A stretch of DNA of 64,000 nt from positions 110,586-174,585 of the forward strand of contig NZ_REEZ01000008.1 of the NCBI RefSeq assembly GCF_003990445.1. The letters run 5' to 3'. The position numbers and the translations under genes were made by a program. Under the pieces are notes generated by a model. That model saw nothing but the letters and a program-made list of their open reading frames with translations, did not search any database and had not been told where the DNA came from. Positions 1-64,000 of this stretch are shown piece after piece (position 1 is the first letter of the stretch; each line of letters starts with the position of its first letter). The DNA is from Pararhodobacter zhoushanensis. Lineage in GTDB: Bacteria > Pseudomonadota > Alphaproteobacteria > Rhodobacterales > Rhodobacteraceae.

Positions 1-756
1 ATGTTCCTGTTCATGGGCGCATGGCTTTTCGCCGCCGATCTGTCCAGCTGGTATCTTCTGCTCGCCTTCGGGGTTTTGGGCTGGCTGATGGGTGAGGCGG
101 GATGGCCCCGTCCGCCGCTGGTGCTTGGCTTCGTTCTGGGCAAGATCATGGAGCAATCGGCGATCCTCGCGTTGCAATCCTACGCGCTGGCCGACTTCAT
201 GACGCGACCGCAAACTCTGATCCTGATCGCCTGCGTGGTGCTTTTCCTCGGTTATTCAGCATGGAGCGCCTTGCGTACCGCCAAGGCTCTTGGCGACAAC
301 CCGGCGCAAGAAGGCGCGGTCAGGAATGCGTGGCTGTCGGTCGGCTTTGGCTTGGCGATGCTGGCGATCTTTGGCTGGGCCTTGTCCGAAGCACTGGACT
401 GGACGTTGTTCGCCAGAACCATGCCGATGATCATCACCATCTCGGGGATTGCCATTTTCCTGTTCACCATCACGACGGATTTCCGCCGCGGCCTCAGGGC
501 CGCACAAGGTCCGCTGATCGAAGCGCCGATGAAAACGGTGGTGTTCTTCGGGCTCTTGCTGGCGATGGTATTGGGCGCGTGGTGGGTCGGTCAGATGGTT
601 GCGATGACCGCGTTCGTGCTGATCTATCTGCTGGTCGTCGGCCGGGTCCGTCCGCTGTGGGGCGTGGCGCTGTATTCGCTGGGTGTTTTCTGCGTGCTGT
701 ATGGCCTTTACGCCGAAGTTCTCAACGTCCGCTTCCTGCGCGCTCACCTGTGGTGA
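1..756 (+). CDS. Tripartite tricarboxylate transporter permease, TctA C-terminus fused to TctB (5' truncated)
   Basis: This is the 3' part of an inner-membrane permease for the tripartite tricarboxylate (TTT) family, which works with a periplasmic TctC-type binding protein. Residues about 30-50 (GWPRPPLVLGFVLGKIMEQS) match the conserved end of TctA, where a glycine- and proline-rich segment precedes the last helices. From about residue 70 the protein continues into several hydrophobic helices like the small TctB subunit, so the gene looks like a TctA-TctB fusion. The frame is open at base 1, so the true start lies outside the window and the first ATG is probably internal. Its stop overlaps the stop of the convergent peptidase-like gene by 13 bp. 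The substrate is unknown. Confidence 0.7.
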   Translation: MFLFMGAWLFAADLSSWYLLLAFGVLGWLMGEAGWPRPPLVLGFVLGKIMEQSAILALQSYALADFMTRPQTLILIACVVLFLGYSAWSALRTAKALGDNPAQEGAVRNAWLSVGFGLAMLAIFGWALSEALDWTLFARTMPMIITISGIAIFLFTITTDFRRGLRAAQGPLIEAPMKTVVFFGLLLAMVLGAWWVGQMVAMTAFVLIYLLVVGRVRPLWGVALYSLGVFCVLYGLYAEVLNVRFLRAHLW

Positions 757-1928
757 GCGCGTACGCCTGCATCAAGGGCTGCCAGATGCGCATCGACGAC
801 CGGGGCCAGTAGCGCCGGATCAAGTTTGTCCAGCGTGTCCTGCGGGGTGTGAAACCACCGCGACTGGCCCAACACGGCAAATGCATGCGTGTATCCCAGA
901 TCGGCGATCGCCGAGAGTTCACCAGCGCCCCTGACGATGTCGCGGGTATCGTCAAGGCCTGACAACCCGCGGAACGCAATCGCACATGACGGCATCATCG
1001 CCGGTGTCGCCATCACGACCCGATTGGGGTCTGCGCTGCCGGTCATCCGGCCGTTCCGGACTTCCTGCTTGTCGTTCGCGGCAAGCGTGGCGCCGATATG
1101 AACCCAGACATCGGTCTGCCTTGGGGGCGGCGCAAGCTTCAGGGCTTCATGTGTCCCTGAGAAAGCCAGTTCATGACCCGTGGTGTTGATCAGAAATAGG
1201 GAATGGTCGGGGTACAAGGCAGGCAACCGCCGCGCCATCGCAATGAAGGCCGCCGTACCCGAACCGCGTTCGGTAAGGCAGCTGAAAAACCCCGTGCGCG
1301 GCGTAGACACCGCAATCCAGCGCGGGCCCGCATGGCGCTGCGCAATAAGGTTGGGCGACGTCATCTGATCAACACCGCCCTGCAGGGTCAGCGTCACCGT
1401 GCGCCCGGCCATCGCAAGGTACTGCGGCAACTCGTCGGGTTTGCCCATGACCAAGGGCACCGGCACATAGGCCCGGTCAGCATATGTGTTGAGACCCAGA
1501 ATATCCCCCGACGGGCCGGTCGCCAGCACGATCAACGCCTTTGCGCCGGCTGTCATCACCGACTCGATCAGCGGTGCCACAGGCGGCAGCCAGAGTGTCG
1601 AATGACGCGCATAAGGAAGAACCAGAACGGCGATTGCCCCGCTTGCCTGCGACGCCTGCACCGCGGCATGGATCACAACAAGCGGCGCCGTTACCATTCC
1701 CGGGATCATGTTGGGTTGCGCATAGAGCGTAAAATTGCCGCCAGTCAGCGACAAATGCTCGACCCGGTTCACGGGGATGGTCACGGGCTGTTGGGTAACC
1801 TGAAACCCGGCTGCCGCCAGTTCCGAGCTGATCCAACCCGCTGTTGCCATGTCCCCTGCGCTACCGGCGTGCTTGTTTCCGAACCCGGCATGTCTGCTCA
1901 GCAGCGTCGTCAATTCCTCATCCATCAT
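744..1928 (-). CDS. M28-family peptidase-like protein, metal ligands apparently lost
   Basis: A 394-residue protein with the layout of M28 (aminopeptidase Y/PA-domain) zinc peptidases: an N-terminal half that could hold a PA-like insert, then a C-terminal peptidase-like fold. The last part keeps the family motif FHTPQDTLDKLDP near residue 365. The positions that normally bind two zinc ions look degenerate: the usual HxD is replaced by STPRTG, the DN.SG motif reads ERGSG, and the usual EE reads HE. No signal peptide is obvious, so it is probably cytoplasmic. It starts at the first of two adjacent ATGs, behind a run of Gs. Without the metal ligands it may be inactive or have a different role. 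It is convergent with the TctAB gene. Confidence 0.65.
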   Translation of the reverse strand: MMDEELTTLLSRHAGFGNKHAGSAGDMATAGWISSELAAAGFQVTQQPVTIPVNRVEHLSLTGGNFTLYAQPNMIPGMVTAPLVVIHAAVQASQASGAIAVLVLPYARHSTLWLPPVAPLIESVMTAGAKALIVLATGPSGDILGLNTYADRAYVPVPLVMGKPDELPQYLAMAGRTVTLTLQGGVDQMTSPNLIAQRHAGPRWIAVSTPRTGFFSCLTERGSGTAAFIAMARRLPALYPDHSLFLINTTGHELAFSGTHEALKLAPPPRQTDVWVHIGATLAANDKQEVRNGRMTGSADPNRVVMATPAMMPSCAIAFRGLSGLDDTRDIVRGAGELSAIADLGYTHAFAVLGQSRWFHTPQDTLDKLDPALLAPVVDAHLAALDAGVRAHHR

Positions 1929-2366
1929 AAGCCCCCCTGGTTTGCACAGAGTCTATGGTGCGGCGGCGCATCGAGCAGCCGTCAAAGCGCGCGATCAGCC
2001 TTTGCAGGAAGCGAAAACTCCGCCCCTCTGCGAAGAGGTTTCACTGTGTTTTCGCGTTGTGGCGCAACGCAGCCTGAGAAGGTTTCGCACCCTGAATCCC
2101 TGCGGCCAGAGGAGAGGGATGAGCAAACCATCCCCCGCCCGCTAGCGCACTGGTCCAGCTACTTAGCGATGCTGTGCAAGCGGGGGTCGCTGTTGTGCTG
2201 AGTGGGCAAGGTCGTATCCTCCCTTGCTCACAACTAGAGCGCGTGATCCCTGCCGCGATCTGGCGCTGCTGTGAATGTGATCGCCGTTGACCGCGCGGTG
2301 CCTTGGAATGCGCATCGTGAGAGAGCATCACTATCGGTATCTACGTACGATCAGAAGGGCTTACCC
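1929..2366. other. Intergenic region without a recognised gene
   Basis: This 438-bp divergent region separates the M28-like gene from the SIMPL gene and must hold both promoters. It is rich in short inverted repeats such as GCGTTG/CAACGC near 2062-2078. The open frames crossing it are short or antisense and lack homology that I recognise. A stretch near 2070-2125 has fragments resembling a TPP riboswitch (CTGAGA, ACCC, GAA), but the P4/P5 arm is missing, so I do not call one. Confidence 0.5.
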
Positions 2367-3131
2367 ATGCGACTGAACTTTCAACGACTTGGCGGACGTC
2401 ACCTTGCCTTCTCCACGGCTCTGGCAACTCTGATGGCGGCCTCGGCTACGGCGCAGCCAATGCCCGACCTGCAATCATGTGGCACTGCCGGTCCTTCGCG
2501 GCTCAGTGTCGTGGGCGAAGGACAGTCGCGCACTGCCCCGGATCTGGCGACGGTGCAGGTCGGCGTGACCACCCAAGCCGACAGCGCAGCGGAAGCAATG
2601 CGCCTGAACGCGCAACAGCAGACGGCGGTGATTGAGGCCCTTAATGCTGCCGGGATTGCCAGCGAGAACCTGCAGACCTCGGGTGTGACCCTGTCCCCGC
2701 AAATGGCCTATAACGAGGGCCAGCCGCCCACCGTCACCGGGTATCAGGCCAGAAATATGGTCAGCGTCCGCATGTCGGACCTGACCCGCGTGGGCGAGGT
2801 TCTCGACACCATCGTGGCCGCCGGTGCCAACGAGATCAACGGCATCTCCTTTACTCTTGAGAACGCCGCGGACGCTATGGACGACGCCCTTCGCGCAGCC
2901 GTAGCCGATGCGCGGCGCAAGGCCGAGGTGCTGGCCGAGTCGTCTGGTCTCTCGTTGGGTGCTGTCATCACGGTTCGCGACCTGCCTTCTGGTGTCAGTG
3001 ATCCCAGCCCGATGATGCGCATGCAGGCCGATTCGGCAGGGTCAGTCCCCATCCAGGCGGGTGAAGCGAGTTTGGCCGCGCGCGTCGAAGTCGTGTACTC
3101 GCTGATCGGTGACGGCGCCTGCGCCCAATAA
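2367..3131 (+). CDS. SIMPL-domain (DUF541) periplasmic protein
   Basis: A 254-residue secreted protein of the SIMPL/DUF541 family, whose members (for example BP26 of Brucella) are periplasmic or outer-membrane-associated and of unclear function. A signal peptide spans about residues 1-32 and ends near ATAQP. The mature part opens with the family segment LSVVGEGQSRTAPDLATVQVGV and contains VADARRKAEVLAESSGLSLGAV, the helix and strand typical of SIMPL domains. I chose ATG 2367 because AGAAGGG lies about 7 bp upstream and the signal peptide starts there; an upstream in-frame ATG at 2271 has no such support. The gene is monocistronic, followed by three hairpins and the convergent liv operon. Confidence 0.85.
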   Translation: MRLNFQRLGGRHLAFSTALATLMAASATAQPMPDLQSCGTAGPSRLSVVGEGQSRTAPDLATVQVGVTTQADSAAEAMRLNAQQQTAVIEALNAAGIASENLQTSGVTLSPQMAYNEGQPPTVTGYQARNMVSVRMSDLTRVGEVLDTIVAAGANEINGISFTLENAADAMDDALRAAVADARRKAEVLAESSGLSLGAVITVRDLPSGVSDPSPMMRMQADSAGSVPIQAGEASLAARVEVVYSLIGDGACAQ

Positions 3132-3172
3132 CGATCAACCGCCCAGGCGTGTGGCGGCACTGGCAATCCGGC

Positions 3173-3269
3173 GGAAAGGGCCCCTCGCCCTTTCCTATCC
3201 GCCCGGTCGGCGGTACGAAAGCCGACCGGGCGCGAGAGAGGGCAAGGACTGCCAGAGCGAGCAGTCCTT
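3173..3269. terminator. Three consecutive perfect hairpins between convergent genes
   Basis: Three GC-rich inverted repeats lie end to end: arms 3173-3181/3187-3195 (9 bp), 3201-3211/3221-3231 (11 bp) and 3244-3252/3261-3269 (9 bp), all without mismatches. They sit between the SIMPL gene (+) and livF (-) and most likely act as bidirectional terminators for the two converging transcripts. None has a clean U-tract, so part of their role may be RNA stabilisation. Confidence 0.7.
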
Positions 3270-3318
3270 CACCGCTTGTGTCGGATCGGTTCCCGAAAGC
3301 CTTGGCCACCGCGCACCG

Positions 3319-3981
3319 TCAGACCACGACGTCGTGCAACGCGCCGCGCTCGATATGCAGCGTCTGCTCAGCGATGGCCTTGAGCAGGTTCGGGCTGGAT
3401 TCGGTCACAAGGATCGCGATATCGCGCTTTTTGTCGTGCAGCGTCGCCAGTGTGCGGGCGTATTCCAGCGCCAGCGCCGGGGCGAGGCCCTGAAACGGTT
3501 CGTCGAGCAAGAGCACTTTCTCGGCCACCATCAGCGCGCGCCCCAGAGCCACGATCTTGCCCTGCCCGCCCGAAACACCGCCGCCGGGGCGACTGCGCAG
3601 GGTGGTCAACTGGGGCAGGAGCGTGAAGATCTCGTCCAGCTTGCGGCGGCGTTCGGCCATGGGCATTTTCAGCGCCAGAGCGGGGACGAGGATGTTCTCC
3701 TCGACCGAGAAATCGCTGATCAAACGACGATCCTCGGGCGCGTAGCCGATGCCCAGACCGGCGCGGGCATAGGCGGGCTGCGTCATCAGTTCGGACCCGT
3801 CGATCTGCACCGAGCCGCCCTTGCTGGGCAACAGCCCCATGATCGCGCGCAGGGTTGTGGTCTTGCCCGCGCCGTTGCGCCCGATCAGGACCGTCGCCTT
3901 GCCTGCCTCCAGTGTGAACGAAACGTTGCGCAACACCTCGATGCCGGCGATCTCGACTTTCAGGTTTTTGACACTCAGCAT
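3319..3981 (-). CDS. livF: Branched-chain amino acid-type ABC transporter ATPase LivF
   Basis: The second ATPase of a HAAT (hydrophobic amino acid uptake) ABC transporter. Walker A is GRNGAGKTT (about residues 33-41), the signature is VSGGQGKIVALGRAL, and Walker B is VLLLDEPFQGLAP. It should act on the cytoplasmic face with LivG on the LivH/LivM channel. Its ATG at 3981 overlaps the livG stop by one base (TGATG); a GTG one codon earlier (3984) is also possible. It is the last gene of the SBP-livH-livM-livG-livF operon. The neighbouring DUF2848, amidase and phenol monooxygenase genes suggest a substrate other than ordinary leucine, isoleucine or valine. Confidence 0.9.
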   Translation of the reverse strand: MLSVKNLKVEIAGIEVLRNVSFTLEAGKATVLIGRNGAGKTTTLRAIMGLLPSKGGSVQIDGSELMTQPAYARAGLGIGYAPEDRRLISDFSVEENILVPALALKMPMAERRRKLDEIFTLLPQLTTLRSRPGGGVSGGQGKIVALGRALMVAEKVLLLDEPFQGLAPALALEYARTLATLHDKKRDIAILVTESSPNLLKAIAEQTLHIERGALHDVVV

Positions 3982-4742
3982 CACGCCACCCCCACCACGC
4001 TTTCCAGAACCCGCGGGTCTTTGAGAACCTCGGCCGGGCTTCCCTCGGCCATGATGGTGCCGGAACTCCAGACCACCACGCGGTCGGCGTATTTCTCAAC
4101 GATATCCATATCATGCTCAACAAAAAGCGCCGACAACCCACGTTGGCGCGCAGCGTGCATCAGGGTTTCCATGATCTCGAACCGCTCGATGGACGACACG
4201 CCCGAGGTCGGCTCGTCCAGCACCAGAAGCTTGGGATTGAGCGCAAAGGCCAGCGTGATGTCGGCCAGTTTGCGTTGCCCTTCGGGAAGCGTGCCAGTCA
4301 GCGTATGGGCGTGCTTTTCCAGCCCAAGCAGCTGCAGCAGGTCCATCGCTTCGTCGCGGTAGGCCGGGCGGTCAAGCGGCGTCAGCGCCTGCCAGATCCC
4401 ACGCCGCGCAGCAATGGACAGCATCAGGTTGTCGATCAACGTATGGTCGGTGAACAGCTGCGGGATCTGGAACGCCCGGGCAATGCCCTGCCGGGCAATG
4501 GCGCGCGGTTGCAGGCGGGCAATGTCGCGCCCCGCCAGCCGCACTGTGCCACGGGTCGGCTTCAGATAGCCGGTGCAGATGTTCAGGAACGTTGTCTTGC
4601 CCGAGCCATTGGGGCCGATGATTGCGACGAATTCGCCCTCGTTCACGGTCAGGCTGACCCCGTCGGCGGCTTTGACGCCGCCAAAGGCAATCTCGAGATC
4701 CCGTGCTTCCAGCAGGGCGGAGGGGGTGTTGGACTGGGTCAC
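3981..4742 (-). CDS. livG: Branched-chain amino acid-type ABC transporter ATPase LivG
   Basis: The larger Liv-type ATPase, about 253 residues. Walker A GPNGSGKTTFLN, signature LPEGQRKLADITLA and Walker B LLVLDEPTSGVS are visible. The signature begins LPEGQ rather than LSYGQ or LSGGQ, as in many LivG proteins. The GTG at 4742 is chosen because it overlaps the livM stop (4739-4741), which implies translational coupling; the longer open frame upstream lies inside livM. The N-terminus then reads MTQSNTPSALLEARDLEIAF. It pairs with LivF to power import. Confidence 0.9.
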   Translation of the reverse strand: MTQSNTPSALLEARDLEIAFGGVKAADGVSLTVNEGEFVAIIGPNGSGKTTFLNICTGYLKPTRGTVRLAGRDIARLQPRAIARQGIARAFQIPQLFTDHTLIDNLMLSIAARRGIWQALTPLDRPAYRDEAMDLLQLLGLEKHAHTLTGTLPEGQRKLADITLAFALNPKLLVLDEPTSGVSSIERFEIMETLMHAARQRGLSALFVEHDMDIVEKYADRVVVWSSGTIMAEGSPAEVLKDPRVLESVVGVA

Positions 4743-5686
4743 AGGACCTCCTCCGCTTTGGCCGCGCGGCGACCGCGCAGCAGACCGACAATGCCGTTGG
4801 GCAGGAAAAAGATGACCCCCAGCAAGGCAGCGCCAACGATCAGGTTCCATGCCTCGGCCGCATAGCCAACGGCGAGTGTATGGATGCCTTCCAGCGTGAT
4901 TGACCCGATGAACGGCCCGGCAACCGCGCTGAACCCGCCCAGAACCGCCGTCAGCACCAGATGGCCCGATTGCGTCCAGTAGAGGTATTCGGGCAGCACA
5001 TGCCCTACTGCCATCGCAGTAAGCGCACCGCCGATTCCCGCCAGCATTGCCGAGACACTATAAGCCGAAAGCAGCGTCGCCCAGGCCGAGACGCCCAGAT
5101 ATTCCAGCCGCAACTCGTTGGTGTGGATCGCGCTCAGCGCCTGTCCCATCGGGCTTTGCAGATAGCGGTGACCCAGCCAGCCCGCGCCCAGCATCAGGAT
5201 CAGGCAGGCGAAGAACAACACGCCCTCGAACGTTTGCCGTGCCGGCTCCCAGCCCAGAAAACTGGGCACGCCGACCCGCAAACCGTCAGTGCCGCCGGTC
5301 AGGCCATAGAGCTTGGAGAACAGGGAATAGAGCACCATCGACACTGCCAGATTGAGCATGGCGAAAAAGATCGCCCGGTAGCGCACGAGAAACGCGCCAA
5401 AGATCAGCCCGGCAACGCCTGAGACGACGGCAGCGGCAATCAGCCCGACAAAGAAATCACTGATCCCCGCTTTGGCGCTGAGAAACGCCACCGCATAAGC
5501 CCCAAGGCCAAAATACATCGCGTGCCCCAGCGAGATCAGCCCCGCGCGCAGCAAGAGCGCAACGCCGAGCGCCGCGAAGCCCTTGGCAATGGCCAGCGTC
5601 AGCATGAAGCGGGTGAAGGGAAAGACGACCGGCAGGGCCGCCAGCACAAGCACGGCGGCAATCAGCGCCAGCATTCGCTTTGACAT
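4739..5686 (-). CDS. livM: Branched-chain amino acid-type ABC transporter permease LivM
   Basis: A polytopic inner-membrane permease of about 315 residues with some nine hydrophobic segments. It has the LivM/LivH features GLISLGHAMYFGLGAYAVAFL near residue 50 and a C-terminal coupling region FIGSITLEGIHTLA. The ATG at 5686 has GGAG about 8 bp upstream; the longer frame only adds residues from the intergenic spacer. One base separates it from livH. With LivH it forms the channel of the transporter. Confidence 0.9.
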   Translation of the reverse strand: MSKRMLALIAAVLVLAALPVVFPFTRFMLTLAIAKGFAALGVALLLRAGLISLGHAMYFGLGAYAVAFLSAKAGISDFFVGLIAAAVVSGVAGLIFGAFLVRYRAIFFAMLNLAVSMVLYSLFSKLYGLTGGTDGLRVGVPSFLGWEPARQTFEGVLFFACLILMLGAGWLGHRYLQSPMGQALSAIHTNELRLEYLGVSAWATLLSAYSVSAMLAGIGGALTAMAVGHVLPEYLYWTQSGHLVLTAVLGGFSAVAGPFIGSITLEGIHTLAVGYAAEAWNLIVGAALLGVIFFLPNGIVGLLRGRRAAKAEEVL

Positions 5687-5687
5687 C

Positions 5688-6587
5688 TCAAATTCTCCGA
5701 ACCGGCGGCTTGCCGAACAGCCCATACGGGCGCACCAGCAAAACCAGCAGCATCACAATATACGGGGCGACCGCGTCCAGCTCGGGCACGTAATAGATCG
5801 CCAGCACCCGCACGAGAGCAACGATGATCGCGGCGAGAGCCGCGCCTTCGATCTGACCCAGCCCGCCGATGGCGGCGACGGCAAAGGCCAGCACCATGGT
5901 GTCCGCGCCCAGACCGGGGGCCACACCCATCGTCGGCGTGGCCATCGCCCCACCCAGAGCCGCCAGAAACACGCCCAGCGTGAAGGCAAGCGTGAAAATG
6001 CGGCGCGTGTTGATGCCCATGGCTTCGGACACTTCGCGGTCGGCGACGACCACGGCCAGCAGCCTGCCAGTGCGCGTGTGGCGGATGAACAGTCGGGTGC
6101 CAAACAGGGCCACGGCAGCGATAGCGATCAGCAGCAGCTGATAATTCAGATAGATGATGCCGCCGATCTCACTGATACCCAGCAGCGCCATGGGTGTGTC
6201 GGCGTACAGCGACGAGACACCAAAGACGAGCCGCTGCAGGTCTTCAAGGATCAGGAACAGCGCGAAAGTCACCAGAATCTGCACGGCCTCGCCGCGCCCA
6301 TAGGTCCAGCGCACCAGCGTCATTTCGATCAGCGGGCCAAACAGGGCAGCGACAAAGGCCGCCGAGAGCAACAGCGCAGGAAAGGTCAGCCATGGGTTCA
6401 GCCCGGCGCTGATGATCCACAGGCCAAAACTGGCCGCGACATAGGCACCGATGGAATAAAGGCTGCCATGCGCCACGTTGAGCACTCGCAGCACGCTGAA
6501 GGCCAGCGTCAGGCCGAAGGCGACGAAAAAGATGATCGCGGCATTGGCCAGCGCATCGACAAACAGGGGTATCAGGGTCGAGACCAT
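5688..6587 (-). CDS. livH: Branched-chain amino acid-type ABC transporter permease LivH
   Basis: A permease of about 299 residues. Family segments seen are VLRVLNVAHGSLYSIGAYVA near residues 30-50 and the cytoplasmic loop RHTRTGRLLAVVVADREVSEAMGIN, a hallmark of LivH. Start ATG 6587 is preceded by AGGA about 6 bp away. It is the first membrane component after the binding protein and is separated from it by a perfect GC-rich hairpin. Confidence 0.9.
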   Translation of the reverse strand: MVSTLIPLFVDALANAAIIFFVAFGLTLAFSVLRVLNVAHGSLYSIGAYVAASFGLWIISAGLNPWLTFPALLLSAAFVAALFGPLIEMTLVRWTYGRGEAVQILVTFALFLILEDLQRLVFGVSSLYADTPMALLGISEIGGIIYLNYQLLLIAIAAVALFGTRLFIRHTRTGRLLAVVVADREVSEAMGINTRRIFTLAFTLGVFLAALGGAMATPTMGVAPGLGADTMVLAFAVAAIGGLGQIEGAALAAIIVALVRVLAIYYVPELDAVAPYIVMLLVLLVRPYGLFGKPPVRRI

Positions 6588-6609
6588 GGGTTTCCTCGTG
6601 CAGATCGGG

Positions 6610-6642
6610 GGCGGCCCGGATCCCGTGCAGGACCGGGCCGCC
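6610..6642. terminator. Intercistronic hairpin after the binding-protein gene
   Basis: The arms 6610-6619 (GGCGGCCCGG) and 6633-6642 (CCGGGCCGCC) pair perfectly over 10 bp. The hairpin lies between the binding-protein stop (6649) and livH. There is no U-tract on the transcribed strand, so it more likely protects the upstream binding-protein mRNA or partly attenuates than fully terminates. Confidence 0.65.
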
Positions 6643-6648
6643 GGGTCA

Positions 6649-7941
6649 TCATTCGGCGGTAGCCGGAACGAGGAAGGGTGCAAAGAACTCTGGGCTGAGC
6701 GAGGCAATCCACGCGATCGGATCTGTGCCCATCGGCGGCATCAGTGCCGATCCGTCAAAGCGCGTCAGCTGGGTCATCGCCGGATGGTCGACACCCTCGA
6801 CAGCACCCACGGTGCCGACAATCTGATCGACGGGTGCATCGTTATCACCCCGGAAGGTGATCGTGCCGGTCATCGTCTCAACCGTCAGCCCCTCAAGTGC
6901 TGCAATCAGCGCAGCCGAATCCGGCCAGGCACCGTCATTGTCAGCAAGCGCCTTTTCATAAGCCGCTTGCAGCACCAGGAACGCGTTCACCATCTTCATC
7001 GTCGGAAACACCGGATCCTCGCCGAACCGCGCGCGGTAGGCTTCAGCGAACGCACCGGCGCGGCCGATCTCGGTGGCCTCGGGCGAGCGCCAGTAACCGT
7101 CGCCCAGCACGCCAACGATGGTGCCTTCGGGCACATCGACGGTTTGCAGGATCGTCTCACCCAGCGCCAGCACGACGGTGCTTTGCCGGAACAGACCGCG
7201 CGGCATCGCCTGACGCACGAAGTTTTCCAGATCAGCGCCCCAGAGGTTCGAGAAGATCACGTCGGGGCGCGCTGCCGACAGGCGCGAAATCTCGGTCTGA
7301 TAGGTCGAGGCCCCCAGACGCGGGAACAGCTCGGCCACGATCTCGATCTCGGGGTTGATGGCTTGCAGCGTCGCCTGAACGATGGCGGCGGCATCATGGC
7401 CGAACGAATAGTCGGGGTTGATGAAAGCCACGCGGCGCACATCAGGATTCTGCGCCAGGAAGTACAGCGCATAGGCCATGAACTCGGGGATCGTGTTGCC
7501 GTTCGGGCGATAGTAGTACGACGATGCGCCGTCCAGCAGCAGCTGGTGGGTGTCGCAGTTCCACGCCAGCGTCGGCATTTGCAGCTGTTCGGTCACCGGG
7601 GCAAGCGCCAGACAATTGCCCGAGGACAGCGCGGCGATCATCGCCTCGACCGTGCCACTTTCGGCCAGACGGCGGTATTCGGAAATCACGCCCTGCGCGC
7701 CCTGCCCCTCATCGACATAGGTCGGCACGATCGGCACGCCACCGATGCCACCCTCGGCGTTGATCTGCTCGATGATCAGCTCGGCCCCCTGACGACCGGG
7801 CATCCCGTAAGCCGCTGCCGGCCCCGAGGTGAAGGTGAAGACGCCGACGCCCAGTTCAGCCGGGCGGTCCTGCGCTTGTGCCGCTCCGGTGACGGACAAG
7901 GCAGCCGCCAGCGCGATGGAAAGGATTTTCGGATGTCTCAT
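6649..7941 (-). CDS. Periplasmic substrate-binding protein of the Liv-type ABC transporter
   Basis: A 430-residue type I periplasmic binding protein (Leu/Ile/Val-binding family). A signal peptide covers about residues 1-23 and ends AQA. The mature protein opens LGVGVFTFTSGPAAAYGMPGRQGAELIIEQIN, the usual first strand and helix of the fold, and contains VRRVAFINPDYSFGHDAAAIVQ. ATG 7941 has GGGAG 8-10 bp upstream; an in-frame ATG at 7974 would put extra residues before the signal peptide. It heads the five-gene liv operon. The operator-like palindrome at 8013-8030 lies upstream. The ligand is unknown; the DUF2848, amidase and HpaB neighbours point to an aromatic or amide compound. Confidence 0.9.
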   Translation of the reverse strand: MRHPKILSIALAAALSVTGAAQAQDRPAELGVGVFTFTSGPAAAYGMPGRQGAELIIEQINAEGGIGGVPIVPTYVDEGQGAQGVISEYRRLAESGTVEAMIAALSSGNCLALAPVTEQLQMPTLAWNCDTHQLLLDGASSYYYRPNGNTIPEFMAYALYFLAQNPDVRRVAFINPDYSFGHDAAAIVQATLQAINPEIEIVAELFPRLGASTYQTEISRLSAARPDVIFSNLWGADLENFVRQAMPRGLFRQSTVVLALGETILQTVDVPEGTIVGVLGDGYWRSPEATEIGRAGAFAEAYRARFGEDPVFPTMKMVNAFLVLQAAYEKALADNDGAWPDSAALIAALEGLTVETMTGTITFRGDNDAPVDQIVGTVGAVEGVDHPAMTQLTRFDGSALMPPMGTDPIAWIASLSPEFFAPFLVPATAE

Positions 7942-8000
7942 GTCGGGCACTCCCTGAGTGGTGCTTGGCTGCATGGTGTTTTGGTCTTTTGCCGTGACTC

Positions 8001-8030
8001 GACGATAATCGTCTTGTGAAATATCACAAG
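8001..8030. promoter_or_regulatory. Overlapping palindromes in the liv / DUF2848 divergent promoter
   Basis: Two abutting inverted repeats are present: GACGAT-A-ATCGTC (8001-8013) and CTTGTGA-AATA-TCACAAG (8013-8030). The core GTGAAATATCAC of the second recurs, inverted, in front of the marR-hpaC-hpaB operon (13843-13854). The second could overlap a rightward promoter (TTGTGA at 8014, TATTGT at 8036). The adjacent GntR regulator at 8824-9531 is the obvious candidate to bind here. Confidence 0.6.
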
Positions 8031-8143
8031 CACATTATTGTCTCAGCTGTCAAGAACGCCTCCCTGCCCAACCGCCTCCCCCCGTCTTCCGGCGTCAGGT
8101 TGGCCGTTCGACACGCAGTTTTTTTGCTTAAGGATCAAAGAAG

Positions 8144-8827
8144 ATGCAGCTTGAGATGACCCTGATCGACACCGCCAAAGCAGCTCCGCTTGCGGTTGAG
8201 ATCGATACCATGGTGATCGCCGGGTGGGCTGGCCGCGACGCGGCCGCCATGGAACACCACATCCGCGAACTCGAAGCTTTGGGCGTCAAACGCCCCACCG
8301 CGACGCCCACGTTTTACCGTGTGGCAACGAATCGCCTGACCACGTCTGCACAGATCGAATGCAGTGGGCCGCATTCAAGCGGAGAGGCCGAAACGCTGAT
8401 CGTTGCGCAACAGGACCGGCTTTATGTCGGTCTGGGATCAGACCACACCGACCGCCATGTCGAGACTTTCGGCGTGGCTGTGTCCAAGCAGATCTGTGAC
8501 AAGCCGATCGCCGAAACGCTGTGGCCGCTGGACGAGGTTGCGGACCACTGGGACCAGCTGATTCTGCGCAGCTGGCTGACCACGGCGGAAGGCCGCGTGC
8601 TTTACCAGGAAGGCACGGTCGGCAGCTTGCTGAGCCCGCAGGATCTGATCGCGCGCTATACGGATGGCGGCACCTTGCCCAATGGGACGGCGATGATGGG
8701 CGGCACGATGCCTGCAATCGGTGGCGTACGCGCGGGCCAGCGGTTCGACTGTGCGTTGATCGACCCTGTTCTTTCGCGGGAAATCAAATTGGCGTATGAC
8801 ATTCTGGAATTGCCGATTGCAGGGTGA
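8144..8827 (+). CDS. DUF2848 family protein
   Basis: A 227-residue cytoplasmic protein recognised as DUF2848, a family distantly like fumarylacetoacetate hydrolase and often found beside ABC importers and amidases. Segments seen include AGWAGRDAAAMEHHIRELEALGVKRP near the N-terminus and GTVGSLLSPQDLIARY near residue 170. Its reaction is not established. It is divergent from the liv operon, and its stop overlaps the GntR regulator start (GTGA), so the two are co-transcribed and probably coupled. In this context it may act on the imported compound or a breakdown product. Confidence 0.75.
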   Translation: MQLEMTLIDTAKAAPLAVEIDTMVIAGWAGRDAAAMEHHIRELEALGVKRPTATPTFYRVATNRLTTSAQIECSGPHSSGEAETLIVAQQDRLYVGLGSDHTDRHVETFGVAVSKQICDKPIAETLWPLDEVADHWDQLILRSWLTTAEGRVLYQEGTVGSLLSPQDLIARYTDGGTLPNGTAMMGGTMPAIGGVRAGQRFDCALIDPVLSREIKLAYDILELPIAG

Positions 8828-9531
8828 CACGAGTGGCGGAAGAAAAAGCAGTTTTGGGCGGCGCGGCAGACACCGCGTCCCCTCCCGCCCGCCGCATATC
8901 GTTGCGTGATCAGGCGTATGAAACGATTAAACAGCAGATCGTGCGGTGCGAGCTGCGCCCGGGCGAAGCGATCACCGTGACCGACGTCGCCAACGCACTT
9001 AACCTTGGACGCACACCGGTGATACAGGCCATCGACCGGCTTGCCGTCGATGGTCTGGTTGAGGTGATGCCCCGCAAAGGCGTCGTCGTTTCGCCTGTCA
9101 GCATGAATGATTTCGTCGAGATCGTCGAGATGCGCGCGCTCAATGAGGGGCAGGCTGCCCGCTGGGCAGCCGAACGCGCTTCGCCCGTCGCGGTTGAGCG
9201 GATGGCCGCGAATGTCGAGGCAACATGGACCGCCGCGAAACGGGGCGCGCTGGAGGACATGATCGATTGCGACCGCGAGTTTCACCGCATGCTCAGCGGC
9301 GCGGCGCGCAACGCGATCCTGACCGAGTTTCTCAGCAACCTGCACGACCGCTCGCTGCGTTTCTGGTTCCTGTCGCTGCGCGCACCGGACCACAACATGC
9401 GGGTCTGCGAGCAGCACTCAGCGATTGTCGAGAGCATCCGCGCCCGCAACGCCGATGCCGCCGAACAGGCAATGCGCGATCATATCACCGCTTTCAGCCG
9501 CAACCTGACGGATCAGATCGGGCTGAGCTGA
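8824..9531 (+). CDS. GntR-family transcriptional regulator (FadR/FCD subfamily)
   Basis: A 235-residue regulator. Residues about 25-95 form the GntR winged helix (LRDQAYETIKQQIVRCELRPGEAITVTDVANALNLGRTPV), followed by an alpha-helical FCD ligand-binding domain with DREFHRMLSGAARNAILTEF and a C-terminal H-containing helix (CEQHSAIVESI). The GTG start overlaps the DUF2848 stop by four bases. FadR-type members usually sense organic acids. It is the likely reader of the palindrome at 8013-8030 and of the matching site before the marR operon, although a MarR protein is also available. Confidence 0.88.
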   Translation: MTRVAEEKAVLGGAADTASPPARRISLRDQAYETIKQQIVRCELRPGEAITVTDVANALNLGRTPVIQAIDRLAVDGLVEVMPRKGVVVSPVSMNDFVEIVEMRALNEGQAARWAAERASPVAVERMAANVEATWTAAKRGALEDMIDCDREFHRMLSGAARNAILTEFLSNLHDRSLRFWFLSLRAPDHNMRVCEQHSAIVESIRARNADAAEQAMRDHITAFSRNLTDQIGLS

Positions 9532-9532
9532 G

Positions 9533-10867
9533 TTAGCGCGCCAGAACCGCCTCAACCGCGCGTGCCAAGGCCAGCAGGCGACGGTCCTGCATCGTTTCAC
9601 CCATCAGGCTGAGCCCGATGGGCAAGCCATCGACCGGCAGTGGCAACGAGATCGCGCAGCGGTCGAGCAGATTGGCGACAGTCGGATTGCGCAGGCACAG
9701 CAGGTTGGTCTGGCCATAAAGCGCCTCGTCTGCGTCCAGATCGGCGATGCGCGGCGCGGTGATCGGCACGGTGGGCATTAGGACGGCGGCAAAGGGTTGG
9801 GTCGCCGCGTCGGCCCGCGCGATCATGGCGCTGCGCTCGGTCAACAAGGCCTGCAGTTCGCCCGGCTCCTGCGTTTCGCCGCGCAGGATGCGCACCGACA
9901 CGCGTGGATCATAGGCGTCGCGCTGTGTGGCAAGCAGCGCCTTGTGCACCGCCAGCGCCTCGGCCGCGACGATGCCGCCGCGCGCGTTGAGCGTGGGCAG
10001 ACGGTCGAGGTCCGGCAGCGTCAGCGACACCAGCGTCACCCCTGCGGCCTCCAGCCGTTTGAGGGCGGCGGCATAGGCGCCGGCTACCTCGGGGGTCATG
10101 TCGTCGGTGACGTAATTTTCCAGCACACCAAAGCGCAGGCCCGACAGGTCAGGCTGCTCGGTGCTGTACGTGTCATCGCCGGTCAGCGCTGCGTCGATCA
10201 AGGCGCAGCAATCGGCGGTTTTCGCAATCGGCCCAATGGAATCAAGCGTTTGCGACAGCGGATAGGTGCCTCCCGCTTCCACGCGCCGGGCGGTCGGCTT
10301 GAACCCGGTCAGCCCGCAGAACGCCGCCGGGATGCGGCACGAGCCGCCGGTATCCGTGCCCAAACCCGCCGCCGCCATGCCGTCCGCCACCGACACCGCC
10401 GCGCCCGAGGACGAGCCGCCGGGAATGCGGCTGCGGTCCGCCGGGTTGCCTGGCGTGCCGTAATGCGGGTTCATGCCGAGGCCGGAATAGGCGAATTCGG
10501 TCATGTTGGTGTGGCCCATGACCACCATCCCCGCCGCGCGCAACCGCGCCACCGGGGCGGCATCAGAGCGGGCCGGGGTGGCCTGCGCCAGAACACGGGA
10601 ACCCGCGTGGGTCACTTTGCCGTCGATATCAAACAGCGCCTTGATCGACACCGGGATGCCCGCCAGCATCGGCAGCGCCTCGCCGCGCGCGCGGGCCTCG
10701 TCGGTCAGACGGGCCTGCGCGAAACTGCGGTCGGGGTCGATCATGGTGAAGGCGCGTGCGCCCTCGCCCGCCGGGTCAAGGATGCGCTCAAGGCATCCTT
10801 GCGCCAGCGCCAGCGCGGTGGTTTCGCCCGCCGCCAGACGGCGGGCCAGATCGCGGATCGGTTCCAT
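9533..10867 (-). CDS. Amidase (amidase signature family)
   Basis: A 444-residue amidase signature enzyme that hydrolyses a carboxamide to acid plus ammonia. The catalytic lysine lies in GIPVSIKALFDI (about residue 75). The signature GGSSSGAAVSVADG and the serine segment GLGTDTGGSCRIPAAFCG supply the cis-Ser and nucleophilic Ser of the Ser-cisSer-Lys triad. ATG 10867 overlaps the cupin stop; a GTG one codon earlier is possible. It is the last gene of the marR-hpaC-hpaB-cupin-amidase operon. Its stop lies 1 bp from the convergent gntR stop. The substrate may be an aryl amide, which is inferred from context only. Confidence 0.88.
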   Translation of the reverse strand: MEPIRDLARRLAAGETTALALAQGCLERILDPAGEGARAFTMIDPDRSFAQARLTDEARARGEALPMLAGIPVSIKALFDIDGKVTHAGSRVLAQATPARSDAAPVARLRAAGMVVMGHTNMTEFAYSGLGMNPHYGTPGNPADRSRIPGGSSSGAAVSVADGMAAAGLGTDTGGSCRIPAAFCGLTGFKPTARRVEAGGTYPLSQTLDSIGPIAKTADCCALIDAALTGDDTYSTEQPDLSGLRFGVLENYVTDDMTPEVAGAYAAALKRLEAAGVTLVSLTLPDLDRLPTLNARGGIVAAEALAVHKALLATQRDAYDPRVSVRILRGETQEPGELQALLTERSAMIARADAATQPFAAVLMPTVPITAPRIADLDADEALYGQTNLLCLRNPTVANLLDRCAISLPLPVDGLPIGLSLMGETMQDRRLLALARAVEAVLAR

Positions 10868-11253
10868 CACTGGTCCTGATCGTAATAGTGGATCTCCAGC
10901 AGCACGCAGCCGCCCTCGGACTTGAACGGTCCATGATAGGCACCGGGCGGACGGCAGGCATAGGTGTTGGGCGCAAAGGCTTCGCCCCCTTCCCCGTTCG
11001 CATCATTGCCAACCGTCAGATCGCCTGAGACGAGGTAAACCTCTTCCCAATACTCATGCACGAAGGGCGCAGTGGTGAAGACACCGGCATCGAAGCGCAA
11101 CAGCCGCGTGCGGTTGCCGAACTTGCGCTCTTCGTCGAGGTATCCGGCCAGATATTTCTGCTTGATGCCCTCAGGGTAGCCCGGCGGGGTGTGCCAGCCG
11201 TCCGTCCCCATGTCGATGGCGTGGAATTCCTTGTGTTCCTTGTCGATGGTCAT
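10867..11253 (-). CDS. Cupin-domain protein
   Basis: A small 128-residue single-domain cupin. The first cupin motif is approximated by PFVHEYWEEVYLVSGDLTVG (about residues 63-82), with H and E residues that could bind a metal. The second motif lies around YACRPPGAYHGPFKSEGGCVLLEI. Small cupins of this type include ring-cleaving dioxygenases, isomerases and ligand-binding proteins. The gene lies 4 bp after hpaB and overlaps the amidase start, so it is part of the pathway. After hydroxylation by HpaBC, a cupin dioxygenase would be a sensible next step, but this is inference. Confidence 0.75.
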   Translation of the reverse strand: MTIDKEHKEFHAIDMGTDGWHTPPGYPEGIKQKYLAGYLDEERKFGNRTRLLRFDAGVFTTAPFVHEYWEEVYLVSGDLTVGNDANGEGGEAFAPNTYACRPPGAYHGPFKSEGGCVLLEIHYYDQDQ

Positions 11254-11257
11254 GGGG

Positions 11258-12739
11258 TCACTCCGCTGCGGTTTTCAGGTGCGCCAGCTCGTCGTCGAGC
11301 GCGTAGGTGTCGAGCATCCGGTTGACCAGCCCGGTCGAGCTGTCCCAATCGAAGGTCCGAAAGGCGTGGTTCTTGGTCACAAAGGTCGCCCCTGCGTAGA
11401 ACATCTCATACTGCGTATGGCGAGAGGCGAATTCCGAACCAATGGCATCCCAGGCAAGTTTGAAGAACTTCACCCGGCCTTCGGAATCGGTGGTCGGCGA
11501 TTGCTGGGTCTTGCCGATCAGCGCGCGGGTTTGAGGATCGGCAAAGTCAGCCAGCGACGAGGGCAGCATGATCAGCCCGCCCCCGGCCAGCTCGCGCAGC
11601 GAGCCGATGAAGGCGTTATAGCTTTGCTGGGTCAGAACTTGCGCCGCGTAAAGCGTGGCGGCGTCGGGTACGAAATAGCCGTTGTGATGGGTGCCCTTGA
11701 CCTCCATCGAATGCACCAGCGCATCGACCAACGTGCATTGCGCCGACACCTGCCCCAAGGCCTCGCGCACCGCCGGGAAAGCGATGATGCCGTTGGTCTC
11801 GGCGATCTTGCGCGCGATCCCGGCCAGAAAGCGCATTTTCACCATCAGACGGATCTGCGCCTGATAGTTCTGATACACATGCGCCGGGGTCGCGTGGAAC
11901 TGCGCGGCGGTCATCTTGATGTCCTGGTTGATGAAGACCCGGTCCCACGGCACCTTGACGTCATCGAAATAGAGAACCGCGTCATTCTCGTCGAACCGCG
12001 AGGCCAGCGGATAGTCGAACACGCTGGACGCCGCCGCCTCATAGCTTTTGCGCGACAGGACTTTCAGACCCTTGGTGTTCATCGGGATCGCAAAGGACAC
12101 CGCATAGCGTTCCTCGCCTTCGCGCAGCGGCTGGATGCAGGTGACGAAGACCTCGTTGGCGACAATGCCACCCGTCGCCAGCATCTTGGCGCCGCGAATG
12201 GTCAGGCCTTCGGCGTCCTGATCGACCACACCGGCCGACAGGAACGGATCGGCCTGCTCATGCGCAGCCTTTGAGCGGTCGGCCTGCGGGTTGATGATCA
12301 CATAGGTCAGATACAGTTCGTTATCACGGGCGTAGCGGTAATAGCTTTCCAGCGCCCCTGCCCGTTCCTTGTCGTAAGCCTCGAAGGCGGGCAGTCCCAT
12401 CACCATGCCCGAAATGCACGAGGCGACGTGATCCGGTGCGCGGCCCAGAAAACCGCCATGCAGTTCGGTCCAGGCGACCAGCGCCTTGCGACGCTCGACC
12501 AGCTCGTCAAAGCTGCGCGGCAGTTGCCAGATGCGGTTGGCGCGCGAGCCGTCACCGGTGTCAAACGTCATCAGCTCGACGTTCTCGGGCGCAGACTGGA
12601 AGTCATACAGCTTGGCGACCGACTGCACGGTCTGGCGAAAGGCGGGGTGGGTCGTGACGTCGCCAGCGGGTGTGCCGTCAATCGTTACCTGACGGCCATC
12701 CTGCAACGAGGCTACGTGGTCTTTTCCGGTCTTCAGCAT
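11258..12739 (-). CDS. hpaB: 4-hydroxyphenylacetate 3-monooxygenase-type oxygenase (HpaB family)
   Basis: A 493-residue FADH2-dependent aromatic hydroxylase. The body matches HpaB/PvcC: VVDQDAEGLTIRGAKMLATGG, NEVFVTCIQPL, VKVPWDRVFI and the C-terminal ELAGGGLIMLPSSLADF. The enzyme adds an ortho hydroxyl to a phenolic ring, using FADH2 delivered by the flavin reductase encoded just upstream. Start ATG 12739 has AGGAG about 8 bp before it; the open frame runs further upstream only through antisense-like sequence. The true substrate may differ from 4-hydroxyphenylacetate, as the rest of the hpa pathway is absent. Confidence 0.88.
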   Translation of the reverse strand: MLKTGKDHVASLQDGRQVTIDGTPAGDVTTHPAFRQTVQSVAKLYDFQSAPENVELMTFDTGDGSRANRIWQLPRSFDELVERRKALVAWTELHGGFLGRAPDHVASCISGMVMGLPAFEAYDKERAGALESYYRYARDNELYLTYVIINPQADRSKAAHEQADPFLSAGVVDQDAEGLTIRGAKMLATGGIVANEVFVTCIQPLREGEERYAVSFAIPMNTKGLKVLSRKSYEAAASSVFDYPLASRFDENDAVLYFDDVKVPWDRVFINQDIKMTAAQFHATPAHVYQNYQAQIRLMVKMRFLAGIARKIAETNGIIAFPAVREALGQVSAQCTLVDALVHSMEVKGTHHNGYFVPDAATLYAAQVLTQQSYNAFIGSLRELAGGGLIMLPSSLADFADPQTRALIGKTQQSPTTDSEGRVKFFKLAWDAIGSEFASRHTQYEMFYAGATFVTKNHAFRTFDWDSSTGLVNRMLDTYALDDELAHLKTAAE

Positions 12740-12761
12740 GGGGTGTCTCCTGTTGGGGCAG

Positions 12762-13283
12762 TCAGTAATGAATGTCGAGCGGCCAGAGCGGCGGCGCGGC
12801 CTGGCCCCGGTCGAGGCTGGCGTAGCGGCCTTGGGCAAAGACCAGCGGGTGTCGGTCGGCATGGGCGGTGAAACGGACGATCCGGGCGATGAACAACACA
12901 TGGTCGCCGCCGTCGTGGCGGGTATGGGCGGCGCATTCAAACCGGGCCGCCGCGCCCGGCAACAGCGGCGCGTCACCGTGGCCGGGGGTATGCGCGATCC
13001 CCTCCCACTTGGCACCGGGGCGGGCGAAGCGGTTGGACAGATCTTGCTGGTTTTCCGCCAAAGCGTGGATCGCATAGGCCTGCGCCCGCTCCCATTGCGG
13101 CAACCCTCGTGCGCGCTTGTCGATCGAAAACAGGACCAGCGCCGGGTCCAGCGAGAGGGCGTTGAATGAGCTCATCGTCATACCGAGCAGTTCACCGTCC
13201 ACCCGCGTCGTCATCACACAGACGCCAGTCGGGAACTGCCCCAGCGCGCGGCGCAAAGCCATTGGGTCCGGCGCGTCGGTCAT
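12762..13283 (-). CDS. hpaC: NAD(P)H-flavin oxidoreductase, HpaC-like
   Basis: A 173-residue flavin reductase-like FMN/FAD-binding protein. The motif FPTGVCVMTTRVDGELLGMTMSSFNALSLDPALVLFSIDK near residues 17-56 is characteristic of the small reductase component of two-component monooxygenases. It reduces flavin with NAD(P)H and hands it to HpaB. Its ATG overlaps the marR stop by four bases and hpaB follows 22 bp later, so all three are one transcript. Confidence 0.88.
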   Translation of the reverse strand: MTDAPDPMALRRALGQFPTGVCVMTTRVDGELLGMTMSSFNALSLDPALVLFSIDKRARGLPQWERAQAYAIHALAENQQDLSNRFARPGAKWEGIAHTPGHGDAPLLPGAAARFECAAHTRHDGGDHVLFIARIVRFTAHADRHPLVFAQGRYASLDRGQAAPPLWPLDIHY

Positions 13284-13822
13284 AGGGTCTCTCCACTATC
13301 ATCGAGCAGGTAGTCCGCCAGCGTCACCGCCCGCTCGGCACTGCGACGCAAGGCGTGGATGGTGCGGCACTGGCGCTCGAAATCGTCGCGCGACAGTGGC
13401 TCGAAGATCGCGTCGTTGATCTCGCATTGCAGCGGTGCGAGCTGGCGCAGCAACGCGTGGCCGCTGTCGCTGACGCTAAGCCGCACACGTCGCAGGTCGT
13501 CGGGGTTGGGTGCCTTGTCGAGCACGCCGATCTTGACCAGCTTCTTGGTTTCAACCGTCACGAACGGCGCGGACAGGCCCAGTTGATCGGCAAGTTCCTT
13601 GACGCCGACACCATAGTCTCCCTGCAGCTGCCGGATGGTCACCAGCAGCGTGTATTGCACACCCGTCAAGCCGATGAACCCGCCGAACCGTGCCCGCACA
13701 TGCTCAAGGCTGGCGAGCAGCGACAGCATGTCATGCAGCATGTTGCGGAAGTTCGAATCCGAGTTGCCGACGAGCAGTTCTTCGCGGCTGACAGTCAGGT
13801 CGGTGCGGGGAGAGGCATCCAT
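13280..13822 (-). CDS. MarR-family transcriptional regulator
   Basis: A 180-residue winged-helix regulator. The DNA-binding part spans about residues 50-125 (LTGVQYTLLVTIRQL, GVKELADQLGLSAPFVTVETKKLVKIGVLDKAPNPDDLRRVRLSVSDSG), with the DxRR wing typical of MarR. MarR proteins usually repress their own operon and are released by phenolic ligands, which suits a gene that leads a phenol hydroxylase operon. Its promoter carries a 13-bp palindrome and a second shared box. The stop overlaps the hpaC start. Confidence 0.88.
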   Translation of the reverse strand: MDASPRTDLTVSREELLVGNSDSNFRNMLHDMLSLLASLEHVRARFGGFIGLTGVQYTLLVTIRQLQGDYGVGVKELADQLGLSAPFVTVETKKLVKIGVLDKAPNPDDLRRVRLSVSDSGHALLRQLAPLQCEINDAIFEPLSRDDFERQCRTIHALRRSAERAVTLADYLLDDSGETL

Positions 13823-13842
13823 CGAATCGCTCTGCTGTTGCT

Positions 13843-13885
13843 GTGATATTTCACTAATGATTAGGCAACCTAACTATCTTGTCAA
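13843..13885 (-). promoter_or_regulatory. Promoter and operators of the marR-hpaCB-cupin-amidase operon
   Basis: On the minus strand TTGACA (13885-13880) and TAATCA (13863-13858) form a sigma-70-like promoter with a 16-bp spacer. A perfect 13-bp palindrome, TTAGG-CAA-CCTAA (13861-13873), lies in the spacer and touches the -10 element, a good position for MarR autorepression. Just downstream, about the transcription start, GTGATATTTCAC (13843-13854) is the inverted copy of the core of the palindrome at 8013-8030. Confidence 0.65.
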
Positions 13886-14316
13886 ACTAAATTTGCACCG
13901 CATGGCTGCGGCAGGCCCCGACAGCGCAGGAAACCGGTGTGCGTTGTCGCGCCAAATCGGTTCGCCGCCACCCAGCCGAAAAGGCGAAAAGACTGCGCTA
14001 GAGGATGCTGCCCTTCAGAGTCTTGTGCCCCCGTAACAGCCTGCTGACGTCAGGCATTCCTGGATCGCCCGGTCTGGTCGCGTCTGCGTGGCGAACGCTC
14101 TGGCCGGTGCATGGCAGCCGTTGCGTTCACATCCGCGCTCGCTACAGTTGCATGCGGACGACCGGGTCCGGCTCAGCTTGCCCCGAACGCGCGCCTCGGC
14201 TGGTTCGATCGGGCCACCAGTGGCGGATCATCCGGCAAAAGGAAGCCTTGCGCGAACCGAGGCAATGACGCGACCTTGTTCAGAATACTGCTCGGCACCT
14301 CCGACGGAGACCTACG
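13886..14316. other. Intergenic region without a recognised gene
   Basis: This stretch separates the marR promoter from the sterol-desaturase-like gene. Several short frames cross it (for example 14005-14268 +), but they have no recognisable motif and no convincing ribosome binding site. The promoter of the desaturase gene must be here; I could not pick a clear -35/-10 pair. Confidence 0.45.
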
Positions 14317-15114
14317 ATGTTAATAACCACGCTGTCCGGATTCGCCTTTGCCGCCGGGGTCGTCCTGACCATCGCGCTGATCCGCAGCATTCTGGTGATC
14401 GGCTTCGCCTTCTGGGTGTCTTTGGGTACCCGTTTCGGAAAAGAGCGGCGCATCTATCATGTCGCCTATCGGGACAAGCAACTGATGCAGGAAGCAAAGG
14501 CCGGGCTGCTCGTGTTGCTGTTTGATGCGACGGTAATTGGCGCCAGTTCACAGCTTGGTTGGCTTAACCCAGCGCCCTTCCACTGGCTGAATGCCTTGGT
14601 CACCTTTGTTGCGGTGTTCTGCTGGATCGAGATCTGGTTCTACGTGACGCATCGCTTGATGCATACCAAGCCGCTCTATTGGTTGCATCGGCAGCACCAT
14701 ACCGCCGTCATTACCAATCCACTGACGTCGCTTTCTTTTTCGCTGGGCGAGCGCGCCGTGCTCTTGTTCGGGGTCCTCGGCGTGTTCCTTCCGCTGTCGA
14801 ATGTGGTGCCGGTCAGTCAGGTCGGACTGATCGGCTACTTCAGCATCAACTATATTCTCAATGTCGCCGGCCACTCCAACGTCGAATTCTTCCCGCCCAA
14901 CTGGGACCGCCGTTGGCTTGGCCGAGCGTTGATCACGCCGACATATCATTCGATGCACCATGCCCGGTATCGCGGTCACTATGGCCTTTTCACCCAGTTT
15001 CTGGATCGCTGGTTCGGCACCCGTTTTGAAGACTACGAACATGCGCAAACGCGGGCCGCAACCGGCAAGCCGCTAACCCGGCCGGGAGAGCGGGCAACTG
15101 GCCACGAAGCGTAA
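14317..15114 (+). CDS. Sterol desaturase / fatty acid hydroxylase superfamily protein
   Basis: A 265-residue integral membrane di-iron oxygenase. Hydrophobic helices cover about residues 1-30, 60-80 and 90-110, and again 140-190. The diagnostic histidine clusters are all present: HRLMH (HX3H, near residue 112), HRQHH (HX2HH, near 125) and HSMHH (HX2HH, near 213). Such enzymes hydroxylate or desaturate lipids, sterols or carotenoids in the inner membrane. It stands alone between the hpa operon and the recombinase and is not obviously part of either. The substrate is unknown. Confidence 0.85.
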   Translation: MLITTLSGFAFAAGVVLTIALIRSILVIGFAFWVSLGTRFGKERRIYHVAYRDKQLMQEAKAGLLVLLFDATVIGASSQLGWLNPAPFHWLNALVTFVAVFCWIEIWFYVTHRLMHTKPLYWLHRQHHTAVITNPLTSLSFSLGERAVLLFGVLGVFLPLSNVVPVSQVGLIGYFSINYILNVAGHSNVEFFPPNWDRRWLGRALITPTYHSMHHARYRGHYGLFTQFLDRWFGTRFEDYEHAQTRAATGKPLTRPGERATGHEA

Positions 15115-15534
15115 CACACCCGGCGAATACCCTGGGTGGGAACCAGCAGGTACCGGGCGGTTCCAGCGTTGGACAAAGCGTTGACTCTGGCTGTGCTGTT
15201 CACCTTGGGGGCCGTGGCGCCGGATTTTAAGCCGTCGACAGACGCCATCCCGATTTCCTGCGGCGATGAGCTTCCCGGATGAGGGTCGTTCAGACCGCAT
15301 GGCTTGAATGCCGCCGATGGGACTTGCGCGGCCACGGTATGGTCAGCGGTAGCATAGGTAAGGAAGCAAATAGCCCTGCCACTATACTACGCATTATTTG
15401 CCATTTCTGCGCATTACCTCTGTGTTGCTCTTGAATCCCCATCACTCCCGATAAGTTCGCCTTATCGTGTCTCTTGAAACTCCTGCCAATCGCACGCAGA
15501 ATGCCGTGATGCATCCTTGTGGAAACGCTCGTTT
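15115..15534. other. Intergenic region upstream of the recombinase, with a short inverted repeat
   Basis: I see no gene in these 420 bp. The DNA from about 15360 to 15480 is more AT-rich than its surroundings. It holds an inverted repeat CGATAAG-TTCGC-CTTATCG (15449-15467), a possible recombinase core site, and two CGCATTA repeats near 15390 and 15407. The recombinase promoter is presumably here. Confidence 0.45.
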
Positions 15535-16626
15535 ATGACCCCGCCGCGCTCCTCCAGCCGCCCGCACGCAGCAAAAAGCAAAGCCGTATCGCTCCCCCTG
15601 CCCTCTTACGCGCAGCTGTCCGATGCCGATGAAGCCGCGCTGAGCGCTCTCTTTCGCAAAGGCACACCGGCCAACACGCTGCGTGCCTGGGAACGGGATC
15701 TGGCCTATATCGCCGCGTGGAAAATGGCGGTCTTCGGCCGTCCGCTGACCTGGCCGGAAGAAGAAGCCGTCGCCCTGCGCTTTATCCTGCACCATGCGCA
15801 GGATCTGACCGAAACGCCTGGTCCCGCGCAGGATGCGGCGCTGGAGCTGATCACCATCGGCTTGCGCCGCGAATTGACCGCCCCGGCCCCGGCGACCCTC
15901 GACCGACGGATTGCCAGCTGGCAGGCATTCCACCGCATGCGCAACCTGCCTTCGCCGTTCAGCGCGCCGCTGGTCAGCCAGGCGCGCCAGAAGTCCCGTC
16001 GCGCCAATGCCCGTCCGCGGGTGCCGAAATCCGCGCGACCGATCACCCGCGATGTGCTCACCACGCTGCTGGCCACCTGCGACGACAGCCATCGCGGTAT
16101 CCGCGATCGGGCGATGCTGACGCTGGCCTTTGCCAGCGGCGGGCGGCGCCGGTCCGAGGTGACGGCGCTGAATGTCGAAGACGTCACCTTGAGCGACTTC
16201 GCGGAAAAGGGATTGGTCTGGCTGCGCTTGCTGGAAACCAAAACCACCCGCCCCGGCGACGCGCCGCGCCTGCCGCTCAAAGGCCCCGCCGCGCGGGCGC
16301 TCGTGCACTGGCTTGAGACTGCCGAACTGAAGAAAGGGCCGCTTTTTCGACCGGTCTCCAAATCCGACCGCCCCCTCCCGCGTCGGCTTGCCCCTGACGC
16401 GCTGCGAGTGATCTTGCGCCACCGCCTGGCACTGGCGGGTTTGCCGCACGACTACGCCACCCCACACGGATTGCGCGCCGGTTTCCTGACACAAGCCGCA
16501 CTGGACGGCGCGCCGTTGGCCGCCGCGATGAAGCTAAGCTTGCACAAATCCGCCATTCAGGCGCAAAAATACTATGCGGATGTCGAAATCACCGACAATC
16601 CGGCCACAGATTTGTTGGGTTCCTGA
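15535..16626 (+). CDS. Tyrosine-type site-specific recombinase/integrase
   Basis: A 363-residue tyrosine recombinase. An N-terminal SAM-like core-binding domain covers about residues 25-150 (ANTLRAWERDLAYIAAW) and the catalytic domain about 165-360. Catalytic residues visible are Arg in ASGGRRRSEV, the HGLRAGF box (HxxR), His in SLHKSAIQAQKYY and the nucleophilic Tyr in YYADVE. ATG 15535 is chosen; a TTG at 15517 is in frame but weak. The gene lies directly upstream of repABC. It could resolve plasmid multimers or mark an integration event. XerC/XerD-like function is inferred, not shown. Confidence 0.85.
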   Translation: MTPPRSSSRPHAAKSKAVSLPLPSYAQLSDADEAALSALFRKGTPANTLRAWERDLAYIAAWKMAVFGRPLTWPEEEAVALRFILHHAQDLTETPGPAQDAALELITIGLRRELTAPAPATLDRRIASWQAFHRMRNLPSPFSAPLVSQARQKSRRANARPRVPKSARPITRDVLTTLLATCDDSHRGIRDRAMLTLAFASGGRRRSEVTALNVEDVTLSDFAEKGLVWLRLLETKTTRPGDAPRLPLKGPAARALVHWLETAELKKGPLFRPVSKSDRPLPRRLAPDALRVILRHRLALAGLPHDYATPHGLRAGFLTQAALDGAPLAAAMKLSLHKSAIQAQKYYADVEITDNPATDLLGS

Positions 16627-16811
16627 CCGCGTCGATTCGGAACCTGCTAGACCTAGGCCTTGACCCGCAGCCTCCCCCTACATATCGACACGCTAACACC
16701 GCGAACGGCGGATTATACCGCATTTCAACAGCTTCTGGCCGACTGTTGACAGCGACGCGCGTCACAGCGGACGAAAAGAGTCAAAAAACTGTTGTCTGAT
16801 GATAAGTTGCG

Positions 16812-16833
16812 TGCGACAAGTTCTCTTGTCGCA
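16812..16833. promoter_or_regulatory. Perfect inverted repeat upstream of repA
   Basis: TGCGACAAG-TTCT-CTTGTCGCA forms 9-bp perfect arms (16812-16820/16825-16833), about 75 bp before the repA start. Its position fits a RepA/RepB operator for repABC autorepression or a centromere-like site. A second, shorter inverted repeat (AGGGCC/GGCCCT, 16872-16877/16886-16891) lies in the presumed leader. The sequence differs from the repC-associated palindrome. Confidence 0.6.
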
Positions 16834-16908
16834 AGACTGCGAAATTCCCGCGTTTTAGCGACGAAACAAGAAGGGCCCACCAAGAGGCCCTGAAGGCATG
16901 AGGGCAGC

Positions 16909-18111
16909 ATGATCGCATCCAGCGACACACAGACGACTGAGTCCATCGCAGCCTCGATCGCCGCGAATGCCGCACGGCTGTCCGAAGCGCTGAACAACCA
17001 TATGCGCAACAGCTTTCGGCCTGAAAGCCGGAAAACACTGCGCAAGTTTCAGTCTTCTGAGGTTTCCGAGCTGACCGGGATCAGCATGTCGAATCTCAGA
17101 ACGCGCCATCAGGATGGTGACTTTCCCGAGGTCGAAACCGATTCTCGTGGTCGGCGGATGTATTCTGCCGAAGAGATAGACCAGATCCGCCACGTCATGG
17201 CGCGCACGGGCCGCAACGGTGAGACCTATCTGCCGGGCCGCCGCGACGGCGACGCGTTGCAGATCCTGTCGGTGGTGAACTTCAAAGGCGGCTCCAGCAA
17301 GACGACCAGCGCCATCCATCTGGCGCAGCGTTATGCGTTGCGTGGCTACCGCGTGCTCGCCATCGACATGGACCCACAGGCCAGCCTGACCACCATGTTC
17401 GGCTATCGCCCCGAGATCGAATTTGCCCAAAGCGGCACGATTTACGATGCGCTGCGCTATGAAGATCCGGTCCCGCTCAGCCAGGTCGCTCGCAAGACGT
17501 ATTTCCATAACCTCGATCTGGCACCCGCCGGGTTGATGTTGTCAGAGTATGAGACCGAAACGGCCTATGCCCTTCAGCACAAGCTGGACCCGCCCTTCAC
17601 CCAACGGCTGGCGATTGCTCTCGATGAAGTTGAAGCAAACTACGACCTTGTGATCATCGACTGCCCGCCACAGCTGGGTTTCACCACGATGACCGCCTTG
17701 CTGGCGTCCACCGGGCTGCTGATCACCGTTGTGCCCAGCATGCTTGACGTTGCATCAATGGCCCAATTCCTTGAAATGGCAGGGGAAACTGTCCGAACGC
17801 TGGAAGAAGCGACCGGGCCGATCGACTGGGCTTTCCTGAAGTTTCTGATCGCGCGCTACGAGCCGACCGATGTGCCGCAATCGCAAATGGCCGGTTTCCT
17901 GCGCTCGATTCTGCTCGATCAGGTACTCAATACGCCGATGCTGAAATCGACCGCGATCTCGGATGCCGGGATGACCCAGCAGACGATTTACGAACTGGAG
18001 CCGTCGCAGGTGATCAAGAAAACCCTCGACCGGATCATGGAAAGCGTGAACGGCGTGGCGGACGAGTTCGAGAAGACGATCCAGCTGGCCTGGGGAAGAG
18101 AGAGTGACTGA
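16909..18111 (+). CDS. repA: Plasmid partitioning protein RepA (ParA-type ATPase)
   Basis: A 400-residue ParA-family ATPase of a repABC operon. The N-terminus carries a MerR-like helix-turn-helix (SSEVSELTGISMSNLRTRHQDGDFPEV, about residues 49-75), found in the long autoregulatory ParA proteins. The deviant Walker A KGGSSKTTSA lies near residue 125. Walker A' DMDPQASLTTMF and Walker B VIIDCPPQLG follow. RepA drives plasmid segregation with RepB and represses the operon. ATG 16909 has GAGGG just upstream. The repA stop overlaps the repB start by one base. Confidence 0.95.
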   Translation: MIASSDTQTTESIAASIAANAARLSEALNNHMRNSFRPESRKTLRKFQSSEVSELTGISMSNLRTRHQDGDFPEVETDSRGRRMYSAEEIDQIRHVMARTGRNGETYLPGRRDGDALQILSVVNFKGGSSKTTSAIHLAQRYALRGYRVLAIDMDPQASLTTMFGYRPEIEFAQSGTIYDALRYEDPVPLSQVARKTYFHNLDLAPAGLMLSEYETETAYALQHKLDPPFTQRLAIALDEVEANYDLVIIDCPPQLGFTTMTALLASTGLLITVVPSMLDVASMAQFLEMAGETVRTLEEATGPIDWAFLKFLIARYEPTDVPQSQMAGFLRSILLDQVLNTPMLKSTAISDAGMTQQTIYELEPSQVIKKTLDRIMESVNGVADEFEKTIQLAWGRESD

Positions 18112-19082
18112 TGGCACGCCGTAACCTGTTTCAACCCCCTCCCCCGCCGCCCACCGATGAGACCGAAAAGGCCGACGCCAAGTCGCGCTTTCCCAATACC
18201 GGCGCGATGAGTGGCGTGAAATCCACGCTCAAGGATCTGTCCAGCAACGCCGTGCGCGACATCGCGCCCGAGATGATCGACGACGGCGGCCCCAAGGACC
18301 GGCTGACGTTCAACGATGCCGACGTGGCGCTGCTGGCAGACAGTATCCGCCAGCACGGCCAGCAAGTGCCCATCATGGTTCGCCCGGTCCCCGAACGGCC
18401 CGGGCATTACCGCGTTGTCTATGGCCGGCGGCGTCTGCACGCGCTACGGCTTCTCGGCTTGCCTGCCAAGGCACTGGTGCGCTCGCTATCGGACGAGCAG
18501 GCGGTGCTGGCGCAAGGACAGGAAAACTCGCAGCGGCTGGACCCCAGCTTTATCGAGAAGGCGCTTTTCGCCGCCGAACTGTCCTCAGCGGGCTATGAGC
18601 AAGCCGTCATCATGGACGCGCTGGCCGTCGACAAGCCGATGCTGTCGCGCATGAACAAGGTTGCGCGCAGTCTGCCGGCCGAGGTGATCGAACGCATTGG
18701 CCCGGCGCATGGTGTCGGTCGTCGCCGCTGGGAAGAACTGGCCGACGTTGTCCGCGTTCAGGATCTGGACATGCTGGCTGTGGCGGCTGCCGTTGATCTG
18801 GATGGCATTCAGGCTTCCGATGAGCGCTTCGCGCGCCTCAGCGATGCTGCCCTTGCCCAAAGTCGCGCACAGACCCCGCCGCGCCCTGCGGCCTCCCCTG
18901 CCCTGTCGATCAGTCTGGACGACGGCACGGTTCTGGCCGAGGTGACGGAATCCGCGCGGTCCTTGACCGTCAAGCTCTCGAAATCAACTTCGCCGGCATT
19001 TGCGCAATGGTTGCGCGACAATGCCGAGGAAGAACTCATGCGGTTGCATGAGGCCTGGCGCGCATCGCGCGCGTCTGACTGA
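18111..19082 (+). CDS. repB: Plasmid partitioning protein RepB (ParB-type)
   Basis: A 323-residue ParB-like centromere-binding protein. The N-terminal ParB/Srx domain contains LADSIRQHGQQVPIMVRP and the conserved HYRVVYGRRRLHALRLLG box (about residues 98-115), followed by the helix-turn-helix region IEKALFAAELSSAGYEQAVIMDALAVDKPMLSRMNKVAR. It should bind plasmid parS palindromes; the repeated TTGTCCGCGGACAA sites in and near repC are candidates. It is co-transcribed with repA (overlapping start/stop) and precedes repC by about 225 bp. Confidence 0.95.
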   Translation: MARRNLFQPPPPPPTDETEKADAKSRFPNTGAMSGVKSTLKDLSSNAVRDIAPEMIDDGGPKDRLTFNDADVALLADSIRQHGQQVPIMVRPVPERPGHYRVVYGRRRLHALRLLGLPAKALVRSLSDEQAVLAQGQENSQRLDPSFIEKALFAAELSSAGYEQAVIMDALAVDKPMLSRMNKVARSLPAEVIERIGPAHGVGRRRWEELADVVRVQDLDMLAVAAAVDLDGIQASDERFARLSDAALAQSRAQTPPRPAASPALSISLDDGTVLAEVTESARSLTVKLSKSTSPAFAQWLRDNAEEELMRLHEAWRASRASD

Positions 19083-19307
19083 AAACCCCTCAACCCCCGC
19101 AACACAGGAGCACGAACCGCAGCCAGAAAAAGAAAGAGCCCCCCAAGGTCACCCCCGGAGAGCCCAATCTGTACTTTGCACCTTCAGATTTACCAGCTTC
19201 TCCCCGCCAGTCAACACCAACCGATTCGGTTGATCGGTAAACTGCGTCTTTTTTTCAAGGACGGCGGGCGACCCGCTATTTCCTGATCAGGTTGCCGTGA
19301 AGAAATC
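19083..19307. promoter_or_regulatory. repB-repC intergenic region: attenuator and candidate antisense-RNA locus
   Basis: In repABC plasmids this gap usually encodes a small antisense RNA (ctRNA/incA) that limits RepC. Here two mutually exclusive stems share bases: CAACCG/CGGTTG (19218-19223/19227-19232) and ACCGAT/ATCGGT (19220-19225/19233-19238). They are followed by seven Ts (19249-19255), so the plus strand can form a terminator before repC. A third stem, GCGGG-CGA-CCCGC (19264-19276), and a palindrome CCTGATCAGG (19282-19291) precede the repC start. The ctRNA itself is inferred from family knowledge; I could not fix its ends. Confidence 0.6.
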
Positions 19308-20399
19308 ATGGCTTTCATTCAAACTGCTGCGGCCCTCGGCCAGCGGCCCGGGATGGGTTTGTCCGCGGACAACGCTCTCCCCGAGCGTCACATCGTTGTC
19401 GAACTGCTCAGAAGCGCGGCGCCGCTACTGGGATTGAAACCAGCCGTCCTGGCAACACTGGAAGCGATGTTGTCGTGCCTTGCACCCAAGCGCACGCATC
19501 ACACTGTGTTCGCCTCGAACGCCACCCTCGCCTTCCGGCGCAACGGATTGTCAGACCGCACGATCCGTCGTCACGCCGCACTCTTGCAAGAGTATGGGCT
19601 TTTGCTGCGCAACGACAGCCCTAACAAGAAACGCTATTCGCGCCACTCAAGCGCCGACGGTGCCACGCTGCGCTTCGGCTTTGACCTGACGCCGCTGTTC
19701 GACCGGCTGCAGCACATTGCCCATTTGGCAGCCCAAGCCGAACAACAGCGCGAACGACTTGCCTATCTTCGCTGCAAGCTGCGCAGCGCGGCGCAGGATG
19801 CCTTGCTCCGTAATGCCGAAGACGCTGTTGCTTTGGACAGCCTTAAAGCGCTGCGCCGCAAACTGACCGCCGAAGACTGCGAAGCATTGCTGAGTGCGCT
19901 GAATCCCGTGCCTGCGGAAGGCCGTGAAGATCCCGCGCAACAGCCCCCTTTGTCCGCCAGCGACGGTCAATTTGTCCGCCACTATCAGAAGTCAAATAAA
20001 GAAATTACTGAAAGAAAGAGCGCTGAGAACGGCGCAAAATCCGAACACAGCGCTGACCCTCAAGACCTGAGCGTAAACGATCTGGTGCAAGCCTGCCCTG
20101 AAGCGGCGCAATTCGCACAGGCCCCGGTCCGAACCACGCATGATGTGGTCACCCATGCCAGAGTTCTTGCCCCCATGCTGGGTATTGACGCCGCAAGTTA
20201 CCACGCCGCGCAGGACCGCATTGGCCCCCTGGGTGCAGCCGTTACCGTTTGGGCGTTGGTGCAGCGGCATGACACAATCAGACGCGTCGGAGCCTATTTC
20301 CGTGCAATCACCAGCGGGGCGAAAAGCGACGGCTTCGACCCCTTCTCGCTTGTGCGTCGGATGCTGAGCAACGCAGCGGGAGCTGGCTGTGCTACGTGA
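19308..20399 (+). CDS. repC: Plasmid replication initiator RepC
   Basis: A 363-residue RepC, the replication initiator of repABC plasmids. The N-terminal domain (LLGLKPAVLATLEAMLSCLAPKRTHHTVFASNATLAFRRNGLSDRTIRRHAALLQEYGLL) is the characteristic winged-helix initiator region, and the C-terminus (DVVTHARVLAPMLGIDAASYHAAQDRIGPLGAAVTVWALVQR) is also typical. The origin is generally thought to lie inside repC. The local drop in GC at about 19986-20020 is the best candidate here. Two copies of TTTGTCCGCCA (19949 and 19971) and a TTGTCCGCGGACAA palindrome near the start (19359) lie within the gene. Confidence 0.95.
   Translation: MAFIQTAAALGQRPGMGLSADNALPERHIVVELLRSAAPLLGLKPAVLATLEAMLSCLAPKRTHHTVFASNATLAFRRNGLSDRTIRRHAALLQEYGLLLRNDSPNKKRYSRHSSADGATLRFGFDLTPLFDRLQHIAHLAAQAEQQRERLAYLRCKLRSAAQDALLRNAEDAVALDSLKALRRKLTAEDCEALLSALNPVPAEGREDPAQQPPLSASDGQFVRHYQKSNKEITERKSAENGAKSEHSADPQDLSVNDLVQACPEAAQFAQAPVRTTHDVVTHARVLAPMLGIDAASYHAAQDRIGPLGAAVTVWALVQRHDTIRRVGAYFRAITSGAKSDGFDPFSLVRRMLSNAAGAGCAT
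19359..19372. repeat. 14-bp palindrome TTGTCCGCGGACAA, copy 1 (candidate parS)
   Basis: A perfect 14-bp palindrome in the first codons of repC. The same sequence recurs at 20402-20415 (perfect), and near-copies occur at 20640-20653 (TTGTCCGCGAACAG) and 22835-22848 (TTGTCCACGGACAA). The clustering around repC suggests RepB-binding centromere sites. Confidence 0.65.
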
Positions 20400-20400
20400 A

Positions 20401-20416
20401 ATTGTCCGCGGACAAT
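20401..20416. repeat. 16-bp palindrome ATTGTCCGCGGACAAT just after repC, copy 2 (candidate parS)
   Basis: This perfect 16-bp palindrome starts two bases after the repC stop codon and contains the same 14-bp core as the site inside repC. It is the best-formed copy of the family. A non-coding position right after the initiator gene argues for a cis-acting function such as parS or an incompatibility determinant. Confidence 0.7.
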
Positions 20417-20639
20417 GGAAACAGCGATGCCAATTCATCGGGTCTTCTGCGAAATCCTTGTGACGCAGCGAGATACGGACTGTGCCTCAGGGCCCTGTGG
20501 TGCTATCACCAGACGGTGCCTGAGACGCCAGCAAGAGGGCGCCCGGAACGCCCCCTTCCCTTCTGTTCACTGCGATAGTTCCGGCAGCCGGAACATAATT
20601 CCAATTCGGTTGACCACCCGAATTGCGCCACGCTACCTG

Positions 20640-20653
20640 TTGTCCGCGAACAG
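20640..20653. repeat. Degenerate copy 3 of the repC palindrome
   Basis: TTGTCCGCGAACAG differs from the 14-bp core at two positions and lies directly before the acyl-CoA synthetase ribosome binding site. It keeps its own outer symmetry (CTGTT/AACAG). Confidence 0.5.
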
Positions 20654-20664
20654 GGAGGAACCGT

Positions 20665-22125
20665 ATGCGCTGGGTGGATGAACTGATCGACGGCAAGCCG
20701 GACAGCGATACTGCGATCATCGATCATGACGGCTCGATCTTGAGCTATGAGGCCCTCCGTGCTGAGATCACACGCGCTACACAAAGGTTGATTGCACAGG
20801 GTGTCGAACCCGGCGACCGCGTGTTGATCGTAGCGGAGAACTGTGCGCAGCTGGCTATCGGTTTTCTTGCTACTACGCGCCTGCGGGCCTGGTGCATTCC
20901 GGTGAATGCACGTGTCACGGCCAACGAACTTGATGCCATTCGCAGCCATGCGACGCCCCGGGTCACGCTTTTTACCACCGCAGTATCACCTGACGCACAA
21001 ACCCATGCCGACCGTCTGGGCGCCACGCAGCAGGCGCCGGACTGGACAGCGCTTACCGACTCGACTGTCGTCCCCGAGCCTGTTTTCGACACGCCTGCCC
21101 GGCAGGTTGCGGCGATGGTCTATACCTCGGGGACAACCGGCGCACCCAAGGGTGTGATGCTGTCGCACCAAAGTCTTGTCTTCAACGCTACCGTCTCTGC
21201 CCGCACCCGGCATTTTGCCCCCGGCGACACGCTGATCCTGACGCTGCCCTGTACCCACATCATGGCGCTGTCGACGTCGCTGCTTGCGGGGCTGAGCGGT
21301 GGTGCGACGATCCGCTTTCTGGCCCGCTTTACCGTCGACGCGCAACTGCGCGAGTTGGCAGAGGGCGGGACGGTCATGTCGGTCGTGCCACAGATCTTTG
21401 ACCAGCTGTTGCGCAAGCTGGATGCGGACAACGCCGCCCTCACCGCGCCCCGCTTGCGAATGATCGGCTGCGGTGGCGCGCCTCTGGACCCGGCGTTGAA
21501 AGCCCGGGTGGAAGCGCGCTTTGGCCTGACGCTTCAAAACGGCTATGGGCTGACCGAGGCCGGGCCGGGCGTTTCCTCGACAATCTACGGACCGCCACGC
21601 AGCGATGGCTCCATCGGTTACGTTTACCCCGAGTGCGCGGTGCAGATTGATGCGCCCGACGGGGATGGGGCAGGGGAGCTGCTCTTTCGCGGGCCGGGTG
21701 TGATGCTGGGGTACTACCGCAACCCGCAGGCCACGGCTGAAGTGATGACCGAAACCGGATACCTGCGCACCGGCGATCTGGCGCGGATCGACCCGGACGG
21801 CGCGCTGCATCTGGTTGGGCGGAAGAAGGAGCTGATCGTCCGCTCAGGCTTCAACATCTACCCGCCCGAGGTCGAGGCGGCGCTGATGTCCTGTCCGGGT
21901 GTGCTGCAAGCCGCCGTGGTGGGGCGCACCCATGCGGGCAATGAAGAGGTGTTGGCCTTTGTCACGACCAATGGCTCGACCGACACTGCCACGATTGCGG
22001 CGCATCTGCGCCAGCACCTTGCGCCCTACAAACAACCCCAGCACATCACCATCGTAGCCGCGATGCCGATGACCTCGGCCGGAAAGATCCGCAAACCGGC
22101 GCTGGTCGAAGGCTTCTCGCCTTAG
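20665..22125 (+). CDS. Class I adenylate-forming acyl-CoA synthetase
   Basis: A 486-residue AMP-binding enzyme that activates a carboxylic acid to its CoA thioester via an acyl-adenylate. The P-loop is VYTSGTTGAPKGVMLSH (near residue 150). NGYGLTEAGPG, YLRTGDLARIDPDG, GRKKELIVRSGFNIYPPEVE and the catalytic-lysine end PMTSAGKIRKPAL are all in order. ATG 20665 has GGAGGA 5-6 bp upstream; an in-frame ATG at 20623 lies before the ribosome binding site. It overlaps the stop of the convergent thioesterase by 4 bp. Substrate class (fatty or aryl acid) cannot be told. Confidence 0.9.
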   Translation: MRWVDELIDGKPDSDTAIIDHDGSILSYEALRAEITRATQRLIAQGVEPGDRVLIVAENCAQLAIGFLATTRLRAWCIPVNARVTANELDAIRSHATPRVTLFTTAVSPDAQTHADRLGATQQAPDWTALTDSTVVPEPVFDTPARQVAAMVYTSGTTGAPKGVMLSHQSLVFNATVSARTRHFAPGDTLILTLPCTHIMALSTSLLAGLSGGATIRFLARFTVDAQLRELAEGGTVMSVVPQIFDQLLRKLDADNAALTAPRLRMIGCGGAPLDPALKARVEARFGLTLQNGYGLTEAGPGVSSTIYGPPRSDGSIGYVYPECAVQIDAPDGDGAGELLFRGPGVMLGYYRNPQATAEVMTETGYLRTGDLARIDPDGALHLVGRKKELIVRSGFNIYPPEVEAALMSCPGVLQAAVVGRTHAGNEEVLAFVTTNGSTDTATIAAHLRQHLAPYKQPQHITIVAAMPMTSAGKIRKPALVEGFSP

Positions 22126-22532
22126 CGTCGGGTGATGACTTTGAAGGTGCCACTGGCGCGGGCGATGAGAACACCCGTTTCGTCGTGGATCTCGCCCTCG
22201 GAGAAATAGATCGACTTGCCACCACCGACGCGCCGGGCCTCACAAATCAACCGCGTGCCGCGCGGTTGTGCCAGATAGCTGACATTCAGGTTCAGTGTAA
22301 CCGAGGGTCGGAACGTGTCGGGGTTTCCCTCCCAGCAGCCGGAGGATCCCAGTGTGGTGTCAAGGATCGAGGCATAGACGCCGCCGTGGGGAATACCCAT
22401 CGGGTTCAGCAGATGCGGGCCGATGTCCAGCTCGAAGCGTGCATAGCCGTCGGAATAGCCGGTCTTGCGTGCGCCGATCAGGCCCATGAAACCGCGGGCG
22501 CTGCTGGGGTAGGGGGAGATGTCGTCAGGCAT
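22122..22532 (-). CDS. PaaI-family hotdog thioesterase
   Basis: A 136-residue hotdog-fold acyl-CoA thioesterase. The conserved motif NPMGIPHGGVYASILDTTLG (about residues 43-62) contains the HGG active-site loop of PaaI/YdiI-type enzymes, and the C-terminal strands end ASGTFKVI. It would hydrolyse an acyl- or aryl-CoA, perhaps as a release valve for CoA-ester intermediates. Its start overlaps the upstream IclR gene by 8 bp, so both are probably one transcript. The acyl-CoA synthetase gene is convergent. Confidence 0.88.
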   Translation of the reverse strand: MPDDISPYPSSARGFMGLIGARKTGYSDGYARFELDIGPHLLNPMGIPHGGVYASILDTTLGSSGCWEGNPDTFRPSVTLNLNVSYLAQPRGTRLICEARRVGGGKSIYFSEGEIHDETGVLIARASGTFKVITRR

Positions 22533-23358
22533 GGGGCGTGGGTCTCAGGCTAAGGGTCTGGGCCGCGCGCAACAGACGCGGCGCGTATTGATCGATCAGG
22601 GTGTCGGCAGGGTTGAGGAACCCGAAACCGCCAACATTGAGCGCATACTGCGATTGCCCCTGCTCAGGGCGAACGGGCGCAGCGATGCCGTTGATCTCTT
22701 TGCGCCATTCCCCGAACGAGGTACAGAACCCATAGCGCGCGAAATCCTCGCGCGCACGGGCCAGCCCGTTTTTCAGCCGCGCGTGATCTGCGACATCGGC
22801 GCGGCGCAGCGCGTCCTCGAGCAGCGACTCCTGTTTGTCCACGGACAATCCCATCAGGCTGGCACGTCCGATCGAGCTGTGAAACAGCGGCACCTGCGCG
22901 CCCAGATGAAAGATCATCGATACCGAATTCGGTGAACGGTGGGTGGCAAGATAGACCACCGACTGCCCGAAGCGTTCCCCCAGGGCGGCGGCTACGTTGG
23001 GGTTGTCTCCCCGGCAGATGTCGGCAAGTTCCAACTGCGCGCGGTCTTTCAGCTCCATCCCGGCAAGCACGCCGTGACCCAGTGTCAGCACGCCGGGGCC
23101 AAGCCGATAAGCGCCGCCCGGTTCGGCTTGCACCAGATAGCCCAGCTTGCACAGCGTGTAGGTCAGCCGCGTCACCGTCGCTTTGGGCAGGCCGGTGCGG
23201 CTGGCGAAGCTCTGATTGGACAGGGTGATCTCATTCGGGCGAAAGGCTCGCAGCAGGGCCAGCCCGCGCGACAGCGCGACGACGAACTTGGGGTCGCTGG
23301 CGTCGTCCATCGGATCGTCTTCAGGATCGGTCACGCGGCCTCCGGTGTTGTTTCGCAT
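22525..23358 (-). CDS. IclR-family transcriptional regulator
   Basis: A 277-residue regulator. An N-terminal winged helix (ALSRGLALLRAFRPNEITLSNQSFASRTGLPKATVTRLTYTLCKLGYL, residues about 29-75) precedes a C-terminal IclR effector domain with VVYLATHRSPNSVSMIFHLGAQVPLFHSSIGRASL. IclR members commonly control aromatic-acid or CoA-ester catabolic genes. It leads the thioesterase gene. Candidates for control are the adjacent synthetase and the carotenoid-oxygenase/hydrolase divergon. One copy of the repC palindrome lies inside this gene (22835-22848). Confidence 0.88.
   Translation of the reverse strand: MRNNTGGRVTDPEDDPMDDASDPKFVVALSRGLALLRAFRPNEITLSNQSFASRTGLPKATVTRLTYTLCKLGYLVQAEPGGAYRLGPGVLTLGHGVLAGMELKDRAQLELADICRGDNPNVAAALGERFGQSVVYLATHRSPNSVSMIFHLGAQVPLFHSSIGRASLMGLSVDKQESLLEDALRRADVADHARLKNGLARAREDFARYGFCTSFGEWRKEINGIAAPVRPEQGQSQYALNVGGFGFLNPADTLIDQYAPRLLRAAQTLSLRPTPHA
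22835..22848. repeat. Near-copy 4 of the repC palindrome, inside the IclR gene
   Basis: TTGTCCACGGACAA keeps both 6-bp arms of the repC-linked palindrome and differs only in the centre. It lies in coding sequence 2.4 kb from repC. A site in an unrelated gene is hard to explain by coding constraint. Confidence 0.5.
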
Positions 23359-23376
23359 ATCAGAATAACGTTCCGA

Positions 23377-24354
23377 TCAGCGGGACGCAATGTCGACGCC
23401 GTGTGTGTCGTCGTCTCGCATCCGTATCGTCAGGTTATCCCGTCCGACCCATGCGCCGCAGTGGTCGCAGGCATAGCGCGCGCGCAGGATGGAGCCGCAG
23501 GCGTGGACCCGCAGATCGGGGGGAGGGTGGCCGTCGTTGCACCAGCGATCCCCCCAGTCGGCGATAGCCAGCAGCAGCGGGTAGAAACCCTCGGCCCGTG
23601 GCAGGACCGAGTAGAGCAGCTTGCGGCCCTGCGCCTCTTCGGCCACCAGACCCAGCTCCTTGAGCTTGTCCAGCCGGTCGCGCACCACACTGGTTCCCAG
23701 CGCCAGTTCCTGCACGATGGCGAGCATGTGGCGCGGGCCCTGAAACAGCAGATAGAGGATCTCGTTGCAGGGCAGATCGCCGACCAGCGAGGCCGCGACC
23801 GTTCCCGCCTCTTGCGAGGTCGCAGCGGTGAAGCTGGCGTCATTGCGCCGGGCAAGGCGCGGGCGCGGCTCGGCCTCGATCTGTTCGGGCTGGGTCCGGT
23901 GAATTGCGACAGTGCCGCTCGTTACGGGCTCGCGGCACTCAGAGCAGCGCCAGGTCGCGCCGATGACGTGGCCGCAGTCCTTGTGCACGATGTCGAAGGG
24001 CAGGATGTCGGCGCCGCCGGGATTGGCCTGATGCCAGAGCCAGATCGCATACATCGCGTCCTGCAGGTCCAGCGCCTTGGCAGTGGGGGCGTAGTCCAGT
24101 GTGGCCTGACCGGGGCCGATGAACCGGCGGTACATCATCTGCTCGCGGCACAGATGCGCCAGTCGCAGGGACAGGGTTTGCCGGGGAATGTTCAGAGCGC
24201 GCTGAAAGGCGCTGAAGCGGCGGGTGCCGTTGAACGCCTCTTTCAGGATCAGCATGGTCCAAGGATCGCCCAGCACCCTCAAGGCCCTGAGCAGAGCCGT
24301 CGCGGGGGGGCCGCTGGTTTCGGGGGCAGGGGGGGCAGTATCCACGGGCCGCAT
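23377..24354 (-). CDS. Tandem HxlR-type winged-helix regulator
   Basis: A protein of about 325 residues with two HxlR-like DNA-binding units in one chain. Unit 1 has LLRALRVLGDPWTMLILKEAFNGTRRFSAFQRALNIPRQTLSLRLAHL and unit 2 has NEILYLLFQGPRHMLAIVQELALGTSVVRDRLDKLKELGLV. Each is followed by a segment with paired cysteines (CGH/CSEC and CGS/CDHCGAW) that could bind zinc. Ordinary HxlR proteins are about 110 residues and dimerise, so this is a fused dimer-like architecture. The start is uncertain: ATG 24354 is used, and a GTG at 24423 overlapping the oxygenase stop is possible. It follows the oxygenase gene and probably regulates it. Confidence 0.75.
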   Translation of the reverse strand: MRPVDTAPPAPETSGPPATALLRALRVLGDPWTMLILKEAFNGTRRFSAFQRALNIPRQTLSLRLAHLCREQMMYRRFIGPGQATLDYAPTAKALDLQDAMYAIWLWHQANPGGADILPFDIVHKDCGHVIGATWRCSECREPVTSGTVAIHRTQPEQIEAEPRPRLARRNDASFTAATSQEAGTVAASLVGDLPCNEILYLLFQGPRHMLAIVQELALGTSVVRDRLDKLKELGLVAEEAQGRKLLYSVLPRAEGFYPLLLAIADWGDRWCNDGHPPPDLRVHACGSILRARYACDHCGAWVGRDNLTIRMRDDDTHGVDIASR

Positions 24355-24415
24355 CCTTTTCGCGCGACCCAAGCACGGCGCGCCGGCGATGGCAACCAGC
24401 CCCCCTGATCCGCGC

Positions 24416-25939
24416 TCAGTCACGCCAGATGTCAGCCCCGTCGATCCATGTCGTGTGGAACCCGATGGTGATCCGACGGGGGATCTTTACCTTGGCGATC
24501 GGCTTGGTGATGTCATCGGCATCGAAGATCAGACAGGCCGAGGACCAGTCGTTTGAATCGGTGATGAAGGTCACCGGATAGGCTTTGCCGTCCTTGCCCG
24601 CACCGCGCGCCGGGGCAACCGGGGCTTCGGACCCATAGACCCCCGCGCCATAGCTGTATTCCTGCGTGGCCCCGGTTTCGAGGTCATAGCGCACCATGCC
24701 GTTGAAGGTCTGGCAGCGCCCCTCAAGCGAGCCTTCCTGCGGGATCGGGATCAGCTGGTTGAACGAATACCGCGTCTTGTGGCCGACAGCATGGGCGTTG
24801 ACGGTCGGGAATTCGGTGTTGCGATCATCCATCGCGCCTTCGCTCACCACGCCGGTCTTGGTGTTGAAGCTCCAGCGGTACAGGATATGCGTGCGGCGGC
24901 GGTAGGACATCATCGACGCAAGGTGATGATCGGCGGGGTCTTTCACCGGCATCGGATCTTCCTGCCGGCACCCGATCATGTGGACCCAGTCGCCTTCTTC
25001 CCAGCTGTTGGCGATGTGCAGGATGTAGCAGGGCTCGGCCTCGAACCACTGCACTTTTGTCGAGCGGCCAAAGCGGTCGATCAGCCCGAAGCGCGCGGGC
25101 TGGTCGCGGTGAAAGCCCATCACGCGGCGGCCGTGTTTCTTGAGCAGGTCGACGTCGTGGTAAAAGGGCAGGTCATGCAGGATCGCGTAATTCTCGGTCA
25201 GGCCCATGTCATGGGGCGAGCGCGGCCCGGCGAGGTCGATGTCGATGTCGAAATTCAGCGAGCCATCGGCATTGGCCATGCCGTAAGACATATAGGGCGG
25301 CTCGTCCTGATAGTTGAAGAAAAACATCTGCTTGGTGAACGGGTCGGTCTTTGAATGCGCCGACACCGAATGGTGCAGCTTGCCGCCCAGCGTCTCGCGG
25401 CCAACGGTTTCCAGCGTCAGCGGATCGACCTTGTAGGGATCGCCGGACATGTACCAAAGCGACAGGATGTTGCCGTTGAAAAAGATCACATCGGTGTTCG
25501 ACACGTCCTTGATCGGCGAGCCGGGCAGGCGGAAATCATAAGGCCCGGCCAGCCCCGGCCAGATCGCCTTGCCCGCCTTGTCCTCGACGATAAACGCGCC
25601 GTTGCGCAGGTATTTCTGTTTGAACGTCGCCTTGCCGTCGCGGAAATAGATGGCCCGCAACTGCGCGTCACCATCGTAGTAATGGTACTTGCTGTTGACC
25701 GGCTCGAACCGCTGCGAGGGGCCGTTCATCACGTACGCGCCGTTCAGATCGGCGGGGATTTCGCCCTCGACCTCAAGATCCTCGGCCTCGTACTCGATAT
25801 CGGTCGGTGCGAAAGCGCCGTGCAGATAGGGGTGGTCGTATTTCCAGATCCAGTCGGGCGCGTCGGGCGGCGGGGTGCCATCAGGAGCGTACATGCGCAC
25901 ATTCGCGGTGGTGACGGCGAGATCGGGCTCGTGGGACAT
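24416..25939 (-). CDS. Carotenoid oxygenase family protein (lignostilbene/carotenoid cleavage dioxygenase type)
   Basis: A 507-residue non-haem iron oxygenase of the RPE65/CCD family, a seven-bladed propeller that cleaves C=C bonds. The four iron-binding histidines are recognisable in SVSAHSKTDP, GPRSPHDMGLTENYAI, CYILHIANSWEE and IGFHTTWIDG. MNGPSQRFEP and YHYYDGDAQL are further family motifs. ATG 25939 has GGAG about 8 bp upstream. With acyl-CoA ligases, thiolase and hydrolase nearby, a phenylpropanoid, stilbene or apocarotenoid substrate is reasonable. It is divergent from the alpha/beta hydrolase operon. Confidence 0.9.
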   Translation of the reverse strand: MSHEPDLAVTTANVRMYAPDGTPPPDAPDWIWKYDHPYLHGAFAPTDIEYEAEDLEVEGEIPADLNGAYVMNGPSQRFEPVNSKYHYYDGDAQLRAIYFRDGKATFKQKYLRNGAFIVEDKAGKAIWPGLAGPYDFRLPGSPIKDVSNTDVIFFNGNILSLWYMSGDPYKVDPLTLETVGRETLGGKLHHSVSAHSKTDPFTKQMFFFNYQDEPPYMSYGMANADGSLNFDIDIDLAGPRSPHDMGLTENYAILHDLPFYHDVDLLKKHGRRVMGFHRDQPARFGLIDRFGRSTKVQWFEAEPCYILHIANSWEEGDWVHMIGCRQEDPMPVKDPADHHLASMMSYRRRTHILYRWSFNTKTGVVSEGAMDDRNTEFPTVNAHAVGHKTRYSFNQLIPIPQEGSLEGRCQTFNGMVRYDLETGATQEYSYGAGVYGSEAPVAPARGAGKDGKAYPVTFITDSNDWSSACLIFDADDITKPIAKVKIPRRITIGFHTTWIDGADIWRD

Positions 25940-26198
25940 GGGGCGCTCCAATGTTTACTTAACTAGACCGATATTGCGGCAATGGCGCGGTGAGTCAAGG
26001 AATTCGTCGCTCATCTAGACCGGAATCTGGCAATTGGGCCGCGTTCTACGGTGGAATGCGTTGTGTAGGACTGGGAAGCCAGCCGATTCCCGGTGCTTTT
26101 GTTCCGCAAAGCAAAACATCATTTTGAAATTATGGATTCTTGCTTGACCGATCCACAATTGGTGGTCTAGCAATTCAGTCAACGGGAGGATGTCAACA
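25940..26198. promoter_or_regulatory. Divergent control region with three CTAGACC motifs
   Basis: This region contains CTAGACCG at 25963-25970 and 26015-26022 in direct orientation, and the inverted GGTCTAG at 26164-26170. The first two are each followed by related bases including GGCAAT, and the third is next to CAATTG. These could be operators for the IclR or HxlR protein. The strong ribosome binding site GGGAGG (26184-26189) sets the hydrolase start at ATG 26199. Confidence 0.5.
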
Positions 26199-26912
26199 AT
26201 GCTGCAACTGGTCTGCTTGCCGGGACTGCTGTGCGACGCAGGAATTTATGCGCCGGTTCTGGCGGATCTGGCCATGCCTGCGCAGTCGCTGGACCTGCCC
26301 GCGCTTGATTCGTTTGAGGCGCTGGTCGAGCAGATCACCGCGCAGCTGCCCGAGCAGGCCGTGCTGGTCGGCATGTCGATGGGAAGCTATCTGGCGCTGG
26401 CCGTGGCGCGGCGTGCCCCAGAGCGGGTCAAGGGGCTGGTGCTGATCGGCACCAACGCTGCCGCCGACACCCCGCGCGGGGCTGCCCTGCGCGGCAAGGT
26501 CGCCGCCTGGGCCGCGCGCGAAGGGATCGACGCGCTGGCGGCCTCCATCGCCGATGGCATGCTCTCAACCACGCGCCGTGACGACGCGGACTTGCGGGGG
26601 GCGATCCTGCGGATGGCGACAGGGCAGGGGCTGGACACCTTCACCCGGCACCAGACCGCCCTCGCCGCGCGTCCCGACCAAACCGCCGCGCTGGCCGACA
26701 TCACCTGCCCCGTTCTGGTCCTGACCGGGGCCGAGGATACCGTCACCCCGCCCGACGCCGGGCGCGCGGTGGCTGAGGGTGTGCCGCAGGGCCAGTTCAT
26801 TCTGCTCGACGGGATCGGCCATATGCCGGTGCTCGAGCGCCCCGACCTTGTGGCGCAACATATCCGCGCCTTCGTCACGACCCGACTGCCGCAGGAGGAA
26901 CGCGCGCAATGA
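26199..26912 (+). CDS. Alpha/beta hydrolase
   Basis: A 237-residue alpha/beta-fold hydrolase. The nucleophile elbow is GMSMGSYLA (Ser near residue 75), the acid is likely the Asp of LTGAEDTVTPPD, and the catalytic His lies in GIGHMPVLERPD. ATG 26199 is preferred because GGGAGG lies 9 bp upstream; ATG 26192 is out of frame and ATG 26190 abuts the Shine-Dalgarno. It is the first gene of an apparent four-gene run (hydrolase, nitronate monooxygenase-like, acyl-CoA synthetase, thiolase) with overlapping starts and stops. It could hydrolyse an ester, lactone or C-C bond in the pathway. Confidence 0.85.
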   Translation: MLQLVCLPGLLCDAGIYAPVLADLAMPAQSLDLPALDSFEALVEQITAQLPEQAVLVGMSMGSYLALAVARRAPERVKGLVLIGTNAAADTPRGAALRGKVAAWAAREGIDALAASIADGMLSTTRRDDADLRGAILRMATGQGLDTFTRHQTALAARPDQTAALADITCPVLVLTGAEDTVTPPDAGRAVAEGVPQGQFILLDGIGHMPVLERPDLVAQHIRAFVTTRLPQEERAQ

Positions 26913-27850
26913 CTTTGAAAGACCGGCTCGCCGCGCTGCGTGTTCCCGCCTTTGCGGCCCCGATGTTTCTGGTTTCCAACCCCGATCTGGTGGTCGCCTG
27001 CTGCAAGGCGGGCATCGTCGGCAGCTTTCCGGCCCCCAACCTGCGTACCAGCGAAGAACTGGGCGTCTGGTTGGGCGAGATCCGCAGCCGCGTGACCGAC
27101 GCTGACGCGCCTTGGGCGCTGAACCTTGTCACCCATTCCACCAGCCCGCGCCTGCCGGGCGATCTGGAGCAGGTCGCCGGCCACCAGCCGCCCATCGTCA
27201 TCACTGCACTGGGCAGCCCCAAGCCGGTGATCCAGACCGTTCACGCCTATGGCGGGCTGGTGTTCGCCGATGTCATCTCAGTCGAGCTGGCGCGCAAGGC
27301 GGCCGATGCGGGGGCGGACGGGCTGGTGCTGGTCTGCTCCGGGGCAGGGGGCCATACCGGCGATCTCAGCCCGATGGTGTTTGTCGAGCGGGTGCGCCAG
27401 TTCTTCGACGGCTATATCGCGCTGGCAGGGGCCATTAACACCGGCGAGGCGCTGTTGGCCGCGCAGGTTCTGGGCGCGGATTTCGGCTATCTTGGCACGA
27501 CGTTTCTGGCGGCTGAGGAAAACACCGCCTCGCCGGAATACAGGCAGATGTGCATCGTCTGCTCGGCCACGGATCTGCTGGTCTCGCGCGCCTTCACCGG
27601 CGCGCGCGCGTCGATGCTCAAGCCGTCGATGGTAGCCAAGGGGTTGGACCCGGCAGAGCTGGAATTCAAGGTCGCGAAGCTTAACTTCACCGGCCGCAAG
27701 GACGAGGCGGTCAAGCCGTGGTCCGGCATTTGGGGCGCGGGGCAGGGGGTTGGCCGGATTGAACGGGTCGAACCAGCCGCTGTCATCATCGACCGGCTGG
27801 TCGCGGAATATGACGCGGCGCGCACCCGGACGCGGGAGCTGTGCGCATGA
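26909..27850 (+). CDS. Nitronate monooxygenase-family flavoprotein
   Basis: A 313-residue TIM-barrel FMN enzyme of the nitronate monooxygenase/2-nitropropane dioxygenase family. The N-terminus VPAFAAPMFLVSNPDLVVACCKAGIVGSFPA, the FMN segment GLVLVCSGAGGHTG and GAINTGEALLAAQVLGADFGYLGTTFLA are characteristic. Family members include true nitronate oxidases, FabK-like enoyl reductases and uncharacterised oxidoreductases, so the reaction is open. Its ATG overlaps the hydrolase stop and its stop overlaps the next start, so it is translationally coupled on both sides. Confidence 0.85.
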   Translation: MTLKDRLAALRVPAFAAPMFLVSNPDLVVACCKAGIVGSFPAPNLRTSEELGVWLGEIRSRVTDADAPWALNLVTHSTSPRLPGDLEQVAGHQPPIVITALGSPKPVIQTVHAYGGLVFADVISVELARKAADAGADGLVLVCSGAGGHTGDLSPMVFVERVRQFFDGYIALAGAINTGEALLAAQVLGADFGYLGTTFLAAEENTASPEYRQMCIVCSATDLLVSRAFTGARASMLKPSMVAKGLDPAELEFKVAKLNFTGRKDEAVKPWSGIWGAGQGVGRIERVEPAAVIIDRLVAEYDAARTRTRELCA

Positions 27851-29526
27851 GCGTGTTTTCCGCCTCTGACCGCGCCCGTTTCCGGGCCGAAGGGCATTGG
27901 GGCGACGTGACCCTGCCCGCGATGTTCGCGGCCACCTGCGCGCGGGTGCCTGACCGGCTGGGGCTGGTCGATGCCCCCAACCGCGCCGAGATTTTCGAGG
28001 GCGCACCGCAGCGCCTGACCTACGCGCAGATGCAGGTTGAGGTCGACCGCTACGCCGCCATCCTGCAAGCGCGCGGCATCGGCCCCGGCTCGCTGGTGGC
28101 GACGCAATTGCCCAATATCGCCGAGCTGGTGCTGCTCTATCTGGCGATCTCGCAGGTCGGCGCGGTGCTCAGCCCGATCTCGATGGCCTACCGCTCGGCT
28201 GAATTGCGCGACCTGTCGCAGGTGGCAGAGTTCGACGCCTATATCTCGGTCGGCCAGCTGCGCGGTCAGGCGTTCTACGCCGAGCGTCTGGAGGCGCTGC
28301 CCGCGCATGTGCAGCGGCTCGGGCTGGGGCAGGGTCTGCCCGAGGGTGTGTTCCGGCTGGACACGGCGCAGGCGGGCGATCCCGCGCCGGTGCCGCTGGA
28401 CGCGGATGATCTTTACGCCGTCTTCTGGACCTCGGGCACCGAGGGTGTCCCCAAGGCCGTGCCCAAGACCCACAACAACCTGATGTCCAGCTCTCTGGGC
28501 GCGTGGCGGCTGCTGGGTCTGCCCGACGGCGCAAATGTGCTGGCCCCGTTCCCCTTTGTGAATGCTGCGGCCGTTGGTGGCCTGATGATGTGCTGGATGC
28601 GCACGGCGGGTGCCATGATCCTGCATCATCCGTTCGATGTGAACGTCTTCCTGACCCAGCTGAAGACCGAAGACATCACCTATACGATGGTCGCGCCCAC
28701 CGTGCTGGTCTATCTGCGCGAGCAGGCGCAAGACCCCGATCTGCACCCGGCACTGAACCGGTTGCAGGCCATCGGCACCGGCTCGGCCCCGCCCGATCCT
28801 GAGGTTTTCGTGTTCTTTCAGGACCGTTTCGCCATCCCCATCGTCAATTTCTTTGGCTCGAATGAGGGCGCGCAGATGTGTTCCTCGCAAGAGCGCATCC
28901 CTGATCCCCGCCAGCGCGCCAGCTTCTTTCCGCGCGACGGGGATGAGACATGGAAGCCCGCGCTGCGCACCGCCAATGGCGGCACCTTCAAGCTGGTCGA
29001 TCCGGCGACAGGCGCGACGGTCAGCGAACCGGGCGCCTTGGGTGAGATGTATATTCAGGGGCCGACCCTGCTCCCCGGCTATTATTCGCGCAAGGGCATC
29101 GACCGCAGCAAGTTCACCGCCGATGGCTACCTGCCGACCGGCGATCTGTTCCAGATTTCCGAATGCGGTTCGCTGATCCGCTTTCACGCCCGGTCGCGCG
29201 AGTTGATCGTGCGCGGCGGGATGAAGATTTCGCCGGTCGAGCTGGACAATGTGCTGTCCGCATTGCCCGGCGTGCGCGAGGTGGCGGTTGCCGCCTATGC
29301 CGATCCGCAGATGGGCGAAAAGGTCTGCCTGTTCGCGGTGATGAGCCCCGGCCACACGCTCGACCTGCCCGCCGTGACCGCGTTTTGTGACCGGGCCGGG
29401 TTGGCCAAGTTCAAATGGCCCGAGCGGCTGGAACTGCGCGACGCCCTGCCGCGCACGCCGCTGGCGAAACTCGACCGCAAGGTGCTGGCCAAATGGCTGG
29501 CGCAACAAGGAGACATCCATGCCTGA
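27847..29526 (+). CDS. Acyl-CoA synthetase (AMP-dependent)
   Basis: A 559-residue adenylate-forming ligase. The P-loop is FWTSGTEGVPKAVPKTH, followed by FFGSNEGAQM, YLPTGDLFQI, SRELIVRGGMKISPVELDN and the C-terminal LPRTPLAKLDRKVL with its catalytic Lys. ATG 27847 overlaps the preceding TGA (ATGA). The stop lies inside the thiolase start region (8-bp overlap). Together with the thiolase it would activate and then shorten or condense an acid. It is a second synthetase distinct from that at 20665. A long antisense frame here is a GC artefact. Confidence 0.9.
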   Translation: MSVFSASDRARFRAEGHWGDVTLPAMFAATCARVPDRLGLVDAPNRAEIFEGAPQRLTYAQMQVEVDRYAAILQARGIGPGSLVATQLPNIAELVLLYLAISQVGAVLSPISMAYRSAELRDLSQVAEFDAYISVGQLRGQAFYAERLEALPAHVQRLGLGQGLPEGVFRLDTAQAGDPAPVPLDADDLYAVFWTSGTEGVPKAVPKTHNNLMSSSLGAWRLLGLPDGANVLAPFPFVNAAAVGGLMMCWMRTAGAMILHHPFDVNVFLTQLKTEDITYTMVAPTVLVYLREQAQDPDLHPALNRLQAIGTGSAPPDPEVFVFFQDRFAIPIVNFFGSNEGAQMCSSQERIPDPRQRASFFPRDGDETWKPALRTANGGTFKLVDPATGATVSEPGALGEMYIQGPTLLPGYYSRKGIDRSKFTADGYLPTGDLFQISECGSLIRFHARSRELIVRGGMKISPVELDNVLSALPGVREVAVAAYADPQMGEKVCLFAVMSPGHTLDLPAVTAFCDRAGLAKFKWPERLELRDALPRTPLAKLDRKVLAKWLAQQGDIHA

Positions 29527-30757
29527 GCCCGTTTACATCCTTGGGGGCGCGCAAACCGACTTTGCCCGCAACTGGGCCCGCGAAGGGCTGGGCATCGACG
29601 CGATGATGCGCGAGACGCTATTCGAGGGGCTTCAAAACGCCCGTCTGGAACCGCGCGATCTGCAATCGGTGCATGTCGGCAATTTCGTGGCCGAGCTGTT
29701 CTGCGGGCAGGGCCAACTGGGCGGCATGATCGCCTCGCTGCATCCCGATCTGTCGGGCATCCCCACTCAACGGCATGAGGCCGCTTGCGCATCGGGCTCG
29801 ATGGCGATGCTGGCGGCGGCAGCAGAAATCGAGGCCGGGCGCTATGATCTGGTCGCGGTGCTGGGCGTCGAGTACATGCGCAACGTGCCCGGCCAGCGCG
29901 CCGCCGAGCATCTGGGCGCTGCGGCCTGGGCCGGCAAGGAATGGACCGACGCCACCTATGTCTGGCCCGCCGCCTTTGCCGATCTGATCGACGCCTACTC
30001 CGAGAAATACGGCCGGCTGAGCTATGACCACCTCGGCGAGATCGCGCGCATCAACTACGCCAACGGCAAGCGCAATCCCTATGCCCAGACCCGCAAATGG
30101 GAATTCACCGAGGCCAGTTTCAAGGAAGACGACACCGCCAACCCGGTGATCGAAGGCCGCGTGCGCCGCAACGATTGCGGGCAGGTGACGGACGGCGCGG
30201 CGGTGGTGTTTCTCGCCTCGGCCACCCGCGCGGCGGCATACGCGAAAGAGCGCGGGCTAAGGCTGTCCGACCTTGCGAAAATCGACGGCTGGGGCCACCG
30301 CACCGCGCCGATGATGCTGTCGGAAAAGCTGGCGGAAAGCCGCAATGACCGTTTCGTGCTGCCGCATGTGAATAAGGCGATCCGCGAGAGCTTCACGCGG
30401 GCGGGCATTGACAGCCCGTTCCAGCTGGACGCGATTGAGACCCATGATTGCTTTGCGATGACCGAATATGCGGCCATCGACAGCTATGAAATCACCGCCC
30501 CCGGCGAAAGCTGGAAGGCCGTCGAAGAGGGCGTCATCGCCCCCGGTGGACGGCTGCCGATCAACCCCTCGGGCGGATTGATCGGGCTGGGGCACCCGGT
30601 GGGTGCCACCGGCGTGCGGATGATGCTCGACGGCTACAAGCAGGTCACCGGCCAGGCAGGGGAGTGCCAGGTCGAGGGGGCGCAGCGCGTCGGCTTGCTG
30701 AATATCGGCGGATCGACCACCACGATCGCGTCGTTCGTCGTGAGACGGGGAGCATAA
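29519..30757 (+). CDS. Thiolase (SCP-x / acetyl-CoA acetyltransferase type)
   Basis: A 412-residue thiolase. The nucleophilic Cys lies in EAACASGSMAMLAAAAEI (near residue 88), His in THDCFAMTEY, and the C-terminal motif NPSGGLIGLGHPVGATGVRM carries another catalytic His. The end reads GLLNIGGSTTTIASFVV. These are features of the SCP-x-like degradative thiolases that cleave 3-ketoacyl-CoA with CoA. ATG 29519 follows AAGGAG by about 6 bp and overlaps the synthetase stop. It ends the four-gene enzyme run; TRAP transporter genes follow 42 bp later, perhaps on the same transcript. Confidence 0.9.
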   Translation: MPEPVYILGGAQTDFARNWAREGLGIDAMMRETLFEGLQNARLEPRDLQSVHVGNFVAELFCGQGQLGGMIASLHPDLSGIPTQRHEAACASGSMAMLAAAAEIEAGRYDLVAVLGVEYMRNVPGQRAAEHLGAAAWAGKEWTDATYVWPAAFADLIDAYSEKYGRLSYDHLGEIARINYANGKRNPYAQTRKWEFTEASFKEDDTANPVIEGRVRRNDCGQVTDGAAVVFLASATRAAAYAKERGLRLSDLAKIDGWGHRTAPMMLSEKLAESRNDRFVLPHVNKAIRESFTRAGIDSPFQLDAIETHDCFAMTEYAAIDSYEITAPGESWKAVEEGVIAPGGRLPINPSGGLIGLGHPVGATGVRMMLDGYKQVTGQAGECQVEGAQRVGLLNIGGSTTTIASFVVRRGA

Positions 30758-30799
30758 CCCCGCGCACGATCCATTACTTTGACACCAGGGAGGAAACCA

Positions 30800-31798
30800 A
30801 TGTTGAAGAAAAACCTGACCGGCGCTGCCGCCGGAGTAGCGCTTGGCCTGATGGGCTCGGCTGCCGGGGCCCGCGATCTGGCCTTTGCCGTGTTCGTTCC
30901 CGCCGCCTCGCCCAGCGTGCAGAGCATCTACCAGCCGTGGGTGGACTGGTTCAACGCCGAGGCCGCAGCCGATGACGTTCAAATCACCCTTTACGCGGGC
31001 GGCACGCTGGGCCGCAACCCGCTGGCACAGGCGCAGATGGTCGCCGATGGCGTCGCCGATCTGGCGCTGACGGTGCCGTCCTACACGCCGGGCGTGTTCC
31101 CCGATTTCGACATGTTCGAGCTGCCGGGCTTTGCCAACAACACCCGCGAAGGCTCGCTGGCCGCGCTGGAGCTGCACCAAGAGGGGCTGCTGCACGGGTA
31201 CGAGAATTACTACGTCGTCGCGATGTACACCTCGGGCGCGTATATGATCCACACCCGCGAGCCGATCGAAAGCGTCAGCAACCTGAACGGCACGCGCCTG
31301 CGCGTCGCCGGGCAGATCCAGACGGCGGTGGTCGAGGCTCTGGGTGGCGTGCCGCAAAGCATGAGCGCGGGCGAGATGGCCGAGAACATCGACCGCGGCC
31401 TGATTGATGGCGCGATGACCGATGCCTCGGTCGCCCGCACCTTCCGCGTCGCCGATGTGGCGCCCAACCACTATGACGCCAATCTGGGTGTGCTGGTCTT
31501 CACCATCGTGATGAACCGGGGCGTGTATGACTCGCTGCCCGATCACGTCAAGGATCTGCTGGCGCAGAGCGGCCAGTTCATCGCGGACCGCCAGATCGAT
31601 AGCTACGGTCCGGCAATTGAGACCAACATGCAGGCGTGGGAAGCCGACGCGGCGCATACGCTGGTCATCCCCACCGACGCCGAGCGGGCAGAGATTGCTA
31701 CCCGCGTGCAGCCGGTCATCGATCAGGTTGCCGCCGCTGCGACCCCCGGTCTGATCGAGGCGTATGAGGCCAAGCTGGAAGACATCCGCAGCCGCTAA
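30800..31798 (+). CDS. TRAP transporter substrate-binding protein (DctP family)
   Basis: A 332-residue periplasmic binding protein of a TRAP (tripartite ATP-independent) transporter. A signal peptide ends near SAAGA (residue 24). LYAGGTLGRNPLAQAQMVADGVADLALTVPSYTPGVFPDFDMFELPGFA and the ligand-arginine region LNGTRLRVAGQIQTAVVEALGGVPQSMS are typical. ATG 30800 has GGGAGG about 7 bp upstream. TRAP binding proteins carry organic acids, so the ligand is probably the acid that the adjacent CoA ligases activate. Confidence 0.9.
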   Translation: MLKKNLTGAAAGVALGLMGSAAGARDLAFAVFVPAASPSVQSIYQPWVDWFNAEAAADDVQITLYAGGTLGRNPLAQAQMVADGVADLALTVPSYTPGVFPDFDMFELPGFANNTREGSLAALELHQEGLLHGYENYYVVAMYTSGAYMIHTREPIESVSNLNGTRLRVAGQIQTAVVEALGGVPQSMSAGEMAENIDRGLIDGAMTDASVARTFRVADVAPNHYDANLGVLVFTIVMNRGVYDSLPDHVKDLLAQSGQFIADRQIDSYGPAIETNMQAWEADAAHTLVIPTDAERAEIATRVQPVIDQVAAAATPGLIEAYEAKLEDIRSR

Positions 31799-31807
31799 TC
31801 CCGACAC

Positions 31808-31838
31808 GGGGCCGGGACAAACCCCGGCCCCACCCTTT
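31808..31838 (+). terminator. Intercistronic hairpin after dctP-like gene
   Basis: GGGGCCGGG (31808-31816) and CCCGGCCCC (31823-31831) form a perfect 9-bp stem followed by ACCCTTTTG. It lies directly after the binding-protein stop and before the membrane genes, so it likely acts as a partial terminator or stabiliser giving excess binding protein. Confidence 0.65.
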
Positions 31839-31858
31839 TGCCAAAGCGGAGGCGCGCC

Positions 31859-32359
31859 TTGCAACGCATCGAACGGCATTTCCTTTTCCTGACCCGGGCC
31901 GCCGCCATTCTCGGCGTGTTCTTCCTGTTGCTGGTCGCGGGTCTGTCCGTCGTGGACATCCTTGTGCGCGAAGCTACCGGCCGCCCGATCCGGGGCGCGG
32001 CGGACATCGCCAGCCTGCTCACCATCATCATCATTGCCTCGTGCTTTCCGGCCGGGTTGCTCGAGCGCCGCCAGATCAAGGTGACCTTTCTGGGCGCGAT
32101 GATGCCCGGCATGGTCAACCGCGCGCTTGAGGTTTTCGGCGCGCTGATGACCGCGCTGATGTTTCTGGCCATCGCCTATTACGTCACGCTCCACGCGCAG
32201 CGGGTCACCGCCAGCGCCGAATATTCGATGGTGCTGAACATGCCCATCGCGCCGTGGTGGTGGGTTGCCACCGGGTGCTTCTGGCTCTGCGTTCCGGCGC
32301 AGTTTTTCGTCACGGTTGCCGAGATCCTCGGCCACCCCACGCAGGAACATGAGGCCTGA
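31859..32359 (+). CDS. TRAP transporter small permease (DctQ family)
   Basis: A 166-residue membrane protein with four hydrophobic segments (about residues 15-35, 52-72, 87-110 and 130-150), the DctQ topology. LSVVDILVREATGRPIRGAADIASLLT matches the family's first-helix and loop region. The TTG at 31859 is taken as start because GCGGAGG lies 6 bp upstream; no ATG fits. One base separates its stop from the dctM-like start. Confidence 0.85.
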   Translation: MQRIERHFLFLTRAAAILGVFFLLLVAGLSVVDILVREATGRPIRGAADIASLLTIIIIASCFPAGLLERRQIKVTFLGAMMPGMVNRALEVFGALMTALMFLAIAYYVTLHAQRVTASAEYSMVLNMPIAPWWWVATGCFWLCVPAQFFVTVAEILGHPTQEHEA

Positions 32360-32360
32360 T

Positions 32361-33674
32361 ATGGAACCGTATATCGTTGGCCTGATCGGCATGGGGCTGA
32401 TGCTGCTCCTGATCCTGCTGCACGTCCCCATCGGCGTCGCCATGGGCATCGCCGGCGTTGCCACCTTCGGCATGATCCGGGGTAACCTGACCCCCGCGCT
32501 GACGCTGTTCGGGGTTGAGACCGTCAGCAAGGTCGGCAGCTCGGAACTGGCGGTAATCCCGCTCTTCCTGCTGATGGGGAGTTTTGCCACCGTCGGCGGC
32601 TTGTCGGCGGACCTGTACCGCATCGCCTATGCGCTGATCGGCCATATCCGGGGCGGTCTGGCTGTGGCGACGATTGGCGGATGCGCCGGGTTTGGCGCGA
32701 TCTGCGGCTCGTCCGTGGCGACGGCCAGCACGATGACCCGCATCGCCCTGCCCGAGATGATGAAGCGCAATTATTCCGAGCGTCTCGCCACCGGCTCTAT
32801 CGCGGCGGGCGGCACGCTGGGGATGCTGATCCCGCCGTCGATCATTCTGGTGCTTTACGGCGTGCTGACCGAACAGTTCGTCAAGACGCTGTTCGTCGCC
32901 GCCCTGATCCCTGCCGTTCTGGCCGTGGCGCTGCATGTGATCACCATCCTGATCCTGGTGCGTCGCAATCCCGATCTGGCCTCGACGGGTGAGCGACAGC
33001 CGTGGTCCGAACTGGGCCGCGCGCTGCGCAGCGGCTGGACGGCGGTGGCGCTGATGATCGTGGTGACGGGCGGGATCTATGCCGGGATCTTCTCGGTCAA
33101 CGAATCCGCTGCGGTGGGGGCATTTCTGGCTTTCCTGATCGCGCTTTTCCGGGGTCGCCTGACGCTCAAGGGCTTCTGGAGCGCCCTGCAGGAAACCGCC
33201 GCGACGACGTCGATGATCTACCTGATGACCATCGGTGCCTCGATCTTCACCTACGCGGTCACCATCTCGGGCCTGCCGGAGATGCTGGTCGACGGCATCC
33301 GCGATACGGGTCTGCCGGGGATCTGGGTCGTGGTGCTGTTGATGATCATGTACCTGATCCTCGGCTCGATCTTCGAGACGATCTCGTCGATGGTGATCAC
33401 CATCCCCTTCGTCTTTCCGCTGATCCTGAGCTATGGCTATGACCCGATCTGGTGGGGCGTGCTGACAGTGATGGTGATCGAGATCGGTATGATTACCCCG
33501 CCGATCGGCATGAACGTCTTCGTCATGAAGGCGATGTTGCCCAAGACCAAGCTGTCGACGATCTATGCCGGGGTGGCACCCTTCATCGTGGCCGACATCC
33601 TGCGGCTGGCGATTCTTGTCGCCTTCCCGGCCCTGTCGCTGTTTTTGGTAAACATGTTCAACCTGCCGCGCTGA
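32361..33674 (+). CDS. TRAP transporter large permease (DctM family)
   Basis: A 437-residue permease with about 12 hydrophobic segments. Family motifs include VIPLFLLMGSFATVGGLSADLY, GGCAGFGAICGSSVATASTMTRIALPEMMKRNYSERLATGSIAAGGTLGMLIPPSI and, late, MVIEIGMITPPIGMNVFVMKAM. It uses an ion gradient to import the DctP-bound ligand. ATG 32361 lies one base after the small permease stop, with GAGG upstream. It closes the TRAP operon. Confidence 0.92.
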   Translation: MEPYIVGLIGMGLMLLLILLHVPIGVAMGIAGVATFGMIRGNLTPALTLFGVETVSKVGSSELAVIPLFLLMGSFATVGGLSADLYRIAYALIGHIRGGLAVATIGGCAGFGAICGSSVATASTMTRIALPEMMKRNYSERLATGSIAAGGTLGMLIPPSIILVLYGVLTEQFVKTLFVAALIPAVLAVALHVITILILVRRNPDLASTGERQPWSELGRALRSGWTAVALMIVVTGGIYAGIFSVNESAAVGAFLAFLIALFRGRLTLKGFWSALQETAATTSMIYLMTIGASIFTYAVTISGLPEMLVDGIRDTGLPGIWVVVLLMIMYLILGSIFETISSMVITIPFVFPLILSYGYDPIWWGVLTVMVIEIGMITPPIGMNVFVMKAMLPKTKLSTIYAGVAPFIVADILRLAILVAFPALSLFLVNMFNLPR

Positions 33675-33921
33675 GGGGCGCGGCGGCGGTGCTGAACCGG
33701 CGGTGCGATCCGGGGGAAAAAGCCGGTTGATATGTCTCGTGGCTCATAATTTTCATGAGAATTTATGCGCTTCGCTCATATTGACCGCATCCCCTGCGTC
33801 GCCCATCTTCGCGCGCAGACACAGGGCCGCACCCGTGCGCGCCTGACCTGCATTCCCGCAGCACCCTGATTTTCGCCCTGACGCTCTGACGGCGGGGCGC
33901 ATGTTTGCACAAGGCATCGCC
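33675..33921. promoter_or_regulatory. Intergenic region with a weak hairpin and an AT-rich near-palindrome
   Basis: A 7-bp stem AACCGGC/GCCGGTT (33695-33701/33722-33728) could end the TRAP transcript. AATTTTCATGAGAATT (33748-33763) is a near-perfect 16-bp palindrome with one mismatched pair, 160 bp before the MetE-like gene, and may be its operator. Confidence 0.4.
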
Positions 33922-35052
33922 ATGACCCAGTCTTCCCTCACCAATCCCCGCCGCGCCCCGTATCGCGCTGACCATGTCGGCTCGCTTTTGCGCCCCGCCG
34001 CCGTGCAGCAGGCCCGGTCCGCCCATCTGCCGCCCGCCGAACTCCGCGCGATCGAGGATCAGGGCATCCGCGAGCTGGTCGCTCTGCAAAAGGCCACCGG
34101 CCTCAAGGTTTTCACCGATGGCGAGGCGCGCCGCGCCTTCTGGCACTATGATTTCATGGGCCTGCTGACCGGACTGGACATGAAGACCTCGACCCGCTCG
34201 CTCGACTTCAAGACCGAGCACAAGACCCCGCCGATCGAAGCCCATCTGACCGGCCCGCTGGATTTCCCGGCGGATCACCCGATGCTGGAGCATTTCACCT
34301 TTCTCAACGGGTTGCTGAAGCCCGCTGACGGTATCGCGAAAATCTCGATCCCCGGCCCCTCGGCCTGCCATTTCCGTATGGAGCCCGAGAACATCGACTA
34401 CGCGCCCTACCGCGATGAGGCGCTGATGGTTCAGGACATCGCCAAAACCTACAAGAAAGCCGTGCAGGCGTTTTATAACGCGGGTTGCCGCTATCTGCAG
34501 CTGGATGACATCTTCTTCGCGTACCTCGCCGACCCTAAACAGCGCCAAATGCGGCTGGCCAAGGGGCAAGACCCTGACAAGCTGATCGAGACCTACGCCT
34601 GGATGCTCGAGGAAGCGATCAAGGACCGGCCAGCCGATATGGTGATCGGGATGCACATGTGCCGGGGCAACTTCCGCTCGTCGCATGTGGCCGAGGGTGG
34701 CTATGATCTGGCCGCCGATGCGATCTTCAACCGCACGTCGGTGGATGTCTATTTCATGGAATACGACACCGACCGCGCTGGCGGGTTGGAGCCGCTCAAG
34801 CTGCTGCCCAAAGGGCACAAACGGGTGATGGCCGGGTTCATCACCACCAAGACAGGCGAGCTGGAAAGCGCGGACTGGCTGAAATCCAAGTTCGACGAGG
34901 CATCGAAATACGTCGATCTGGATCAGCTGGGCATCGCACCGCAATGCGGCTTTGCGTCGACCGAGCATGGCAATGCGATCACCGAGGACGACGAAAAGCG
35001 CAAGCTGGAACTGGTCGTGCAGACCGCGCAGGCGATCTGGGGCGAGAACTGA
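33922..35052 (+). CDS. MetE-like (cobalamin-independent methionine synthase C-terminal family) methyltransferase
   Basis: A 376-residue single-domain relative of the C-terminal catalytic half of MetE (UROD/MetE-like TIM barrel). It opens YRADHVGSLLRPAAVQQAR, as many short MetE-like proteins do. Possible zinc ligands are in VIGMHMCRGNFRSS and LGIAPQCGFASTEHG, matching the H, C and C positions of MetE. Full MetE is about 750 residues, so this is the short form, whose methyl donor and acceptor are often unknown. ATG 33922 has AAGG 7 bp upstream; ATG 33901 is also in frame. A strong terminator follows. It could accept methyl groups from O-demethylation of methoxyaromatics, but that is speculation. 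Confidence 0.85.
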   Translation: MTQSSLTNPRRAPYRADHVGSLLRPAAVQQARSAHLPPAELRAIEDQGIRELVALQKATGLKVFTDGEARRAFWHYDFMGLLTGLDMKTSTRSLDFKTEHKTPPIEAHLTGPLDFPADHPMLEHFTFLNGLLKPADGIAKISIPGPSACHFRMEPENIDYAPYRDEALMVQDIAKTYKKAVQAFYNAGCRYLQLDDIFFAYLADPKQRQMRLAKGQDPDKLIETYAWMLEEAIKDRPADMVIGMHMCRGNFRSSHVAEGGYDLAADAIFNRTSVDVYFMEYDTDRAGGLEPLKLLPKGHKRVMAGFITTKTGELESADWLKSKFDEASKYVDLDQLGIAPQCGFASTEHGNAITEDDEKRKLELVVQTAQAIWGEN

Positions 35053-35074
35053 CCTCAGCCGCAGGTGATGTGAA

Positions 35075-35103
35075 AGGCGAGCCCAGAGCGGGCTCGCCTT
35101 TTT
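35075..35103 (+). terminator. Rho-independent terminator after the MetE-like gene
   Basis: AGGCGAGCCC (35075-35084) and GGGCTCGCCT (35090-35099) form a perfect 10-bp stem with a 5-nt loop, followed by five Ts (35099-35103). It is the clearest intrinsic terminator in the window. Confidence 0.9.
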
Positions 35104-35479
35104 GCATTCCAGCGCGGCGACGGCGGACAGGTGCATCATGCGCGCAACCGATGCGGGCCAGAGACAGGCATGCCTGTATACCACCGGCGAGAGCCTGCCT
35201 TACGGTTGCCCAGGTGCTGGAGCCCCGTCTGACAGGCGTTGGGGCGGGTTGTAACCGTCGGCGTCATGAGCGCGAGAGACGCCCGGCACCGATACCGACA
35301 GGCACGGGGTGCCTTCTTTCGGAAGTGGCAATCCGCGCGGTCGAATGGGGTTTCCGCGCAACACCGCGTCCGGCGCACCGCACGCCAAGGCTTGACCCCC
35401 CGTCCCGCCGGTCCTATGCGCGCGGCAGCTAGGCTTCGTGCGAAACCCCGCCAGAACTCAATTCAGTTTCGGGGCACGC
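35104..35479. other. Intergenic region upstream of the first TonB receptor
   Basis: No gene is recognised in these 376 bp. The region contains several GC-rich inverted repeats, including GGCATGCC (35168-35175). It must hold the promoter of the siderophore operon. I looked for a cobalamin riboswitch because some fragments were suggestive, but the conserved core is absent. Confidence 0.45.
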
Positions 35480-37438
35480 ATGAACTATTCCACCCTTTCC
35501 GTTTTGGCGCTGTTCGCCGGTCTTGGCACACCGCTTGCTGCGCAGACCGCAGGTCCGGTGCAGCCGGGAACTACCTTTCTGGGTACGATCCGCATCGACA
35601 GCCGCGAGGCGCAGGCGGTGCTGGGCAATTCCGAGATCACGCAAGACGAGATCGAGGCGCTCAACGCCGACTCGATCCGCGATGTCTTTGCCGGGCAGTC
35701 GGCGATTCAGGCCAGTGGCGGCGCGTCGATTGCCACGAATGTCTTCGTCAACGGGTTGGAGGAAAGTCTGCTCGCCGTCACCATCGACGGGGCGCGCCAG
35801 AACAAATCGCCGTTCCACCATTCGGGCAACGTGCTGATCGACCCCGCGCTGCTGCGCCGGGTCGAGATCAGCGCGGGGCTTGCCCCCGCCGATGCCGGGG
35901 CCAATGCCACGGGCGGGTTGATCGCCTATGAGTTTGCCGATGCCAGCGACCTTCTGGCCCCCGGCCAGACCTTCGGTGGTCGTTTCACGCTGGGTGCAGG
36001 GTCGAACGGCGCGGGCATTCGCGCGGGACTGACGGTCTACGGGCTGGCGGGGCGGCTGGAATACCTGCTCAGCGCGACGCGGCAATCGGGTGATCACTAC
36101 GACGACGGATCGGGCACCCCGGTTCTGGGCACCGAGCCCGAACTGCGCAACTATATGGCGCGCTTTGGCTACACCACCGACACCGGCAGTCGCCTGCGTT
36201 TCTCGGCCTCGCAGACCGAGGATACCGGCGAGCGGCTGGCGCAGGCCGGACCGGGCGGGCTGCTGTTCATCCGGCCCGATTTTGCCGGCGTTGTCGGTCG
36301 CCCCAGCGTGCTGGTGACGCCCTATTCGGGGCGCAGCTCGTACACGCTGACGTGGGAAGGGGCTGAGGATGGCGCCTATGACCCCGAGGTGCAGCTAAGC
36401 TACAACCAGCAGCAGCTCGACGGGATCGGCATCTGGGGCGAGAACACCAGCTTCAGCGGCTATGGCGAAAACGTCTTTCACCTGCCCAACGGCACCGTGA
36501 CGGCGGGCGTCGATTTCTTCCGCGAGCGGGCGAATGGCTTTGGCCGGGGCACGGGTGCCTATGGCGACAGCGGGAACGAGCGTTTGTCGAGCATCGGGCT
36601 TTATGCCCAGTCGCGTCAGGATCTGACCGATCGCGTCTCGGTTTCCTATGGCGCGCGTTATGACTGGCAGCGGTTCACCGGGGCCGATGGCACCGAGTTC
36701 CGCGACAGCGGTGCCAGCGTCAACGCTTCGCTCGACTATATCCTCAGCGACACGCTGACCTTCAACGCGGGTGCCGCCTCGACCTTTGGCGGGTTCGAGC
36801 TGGGTGAGGCAGCGCTGATCAATTTCGGCGGGGCGTGGGACTACACCGGCTTTCGCGCTTCGCAATCGCGCGCCGCACGGGTGGGTCTGCGCTATCAGGA
36901 AGGGCGCTGGACCGCATCGGGCGCGCTGTTTTACACGGAAATCAACAACATCGCCGCGGTGCTGCCGGAATCGGGTGCGCGGGGTCAGTTGACGGATGTG
37001 GTAAGCCGGGGGGTCGACACCTCGTTCGGCTATGAGGGCGATCGCCTCTATGCGCGGGTGAACCTGACCTATGCCGATGTGCAGGCCAATGGCAGCGACA
37101 TCGCCACGACCGCCTATTATCTGGGCCGCCCGGTGGGCAGCCTTGCCGGGCTGGAACTGGGCTATACGCTGAACGACCAGTGGACGGTCGGCGGCTCGGC
37201 TCAGGTGGCGTTCGAGAACGCGCTCGAGACCGTGACCCTGCCCAGCTATGAGGTGGTGAACCTTTTCGCGACATGGCGTCCGGCGCAATACAGCGGTTTG
37301 CAGGTGCGTTTCGACGTCGAGAACCTGTTCGACCGCACCTATGCCAGCCGCAGCTCGGACGGGATCGGCCTGCCGAACGTGGTGCCGCTGACCGAGCCGG
37401 GGCGCACCTTCCGCATCACTGCCGCACTGGAATTCTGA
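35480..37438 (+). CDS. TonB-dependent outer-membrane receptor
   Basis: A 652-residue TonB-dependent receptor. A signal peptide ends at about residue 19 (PLAA). TTFLGTIRIDS just after it is a candidate TonB box. The plug includes IRDVFAGQSAIQASGGASIATNVFVNGLEESLLAVTIDGARQ and LLRRVEISAGLAPADAGANATGGLIAYEF. The beta barrel ends EPGRTFRITAALEF with the terminal Phe needed for outer-membrane insertion; VRFDVENLFDRTYASR is the usual late-barrel motif. ATG 35480 begins the signal peptide. It heads the siderophore ABC operon and should import an iron complex. Confidence 0.9.
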   Translation: MNYSTLSVLALFAGLGTPLAAQTAGPVQPGTTFLGTIRIDSREAQAVLGNSEITQDEIEALNADSIRDVFAGQSAIQASGGASIATNVFVNGLEESLLAVTIDGARQNKSPFHHSGNVLIDPALLRRVEISAGLAPADAGANATGGLIAYEFADASDLLAPGQTFGGRFTLGAGSNGAGIRAGLTVYGLAGRLEYLLSATRQSGDHYDDGSGTPVLGTEPELRNYMARFGYTTDTGSRLRFSASQTEDTGERLAQAGPGGLLFIRPDFAGVVGRPSVLVTPYSGRSSYTLTWEGAEDGAYDPEVQLSYNQQQLDGIGIWGENTSFSGYGENVFHLPNGTVTAGVDFFRERANGFGRGTGAYGDSGNERLSSIGLYAQSRQDLTDRVSVSYGARYDWQRFTGADGTEFRDSGASVNASLDYILSDTLTFNAGAASTFGGFELGEAALINFGGAWDYTGFRASQSRAARVGLRYQEGRWTASGALFYTEINNIAAVLPESGARGQLTDVVSRGVDTSFGYEGDRLYARVNLTYADVQANGSDIATTAYYLGRPVGSLAGLELGYTLNDQWTVGGSAQVAFENALETVTLPSYEVVNLFATWRPAQYSGLQVRFDVENLFDRTYASRSSDGIGLPNVVPLTEPGRTFRITAALEF

Positions 37439-37444
37439 TGCCGC

Positions 37445-37473
37445 GCGGGGAAGGGCTTGCCGCCTTTCCCCGC
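37445..37473. terminator. Intercistronic hairpin between receptor and binding-protein genes
   Basis: GCGGGGAAGG (37445-37454) pairs with CCTTTCCCCGC (37463-37473) with a one-base bulge. It may partly terminate or stabilise the receptor transcript before the periplasmic gene. Confidence 0.5.
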
Positions 37474-37500
37474 CTTGCCATCCTTTGTTGGAGACCCCTT

Positions 37501-38403
37501 ATGTTGCGTATTCTCACCCTTGCAACCGTTACGCTGACCAGCTCCGCCGCCCTCGCTCAGACGGTGACTGTGCAGACCGCTGCCGGAACAGTCGCGGTTG
37601 CCACGAACCCGGAACGCGTGGTCGCGCTGGACCTTGCCGCCATCGACACCCTGCACGCCTTGGGCGTGTCGCTGGACGGCGTGCCCGATTTCACCCCGCC
37701 CGCTTATCTGCGCGCGGCGATGGCGGGGGTGCCCACCGTCGGCACCCTGTTCGAGCCGGACTTCGAGGCGCTGGCCTCCATGGCCCCTGATCTGATCATC
37801 GCCGGTGGTCGCTCGCAGGCGCGGGTCGCGCCGCTGTCGCGCATCGCGCCCACGTTGGACATGACGATCACCGGGGCCGATGTGCTGACGCAGGCACAGG
37901 ACCGGCTTGCCGCCTACGGCGCGCTCTTTTCGCATGGAGCGCAGGCCGCATTGCTGGCCGAGGCACTGAGCGCCGACCTAGCCACCGCCCGCGCTGCCGT
38001 TGCGGGAAAAGGCGCGGCGCTGATCCTGATGACCAACGGCGGCACCGTGTCGGCTTACGGCGATGACAGCCGCTTTGGCTGGCTCCACAGCGCCACCGGG
38101 CTGCCCGAAGCCTATCCCGCCATCACCGCCGAAAACCACGGCGAGGCGGTCTCGTTCGAGTTCATCGCCGAGGTCAATCCTGATTGGCTGCTGGTCATCG
38201 ACCGGGGCGCGGCCATCGGGCAGGCGGGCGAAGCCGCCGCCGCCACGCTGGACAACCCGCTGGTGATGGGCACCACGGCGGGGCAACGCGGGCAGATCGT
38301 CTATCTCGACAGCGCGGCGCTGTATCTGGCGGCGGGCGGGGTGCAGGCGACACGGCTGATCCTGAACCAGCTGGCCGACGCCTTCACCGCCGCAGGCGAC
38401 TGA
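37501..38403 (+). CDS. Periplasmic siderophore-binding protein (FatB/CeuE-like)
   Basis: A 300-residue type III periplasmic binding protein. A signal peptide ends at residue 19 (AALA). NPERVVALDLAAIDTLHALGVSLDGVP, PTVGTLFEPDFEALASMAPDLIIAGGRS and LSRIAPTLDMTITG follow the FatB/CeuE (catecholate/petrobactin-type) pattern closely. It should pass ferric siderophore from the outer-membrane receptor to the permease pair downstream. ATG 37501 has GGAG about 9 bp upstream. The first permease starts 4 bp after its stop. Confidence 0.88.
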   Translation: MLRILTLATVTLTSSAALAQTVTVQTAAGTVAVATNPERVVALDLAAIDTLHALGVSLDGVPDFTPPAYLRAAMAGVPTVGTLFEPDFEALASMAPDLIIAGGRSQARVAPLSRIAPTLDMTITGADVLTQAQDRLAAYGALFSHGAQAALLAEALSADLATARAAVAGKGAALILMTNGGTVSAYGDDSRFGWLHSATGLPEAYPAITAENHGEAVSFEFIAEVNPDWLLVIDRGAAIGQAGEAAAATLDNPLVMGTTAGQRGQIVYLDSAALYLAAGGVQATRLILNQLADAFTAAGD

Positions 38404-38407
38404 CGCC

Positions 38408-39352
38408 GTGCCCCGTCTGGCCCTGATCTGCCTTGGGCTGGGGCTGCTGGCGCTTGTCAGCCTGGGCCTTGGCGCGACCAACCTGTTTTCCGGCCCGCTC
38501 GACAGCGGGATGGTGCTGGCGGTCAGCCGCCTGCCGCGCACGCTGGCGGCGATGCTGGCCGGAGCAGGCTTGGCGCTGGCCGGGGTGGTGATCCAGCAGA
38601 CGGTGCAGAACCGGCTGGTCGAGCCGGGCCTGACCGGCACCCCCGAAGCGGCGATGCTGGGGCTGCTGGCGGTGACGCTGTGGGCACCCGGCGCGCCGGT
38701 CGGGGTCAAGATGGGCATCGCCGCGCTGGCCGCGCTGGTCGGCACGGCGGGATTCTTCGCGCTGTCACGGCATGTGCCGCGACGCGATCCGATGCTGTTG
38801 CCGCTAGTCGGGCTGATCTATGCGGGCATTCTGGGCGCAGCGGCGCTGGGGCTGGCCTGGGCGACGGACCTTTTGCAATACGTGTCGATCTGGCGCTCGG
38901 GCGATTTTTCCGGTGTGCTGCGCGGGCGGTACGAACTGTTGTGGATCATCGCAGGATTGGCCGTGCTGCTCTATGTGCTGGCTGACCGCATCACCCTGCT
39001 GGGGCTGGGCGAGGCACAGGCCCGCGCGCTGGGGCTGAACTGGCGGCAGACGGTGTTGCTGGGGCTGGGCATCGTCGCGCTGGCGACGGCAGTGATCGTG
39101 GTCACCGTGGGCGCGATGCCCTTTGTCGGGCTGGTCGTGCCCAACATCGTGTCGCGGCTGTGGGGCGACAATCTGCGTCGCAACCTGCCCCTGATCGCCG
39201 CGATGGGCGCGGGGTTTGTGCTGGGTGCGGATATTCTGGGCCGCGTGCTGCGCTGGCCGTATGAGATCCCGGCAGCCACGGTCTTTGCCGTTCTGGGCGC
39301 GGGCCTGTTCCTGTGGCTGATCCATGCGCCGCGAGGCCGCCATGGCCGGTAA
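38408..39352 (+). CDS. Ferric siderophore ABC transporter permease 1 (FecCD family)
   Basis: A 314-residue permease with about nine hydrophobic segments. Features are RLPRTLAAMLAGAGLALAGVVIQQTVQNRLVEPGLTGTPEAAMLG near the N-terminus, LGLGEAQARALGLN and VTVGAMPFVGLVVPNIVSRLWG, all FecCD/BtuC hallmarks. GTG 38408 lies just after the binding-protein gene. It overlaps the second permease by 11 bp and forms a heterodimer with it. Confidence 0.88.
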   Translation: MPRLALICLGLGLLALVSLGLGATNLFSGPLDSGMVLAVSRLPRTLAAMLAGAGLALAGVVIQQTVQNRLVEPGLTGTPEAAMLGLLAVTLWAPGAPVGVKMGIAALAALVGTAGFFALSRHVPRRDPMLLPLVGLIYAGILGAAALGLAWATDLLQYVSIWRSGDFSGVLRGRYELLWIIAGLAVLLYVLADRITLLGLGEAQARALGLNWRQTVLLGLGIVALATAVIVVTVGAMPFVGLVVPNIVSRLWGDNLRRNLPLIAAMGAGFVLGADILGRVLRWPYEIPAATVFAVLGAGLFLWLIHAPRGRHGR

Positions 39353-40286
39353 CCGCCTGATCGCGCTGGCGTTAGGCCTGTTGGCACTTTGTGCGCTGCT
39401 GCTGCTGTGGCAGTTGCGCGCGCCTTACGGGTTCATTCTGGAACTGCGCGGCGTGAAGCTGGCAGCGCTGGTGATGGTCGGCGCGGCCACCGGGGCGGCG
39501 ACGATCGTGTTTCAGACGCTGGTGGGCAACCGACTGCTGACCCCCGGTATCGTCGGCTTCGACGCGCTCTATCTGTTCCTGCAAGCGCTGCTGGTTTTCA
39601 CGCTGGGGGCCAGCGTACTGGCCAGCATCCCCGCCGGGCTGAGCTTTCTGGCCGAGACGGCGGTGATGATGGGGGCCGCGATGCTGCTCTTTGGCCTGTT
39701 CCTGCGCAAGGGTAGCGATGATCTGATCAAGCTGGTGCTGACGGCGGTCATTTTGGGTGTGTTGCTGCGCGGGCTGGAATCGCTGGTGCTGCGGCTGCTC
39801 GATCCGTCAGAATTCGCCGTGGTGCAGCAGGCTGGGGTTGCCAGTTTTGGCGCGGTCGAGGCGGTACAACTGCTGCCCGCCGGTCTGGCGTTGTCGCTCG
39901 CGCTTGCCGCTTCGCTGTGGCTGGCACCGGCGCTGGATCTTGCCGCGCTGGGTCGGACCGCCGCGCGCAGTCTGGGACTGCGCCATGACCGGCTGGTGAT
40001 GCAAGGACTGGCGCTGGTCGCGGTGCTGGTCTCGGTCTCGACGGCGCTTGTCGGGCCGGTGACGTTTCTGGGGCTGCTGGCGGCCAGTCTGGCGCGGGCG
40101 CTGATCCCCAGCGCGCGCCATTCGGTGCTGATCCCGGCCAGCGCGCTGATGGGCGCGGCCATTCTGGTGCTGGGCCAGTTCGTGTTCGAGCGGCTTCTGG
40201 GCCAGCAGGCGGCACTGTCCGTCGTCATCGAATTCGTGGGTGGGCTGGTGTTTCTGGCCCTTGTCTTGAGGAGACGCACGGCATGA
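39342..40286 (+). CDS. Ferric siderophore ABC transporter permease 2 (FecCD family)
   Basis: A 314-residue FecCD-type permease. Features are RGVKLAALVMVGAATGAATIVFQTLVGNRLLTPGIVGFDALYLFLQ and VGPVTFLGLLAASLARALIPSARHS. ATG 39342 is preferred, with GAGG about 6 bp upstream; ATG 39324 is in frame. Its stop overlaps the ATPase start by four bases. Using two different permease genes matches FatCD/CeuBC-type importers. Confidence 0.88.
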   Translation: MAGNRLIALALGLLALCALLLLWQLRAPYGFILELRGVKLAALVMVGAATGAATIVFQTLVGNRLLTPGIVGFDALYLFLQALLVFTLGASVLASIPAGLSFLAETAVMMGAAMLLFGLFLRKGSDDLIKLVLTAVILGVLLRGLESLVLRLLDPSEFAVVQQAGVASFGAVEAVQLLPAGLALSLALAASLWLAPALDLAALGRTAARSLGLRHDRLVMQGLALVAVLVSVSTALVGPVTFLGLLAASLARALIPSARHSVLIPASALMGAAILVLGQFVFERLLGQQAALSVVIEFVGGLVFLALVLRRRTA

Positions 40287-41035
40287 TCGAGATCGAGGGC
40301 CTGACCCTGACACGCGGCACGCTGCGGGTTCTGGACGATGTGACGCTGACCCTGCCGGCGGGCGGGGTCACGGCGATCATCGGACCCAACGGGGCGGGGA
40401 AATCCACGCTGCTCAACTGCCTTGCCGGGCTGATCACCCCCGACGCCGGGACGGTGCGCATCGACGACGCGGATATCCACCGCCTGCGCGAGCCTGAGCG
40501 CGCCTTGCGCCTGTCGCTGCTGCCGCAGGGCCAGACCGTCGTGCCGCGCCTGTCGGTGCGCGAGCTGGTCAGCTTTGGCCGCTGGCCGCATCATCGCGGG
40601 CGCCCGGGGCCTGAGGACCGCGCGCTGGTCGAGGCGGCGTTGGCGCGTTTCGCGCTGATTCCGCTGGCCGAGCGGCTGGTTGAGGAACTGTCAGGCGGCC
40701 AGCGCCAGCGGGTGCTGGTGGCGATGGCCTTTGCGCAGGCGACGCCGTGGATGCTGCTGGACGAGCCGCTGGCGGCGCTGGATCCGCGCCACGCCCGCGA
40801 CATCATGGAACGCTTGCACGAGGTCGCCGCGAGCGGGCGTTCCGTGCTGCTGGTCGTACATGATCTGGCCATCGCTGCGCGCTATGCGCAATCGTGCATC
40901 TGCATGAAGAACGGCCGGATTCTGGCCGCCGGGCCTTGGGAGCAGACCGTTACAAGCGATCTGCTGAGCACGCTTTACGACACGCCGCTACGGCTGGCGG
41001 ATGTTGAGGGGCAGCGGATTATTCTGGCGGGCTGA
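40283..41035 (+). CDS. Ferric siderophore ABC transporter ATP-binding protein
   Basis: A 250-residue ATPase. Walker A GPNGAGKSTLLN, signature LSGGQRQRVLVAMAFAQ, Walker B WMLLDEPLAALD and switch His VVHDLAIAARYA are visible. Starts ATGA over the permease stop. It completes the receptor-SBP-permease-permease-ATPase operon. A second receptor follows after a 129-bp control region. Confidence 0.92.
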   Translation: MIEIEGLTLTRGTLRVLDDVTLTLPAGGVTAIIGPNGAGKSTLLNCLAGLITPDAGTVRIDDADIHRLREPERALRLSLLPQGQTVVPRLSVRELVSFGRWPHHRGRPGPEDRALVEAALARFALIPLAERLVEELSGGQRQRVLVAMAFAQATPWMLLDEPLAALDPRHARDIMERLHEVAASGRSVLLVVHDLAIAARYAQSCICMKNGRILAAGPWEQTVTSDLLSTLYDTPLRLADVEGQRIILAG

Positions 41036-41074
41036 CAGAGGGGGAAACCGCGAGAACTCCTCATTTTTCAGATG

Positions 41075-41090
41075 ACATGCAATTGCATGT
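41075..41090. promoter_or_regulatory. 16-bp perfect palindrome before the second TonB receptor
   Basis: ACATGCAATTGCATGT (41075-41090) is perfectly symmetric and lies 75 bp before the receptor ribosome binding site. Further TGCATG fragments (41099-41104) follow. Its size and AT-rich centre fit a MarR-type or iron-responsive operator; the MarR gene at 43173-43646 is the nearest regulator. Confidence 0.6.
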
Positions 41091-41164
41091 AATGCCGCTG
41101 CATGCTAACCGCACCCTCAGCCAAGACCCTGTCTGAGCCATCAACCCCGTTAACGGAGGCCCCG

Positions 41165-43168
41165 ATGGCAGCGACGCTCCTTCCCACTTTCTCTCCCCGC
41201 CGCGCCCGGCAGGCGCTGTTGTGCGGCGTTGCGGCCTCGGCCTTTGGCGCGGCCCCCGCGCTGGCGCAAATGCCCGACGAAACGGTGCAGTTTCTGGGCA
41301 CGATCCTGCTTGATCCTGCCTACACCCGCGCGCGCGATCCTGAAGGCACTGCTGCCGATCGGGGCAACAGCCATTACGTCGCCGATGCCGAGCTGGAACA
41401 AGCGCGGATGGGCGATCTGCGCGACGTCTTTGCCGGGATTGCCTCGGTCTCGGTCGGCGGGGCGATTCCGCTGGCACAAAAGATCTTCGTTAACGGCATC
41501 GACATGCTGAACCTTGCCGTCACGCTGGATGGCGTTTCGCAGAACAACCGGCTGTTCCACCATATTTCCGCCAATGCGTTTGATCCCGGCCTGCTGCGCT
41601 CGGTCCGCGTTGATGCCGGTGCGGCCCCGGCAGATGCCGGACCGCATGCGATGGCCGGGGCGGTGGTGATGGAAACCGTGGATGTCGAGGATCTGCTCGA
41701 TCCGGGGCAGGCTTATGGCGGCAACGTCCGGTTGTCGTTCGGCAGCAACGGGCAGACCTTTGGCCGCTCGGCAACGGCGGCAGGGCGCGTCGGCGGGTTT
41801 GAGTGGCTGGCCTATGCGCGCCGCGTTACCGGTGAGGATTACGAGGCCGGCGGCGGCGGGGTCGTCGAGGGCAGCGCGGCGGACCTGACGACGCGGCTGC
41901 TCAAGCTGGCCTATGAGGGCGACGAAGGCCACCGGCTGGAATTTTCGATGCAGGACATGACCGATGATGCGCTGCGTCCCTACCGCGCCAATATCACCAG
42001 CGTCGGGCGTCCCTTCCCGTTGCGCCGCCACGACACGCACCGCACCAGCTATGCGCTATCGTATGAGCAGCGCGATGCCACCGGCCTGTGGGATCCGCAT
42101 ATCGTGCTGGGCCGGTCCGAGGTCGAGGTGGGCGTTGATCAGCCGCTCGACCCGGCGCTGGGTGTCAGCCGGGGCGTGACCAGCACGGCGTCTGCGACGG
42201 TGGAAAACCGCTTCCACCTGTCGCCCGATGCGACGATCACGGCAGGGGTGGATTTCTATGACCGCCGGAGCGCCTACAGCGACCTGACCACCACCGCGAT
42301 CACCGAATCCGCGCGCAATTGGGGTCTGTTCACCCAAGCGCGGATCGAACCGACGGATGCGCTCTCGCTGTCCTTCGGGGGCCGCTATGATCGGCAGGCA
42401 TTCACCGGCACCACCGGCTGGCGCGAGACCTACGCCGGGTTCAGCGGCAATGCTTCGATCTCGTATCGGGTCACTGACGCGCTGCGGCTGCGCGGCGGGA
42501 TTTCGTCGGTGTTCGGCGGCATGACGATTGAGGACAATTTCATCTTCAATCCGGGCTGGGACTACACCGGCCTGCGCGCGGCACGGGCCGAGAACCTGAC
42601 GCTGGGCTTTGACTGGGAACAGGGCAATCTGCGGCTGGACGGGGAGGTGTTCGTCACGCGGCTGAACGATGTGCGCCTGAGCAGTTATGCCGCCAACGCC
42701 ATGGGCGATGCCGAAAGCCGGGGCTTCAATCTGGGGCTGGGGTACGGGTGGACCAACGGCTATTTGCGTGCCTCTTACGCGTGGAGTCAGGTGCGGGTGA
42801 ACGGCGCGCTCAGCGACAGCTATAGAGCGCTTGATCTGGGGGCACCGCTGGGCGGCGTGGTCGCGCTGGAGGTTCAGCATTCGCCTGAAGGCAGTAATTT
42901 CACCTTTGGCGGCAGTTTTCAGGCGGCACTGGCCTATGATGACGTGGCTTCGGGCTCGGATCAGGGCTTGCCGGGCTATGGCGTGGTCAATGTCTTTGTG
43001 GAATACCACCCGCCCAGCATGCGCGGCCTGACTCTGCGCGCCGAGGTCAACAACCTCTTTGACCGCCAGTATGCCGACCGGGCGACCTATGGCGCGGATT
43101 TTGCGTCGGTCACGCCGATCTATGAGCCGGGCCGCAGCGTGCAGCTGTCAGCGGCGATGCGCTTCTGA
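41165..43168 (+). CDS. TonB-dependent outer-membrane receptor (second)
   Basis: A 667-residue TonB-dependent receptor. A signal sequence with an unusually long basic N-region ends at about residue 34 (ALAQ). TVQFLGTILLDP is a candidate TonB box and shares FLGTI with the first receptor. The plug contains LRDVFAGIASVSVGGAIPLAQKIFVNGIDMLNLAVTLDGVSQ and LRSVRVDAGAAPADAGPHAMAGAVVMETV. The barrel ends EPGRSVQLSAAMRF with a terminal Phe. The two receptors are clear paralogues. ATG 41165 has GGAGG about 6 bp upstream. Having two receptors for one ABC system suggests two iron complexes. Confidence 0.9.
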   Translation: MAATLLPTFSPRRARQALLCGVAASAFGAAPALAQMPDETVQFLGTILLDPAYTRARDPEGTAADRGNSHYVADAELEQARMGDLRDVFAGIASVSVGGAIPLAQKIFVNGIDMLNLAVTLDGVSQNNRLFHHISANAFDPGLLRSVRVDAGAAPADAGPHAMAGAVVMETVDVEDLLDPGQAYGGNVRLSFGSNGQTFGRSATAAGRVGGFEWLAYARRVTGEDYEAGGGGVVEGSAADLTTRLLKLAYEGDEGHRLEFSMQDMTDDALRPYRANITSVGRPFPLRRHDTHRTSYALSYEQRDATGLWDPHIVLGRSEVEVGVDQPLDPALGVSRGVTSTASATVENRFHLSPDATITAGVDFYDRRSAYSDLTTTAITESARNWGLFTQARIEPTDALSLSFGGRYDRQAFTGTTGWRETYAGFSGNASISYRVTDALRLRGGISSVFGGMTIEDNFIFNPGWDYTGLRAARAENLTLGFDWEQGNLRLDGEVFVTRLNDVRLSSYAANAMGDAESRGFNLGLGYGWTNGYLRASYAWSQVRVNGALSDSYRALDLGAPLGGVVALEVQHSPEGSNFTFGGSFQAALAYDDVASGSDQGLPGYGVVNVFVEYHPPSMRGLTLRAEVNNLFDRQYADRATYGADFASVTPIYEPGRSVQLSAAMRF

Positions 43169-43172
43169 GGCG

Positions 43173-43646
43173 TCAGCCGTAAAGCCGGTTGAGCAGGCGG
43201 ACGAGGTCATAGGCCTCGTCCGTCGACAGGCGCGGGGCCATCGCCTGCTGGATCCGCGCCATATAGACCGCCCAGACGCGATCCTGCAGCCCTTCGGCGG
43301 CGGGGGTAAGGAACAGGCGCTGCCCGCGCCCCGCACCGGGAATTGCCTCGCGGCGGATGAACCCGGCCTGCTCGATACGCGCGACATGCCGCGACAGGGC
43401 GTACTGCGGCACGAAGAGGCGGTTTTGCAGATCCTGCATGGCAATGCCTCCGTCGCCTGCCTCTTCCGTCGCATAGAGAATCTCGTACCAGAGCGGATCG
43501 CTGATCCCCAGCGCGCGCAGCTCTGCGGCGATCTCGGGCATCAAGGACCGCTCAACGCGCAGCAGGGCAAAGAACGCCCGGTTATAGGCGATGCGGGCAT
43601 CGGTATCGCCGAAGGGCAGGGGCGCGGGCGATCCGGGGTCTGGCAT
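43173..43646 (-). CDS. MarR-family transcriptional regulator
   Basis: A 157-residue winged-helix protein. The HTH region MQDLQNRLFVPQYALSRHVARIEQAGFIRREAIPGAGRGQRLFLTPAAEG lies at about residues 68-120. It is convergent with the second receptor gene (4 bp between stops), so it is not in that operon but is its closest regulator. The DxR motif of the wing reads GRGQR here. Whether it senses iron, a siderophore or another ligand is unknown. Confidence 0.83.
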   Translation of the reverse strand: MPDPGSPAPLPFGDTDARIAYNRAFFALLRVERSLMPEIAAELRALGISDPLWYEILYATEEAGDGGIAMQDLQNRLFVPQYALSRHVARIEQAGFIRREAIPGAGRGQRLFLTPAAEGLQDRVWAVYMARIQQAMAPRLSTDEAYDLVRLLNRLYG

Positions 43647-43822
43647 CGGGCTGTCCTTGGCTGGCGGGCGGGTTGACGTTTCTTAGGCCAGTGGCGCTGT
43701 GACCGCTAGGGGACCGCCGATGCCTGCGGCTTCATTGCCTAACCCCGCAGGGGGCGCTATACCGGTGCGGTCTTGCGGGCGACGGTGCCCTGACACGCGG
43801 TCCATCACATAAGGGTTGGTCG

Positions 43823-43891
43823 ATGCGCTTTTCCCCCAATCTGTGCGCCGTGTTTCCCCTGCTGAGCGGGTTCAGTGCAAACAATGTCTGA
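43823..43891 (+). CDS. Possible 22-residue leader peptide
   Basis: ATG 43823 follows AAGGG by about 8 bp and opens a short frame, MRFSPNLCAVFPLLSGFSANNV, ending TGA at 43889-43891. The stop directly precedes a perfect 9-bp hairpin. The layout resembles a translated attenuator, but no run of regulatory codons is obvious and chance cannot be excluded. Confidence 0.3.
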   Translation: MRFSPNLCAVFPLLSGFSANNV

Positions 43892-43925
43892 GGGTTGCCC
43901 GTTCGCCTGAGGCGCAGGGCAACCC
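43892..43925 (+). promoter_or_regulatory. Strong hairpin in the leader of the methyltransferase gene
   Basis: GGGTTGCCC (43892-43900) and GGGCAACCC (43917-43925) pair perfectly, with an inner GCC-TGA-GGC stem (43905-43913). It lies 67 bp before the coding start. CTTTT follows at 43941, so it could be an attenuator or the end of an upstream small RNA. Confidence 0.5.
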
Positions 43926-43992
43926 CAAGCTGACATGAACCTTTTCCGCCCCCGCGCCTGCGCGAGGGGTTCGCTTGTTTGCAGGACCAGAC

Positions 43993-44691
43993 ATGACTTT
44001 GTGGACCACACTTGCCCACGCCAGAACGGCGGCGGGGGATGATATCCTTTTGCGCCAACGCGGCGATCTGTTCGAAATCCGCTATAACGGGATCGAGCTG
44101 ATGTCGAACCTCAACCACCAGTCCGAGGATCAACTGGCGCTGCGCGCCATGCGGCGCACCGGCTTTCGACCGCGCAAGATCCTGATCGGCGGCCTTGGGC
44201 TGGGCTATACGCTCCGCGCCGTGCTCGACCTTGCGCTGCCGCAGGCCGAGGTGACGGTCTGTGAACTGATCGCCGATGTTGCCGCATGGAACCGCGGCCC
44301 GTTGGCCCCGCTGGCCGGGCATCCGCTGGACGATCCGCGCACCACCCTGCTGATCGAAGACGTGCAGGCGCATCTGGCGCAGGCGGATGGCGTCTATGAT
44401 CTGATCTTGCTGGATACCGACAACGGACCTGACTTTCTGGTCCGCACGCAGAACACCGATCTCTACGCCGACAGCGGCTTGGTTGCGGTGGCCAAGGCGC
44501 TCAGCCCCAGCGGGTTGGTGGCGTTCTGGTCGGCGACGGCCTCGGCGGCGTTTGAAGACCGGCTTGCCCGTCAGCCCTGGGCCTGGATGCGCGAGGATAT
44601 CGCGCTGATCCCCGGCCGCGTCGATGCCATGCACTACATTTACAGCTGTAGCCCCGACGCAGCCGTTCTCGGGAAGCGGGCTGCAGCCTGA
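43993..44691 (+). CDS. Spermidine synthase-like class I methyltransferase-fold protein
   Basis: A 232-residue Rossmann-fold protein of the spermidine/spermine synthase-like group. RKILIGGLGLGYTLRAVLD is the nucleotide-binding loop, VTVCELIADVAAWNR carries the acidic residue after strand 2, and YDLILLDTDNGPDFLV is the motif after strand 4. The N-terminal segment (DDILLRQRGDLFEIRYNGIELMSNLNHQSE) resembles the short beta-domain of SpeE. It lacks the length of true SpeE (about 290) and may transfer methyl rather than aminopropyl groups. ATG 43993 begins after a structured leader. Function is not certain. Confidence 0.75.
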   Translation: MTLWTTLAHARTAAGDDILLRQRGDLFEIRYNGIELMSNLNHQSEDQLALRAMRRTGFRPRKILIGGLGLGYTLRAVLDLALPQAEVTVCELIADVAAWNRGPLAPLAGHPLDDPRTTLLIEDVQAHLAQADGVYDLILLDTDNGPDFLVRTQNTDLYADSGLVAVAKALSPSGLVAFWSATASAAFEDRLARQPWAWMREDIALIPGRVDAMHYIYSCSPDAAVLGKRAAA

Positions 44692-44727
44692 TCCGCGCGA
44701 GCGGGGCAGGCGGCCGGATGGTCAGCG

Positions 44728-44943
44728 TCAGGTGCGCGCGTTCGGACCATGCCCTGAGGATCGTGCCAAAGCCAGACCCGCGCGCGCGACAAAGCCGTCA
44801 AGGCGCAGTGCGCGCGGGGCAGCCTGCACAAAGGCCAGAGCCTGCGCAAAGGCGACGCGGCAGAACGGGCAACGCCCGGCGGCGGCGCGCGGAAGCGGAG
44901 CCCCGCAGGCGTTGCAATAGGGAGGAATGGATTGACGCGGCAT
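44728..44943 (-). CDS. Small zinc-ribbon protein (hypothetical)
   Basis: A 71-residue frame, MPRQSIPPYCNACGAPLPRAAAGRCPFCRVAF at its start, with a CxxC...CxxC arrangement typical of a zinc ribbon. The remainder is Ala/Arg-rich. There is no good Shine-Dalgarno at ATG 44943 (a GTG at 44979 is in frame), so the gene is tentative. It is convergent with the methyltransferase gene. A role in nucleic-acid or protein binding is possible but unknown. Confidence 0.4.
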   Translation of the reverse strand: MPRQSIPPYCNACGAPLPRAAAGRCPFCRVAFAQALAFVQAAPRALRLDGFVARAGLALARSSGHGPNART

Positions 44944-45050
44944 GTCGTCTGTCTTTCTGATCAAGGAGCCTTGGGGCACAGGGCAGGCCCTGTGCTGTGG
45001 AGTGGTGAAACGGTTGGGGTGGCAGTGATTGCCGCCGCGCGATCGCGGGG

Positions 45051-45542
45051 TCAGGGGGCGCTCGGCGCGACGCTCAGCACGTGCACACTGCGTGGCGTGC
45101 CTGACCCGTCCAGCCAGCCGCTGCTTTGGCCCGCGGACATGCCGATCAGCGTGACCCCCAGCGGGGAGCCCACGCGCAGACGCCGGTGCGCGTCATCGGG
45201 GTAGGACCAGTGATAGAGCACGCGCGTTTCGGCGGGTTGCCGATCCAGCGCAAAGGTGATGCGCGCCGAGCCAGTGACCACATCGGTGGACAACTGATCG
45301 CTGTCGACCACCGCTGCTGCCAGCATCTTGGCGCGGATCAGCCGGGCCAGCAGGGTGCCGCCCAACTCTTCGCTCCGGCGCCGGTGCTCGTTGAGCTGCC
45401 AGTAGTCGTAGCGGCTCACCATCGCGTTGGCCGGGTTATTCTGCGCGCCGGTGCCGGGCGGGCAGGGTGCCTGAGGGCACAAGGGGTCGTGGGGGATGTC
45501 CCCGTCGGCTGCGGGCCACGGGGCAGTGAGACAACAACACAT
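45051..45542 (-). CDS. GreA/GreB C-terminal-domain protein (Rnk-like), Cys-rich N-terminus
   Basis: A 163-residue protein with a C-terminal FKBP-like GreA/GreB domain (LRVGSPLGVTLIGMSAGQSSGW, about residues 124-145). Such proteins, like Rnk, can bind RNA polymerase near its secondary channel. ATG 45542 is chosen because GAGG lies 7 bp upstream; this adds an N-terminal stretch beginning MCCCL and containing further cysteines (PLCPQAPCPPG). An alternative ATG at 45422 has no ribosome binding site. It is one of three paralogues within 4.6 kb. Confidence 0.75.
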   Translation of the reverse strand: MCCCLTAPWPAADGDIPHDPLCPQAPCPPGTGAQNNPANAMVSRYDYWQLNEHRRRSEELGGTLLARLIRAKMLAAAVVDSDQLSTDVVTGSARITFALDRQPAETRVLYHWSYPDDAHRRLRVGSPLGVTLIGMSAGQSSGWLDGSGTPRSVHVLSVAPSAP

Positions 45543-45832
45543 GATGGTTCCTCAACGGACGATGTCCGCCTGACTGTTCCTGGTCTGAAAAGAAGAAAGC
45601 CCCGGGGAAAGGCGTCAGCAGGCGACCGCCTCTGCCCGGGGCAGAGTGCGCGTCAGCAGCGAACCGGAATAGATCCGGAACCTGACCAGAGGAAGAAACG
45701 TCAGCATGGCAACACGGTAGGCCAGCCCCTGAACGAAGACAAGCCGTGCCGCGCTGCAGCGAAAATCCTGTTCGAGTGTCGCACTTCGGGCACAGTCGCG
45801 TGCCCGGCTGTGCGCCACGCCCGATCACCCCG

Positions 45833-46966
45833 TCAGCTTGTGTGCCGCGCAATCGCCCGCGCCTGTGCAGAGAGCAGATCGGTGCGGGTGATGATGCCCA
45901 CAAGGCGCTTACCGTCCATGACCGGCACGGCCTCGGCCCCGCCTTGTGCCAGCAGGGGGAAAAGATCGGCGACCAGCGTTTGCGGCTCGACGGTCGCAAG
46001 GCCGGTGGTCATCAGGTGATCCGCCAGGTCGGCGCGGGTGGCAAAGCGACGGATGAGGTCAAGTTGAAACACCACGCCCAGCAATGCCTGCGTGTCATCA
46101 ACCACCGGCACGGTGCTGAACCCGTGCTGGATAAAGAGGTCCGCAAGTGCCGTGGCCGTTGCTGTCGGCGGCACGGTTACCAAGCTGCGCGACATGATCT
46201 GTTCGCAGCGTGCGGTGCCCAGTGCCTGCCCTGCTGCGCGCTGTTCGGCGGCGGCGATCAGGCGGGCAAGGTCTTCGACACCGAGGTTCGCCGATTGCCG
46301 GTACTGCACGAGAATCTGCGCAAGCGCGTCCGGCTCCAGCCCCAACCGCAGGGCGGCCGGGGCGTCGGAATCCGCCTGCGCGCCTTTGTCATGGGGCTGG
46401 CGAAAGGGATAAACGCGGCCGCTCAGCCGGTGCCAGAGCCATGCTGCGCAAACCAGTGCCGTGGTGCCGCCCAGCACCGGGATCAGCGCGAAACCCAGCC
46501 CCAGCTCGTCCAGCATCGCCGGGTTGAGCGCGGCGGTCAGCGCGACGGCCCCGCCCGGCGGATGCAGGGACCGTGTCAGCAGCATCGCCGCAAGCGCCAG
46601 CAGCGCCGCCGCCCCGATAGCAAGCGCCGGAGCCTGCGTCAGCTGATGCACGCCCAACGCGGCCAGTGCCGACACCGTGTTGCCGACGATGGCTGACCAC
46701 GGCTGCGCAAGCGGGCTGTTGGGCAGCGCAAACACCAGCACCGCCGTCGCGCCCATCGGCGCGATGAGGAAGGCACCGCTCGCCGCTGGCAGCGCGAACC
46801 CCGCCAGCATCGCGGCACCCAGCATCAACGCAAGACCGGACCCTGCCGCGCCGGAAACGATGTCGCGGCGGCGCGCCGGGCCGATGGCGGGACCAAGCGG
46901 GCGAAGGCTGTCCAGAACGCGCCAGTGCAGGCGCGGCAGGCCTGCGCGATCCGGTGCCCCGCGCAT
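45833..46966 (-). CDS. HPP-family membrane protein with C-terminal CBS domain pair
   Basis: A 377-residue protein. The N-terminal half is an HPP membrane domain of about four to five helices with the family motif RSLHPPGGAVALTAAL (near residue 132) and GAFLIAPMGATAVLVFALPNSPLAQPW. Residues about 235-370 form two CBS domains (IMSRSLVTVPPTATATALADLFIQHGFSTVPVVDD and HLMTTGLATVEPQTLVADLFPLLAQGGAEAVPVMDG), which usually sense adenine nucleotides. HPP proteins have been linked to nitrite or small-ion transport in some organisms. Position next to glutamate dehydrogenase may hint at nitrogen metabolism (inference). The gene begins just after gdhA (3 bp). Confidence 0.85.
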   Translation of the reverse strand: MRGAPDRAGLPRLHWRVLDSLRPLGPAIGPARRRDIVSGAAGSGLALMLGAAMLAGFALPAASGAFLIAPMGATAVLVFALPNSPLAQPWSAIVGNTVSALAALGVHQLTQAPALAIGAAALLALAAMLLTRSLHPPGGAVALTAALNPAMLDELGLGFALIPVLGGTTALVCAAWLWHRLSGRVYPFRQPHDKGAQADSDAPAALRLGLEPDALAQILVQYRQSANLGVEDLARLIAAAEQRAAGQALGTARCEQIMSRSLVTVPPTATATALADLFIQHGFSTVPVVDDTQALLGVVFQLDLIRRFATRADLADHLMTTGLATVEPQTLVADLFPLLAQGGAEAVPVMDGKRLVGIITRTDLLSAQARAIARHTS

Positions 46967-46969
46967 CGC

Positions 46970-48981
<2,012 letters not shown>

Positions 48982-49105
48982 TGGGGGGTGCTTTCTGTGG
49001 GATAAATCAGGGCGACCCGGCGCACCCCCGGTTTCGGAGGTGCGGCCGAGCCGTCCGTGTGAGAGGTGGAAAAGCCGCCGTGCGCGGGTGCGCTGCCGAC
49101 AGGCC

Positions 49106-49573
49106 CTAAGCGGCGCGACCTTCGAGGCTGATCAGCCGCAGGCGGCAGAATGTGCCGTCCGGGGCGAAAAGCGGTGCAGTGTTGCCCGCCTTCATTCCGA
49201 TCAGCGTTGCGCCAAGCGGCGATGCGACGCACAGGTCTTCCGGCCCCATGGCCTCGTCGTGGCACAACTGTGCGGTTTGCGCCGCCTGATCCGCAATTGC
49301 ATAGCGCAGCCGCGATCCGCTGATCGCGACATCGGCGGCGATCCGGGCATCATCGACAAAGGATGCGTAGAGCAATTTCTGGCTGAGCAGTCGCGCCACC
49401 AGAATGTCCACGCCGGTTCCGATCCTGTCGGCACGCTGGATATGACCGGCCAGAGCGCGGCGGTCCGAGCGGCTCAGAAGACAGCCCATCGCGTGGTCTT
49501 GCAGGGAGGGGTAATCGGTCTTGCTGAAGACTGCGGTCTCGGGTGCCAGCGTCTGGCGTCGGAAAGTGGCCAT
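49106..49573 (-). CDS. Divergent GreA/GreB C-terminal-domain protein
   Basis: A 155-residue protein with a GreA/B-like C-terminal domain, seen mainly in DLCVASPLGATLIGMKAGNTAPLF. The N-terminal half (LSRSDRRALAGHIQRADRIGTGVDILVARLLSQKLLYASFVDDARI) matches the helical region of its two neighbours. It is more divergent than the copy at 48538. It starts at ATG 49573 with AGGAGG about 5 bp upstream. Role unknown; RNA polymerase binding is inferred from the fold. Confidence 0.7.
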   Translation of the reverse strand: MATFRRQTLAPETAVFSKTDYPSLQDHAMGCLLSRSDRRALAGHIQRADRIGTGVDILVARLLSQKLLYASFVDDARIAADVAISGSRLRYAIADQAAQTAQLCHDEAMGPEDLCVASPLGATLIGMKAGNTAPLFAPDGTFCRLRLISLEGRAA

Positions 49574-50099
49574 ACGTCCTCCTTGAACGGCCAGAGTGCC
49601 GTTATCGTCGCTTGGGATGGGTGGTGGAGGAACCCGGAGCAGCAGCGCGTCAGATACGCGTTCAGACCGCCCCGGGCAGGGGGCGGTTCTGAAGGAAGAT
49701 CCGAAACAGGATGGCCACGACGATCATCAGGCGAAAATGTCCATTCGCACGCAGAGAGTCAATGCCTGCACACCGCGGCACTTCGCAGCGCCGCATTCGC
49801 GGCCAATTGACAGGCGAAGGCAGTCTTTCTACCTTTGGTGCATGCGCAACAATCGACACAGGTTCGTACTGCTCAACCGCCCGCACCCCCGGGCGGTTCA
49901 GGCGTTTGCGCGTCTGGTTGACCACCCGGGAGCCGCGCGCGCACACCGCGCCGGCTGACGGGCAAACCGCCCTACACCTGTGCCCTGATCGTGCCAGCGA
50001 TACCGCCGCGCATCTACGTTTTCCAATCCCCGAAAGCGGCTCGACCCGCCCGCGCGCCGGCACTTGCCGCGCCGACCGACCTGAAGAAAGAAGCACGTC
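49574..50099. other. Intergenic region with two related hairpins
   Basis: I see no gene in these 526 bp. Two inverted repeats with related arms are present: CCGCCCC/GGGGCGG with extended flanks (49663-49691, one-base bulge) and AACCGCCCG/CGGGCGGTT (49875-49883/49890-49898, perfect). The 180 bp between them is noticeably less GC-rich. The arrangement might mark a small RNA or a remnant of an element, but the ends match nothing I recognise. Confidence 0.4.
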
Positions 50100-50852
50100 A
50101 TGGATATCCTGATCTTGATCGCGGCGGCATTTGGCGCAGGGGTGCTGAACACCGTGGCGGGGGGCGGAACGTTTCTGACCTTTCCGGCGCTGGTGTTCGT
50201 CGGTTTGCCGCCGGTGATGGCCAATGCGACCAGCACGGTTGCGGTGTTCCCTGGCTATCTGGGCGGTGTCGCGGGATTTCGCGCCGAGTTGGGCGCGTTC
50301 GACCGCAAGCGCCTTGTTCGGCTGAGCGCGATCACGCTCGCAGGCGGGCTCGTCGGCTCGGGCTTGTTGCTGGTCTCGTCGAATGACGCCTTTTCGGTCG
50401 TCGTCCCGTTCCTGCTGCTGGCGGCGACGCTGGCGTTTGTGTTCGGCGATGCCGTGCGCCGGTGGGCTGCGGCGAGTGCCCGCTCGGTGACGCCGGAAGG
50501 GGCGTTGGGGCTGTTCGCGGTGTCCGTGTATGGCGGGTATTTCAACGGCGGGCTGGGCATCGTGCTGCTGGCACTGTTCGCGCTGTGGGGCATGACGGAT
50601 CTCAACCGGATGAATGCGCTGAAATCGGGGTTGAGCTTTCTGCTGTCGGCAATCTCGGTTGCGGTCTTTGCCGTGGCAGGGCTGGTGGCCTGGCCACAGG
50701 CGGTGGTGATGATGGTTGCGGCCACGGTGGGCGGGTATGCCGGTGCGCCGCTTGCCCGGTCGCTGCCCAAATCGGTTGTGCGCGCGCTGATTGCCAGCGT
50801 GGGTTTCGGCATGAGCGCGATTTTCTTCTGGCGGCTGCTCAGCGGCGGTTGA
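50100..50852 (+). CDS. TauE/SafE-family (sulfite exporter) membrane protein
   Basis: A 250-residue membrane protein with about eight hydrophobic segments. The N-terminal repeat motif GVLNTVAGGGTFLTFPALVFVGLPPVMANATSTVAVFPG and the second repeat VSVYGGYFNGGLGIVLLALFALWGMTDLNRMNALKSG are diagnostic of TauE/SafE (DUF81). Members export sulfite, sulfoacetate or other organic anions. It is convergent with the first LysR gene (25 bp between stops), so a link with the catabolic cluster is possible but not shown. Confidence 0.88.
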   Translation: MDILILIAAAFGAGVLNTVAGGGTFLTFPALVFVGLPPVMANATSTVAVFPGYLGGVAGFRAELGAFDRKRLVRLSAITLAGGLVGSGLLLVSSNDAFSVVVPFLLLAATLAFVFGDAVRRWAAASARSVTPEGALGLFAVSVYGGYFNGGLGIVLLALFALWGMTDLNRMNALKSGLSFLLSAISVAVFAVAGLVAWPQAVVMMVAATVGGYAGAPLARSLPKSVVRALIASVGFGMSAIFFWRLLSGG

Positions 50853-50877
50853 CCCCTGTGCCCATGCTCCGGACGTT

Positions 50878-51798
50878 CTAGATATCGTCGACAGCGGCGA
50901 TCAGTTGCGCGCGCAGCCAGTCCAGAGCGGCGTCATGACTGCGCATCCGGTGCCATTGCACGCATTGCTCCATCGGCGCGATCGGCACCGGCGCGTCCAG
51001 TATGGCGATGCCGCCCATCTTCAGCCAGCGCCGCGCCAGCCGCGCCTGAACCAGCGCGATCCGGTCGGTGCCCTGCACCAGATCGGGCAGGGCGGCGAAG
51101 GAGAAGCACGTAACCGGCGTGCGCACCTCGATCCCCAGCGTCCGCAACGCGCGTTTGGCATAGTTCTCGCCAGCCTGATTTTCACCCGCTTGCGGAGGCT
51201 TCATCGCGACGAAATCGGCCGCCAGAAACTCCGCTTCGCTCAGCATGCCCCGCCCGGCGGCATCGCTGTGTGCATCCACGACGCAGACGAAGGGGTCGGT
51301 GAACAGCAGTTCGGACGGATGATCCGGTGAGCAGAACACTGCGGGCGCAACCAGCAGGTCGGCCTCGCCACGCTCCAGTTGTTGGCCCGGATAGCTTTGC
51401 TGCGGCTTGATATCCAGCAGCACATTAGGCGCGGCCCGTGCAACCCGGCGCACGAAGGGGGGCATCAGTGTGTGCAGGGTAAAATCCGACACCATCAGCC
51501 CGACCTGACGGGCCGAGGTCGCAGGATCGAAATCGGGCGGTGCAGTCACCGCCGCCTCGATCCGCACAAGGATGTCGCGCACCGGACCGGCCAAGGCCTC
51601 GGCCCGTGGTGTCAGCTCCATCTGCCGCCCGACCTGCACCAACAAGGGGTCATCAAAATACTGGCGCAGGCGGTTCAGGGCGTTGGACATAGCCGATTGC
51701 GTGATCGACAGCTCTTCCGCCGCGCGGCTGACGCTGCGCAGGCGGATCAGCTTGTCCAGCGCGGCGAGCAGGTTCAGGTCGAGGTTGCGAAAGCGCAT
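50878..51798 (-). CDS. LysR-family transcriptional regulator 1 (NodD/NahR-like)
   Basis: A 306-residue LysR regulator. Its N-terminal HTH reads LDLNLLAALDKLIRLRSVSRAAEELSITQSAMSNALNRLRQYFDDPLLVQVGRQMELTPRA, close to the NodD/NahR subgroup that responds to aromatic inducers; the rest is the two-lobed co-inducer domain. It is divergent from the alpha/beta hydrolase gene and presumably binds the element at 51817-51853 between them. It resembles the second LysR of the cluster (55545-56468). Confidence 0.9.
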   Translation of the reverse strand: MRFRNLDLNLLAALDKLIRLRSVSRAAEELSITQSAMSNALNRLRQYFDDPLLVQVGRQMELTPRAEALAGPVRDILVRIEAAVTAPPDFDPATSARQVGLMVSDFTLHTLMPPFVRRVARAAPNVLLDIKPQQSYPGQQLERGEADLLVAPAVFCSPDHPSELLFTDPFVCVVDAHSDAAGRGMLSEAEFLAADFVAMKPPQAGENQAGENYAKRALRTLGIEVRTPVTCFSFAALPDLVQGTDRIALVQARLARRWLKMGGIAILDAPVPIAPMEQCVQWHRMRSHDAALDWLRAQLIAAVDDI

Positions 51799-51816
51799 GA
51801 TGATCCAACATTTCCA

Positions 51817-51853
51817 TGAATACCTGTGATTTAAACTTACAATTTCATAAATG
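51817..51853. promoter_or_regulatory. LysR-type box A (hydrolase promoter)
   Basis: This 37-bp element aligns without gaps to the elements at 56480-56516 and 62738-62774 (minus strand). It matches the ABC-operon element at 23 of 37 positions by eye, including the block GTGATTTA. It ends 50 bp before the proposed hydrolase start, the same spacing as in the cyclase promoter. Confidence 0.55.
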
Positions 51854-51903
51854 GCAACCGCGCCGATATGGTTCCCTCAATCGCGATGATGGAGGAGGCG
51901 GGC

Positions 51904-53061
51904 GTGTTTCGGTATTTTCCGACGAATTATGTGTGGGATCTTTCGGTCAATCTTTCGATCGAAATGGGCGCACGCATGGGTGAGATCGCCGAGATGTGCG
52001 AACCGCTCAAAGAGGCCGCCAAAACCGGGGACGCCGAAGGCAGCGCTGCGTTCCGCGCGGTCTGGACTCCGATGGCCGACAAGCTGATCGAACTGGCGCA
52101 GGAAGACCTGATGCGCGGGCGCTCATTGTCGGCGTCCAACAAGATGATGCGCGCCGCCAACTACCAGATCACCGCCGAGCGCCTGCAAGCGCATGGCTCG
52201 GACGGTCGGGTGGCCCTGTACGCGCGCCATCTGACGACGTTCTACCAAGCCCTGTCGATGGGCCGCAGCGGCGCTTTCCGGGTCGAAATCCCGTATGAAG
52301 GCAAGCACCTGTCGGGCATCTTTGTGCCTGCCGAAGGTGTCGAGGGCCCGCAGCCCGTGCTGGTGCAGGTCAACGGCTTCGACAGCACCAAAGAGATGCG
52401 CTACATGGCGCAGCTGCCCGGCGTTCTGGCCCGCAAGGGCATCGCCTCGCTGGTGCTGGACCAGCCCGGCACCGGGGAAGCGCTGCGTCTGCAAGGGCTG
52501 ACCGCGCGCCACGATTCCGAGCATTGGGCAACGCCGGTCTATGAATGGCTGGCCGCCCGCGCCGATGTTGATGCTGCGCGCATCGGGATCGAGGGTGTCA
52601 GCCTTGGCGGCTACTACGCTCCGCGCGCCGTTGCTTTCGAGCCGCGCTTTGCCTGCGGGATCTCATGGGGAGCCAACCACGACTGGCGCGACGTGCAAAA
52701 GCGTCGGCTTGAGCGTGAGGGCGACTTCCCGGTGCCGCATTACTGGTCGCACGCCTGCTGGGTCTTTGGCGCGACCGATATCGATGACTTCATGGCCAAG
52801 GCCGAAAACATGCATCTGGACGGCGTGCTGGACCGCATCCGCGTGCCCTATCTGGTGACGCATGGCAAACATGACACCCAGATCCCGCTGAAATGGGCCC
52901 ATCGCACGTTTGAGCAACTGGTCAACAGCCCACGCAAAGAGCTGGTGATCTTTGACGAGCGTACCGGCGGCGTGATGCATTCCAGCGTCGATAACTCGGG
53001 CGGCCCGCTCGACACCATTTCCGACTTCGCTGCCGAGTGCCTCGGCGGCCGTACCGCGTGA
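51904..53061 (+). CDS. Alpha/beta hydrolase, 2,6-dihydroxypseudooxynicotine hydrolase-like (C-C hydrolase)
   Basis: A 385-residue alpha/beta hydrolase with an N-terminal helical cap (about residues 1-115), the architecture of DHPON hydrolase, which cleaves a C-C bond in nicotine catabolism. The nucleophile lies in GIEGVSLGGYYAPRA, followed by CGISWGANHDW. The acid is probably in THGKHDTQIPLKW and the base in GGVMHSSVD. GTG 51904 is chosen because GGAGGAGG ends 5 bp upstream, and the spacing from the LysR box then equals that of the cyclase gene; ATG 51868 is the in-frame alternative. First gene of a four-gene + strand run. Confidence 0.82.
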   Translation: MFRYFPTNYVWDLSVNLSIEMGARMGEIAEMCEPLKEAAKTGDAEGSAAFRAVWTPMADKLIELAQEDLMRGRSLSASNKMMRAANYQITAERLQAHGSDGRVALYARHLTTFYQALSMGRSGAFRVEIPYEGKHLSGIFVPAEGVEGPQPVLVQVNGFDSTKEMRYMAQLPGVLARKGIASLVLDQPGTGEALRLQGLTARHDSEHWATPVYEWLAARADVDAARIGIEGVSLGGYYAPRAVAFEPRFACGISWGANHDWRDVQKRRLEREGDFPVPHYWSHACWVFGATDIDDFMAKAENMHLDGVLDRIRVPYLVTHGKHDTQIPLKWAHRTFEQLVNSPRKELVIFDERTGGVMHSSVDNSGGPLDTISDFAAECLGGRTA

Positions 53062-53075
53062 CGACAGGAGATCCC

Positions 53076-54017
53076 ATGCAGATCATCGGCCCCGACCTTC
53101 TGGTCTTTGGCGTGGACGACGTGCCCGCCTGTCATGACTTCCTGACCGCCTATGGCCTTGAGCCGCAGGGATACTCGCCAGAAAAGGGTGGGCTGTATCT
53201 GGCGCTTGACGGTACCGGTCTGGAAATCCGCCGCCGCGACGATCCCTCGCTGCCGCCGGCGCTGAAGACCGGCAGCATGCTGCGGCTTCAGGTTCTGGGT
53301 GTGGTCGATCAGGCTGCACTGGAAGCCGTCGCCGCCGAGCTGGGCCGCGACCGTCTGGTGTTGCATCTGGCCGATGGCAGCCTGCGCACGCAGGACGATC
53401 AGGGGTTCGAACTGGCTTTCCGCGTCACCACGCGCACCCCGCTTGAGCTGGAAGCCGAGAAGATCAATGCGCCCTATCACCCGGGTCGTCCGGTCAACGT
53501 GGTCGGCGTCACGCAGGATATGCCCGCCAAGCCGCGCACCCTGTCGCATATCGTGCTGTTCACGCCCGACATCGACGTGGCGGTCGGGTTCTACCGCGAC
53601 CGGCTGGGTTTCCGTATCACCGACACGCTGACCGGTGCCGGGCCGTTCCTGCGCCCGCAGGCGAATGCCGATCACCACACGCATTTCTTTATCCGCACGC
53701 CGGAATACATGCAGGGGATCGAGCATCTGGCCTGCCACATGGGTGGCCCGACCGAGCTGATGCTGGCGGGCAGCCGGATGATGGAAAACGGCTTTGAAAG
53801 CTTCTGGGGACCGGGGCGGCACAAGTTCGGCTCCAACTGGTTCTGGTATTTCAAAAGCCCGCTGGGCTGCAACGTCGAGTTCGACGCCGACATGGACACC
53901 CATGACGACGACTGGGCCCCGCGCGAAGCACCCATGGGCCCCGAGGCGAGTCAGGCCTTCTTGATGCAGTGGCGCAAGAAATGGGCGCCGGGCGGCGGGC
54001 CGGGGCCCAAGGGCTGA
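53076..54017 (+). CDS. VOC-superfamily extradiol-type dioxygenase
   Basis: A 313-residue protein with two VOC (glyoxalase/extradiol dioxygenase) modules. The metal ligands of the C-terminal module appear as His in RTLSHIVLFTPDIDVAVGFYRDRLGF, His in ADHHTHFFI and Glu in LGCNVEFDADMD, which is the 2-His-1-carboxylate iron site of BphC-type enzymes. It probably opens a catecholic or similar dihydroxylated ring. ATG 53076 has AGGAG about 6 bp upstream. It follows the C-C hydrolase by 14 bp and precedes the Rieske gene by 10 bp. Confidence 0.85.
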   Translation: MQIIGPDLLVFGVDDVPACHDFLTAYGLEPQGYSPEKGGLYLALDGTGLEIRRRDDPSLPPALKTGSMLRLQVLGVVDQAALEAVAAELGRDRLVLHLADGSLRTQDDQGFELAFRVTTRTPLELEAEKINAPYHPGRPVNVVGVTQDMPAKPRTLSHIVLFTPDIDVAVGFYRDRLGFRITDTLTGAGPFLRPQANADHHTHFFIRTPEYMQGIEHLACHMGGPTELMLAGSRMMENGFESFWGPGRHKFGSNWFWYFKSPLGCNVEFDADMDTHDDDWAPREAPMGPEASQAFLMQWRKKWAPGGGPGPKG

Positions 54018-54027
54018 CGCCTGCGCG

Positions 54028-54390
54028 ATGGTGACGGGCGTTCCCCTCACAACGTTGGCCGACTTGCCCGACGGCGACTCGCGCGGGTTCGAGGTCGAGG
54101 GCTGGCGCGCCAAGGTGATCATCGTGCGCAAGGGTGCGCGCGTGTTCGGCTGGCGTGACCTGTGTCCGCATTACGCGGGCGGGACATCCATGGCGTGGCG
54201 GCGCGATGCCTATCTGAACGGCGCGCGCACCCATCTGGCGTGCCACGCGCATGGGGCGTGGTTCGACATTGAAACAGGGGTCTGCGTGCAGGGCGCGTGT
54301 CTGGGCAAGCGTCTGACCCGCGTACCGCTGCGGATCGACGAGGAGGGCGGCGTTCACCTGGACCGGGCGCCAAGGGAGGATAAGGCATGA
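54028..54390 (+). CDS. Rieske-type [2Fe-2S] ferredoxin
   Basis: A 120-residue single Rieske domain. The cluster ligands are C and H in DLCPHYAGG and C and H in LACHAHGAWFD (C-x-H ... C-x-x-H). No oxygenase alpha subunit is encoded here, so the ferredoxin may serve the FAD monooxygenase or keep the dioxygenase iron reduced. ATG 54028 is used. Its stop overlaps the next start (ATGA), so it is coupled to the FAD monooxygenase. Confidence 0.85.
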   Translation: MVTGVPLTTLADLPDGDSRGFEVEGWRAKVIIVRKGARVFGWRDLCPHYAGGTSMAWRRDAYLNGARTHLACHAHGAWFDIETGVCVQGACLGKRLTRVPLRIDEEGGVHLDRAPREDKA

Positions 54391-55508
54391 CGGACACGAA
54401 AAATATTCTGATCATCGGCGGCGGTTTCTCGGGAATGAGCGCCGCCATTCTGTTGGCGGACGCCGGGCATACCGTCGATCTTGTCGAAATCGACAAAGAC
54501 TGGCGCAGCTATGGCGCGGGCATCAGCCTGAACGGCGGCATGTTCCGCGTGTTCGACACGCTTGGCATCCTTGATGCATTTCTCAAGGTTGGCGCGACGG
54601 TGGGCGGGCTGGAAATCCGCGGCCCGGCCGATCAGGTTCTGGCGCATTTGCCGACGCCCTCGCTGCATCCCAAGGCGCAGGGCAACGGTGGCATCATGCG
54701 GCCGGTTCTGGCCCGGCTTCTGGCCGACCGGGTGCGGGCGGGCAGCACCAACGTGCGGCTTGGCGTCACCTTTACCACCATCGACAACGGCCCGACCGGC
54801 GCGCATGTCGCCTTCACCGACGGGACCGAGGGCGATTATGATCTGGTGATCGGTGCGGACGGCCTGTCCTCGGCCACCCGCCGCGCCCTGTTCCCCGATG
54901 CACCCAAGCCGCGTTATGTCGGTCAGGCCGTCTGGCGCGCGGTGCTGCCGCGCCTGGCGCATCTGCCGACGGTTGCGATGTGGATGGGCCCTTCGCTGAA
55001 GGCCGGGATCACGCCTGTGTCGGACACCCAAGCCTATCTCTTCCTGACCGAAGACCGGCCCACCAACGACCGTGTCCCGCCCGAAACCCATGTGGCGACG
55101 CTCAAGGATCTTCTGTCGCGCTTTGCCTCGCCGACGCTGCGCCAGATCGGCGAAGAGCTGAGCGCGGAGAGTCAGGTGGTTTACCGCCCGCTCGATCAGA
55201 TGCTGATGCCGCGTCCGTGGTTCGAAAACCGCGTGGTGCTGATCGGCGATGCGGTGCATGCGACGACGCCGCATATGGCGGCCGGAGCGATGATCGGCAT
55301 GGAGGATGCGCTGGTGCTGGCCGAGGAATTGAACCGTGCCGATATTGACGCCGCACTACCCGCCTTTCAGGACCGCCGTTTTGAACGCTGCCGCATGGTT
55401 GTGGAAAACTCGGGCCGTCTGGCCGAGATCGAGCAGGGACACGGCACGCATGAAGAGCATCAGCGCCTGATGGGCCAGACCCTTGGTGCCCTGGCGCAGC
55501 CGATCTGA
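54387..55508 (+). CDS. FAD-dependent aromatic monooxygenase (salicylate/para-hydroxybenzoate hydroxylase family)
   Basis: A 373-residue group A flavoprotein hydroxylase. The N-terminal FAD motif ILIIGGGFSGMSAAILLADAGHTVDLVE is near residue 7, YDLVIGADGLSSATRR is the DG motif, and RVVLIGDAVHATTPHMAAGAMIGMEDALVLAEEL is the GD motif. It should hydroxylate an aromatic or heteroaromatic acid with NAD(P)H and oxygen. It ends the hydrolase-dioxygenase-ferredoxin-monooxygenase run. The second LysR is convergent, 36 bp away. Confidence 0.9.
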   Translation: MTDTKNILIIGGGFSGMSAAILLADAGHTVDLVEIDKDWRSYGAGISLNGGMFRVFDTLGILDAFLKVGATVGGLEIRGPADQVLAHLPTPSLHPKAQGNGGIMRPVLARLLADRVRAGSTNVRLGVTFTTIDNGPTGAHVAFTDGTEGDYDLVIGADGLSSATRRALFPDAPKPRYVGQAVWRAVLPRLAHLPTVAMWMGPSLKAGITPVSDTQAYLFLTEDRPTNDRVPPETHVATLKDLLSRFASPTLRQIGEELSAESQVVYRPLDQMLMPRPWFENRVVLIGDAVHATTPHMAAGAMIGMEDALVLAEELNRADIDAALPAFQDRRFERCRMVVENSGRLAEIEQGHGTHEEHQRLMGQTLGALAQPI

Positions 55509-55544
55509 GCGCACCCGATGGTGGCGCTGGACTTGGCCTGCGGG

Positions 55545-56468
55545 TCAGCGCGTCCAGCGCCGCGCATTGTCGCGGGCACAGTCGATCACCAGATCGCGGA
55601 ACCACTGCACCGAGGTGTCGAACTCGCGCGTCGCGTGCCACTGCAGGTTCTCGGAAATCGGCGGCACCGGCAGCGGCATCGGCACGGCGCGCAACCCCAT
55701 CTCGGCGGGCAGGCTGGCCCACAAGCTGCGGTGCATCGTGGCCACCCAAGGGGTGCCGCGCAGGCAATCTGCCAGCAATGAGAAACTGGGCACGCTACAG
55801 GCGACGTCCAGTTCAACGCGGGTATCTTCGATCCATTGTTCAAAATGACTGCCGCGCCACGTCCCGCCGAATTCGGTGACGACATGGCGCTGCGACAGGT
55901 AGGTCGCGGCGTCCATGGACTCGCCGATCTGCGGGTGATCGGCTGAGATCACGCAGATGAAGTCATCGGTAAACAAGTGTCGGTGCGGGTGATCCTTGTA
56001 CAGAAACCGGTCGGGGATCACGGCGAAATCCACCTCGCCCCGGTGAAACCGCGCGTCCGAGGGCGCGTCGATGGGCACCATTTGCAGCGACACGCCGGGC
56101 GCTTCTTGGGCGAGGCGCGGCAAGAGCTGCGCGAACAAGACCTTGAGGACGAAATCCGAGGCGATGATAGAGAACCGCCGTGTCGCGGTGGCCGGATCGA
56201 AGCCCGGGCGCATCTGGCTGAAGTGCCGGGTGTCGTTCATCAACTGCGTCGCCGCTTCGAGCAATTGCAGGCCAAATTCGGTCGGCTGCATCTGGCGGCC
56301 AACCTGCGCGACGATGGGATCCTCGAAATGATCGCGCAACCGACGCAGCGCCTGACTGAGCGCCGGTTGCGTCAAATGCAGTTCAAACGCCGCCGCCGAG
56401 ACTGAACGCAGGCGCAGAATGGCTTCCAGCGCGATGATCAGATTCATGTCCAGCCGGTTCAACCGCAT
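55545..56468 (-). CDS. LysR-family transcriptional regulator 2 (NodD/NahR-like)
   Basis: A 307-residue LysR regulator. Its HTH LDMNLIIALEAILRLRSVSAAAFELHLTQPALSQALRRLRDHFEDPIVAQVGRQMQPTEFGLQLL is clearly related to the first LysR. It is divergent from the cyclase-amidohydrolase operon and lies between the two halves of the catabolic cluster. It probably binds the element at 56480-56516. Two paralogous regulators over one pathway suggest sequential or two-inducer control. Confidence 0.9.
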   Translation of the reverse strand: MRLNRLDMNLIIALEAILRLRSVSAAAFELHLTQPALSQALRRLRDHFEDPIVAQVGRQMQPTEFGLQLLEAATQLMNDTRHFSQMRPGFDPATATRRFSIIASDFVLKVLFAQLLPRLAQEAPGVSLQMVPIDAPSDARFHRGEVDFAVIPDRFLYKDHPHRHLFTDDFICVISADHPQIGESMDAATYLSQRHVVTEFGGTWRGSHFEQWIEDTRVELDVACSVPSFSLLADCLRGTPWVATMHRSLWASLPAEMGLRAVPMPLPVPPISENLQWHATREFDTSVQWFRDLVIDCARDNARRWTR

Positions 56469-56479
56469 GATGCCTGTTC

Positions 56480-56516
56480 CTTATGGAAGTCATACTTCCT
56501 ATTCATTCGACATATG
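56480..56516. promoter_or_regulatory. LysR-type box B (cyclase promoter)
   Basis: This 37-bp element matches the minus-strand element upstream of the ABC transporter at 28 of 37 positions by eye, including ATTCATT and GACATATG. It contains the inverted repeat GGAAG/CTTCC. Its 3' end is exactly 50 bp before the cyclase ATG. Confidence 0.65.
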
Positions 56517-56566
56517 CTTAACCCACCCGTACGGTATTCGCAATTCAAGGCACTCTCGGGGGGAAT

Positions 56567-57340
56567 ATGGCACGTCGCATCGTCGATCTTTCGGTAAGTC
56601 TTAAGGCCGGGATCGCTTCGGACCCGCCACCGCTGCTGCCCAAGATCCGCTATTTCGACCACGACCATGGTGCCAAGGATTTCGCGCCGATGCTGGGGCT
56701 GCGCCCCGAGCAGATGCTCGAGGGCAAGGGCCCGGCCTCGGAAGAAATGGAAATCACCACCCATGTCGGCACGCATATGGATGCGCCCTGGCATTACCAC
56801 CCGACCATGAACCGGGGCGAGCGCGCCATTACCATTGACGAGGTGCCGCTGGACTGGTGCATGGGGCCCGGCGTCAAACTGGACTTCCGCCACTTGCCCG
56901 ACGGCCATGTCGTCACCGCCGCCGAGGTTGAGGCCGAACTGGCGCGCATCGGTCATACGCTGTCACCGGGCGATATCGTGCTGGTGAATACGGCCGCCGG
57001 GCTGCGCTATGGTGAGGACGACTACCTCGCCAAAGGCTGCGGCATGGGGCGCGAGGCGACGCTGTATCTGACCGAACGCGGCATGAAGGTCTGCGGCATC
57101 GACGCCTGGAGCTGGGACACGCCGCTGATCCACCAGAAGGCCGAGATTGCCCGCACCGGCAACGCGGCGCTGTGCTGGGAAGGCCACAAGGCCGGGGCCG
57201 AGTCGGCCTATTGCCATATGGAAAAGCTGTCGAACCTCGAATCCCTGCCCGCGACCGGCTACACCGTCTGCGCCTTTCCGGTAAAGGTCGCCGGCGGCTC
57301 GGCGGGCTGGGTGCGCGCCGTCGCCATTTTTGACAGCTGA
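56567..57340 (+). CDS. Cyclase-family hydrolase (kynurenine formamidase-like)
   Basis: A 257-residue metal-dependent cyclase/formamidase family protein. The signature THVGTHMDAPWHYHP (about residues 66-80) supplies His and Asp metal ligands of the HxGTHxDxPxH type. Members hydrolyse N-formylkynurenine, isatin or other amides and lactams. ATG 56567 has GGGGGA upstream. It is followed 4 bp later by the amidohydrolase. In this cluster it could open a lactone or amide after ring cleavage (inference). Confidence 0.88.
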   Translation: MARRIVDLSVSLKAGIASDPPPLLPKIRYFDHDHGAKDFAPMLGLRPEQMLEGKGPASEEMEITTHVGTHMDAPWHYHPTMNRGERAITIDEVPLDWCMGPGVKLDFRHLPDGHVVTAAEVEAELARIGHTLSPGDIVLVNTAAGLRYGEDDYLAKGCGMGREATLYLTERGMKVCGIDAWSWDTPLIHQKAEIARTGNAALCWEGHKAGAESAYCHMEKLSNLESLPATGYTVCAFPVKVAGGSAGWVRAVAIFDS

Positions 57341-57344
57341 TCTG

Positions 57345-58382
57345 ATGAGCGGTTTTGACAATCCCTTGCCGACCGGCCAATTGACCCGCCCGGACGTGCC
57401 TTGCGTCATCGACATGCACGGCCATTGCGGTGCGCCCGAGGCCGAGGCCTTGCTGGCCTCGCGCCCCGAACGCGCCGCCGAAATGGGCGCGCAGGCCCGC
57501 AGCACCGGCGCGGCGTCCAGCCAGCACAACCGCACGGTCATGCTGCCCGCCGCCGGGGCGCGCATGGCGTCGCTGGAGAAGCGGCTGGCCGATCTGGACC
57601 TGATGGGCGTCGACGTTCAGCTCGTCGCGCCCTCGCCGCATCTCTATGCCTACTGGGCTGATGAGGGGCTGGCGGGTGAGCTTGTCGCCGTGGTGAATGC
57701 CGCAGCGGTGGCGCTGGTGGCGCGCGCGCCCGAGCGGCTGGCCGGGATGGGCATGGTGTCGATGCAGTACCCTGATCTGGCCGCGCAGCAGATCCATGCG
57801 GCCAAGGCGGCGGGGCTGAAGGGGATCGAGATCTCGGCCTCGGTCGGTGAGCGCGAGCTGTCGGACCCGGTGTTCACCCCGGTCTGGGCCGCTGCAGAAG
57901 AGACGGGCCTGCCGGTGTTCATCCACCCGCTGGGCACCTCACTGGGTGCGCGACTGGACCGGTTCTATCTGTCCAACACCATCGGTCAACCGGTCGAGAC
58001 GACCATCGCCCTGACCGGCCTCATCCTGTCCGGCGTGCTGGACCGTCATCCCCGCCTGAAACTGGTGGGTGCGCATGGCGGCGGTTATCTGCCCGCCTAT
58101 ATCGGGCGCGCGGATCACACATGGTGCGTACGGCCCGAGGCGCGGGGGTGTGCTGCGTTGCCGTCGGAATACCTGTCGCGGATCTGGGTGGATACGGTGG
58201 TGTTCGACCGGACGCAGCTGTCCGATCTTGTGCAGCGGATGGGGGCGGACCGGGTCATGTTCGGCACCGACTATCCGTTCGACATGGCCGATTGCCGCCC
58301 CGATCAGGTGGCCGCCGCGCTGCCGCTTTCGGCGCGCGCGGCGGTGATGGGCGGCACCGCGGCCGCCCTGTTCAACCTTTGA
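57345..58382 (+). CDS. Amidohydrolase 2 (ACMSD-like) family protein
   Basis: A 345-residue TIM-barrel metal enzyme of the amidohydrolase-2 family, which includes ACMS decarboxylase and several aromatic acid decarboxylases. Metal-binding features are DMHGHCG (HxH), FIHPLGTSLG (His), GAHGGGYLPAYIGRADH (His) and FGTDYPFDM (Asp). ATG 57345 is preferred to an upstream in-frame TTG. A decarboxylase role fits a ring-cleavage pathway. It is convergent with the FAH-family gene, with an 11-bp overlap of the 3' ends. Confidence 0.87.
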   Translation: MSGFDNPLPTGQLTRPDVPCVIDMHGHCGAPEAEALLASRPERAAEMGAQARSTGAASSQHNRTVMLPAAGARMASLEKRLADLDLMGVDVQLVAPSPHLYAYWADEGLAGELVAVVNAAAVALVARAPERLAGMGMVSMQYPDLAAQQIHAAKAAGLKGIEISASVGERELSDPVFTPVWAAAEETGLPVFIHPLGTSLGARLDRFYLSNTIGQPVETTIALTGLILSGVLDRHPRLKLVGAHGGGYLPAYIGRADHTWCVRPEARGCAALPSEYLSRIWVDTVVFDRTQLSDLVQRMGADRVMFGTDYPFDMADCRPDQVAAALPLSARAAVMGGTAAALFNL

Positions 58383-59337
58383 CCACGCGCTGGTCGATGG
58401 CGCCGAACATCGGCGTGCCATCGGCGGCGCGGCATTCCATGCGCACCGTCTCGCCAAAGGCCATGAACGCGGTCTTGGCGGCGCCGTGGTCCAGCATCTC
58501 GATTCCCCGGCGTTCGGCGATGCACGACGAGCCGACCTCGCGGTAATTGTCGTTCGACACGGTGCCCGAGCCGATCACGGTCCCTGCCACCAGACGGCGG
58601 GTCCGCGCGGCATGGGCGACCAGTTGGTCAAAGCCGAAGGCCATGTCGTACCCGCCCGCCGCGCCAAAACGCTCACCGTTCCAGTCGACGATCAGCGGCA
58701 GATCCACACGCGCATCGCGCCAGCTTGCGCCCAGCTCATCCGGGGTCACGGCAACGGGGGCCATCGAGCACGCAGGCTTGGCCTGAACCCAGCCAAAGCC
58801 GGTGCGCATCTCGATCGGCGCGACGGTGCGCAGCGACCAGTCGTTGATCTGCACGACCAGTCGGATATGGCCAGCGGCCTGAGCCGTATCAGTGCCCATC
58901 GGCACCGCATCACAGATCACACCGAATTCACCTTCGAAATCAATGCCGTCATCTTCCGTGGGCAGCGCGACATCCGCCGTCGGGGCCAGAAACTGGTCCG
59001 ACAGGCCCTGATACATCAGCGGCCGGGTCTTGTCGGCGTGGTTGTCGATGCCAAACACCTTGGCCATCAACTCGCCGTGGCTTGCATAGGCCGACCCATC
59101 CAGCCATTGCCACGCGCGCGGCAGCGGCGCCAGCGCGCTTGCCGGATCAAACGCCATGCCGCCGCCAGTGTTCAGCGCGTCGTATTGGGCTTGAAGCGAA
59201 GGGGCCAGATTGTCCCAGTCTTCGATCAGCGCCTGAAGCGTCGCCGCTGCCTCGGCGGGGACGGCGCGCGTCAGGTCGCGGCTGACAAGATGAAGGCGCC
59301 CGTCGGGCGTGCCATTGGCAAGGGTGGCGAATTTCAT
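58372..59337 (-). CDS. Fumarylacetoacetate hydrolase-family protein
   Basis: A 321-residue FAH-fold protein. Metal ligands are expected in DGIDFEGEFGVICDAVPMG (acidic residues near 135) and VVQINDWSLR. GSGTVSNDNYREVGSSCIAERRGIEML is the late FAH motif. Family members hydrolyse fumarylpyruvate or acylpyruvates, or act as MhpD-type hydratases, all typical late steps of ring-cleavage routes. ATG 59337 has GGAG about 7 bp upstream. It is the last gene of the ABC transporter operon, behind a strong hairpin. Confidence 0.88.
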   Translation of the reverse strand: MKFATLANGTPDGRLHLVSRDLTRAVPAEAAATLQALIEDWDNLAPSLQAQYDALNTGGGMAFDPASALAPLPRAWQWLDGSAYASHGELMAKVFGIDNHADKTRPLMYQGLSDQFLAPTADVALPTEDDGIDFEGEFGVICDAVPMGTDTAQAAGHIRLVVQINDWSLRTVAPIEMRTGFGWVQAKPACSMAPVAVTPDELGASWRDARVDLPLIVDWNGERFGAAGGYDMAFGFDQLVAHAARTRRLVAGTVIGSGTVSNDNYREVGSSCIAERRGIEMLDHGAAKTAFMAFGETVRMECRAADGTPMFGAIDQRVVKG

Positions 59338-59358
59338 GGTTCTCTCCCGGTGTCGCAA

Positions 59359-59383
59359 ATCGGCGGGGCAAGGCCCCGCCGAT
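59359..59383. terminator. Intercistronic hairpin after the NitT/TauT binding-protein gene
   Basis: ATCGGCGGGGC (59359-59369) and GCCCCGCCGAT (59373-59383) form a perfect 11-bp stem with a 3-nt loop. It lies between the binding-protein stop and the FAH-family start on the minus strand, with no U-tract. It probably stabilises the upstream mRNA or lowers downstream expression. Confidence 0.65.
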
Positions 59384-59408
59384 ATCGTGAGGTGGTTATG
59401 TCGCCGGT

Positions 59409-60353
59409 TTACTCAGCCGGGAAGGGGATAACGAAGGTCTCAAGATCGATGGGCTCGTAGATCAGGCCCTGACGCACCGCGAGGTCGTTCCAGAAACCAA
59501 GGCTGACCTGCGGGTCCAGCGCGCCGCCAAGGTTGGGCAGCGGCACATTCGCCACGACGGGCGGCGGCAGGGTGGTGTAGCGGGCGATGCTTTCGCGGGC
59601 TTCGGCCTCGTGCTCGCGGATGAAGTCGGCAGCCTCGATCAGCGCCCGTTGCATGCCTTCGATGGCCTCGGCGTTTTCGGCAGCCCAGTCGGCGGTAGTG
59701 ACAAAGATACCGGCGGCAGAGCCGTCGGGGATCACGTCGAAATAGTTGCCGATCAGACGCCCGACACCCGAATCCACCGCCCGGCTGGAGAAGGGATCGA
59801 CGCTGGCCACGGCGTCAACCTGCCCGGCACGGATCGCGTCGCCGGTTTGCGGCAGGGCGATTTCGACGATATTCACCTGCGACAGGTCGACGCCATTCGT
59901 GCTGAGCCACTGGCGCATCGTGACGTCCAGCAATCCACCGACACCCGGCACGCCGACCGTCTTGCCGACCAGATCCGCCGCGGTTTCGATGCCGCTGTCC
60001 GCACCGACGACGACGCCCGCGTTCGCGGTTTCGGGGAAGATGTTGGTCGAAGCGAAGGCGCGCAGATCAAGCCCGTTCTCGATGGCCTGAAAGGCCACCG
60101 TCGGCGTAGGCAGACCGACTTCGGCCGAACCCGACACCACACCCGCCACGATCACCGAGCCGTTCTGCGCCATCTGCAGATCGACATCGACGCCGTGGTT
60201 GGCGAAAAAGCCCTGATCGGTGGCAACCCAGGCGGTCATGAAGCCCGTGGTTGCGGTGTAGAGCAGCGTGACATGCGTGCGCTCTTGCGCCTGCAGCGGT
60301 AGCGCCATGAGCGCGACGGCCGCGCTGGCCAGCATAAGGGTTCTGCGTTTCAT
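59409..60353 (-). CDS. NitT/TauT-type ABC transporter substrate-binding protein
   Basis: A 314-residue periplasmic protein of the NMT1/SsuA/TauA-like family. A signal peptide ends near LPLQAQE (residue 22). VTLLYTATTGFMTAWVATDQGFFANHGVDVDLQMAQNGS and LVGKTVGVPGVGGLLDVTMRQWLSTNGVD are the expected N-terminal features. ATG 60353 begins the signal peptide. It is the fourth gene of the ATPase-permease-permease-binding protein operon. The family carries sulfonates, nitrate, thiamine precursors and aromatic acids; the cluster suggests an aromatic acid. Confidence 0.88.
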   Translation of the reverse strand: MKRRTLMLASAAVALMALPLQAQERTHVTLLYTATTGFMTAWVATDQGFFANHGVDVDLQMAQNGSVIVAGVVSGSAEVGLPTPTVAFQAIENGLDLRAFASTNIFPETANAGVVVGADSGIETAADLVGKTVGVPGVGGLLDVTMRQWLSTNGVDLSQVNIVEIALPQTGDAIRAGQVDAVASVDPFSSRAVDSGVGRLIGNYFDVIPDGSAAGIFVTTADWAAENAEAIEGMQRALIEAADFIREHEAEARESIARYTTLPPPVVANVPLPNLGGALDPQVSLGFWNDLAVRQGLIYEPIDLETFVIPFPAE

Positions 60354-60381
60354 TCCATGTCCTCCCGACATTGGGTTGCGT

Positions 60382-61146
60382 TCAGCGACGCTGCCAGCGC
60401 AGCGCATAGGTTTCGACCAGCGACAGAACAGCGTTGGTCAGCAGGCCGATCACGCCCAAGACGGCGATCCCGGCAAAGATTTCGGGCGCGTTGAAGGCCC
60501 GCGCGGCCAACAGGATGCGCGCGCCCAGTCCGCCCTGCACCGTGACCATCTCGCCCACCACCACCAGAATCAGCGCAATCGTCAGACCCAGTCGCAGCCC
60601 GCCCATGATGTCGGGCAGCGCGCCCGGCAGCGCGATCTTGGTGATGAAGGCGCTGCGGCTCAGGCCCAGCGATGTGGCGACCTCGCGGCGACGGATGTGG
60701 ATGTTGGAGAATCCGTGCACCGTGGTCAGCAGCATCGGCCATAGCGCGCCAAAGGCGATCAGCGTCAGGATCATCGTGTCGGTCAGACCCAGAAACAGCA
60801 TCGCCACTGGCGCGATGGCCGAGGCTGGAAGCGGGCGCAGCGCCTCGAACATCGGCGCGATCCAGACCCGCGCCCAGGCCGAGGTGCCGACGAAGGCCCC
60901 CAGCGCCACGCCGATCAGCGAGGCCAGCGCCCACCCCAGCGCCATGCGGCGCAGCGTGGTCAGCGTATCGGACAGCAGCGAGCCATTGGCGACGCCGCGT
61001 TTGAGCGCGCGCCATGTCAGGTCGGGGCCGGGGAAGAACGCCCGCGGCAAGACGCGCGCATCGGCAAGGATCTGCCACCCCCAGATCAGCCCGACCAACA
61101 GGGCAAGCGAGGCCAGAAACCACAGGCTGCGGTGAAAAAGGGTCAT
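60382..61146 (-). CDS. NitT/TauT-type ABC transporter permease 2
   Basis: A 254-residue BPD-type permease with about six hydrophobic segments. The family motif EVATSLGLSRSAFITKIALPGALPDIMGGLRLGLTIALILVVVGEM (EAA loop) lies in the second half. ATG 61146 overlaps the stop of the preceding permease (ATGA) and has AGGAG upstream. The open frame extends much further upstream inside the neighbour and is ignored. Confidence 0.88.
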   Translation of the reverse strand: MTLFHRSLWFLASLALLVGLIWGWQILADARVLPRAFFPGPDLTWRALKRGVANGSLLSDTLTTLRRMALGWALASLIGVALGAFVGTSAWARVWIAPMFEALRPLPASAIAPVAMLFLGLTDTMILTLIAFGALWPMLLTTVHGFSNIHIRRREVATSLGLSRSAFITKIALPGALPDIMGGLRLGLTIALILVVVGEMVTVQGGLGARILLAARAFNAPEIFAGIAVLGVIGLLTNAVLSLVETYALRWQRR

Positions 61147-61895
61147 CGCTCGCTCCTGCTCATGGCCGGGAAGAGCCAGCTTTGCAGCCGCAACATCCCC
61201 CAGTTCAGCGCCCAGCCCAGAAAGGCGATCCAGAACAGCGTCGCGAACATGTCCTCGGGCCGGAGCGACGAAGCGGCGCGCAACAGCCGTGATCCAAGGC
61301 CAATCGGGTTGGCGGCGATCTCGACGGTAATCGCCACGATCAGCGCGATCCCGGCTGCGAGGCGCAGCGCAACGAACAGGCGGGGAAGCACGGCGGGCAG
61401 CACGATCTTGGTGATCCGCGCCCACGCGGTCAGCCCCAGCGCGCGGGCGACCTCGGACAGACGCGGCTCGACCTGACGCACGGCGCTTTCGGTCAGCACC
61501 AGCACCGGAAAGCAGGTGGCGAAGGCGACGATAGCGACCTCAAGCTGATAGCCAAAGCCAAAGATCAGCAGCGCGATCGGCACAATGGCAATCGAGGGAA
61601 GCGGGCGCAGCAGCTCGACCGTCACGCGCAGGATGCGCGACACCGGCGGCACCAGCGCAAACAGGATGCCCGCGCCTGCGCCCACCGAGAACCCCAGTGC
61701 CAGGCCCATGCCGCCAGCCGCCAGCGTATCGCCGGTATCAACCCAGAACGGCGCGCTGGTCAGCCCGTTCACCAGCGCAACCAGAATACCGTCCGGCGCG
61801 GCCAGCGTGTCGCTTTGCATGCCCGTGGCCATCGCCGCGATCTGCCACACAATCAACAGGCCAATCGGCAGGACCAGTCCCTTGAGTGCCGTCAT
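61143..61895 (-). CDS. NitT/TauT-type ABC transporter permease 1
   Basis: A 250-residue permease. LLRPLPSIAIVPIALLIFGFGYQLEVAIVAFATCFPVLVLTE and the EAA loop EVARALGLTAWARITKIVLPAVLPRLFVALRLAAGIALIVAITVEI are characteristic of SsuC/TauC. It is distinct from the second permease, so the channel is probably a heterodimer. Its start overlaps the ATPase stop by four bases. Confidence 0.88.
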   Translation of the reverse strand: MTALKGLVLPIGLLIVWQIAAMATGMQSDTLAAPDGILVALVNGLTSAPFWVDTGDTLAAGGMGLALGFSVGAGAGILFALVPPVSRILRVTVELLRPLPSIAIVPIALLIFGFGYQLEVAIVAFATCFPVLVLTESAVRQVEPRLSEVARALGLTAWARITKIVLPAVLPRLFVALRLAAGIALIVAITVEIAANPIGLGSRLLRAASSLRPEDMFATLFWIAFLGWALNWGMLRLQSWLFPAMSRSER

Positions 61896-62695
61896 TGTTC
61901 GTATCGTTCGATGAAGTCAAAGAGCTGCCGGCGCAGGCGCAGGAATTCGGGCATCTCGCGCGTGGTCAGCTGGTTGCGCGGCTTGGGCAGCGGCACGTCA
62001 AAGATCTGGCTCACGCGCCCCGGATTGGGCTCCAGCGCGATGATCCGGTCGCCCAGATAGATCGCCTCTTCCAGATCATGCGTCACAAAGAACGCCGTCA
62101 CCTGGCTTTCAGCGACGATCCCCAGCAGTTCGTCCTGCAGCTTTTGCCGCGTCATGGCATCCAGCGCGCCGAAGGGCTCGTCCATCAGCAGCACGTCGGG
62201 CTTTTGCGCCAGACAGCGGGCGATCTGCAGGCGTTGCTGCATGCCGCCGGACATTTCAGCGGGGAATTTCCCCTCGCTGCCGACCAGCCCGACGGTGCGC
62301 AGCAAGGCGTGGATCTGATCGCGGCGCTCGGCACGCGGCACACCCGCTGCTTCCAGCGCGAGCGACACGTTACCCTCGGCATCGCGCCACGGCAGCAGGG
62401 CGTTGGTGTAGTCCTGAAACACGATGGCGATGTCACGCGAGGGTGCGCGATGCGGCTGACCACGGAAATCGACCGAGCCGCTTACTGGCGTCAACAGCCC
62501 GGCCAGCAAGCGCAGCAGGGTGGTCTTGCCGCTGCCCGAGGGGCCGATCACGCAGACAAACTCGCCCCGGTTCAGCGACAGCGACAGATCCTTGAGGACC
62601 GTGGTTGCGCCATAGCGCACGCTTGCCTCTTGTACCGTCAAAACGGTATCGCGCGGCGCATCCATCGCGCTGGTGGCGTGTTCACTCAATGACAT
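61892..62695 (-). CDS. NitT/TauT-type ABC transporter ATP-binding protein
   Basis: A 267-residue ATPase of the SsuB/TauB type. Walker A GPSGSGKTTLLR, Q-loop IVFQDYTNALLPWRDAEGNV, signature MSGGMQQRLQIARCLAQ, Walker B VLLMDEPFGALDA and switch FFVTHDLEEAIYLGDR are visible. ATG 62695 has GGGAGGA about 6 bp upstream. It is the first gene of the operon that ends with the FAH-family gene and lies 42 bp after the LysR-type box C. Confidence 0.92.
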   Translation of the reverse strand: MSLSEHATSAMDAPRDTVLTVQEASVRYGATTVLKDLSLSLNRGEFVCVIGPSGSGKTTLLRLLAGLLTPVSGSVDFRGQPHRAPSRDIAIVFQDYTNALLPWRDAEGNVSLALEAAGVPRAERRDQIHALLRTVGLVGSEGKFPAEMSGGMQQRLQIARCLAQKPDVLLMDEPFGALDAMTRQKLQDELLGIVAESQVTAFFVTHDLEEAIYLGDRIIALEPNPGRVSQIFDVPLPKPRNQLTTREMPEFLRLRRQLFDFIERYEQ

Positions 62696-62737
62696 CGCGG
62701 TCCTCCCGGCTCGTGGCACCCTAGGGGTGGGGCTTGG

Positions 62738-62774
62738 CATATGTCAAATGAATGGGATAAATCACTTGTATTAG
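62738..62774. promoter_or_regulatory. LysR-type box C (ABC transporter promoter, read on the minus strand)
   Basis: Read on the minus strand, this 37-bp element aligns with box B (28/37) and box A (23/37) without gaps and in the same orientation relative to the gene. It contains CATATGTC at its proximal end and TAAATCAC in the middle. It lies 6 kb away from either LysR gene, so shared control is likely. Confidence 0.6.
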
Positions 62775-62848
62775 CATATCTTATTCCAAGCGAGAGCCAT
62801 TCTGACAGCGCTTGCGTTTCAGGGGACGCGTTTGGGATATCTTGAATT

Positions 62849-62893
62849 GGTGATGTTTTTGGGTTATTTTCGAAAATCTACGAAAACATCACC
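62849..62893. promoter_or_regulatory. Nested palindromes upstream of hipB
   Basis: Outer arms GGTGATGTTTT (62849-62859) and AAAACATCACC (62883-62893) are perfect over 11 bp and enclose a perfect 12-bp palindrome ATTTTCGAAAAT (62866-62877). The element ends 13 bp before the hipB ATG and is AT-rich against a GC-rich background. It is the probable HipB autorepressor site. Confidence 0.75.
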
Positions 62894-62906
62894 TTTGAGG
62901 TTCGCC

Positions 62907-63164
62907 ATGCAGACCCAAACCCTTCGCGACGCTACCGGACTCAGCCAGATGCTGCGCAGCCGACGTAAGGAAATGGGTCTGACCCAGGAACAACTGGGCC
63001 AACGCGCGGGATTGGCGGCAAAGCATGTCTCGCGGATCGAGAACGGCACGCATGAACCCAAGGTTTCCACGCTCTTTGCCCTGATCTCGGCGCTCGATCT
63101 TGACCTCGTGCTGGGCGAAAAGGGCACGGTTGCGCCGGTTCCGTCGGTTGCGGATATCTTCTGA
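62907..63164 (+). CDS. hipB: HipB-like antitoxin (XRE-family HTH)
   Basis: An 85-residue XRE/Cro-type DNA-binding protein. The HTH spans LSQMLRSRRKEMGLTQEQLGQRAGLAAKHVSRIENGTHEPKVSTLFALISALDLDLVL. In HipBA systems HipB neutralises the HipA kinase and represses the operon. ATG 62907 has TGAGG about 7 bp upstream; an in-frame ATG at 62832 precedes the operator-like palindromes. Its stop (TGATG) overlaps the hipA start by one base. Confidence 0.88.
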   Translation: MQTQTLRDATGLSQMLRSRRKEMGLTQEQLGQRAGLAAKHVSRIENGTHEPKVSTLFALISALDLDLVLGEKGTVAPVPSVADIF

Positions 63165-64000
63165 TGGGGCGCCCGACGGTTGTTCGGCGGCTGGATGTTC
63201 GCCTGAATGGCAGGCTGGCCGGCGAGTATCGCTTCACCCCTTCCGGCGGCGTGAGCTTTGCCTATGATGCGGGTTGGCTGGACTGGCAGTTTGCCTTTGC
63301 CCTTTCGCGCCAGCTGCCGTTGCGCGCCGGTGTTCAAAGCGGCGCGCAGGTCAATGCCGTGTTCGAGAACCTCTTGCCCGACAACACCGATCTGCGCCGC
63401 CGCATCGCCGAGCGCACGCAGGCACGCAGCGACCGGCCACATGATCTGCTGGCTGTGATCGGGCGGGACTGTATCGGCGCGATGCAATTCCTGCCGCAGG
63501 GCGCCGATCCCGGCGATCCGTTCCAGCTGGAGTCGACCCGCCAGAGCGACGCGCAGATTGCCGCCACCATCCGCGATCTTGCCACGTCTCCGCTGGGCCT
63601 GCACGCCGACGATACGTTCCGCATTTCGCTGGCCGGGGCGCAGGAAAAGACCGCCTTTCTGTGGCGCGACGGGGTTTGGCAAAAGCCTGAGGGGCTGACG
63701 CCCACGACGCATATCTTCAAGCGGCGCATGGGCGTTGTGTCGCACGGGATCGACATGACCGACAGCGTCGAGAACGAATGGCTGTGCCTGCAACTGGCCG
63801 CAGCACTGGGCCTGCCGGTGAATGAAGCGCGCATGGCGACGTTCGAGGATCAGACAGTGCTGATCGTGACCCGCTTTGATCGCGCGCCGCGGGCGGGCGG
63901 GGGCATCGTGCGTCTGCCGCAAGAAGATTTCCTGCAAGCGCTGGGATTGAGTTCAAGTCAGAAATACCAGGAACACGGCGGGCCGACCCTGCAAGACGGG
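63164..64000 (+). CDS. hipA: HipA-like serine/threonine kinase toxin (3' truncated by window end)
   Basis: The first 279 residues of a HipA-family kinase; the frame is open to the last base. The N-terminal subdomain shows AYDAGWLDWQFAFALSRQLPLRAG and VFENLLPDNTDLRRRIAERT; FRISLAGAQEKTAFLWRDG contains the Gly-rich and Lys positions of the kinase P-loop region; IVTRFDRAPR and QEDFLQALGLSSSQKYQEHGGPT follow in the usual order. HipA phosphorylates glutamyl-tRNA synthetase in E. coli; this homologue's target is unknown. The active-site Asp residues lie beyond the window. The pair probably helps maintain the replicon. Confidence 0.88.
   Translation, partial: MGRPTVVRRLDVRLNGRLAGEYRFTPSGGVSFAYDAGWLDWQFAFALSRQLPLRAGVQSGAQVNAVFENLLPDNTDLRRRIAERTQARSDRPHDLLAVIGRDCIGAMQFLPQGADPGDPFQLESTRQSDAQIAATIRDLATSPLGLHADDTFRISLAGAQEKTAFLWRDGVWQKPEGLTPTTHIFKRRMGVVSHGIDMTDSVENEWLCLQLAAALGLPVNEARMATFEDQTVLIVTRFDRAPRAGGGIVRLPQEDFLQALGLSSSQKYQEHGGPTLQDG

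Follow-up and report, generated by a model that had tools for sequence, protein, structure and literature searches.

Gene content of the cluster

The window, the whole 64,000 bp stretch of Pararhodobacter zhoushanensis DNA analyzed here, contains a catabolic gene cluster with two LysR genes. LysR1 (50878–51798, minus strand, 306 aa) is divergent from the Hyd operon, and LysR2 (55545–56468, minus strand, 307 aa) is divergent from the Cyc operon. Both proteins contain HTH_1 and LysR_substrate domains (Pfam for LysR1, domain and structure searches for LysR2) and are 34% identical, in agreement with an earlier note on this DNA that called them paralogues. The recognition-helix region differs consistently between them, reading SAMSNAL(N/T)RLR in seven rows for LysR1 and PA(L/V)S(Q/R)AL(R/G)RLR in six rows for LysR2.

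The Hyd operon (plus strand) codes for an alpha/beta hydrolase (Hyd, 51904–53061; domain and structure searches) whose closest solved relative, a remote one, is 2,6-dihydroxypseudooxynicotine hydrolase (PDB 2jbw, E 8.1e-19). It is followed by a glyoxalase/extradiol dioxygenase-fold protein (Glx, 53076–54017; family searches), a Rieske-domain protein (Fdx, 54028–54390; Pfam), and an FAD-dependent monooxygenase (FMO, 54387–55508; family searches) scoring above the cut-off for the NCBIfam PRK06847 subfamily. The Cyc operon (plus strand) codes for a putative cyclase (Cyc, PF04199, 56567–57340; Pfam) and an amidohydrolase_2 protein (Amd, 57330–58382; Pfam, structure search) with ACMSD decarboxylases as its closest solved structures. 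On the minus strand, the ABC operon comprises transporter genes (59409–62695; family searches) for an NMT1/SsuA-like binding protein, two permeases, and an ATPase starting at ATG 62693–62695, and ends in a fumarylacetoacetate-hydrolase family gene (FAAH, 58372–59337), for which an ATG was picked within the open reading frame 58372–59358. The GTG start proposed earlier for Hyd at 51904 is supported by a purine-rich stretch followed by GTG in 6/6 aligned loci; an alternative ATG at 51868 sits within the predicted -10 hexamer. Family and structure searches and a literature search did not settle the pathway substrate, and none of the open-licence titles listed dealt with this cluster.

Three promoter elements

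A 37 bp element precedes each operon. Element A (51817–51853, plus strand) lies 50 bp before the Hyd GTG, B (56480–56516, plus strand) 50 bp before the Cyc ATG at 56567, and C (62738–62774, minus strand) 42 bp before the ATPase ATG. These coordinates and distances, the gap-free alignment, and identities of 28/37 for B and C and 23/37 for A and C were all given in the earlier note and are reproduced here; A and B of the window agree at only 16/37 positions. A LysR gene adjoins A and B, and C is ~6.3 kb away in the window.

Chance likeness was assessed by dinucleotide shuffles of the intergenic stretches, taking the best register. Over 37 bp, the best B-C score of 28 is matched by 0/2000 shuffles, the best A-C score of 24 by 3/2000, and the best A-B score of 20 by 409/2000; over 25 bp, the observed scores are reached in 0/2000, 339/2000, and 807/2000 shuffles, respectively. 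The three-way score, to which B-C contributes most, is equaled by 0/500 shuffles over 37 bp and reached by 1/500 over 25 bp. The likeness of B to C is well above chance, that of A to C is marginal, and that of A to B is non-significant.

Two site types in related genomes

Comparisons with related genomes divide the elements into two types. First, A-C identity is 23/37 in the window and 22/37 in its near twin G018 but only 13/37 in both G009 and G006, whereas A and B-C each stay conserved: at least 29/37 of A is kept among six genus members, and B and C share at least 24/37 in the five genomes having both sites available. The claim that all three are one element is not confirmed; in G009 and G006 the lower identity comes with LysR1, LysR2, and each of the three promoters retained. 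Second, A is conserved in G018, G017, G016, G009, and G006, with LysR1 orthologues (63–67% identity) adjoining it in the last four, and B and C are conserved in G018, G009, and G006; G016 and G017 have A sites without LysR2 and without a B/C site. Third, whole-genome scans of eight genomes (E<=10) with an A model and a B/C model return different promoters. In 4/4 tested genomes carrying LysR2, the B/C model returns B and C and nothing else; it returns no match in the genus members G016, G017, and G010 (best LysR2 match 34–35%), and in G023 a weak one (E 0.089) that adjoins a different LysR gene. With the A model, 6/8 genomes show a single full site, and within these scans neither model reported the other site type, the A model never B or C.

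Held-out position weight matrices (PWMs) were scored over 127,928 window positions. Trained on the B and C sites of G009 and G006, the matrix ranks B first (42.9) and C second (40.7), with the next position at 13.3 and A ninth (9.1). Trained on four A sites from other genomes, it ranks A first (48.5), C second (13.1), and B 56th (-1.3). A matrix from two B sites places A fifth (14.5, with a chance match alongside at 16.6), and one from two C sites places A 60th.

The linkage of B/C sites to LysR2 extends beyond the genus, to genomes new to the models; within and outside the genus together, both sites are present in five genomes with LysR2 and a single site in two more. In Aminobacter sp. J41 (Hyphomicrobiales), one of the two B/C matches lies in the LysR2-Cyc gap (E 0.0012) and the other upstream of the ABC ATPase gene (E 0.0007), the latter a partial match only. 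In the Rhodobacteraceae bin NORP153, a LysR2 (60%) and the ABC operon are divergently oriented, and a partial B/C match lies between them; one further match there is unlinked (E 0.12). Upstream of an ABC operon in Rhizobium rhizoryzae is a 47% homologue of LysR2; the promoter of this operon carries TCATTCGACA in register, located via the AT frame described below, and the B/C model has no match in the locus. The ABC-operon site thus adjoins LysR2 in both NORP153 and R. rhizoryzae. Site-model matches also occur between LysR1 and Glx in G124 and, weakly, in G023, and G101 has one B/C match without the cluster (E 0.007). A search for LysR2 at E<=1e-70 across 394 genomes of the family, with five candidates scored per listed genome, returned only the window's own genome. 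Positions, conservation, the two types, their linkage to LysR genes, and their rarity in the searched genomes are established for these sites; the elements are conserved in relatives, as the earlier note required of them, but as two types.

Promoter architecture

Each element overlaps or adjoins a predicted core promoter. That of the Hyd operon (51844–51872, plus strand), whose -35 lies within A, consists of -35 TTCATA (51844–51849), a 17 nt spacer, and -10 TATGGT (51867–51872); that of the Cyc operon (56507–56535, plus strand) of TCGACA, 17 nt, and TACGGT (56530–56535); and that of the ABC operon (62718–62747, minus strand) of TTGACA (62742–62747), 18 nt, and TAGGGT (62718–62723). The -35 position is constant among the sites, a -10 of the form TANNNT follows it by 17–18 nt in 17/19 sites checked, and 7/8 A-type sites have a -10 of the form of TATGGT. 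The most conserved half of the sites is the one overlapping the -35, and part of its conservation is the promoter itself; conservation extends 27–37 bp upstream of the -35. A generic promoter scan detected 0/3 of these promoters. A terminator scan flagged GGAAGTCATACTTCC within B, among 8 matches in total versus 6.9 expected.

T-N11-A boxes, in themselves a weak motif, recur in fixed registers. The register 13–25 is present in 20/20 sites and gives a common box at A (51829–51843, plus strand; T at 13, A at 25), B (56492–56506, plus strand), and C (62748–62762, minus strand). An upstream box whose T and A stand at -9 and 3 occurs in B (5/5) and C (7/7) versus 2/8 A sites; in the window it lies at 56470–56484 (plus strand; element positions -10 to 4, partly beyond the noted element and touching the LysR2 start codon) and at 62770–62784 (minus strand), so that the left border drawn earlier for B and C splits a conserved LysR box. 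Register 0–12 (51817–51829, plus strand) is typical of A (A 8/8, B 0/5, C 1/7). Further registers recur at 22–34 (11/12 B/C sites) and at 4–16 and 21–33 (8/8 A sites for both). By eye, the upstream box of element C in G018 and in G009 holds a perfect ATAAG-N5-CTTAT, from which the window is one base off, and the conserved CCTTAT at B might also serve translation of LysR2. Relative to the predicted -35 and -10, and hence to starts that are themselves predicted, the spacing is compatible with a LysR recognition site near -65 and an activation site near -35.

Common to A, B, and C is a promoter-locked frame, AT-N7-AT-N11-AT-N7-AT, found in the 20/20 sites counted. This count leaves aside the cyclase promoters of G016 and G017, which lack LysR2 (Y sites), and sites at four loci (Z sites). 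Y sites keep the frame, and Z sites have its first two ATs only; neither fits either model fully. Within their own loci, the A PWM places the Y site of G017 third (22.9) and that of G016 sixth (7.6); under the B/C PWM, the G017 site comes second (16.9) and the G016 site third (7.8). The window has four frame matches, three of which are A, B, and C, versus 0.22 expected, and 0/500 shuffles exceed 3 against the observed 4; elsewhere the frame is weakly specific, with 53/200 shuffles of the Rhizobium locus containing a match. These two counts are better tests than sliding the invariant letters of A against those of B/C: register 0 yields nine agreements, but one reverse-strand register does as well, and sliding therefore fails to pick out register 0.

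Two candidate LysR regulons

One regulator seems to have its conserved site at B and C, and its neighboring relative at A. With B/C sites traveling with LysR2 and A with LysR1, the elements are very probably the operators of two adjacent LysR regulons, in which LysR1 would control the Hyd operon and LysR2 the Cyc and ABC/FAAH operons; two switches, not one, thus seem to govern the cluster. The earlier proposal of LysR-type operators at these promoters agrees with their appearance and their linkage to LysR genes, but there are two types, not one. Likewise, the proposed local regulon joining uptake and degradation survives for B and C, that is, for the ABC and Cyc operons, and not for the hydrolase operon, where A is a separate type conserved with its own LysR gene.

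From these sites we infer a scheme of binding, tetramer geometry, induced activation, and autoregulation. LysR2, probably in tetrameric form, would bind both B and C, with one dimer on the upstream T-N11-A box ~66 bp before the predicted transcription start and a second further down, near the -35 hexamer. Together with a pathway inducer, it would allow RNA polymerase to start the Cyc-Amd and ABC-FAAH operons, so that import and degradation steps would be induced jointly; at B it should also restrain its own divergent gene. LysR1 would act likewise on the Hyd-Glx-Fdx-FMO operon, recognizing a different sequence at A.

Several alternatives bear on the role of A. LysR1 might act at A and weakly at C, the Hyd-operon regulator also calling uptake, as suggested by C ranking second when the window is scored with the A PWM, by the LysR1-linked promoter that precedes a transporter gene in four relatives (the window has a different gene there), and by the precedent of PnpR and PnpM sharing the pnpC promoter (PMC5603801). 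Such layering is unlikely: C scores far below A with that matrix, and A-C identity drops to 13/37 in G009 and G006, though both have the other transporter promoter. Slightly less probable is a single regulon, with one LysR protein, or both interchangeably, on A, B, and C. The three do share register, orientation, and placement relative to the -35 and -10, and neither their three-way likeness over 37 bp nor the AT frame is attained in 500 shuffles, with A and C at 23/37; yet the same drop to 13/37 occurs where LysR1, LysR2, and the three promoters all persist, each site model skips the other type, and G016 and G017 have A sites with neither LysR2 nor a B/C site. This reading was rejected as the main one on cross-scoring and on the relatives, no single model finding all three elements. 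That the likeness is promoter DNA alone, AT-rich -35/-10 regions of three promoters in a window of 64% GC with no regulator site, is very improbable, for the constant -35, the regularly placed -10, and the well conserved -35 half would suit it, but conservation reaches well upstream of the -35, four genomes have exactly two B/C matches each, and sites in another order retain sequence and gene linkage.

With two regulons as the preferred reading, the resemblance of A to B/C would reflect mainly a common LysR/promoter frame rather than a common recognition sequence; the residual likeness may still permit cross-binding. It is conceivable, if doubtful, that an operator once common to the paralogues has split into two types that cannot replace each other, with the rigid AT frame retained and most specificity carried by the half covering the -35 rather than by the upstream recognition box. 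If true, this would amount to an activation-site code that can be read directly for this group of LysR proteins; according to PMC5603801 and PMC4730206, no such conserved motif is known for activation sites.

The locus appears to be a case of ordinary LysR regulation, unusually clear. Two unnamed LysR proteins can be assigned to precise predicted targets within the catabolic cluster, the LysR2 portion of which is present in two orders, Rhodobacterales and Hyphomicrobiales, and the site models are usable for annotation and biosensor work. A likeness of 23/37 in one genome can hint at one regulon where comparison reveals two, and an operator pair with matched geometry and differing sequence is useful for understanding how paralogues avoid cross-talk.

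Relationship to known systems

The best full-length solved structures related to the two proteins are 2uyf, 5ae4, and 1utb, with 2uyf and 1utb the best for LysR1; the top match of LysR2, 9iib, is a ligand domain only. We take 2uyf, 5ae4, and 1utb to be DntR, and the two proteins presumably belong to the DntR/NahR/NodD group, with which the window shares the LysR domains, T-N11-A boxes, and a site near -35; among the plasmid matches of LysR2 is a protein annotated as NodD3 (35%). Neither LysR1 nor LysR2 corresponds to a named regulator, since NCBIfam models fall far below their cut-offs (BsrA, 152.9 for LysR1 and 145.9 for LysR2 versus 480; LeuO, 113.8 and 115.2 versus 262; and others). The first 50 kb of NAH7, including the nah and sal promoters, contains no perfect AT-N7-AT-N11-AT-N7-AT frame, and its six matches at one mismatch or fewer include one at the nah promoter. 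PnpR and PnpM resemble the pair in the window in being related LysR proteins that belong to a single degradation cluster; there, however, the pnpC promoter is bound by both, and several operons are bound by PnpR (PMC5603801), whereas the site types of the window separate by operon.

Elements upstream of the three operons

Three 37-bp elements precede operons of the cluster: element A at 51817-51853 (+, TGAATACCTGTGATTTAAACTTACAATTTCATAAATG), element B at 56480-56516 (+, CTTATGGAAGTCATACTTCCTATTCATTCGACATATG) and element C at 62738-62774 (-, CTAATACAAGTGATTTATCCCATTCATTTGACATATG). By family searches, A is followed on the + strand by genes for an alpha/beta hydrolase (Hyd), Glx, a Rieske protein (Fdx) and an FAD monooxygenase (FMO), B on the + strand by a cyclase-family gene (Cyc) and an amidohydrolase gene (Amd), and C on the - strand by genes for an ATPase, two permeases and an NMT1-like binding protein and a fumarylacetoacetate-hydrolase-family gene (FAAH). 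The 'C-C hydrolase' label of Hyd derives from a distant match to 2,6-dihydroxypseudooxynicotine hydrolase. LysR1 (50878-51798, -) and LysR2 (55545-56468, -), divergent from the Hyd and Cyc operons, respectively, are 34% identical and have one common set of chains as their best full-length solved relatives, which we take to be DntR. Divergent from the ABC operon, a gene at 62907-63164 (+) codes for a small protein that by eye resembles an XRE-type helix-turn-helix protein; with the larger gene after it, it is possibly a HipB/HipA-like pair. Among the titles listed in searches of open-licence literature, none concerned this cluster.

The earlier note read the elements as one shared sequence governing a local regulon of uptake and degradation. 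Its ungapped identities (B–C 28/37, A–C 23/37) were reproduced from the sequence, with 16/37 for A–B, and its start-codon distances of 50, 50 and 42 bp hold when C is measured to the ATG at 62693-62695. That ATG has GGGAGG just before it; taken as its longest ORF, the ATPase gene would start at 62740, inside element C. The proposed GTG start of Hyd at 51904 is supported as well: a ribosome-binding-like stretch precedes the GTG in all six aligned Hyd loci, and the alternative ATG at 51868 falls within the predicted -10 (51867-51872). In dinucleotide shuffles of the intergenic stretches, compared by best match in 37-bp windows, none of 2000 equalled the B–C match, 3 of 2000 equalled A–C (339 of 2000 at 25 bp) and 409 of 2000 equalled A–B; none of 500 equalled the three-way score.

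Two site types in related genomes

Eight B and C sites from four genomes give the consensus CT.AT...A...AT.......ATTCATT.GACATAT, and the A sites of six genomes give TGAATACC....ATT.A.ACTTACAATTT.AT.AATG. Sequence-only profile models, one per site set, were run on eight whole genomes (E<=10). The B/C model finds exactly B and C in each of G000 (the window's genome), G018, G006 and G009, and has no match in G016, G017 or G010. The A model finds one full site each in G000, G018, G006, G009, G016 and G017, none in G010, and a weak match (E 2.24) between LysR1 and Glx in G023. G023 also has one weak B/C match (E 0.089, 15.5 bits, C3:280557-280583), 13 bp upstream of a further LysR gene (28% identity to LysR2); this match may mark a third operator of related kind.

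As these models were trained on the sites they recovered, held-out position weight matrices (PWMs) were applied to the window. Trained on the B and C sites of G009 and G006, the matrix puts B (42.9) and C (40.7) in the top two places, ahead of a next best of 13.3, with A ninth (9.1). B sites alone place A fifth (14.5) and C sites alone place it sixtieth; four A sites rank A first (48.5), C second (13.1) and B 56th (-1.3). The single element survives as one type for B and C, and A is a separate type. In relatives the sites are conserved, as two types.

G018 is a near twin of the window cluster (96-100% identity), and carries an extra 410-aa FAD monooxygenase gene between Glx and Fdx (L022:5186-6418), absent at window 54015-54027; between these two genes, G009 has a monooxygenase-like match (26%) and G006 has none. 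In G009 and G006 the LysR2-Cyc-Amd/FAAH-ABC block (76-87% identity to the window) lies ~8 kb from the LysR1-Hyd-Glx-Fdx-FMO block on one contig. LysR2 is absent from G017 and G016, which have the LysR1 block along with a cyclase gene.

Further afield, Aminobacter sp. J41 (Hyphomicrobiales) has two B/C-model matches in its genome, one in the LysR2-Cyc gap (E 0.0012) and one just upstream of the ABC ATPase gene (E 0.0007, model positions 14-39). The NORP153 bin, with LysR2 (60% identity) divergent from the ABC operon, has a match between them (positions 18-40, genome E 0.0028) and a second away from cluster genes (E 0.12). Its LysR2-ABC block adjoins HpaB- and LigB-family aromatic-degradation genes (L080:4394-6965), hinting at an aromatic substrate. 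Rhizobium rhizoryzae has a LysR2 homologue (47%) followed by an ABC-Cyc-FAAH run, and no B/C-model match at this locus. G124 has a full-length A-model match between LysR1 and Glx (E 6e-4); its site is 28/37 identical to A, that of G023 26/37. Across 394 family genomes (E<=0.01), the B/C model finds the window's two sites and one G101 match without the cluster, and the A model finds G000, G016 and G124; filtering was stricter here and no more than 16 candidates were scored in the listed genomes, which makes a missing match weak evidence.

Predicted promoter and operator architecture

Counting from 0 at the left border of the 37-bp element, AT stands at positions 3, 12, 25 and 34 in 20/20 sites (8 A, 5 B, 7 C), of which the Rhizobium site was located by this AT-N7-AT-N11-AT-N7-AT frame and is not independent. 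The frame occurs four times in the window (24022, A, B and C; 0.22 expected), four ATs in one common register arose in 0/500 shuffles of operators and flanks, and in 16.9 kb of R. rhizoryzae it occurs once, at the ABC-run promoter, with TCATTCGACA in register. It is also present in the cyclase promoters of G017 (L025:10119-10155) and G016 (L027:8927-8963), which match both site models poorly. The predicted -35 hexamer occupies positions 27-32. Of 19 sites checked, 17 have a TANNNT -10 at a spacing of 17-18 nt downstream, the exceptions being A of G124 and C of J41. Positions 21-36 are invariant at 11 of 16 in B/C and 12 in A, part of which is due to the promoter itself; among the 17 positions 0-16, 4 and 8 are invariant.

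T-N11-A register 13-25 is found in 20/20 sites, register -9 to 3 in 12/12 B/C and 2/8 A sites, and register 0-12 in 8/8 A and 1/12 B/C sites, with several further registers recurring inside one site type. Some relatives have a perfect inverted repeat as their upstream B/C box: ATAAG-N5-CTTAT at C in both G018 and G009, and GCATGAT-N5-ATCATGC at the R. rhizoryzae site. The left border of the 37-bp element cuts the middle of this box; the putative B/C operator spans ~47 bp.

Proposed regulation

LysR2 would activate the Cyc-Amd and ABC-FAAH operons jointly, and LysR1 the Hyd operon, both in the usual LysR manner; we infer LysR binding, activation, an inducer and autoregulation in the cluster. 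Cross-binding of LysR1 at C is possible. In G006, G009, G016 and G017, the promoter just after LysR1 bears one half of an A site, the first (L042, L043, L025 of G017 and L027 of G016; e.g. L025:4974-4992), with A-model half-site matches in G009 (E 0.16) and G017 (E 0.76). The gene behind it codes for a TRAP-type DctP binding protein (PF03480) in G016, with similar beginnings in the other three, and thus LysR1 may have a link to uptake as well in these genomes. In the window the corresponding place is taken by another gene, convergent in orientation (50100-50852).

If -36 is the first base of the -35 hexamer, the centre of the upstream B/C box falls near -66, the region where LysR recognition sites usually lie according to PMC5603801 and PMC4730206. 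The elements are real and conserved, and resolve more finely than the earlier note had drawn them, into two putative LysR operator types, A and B/C, and two putative regulons; the regulation is of a known kind.
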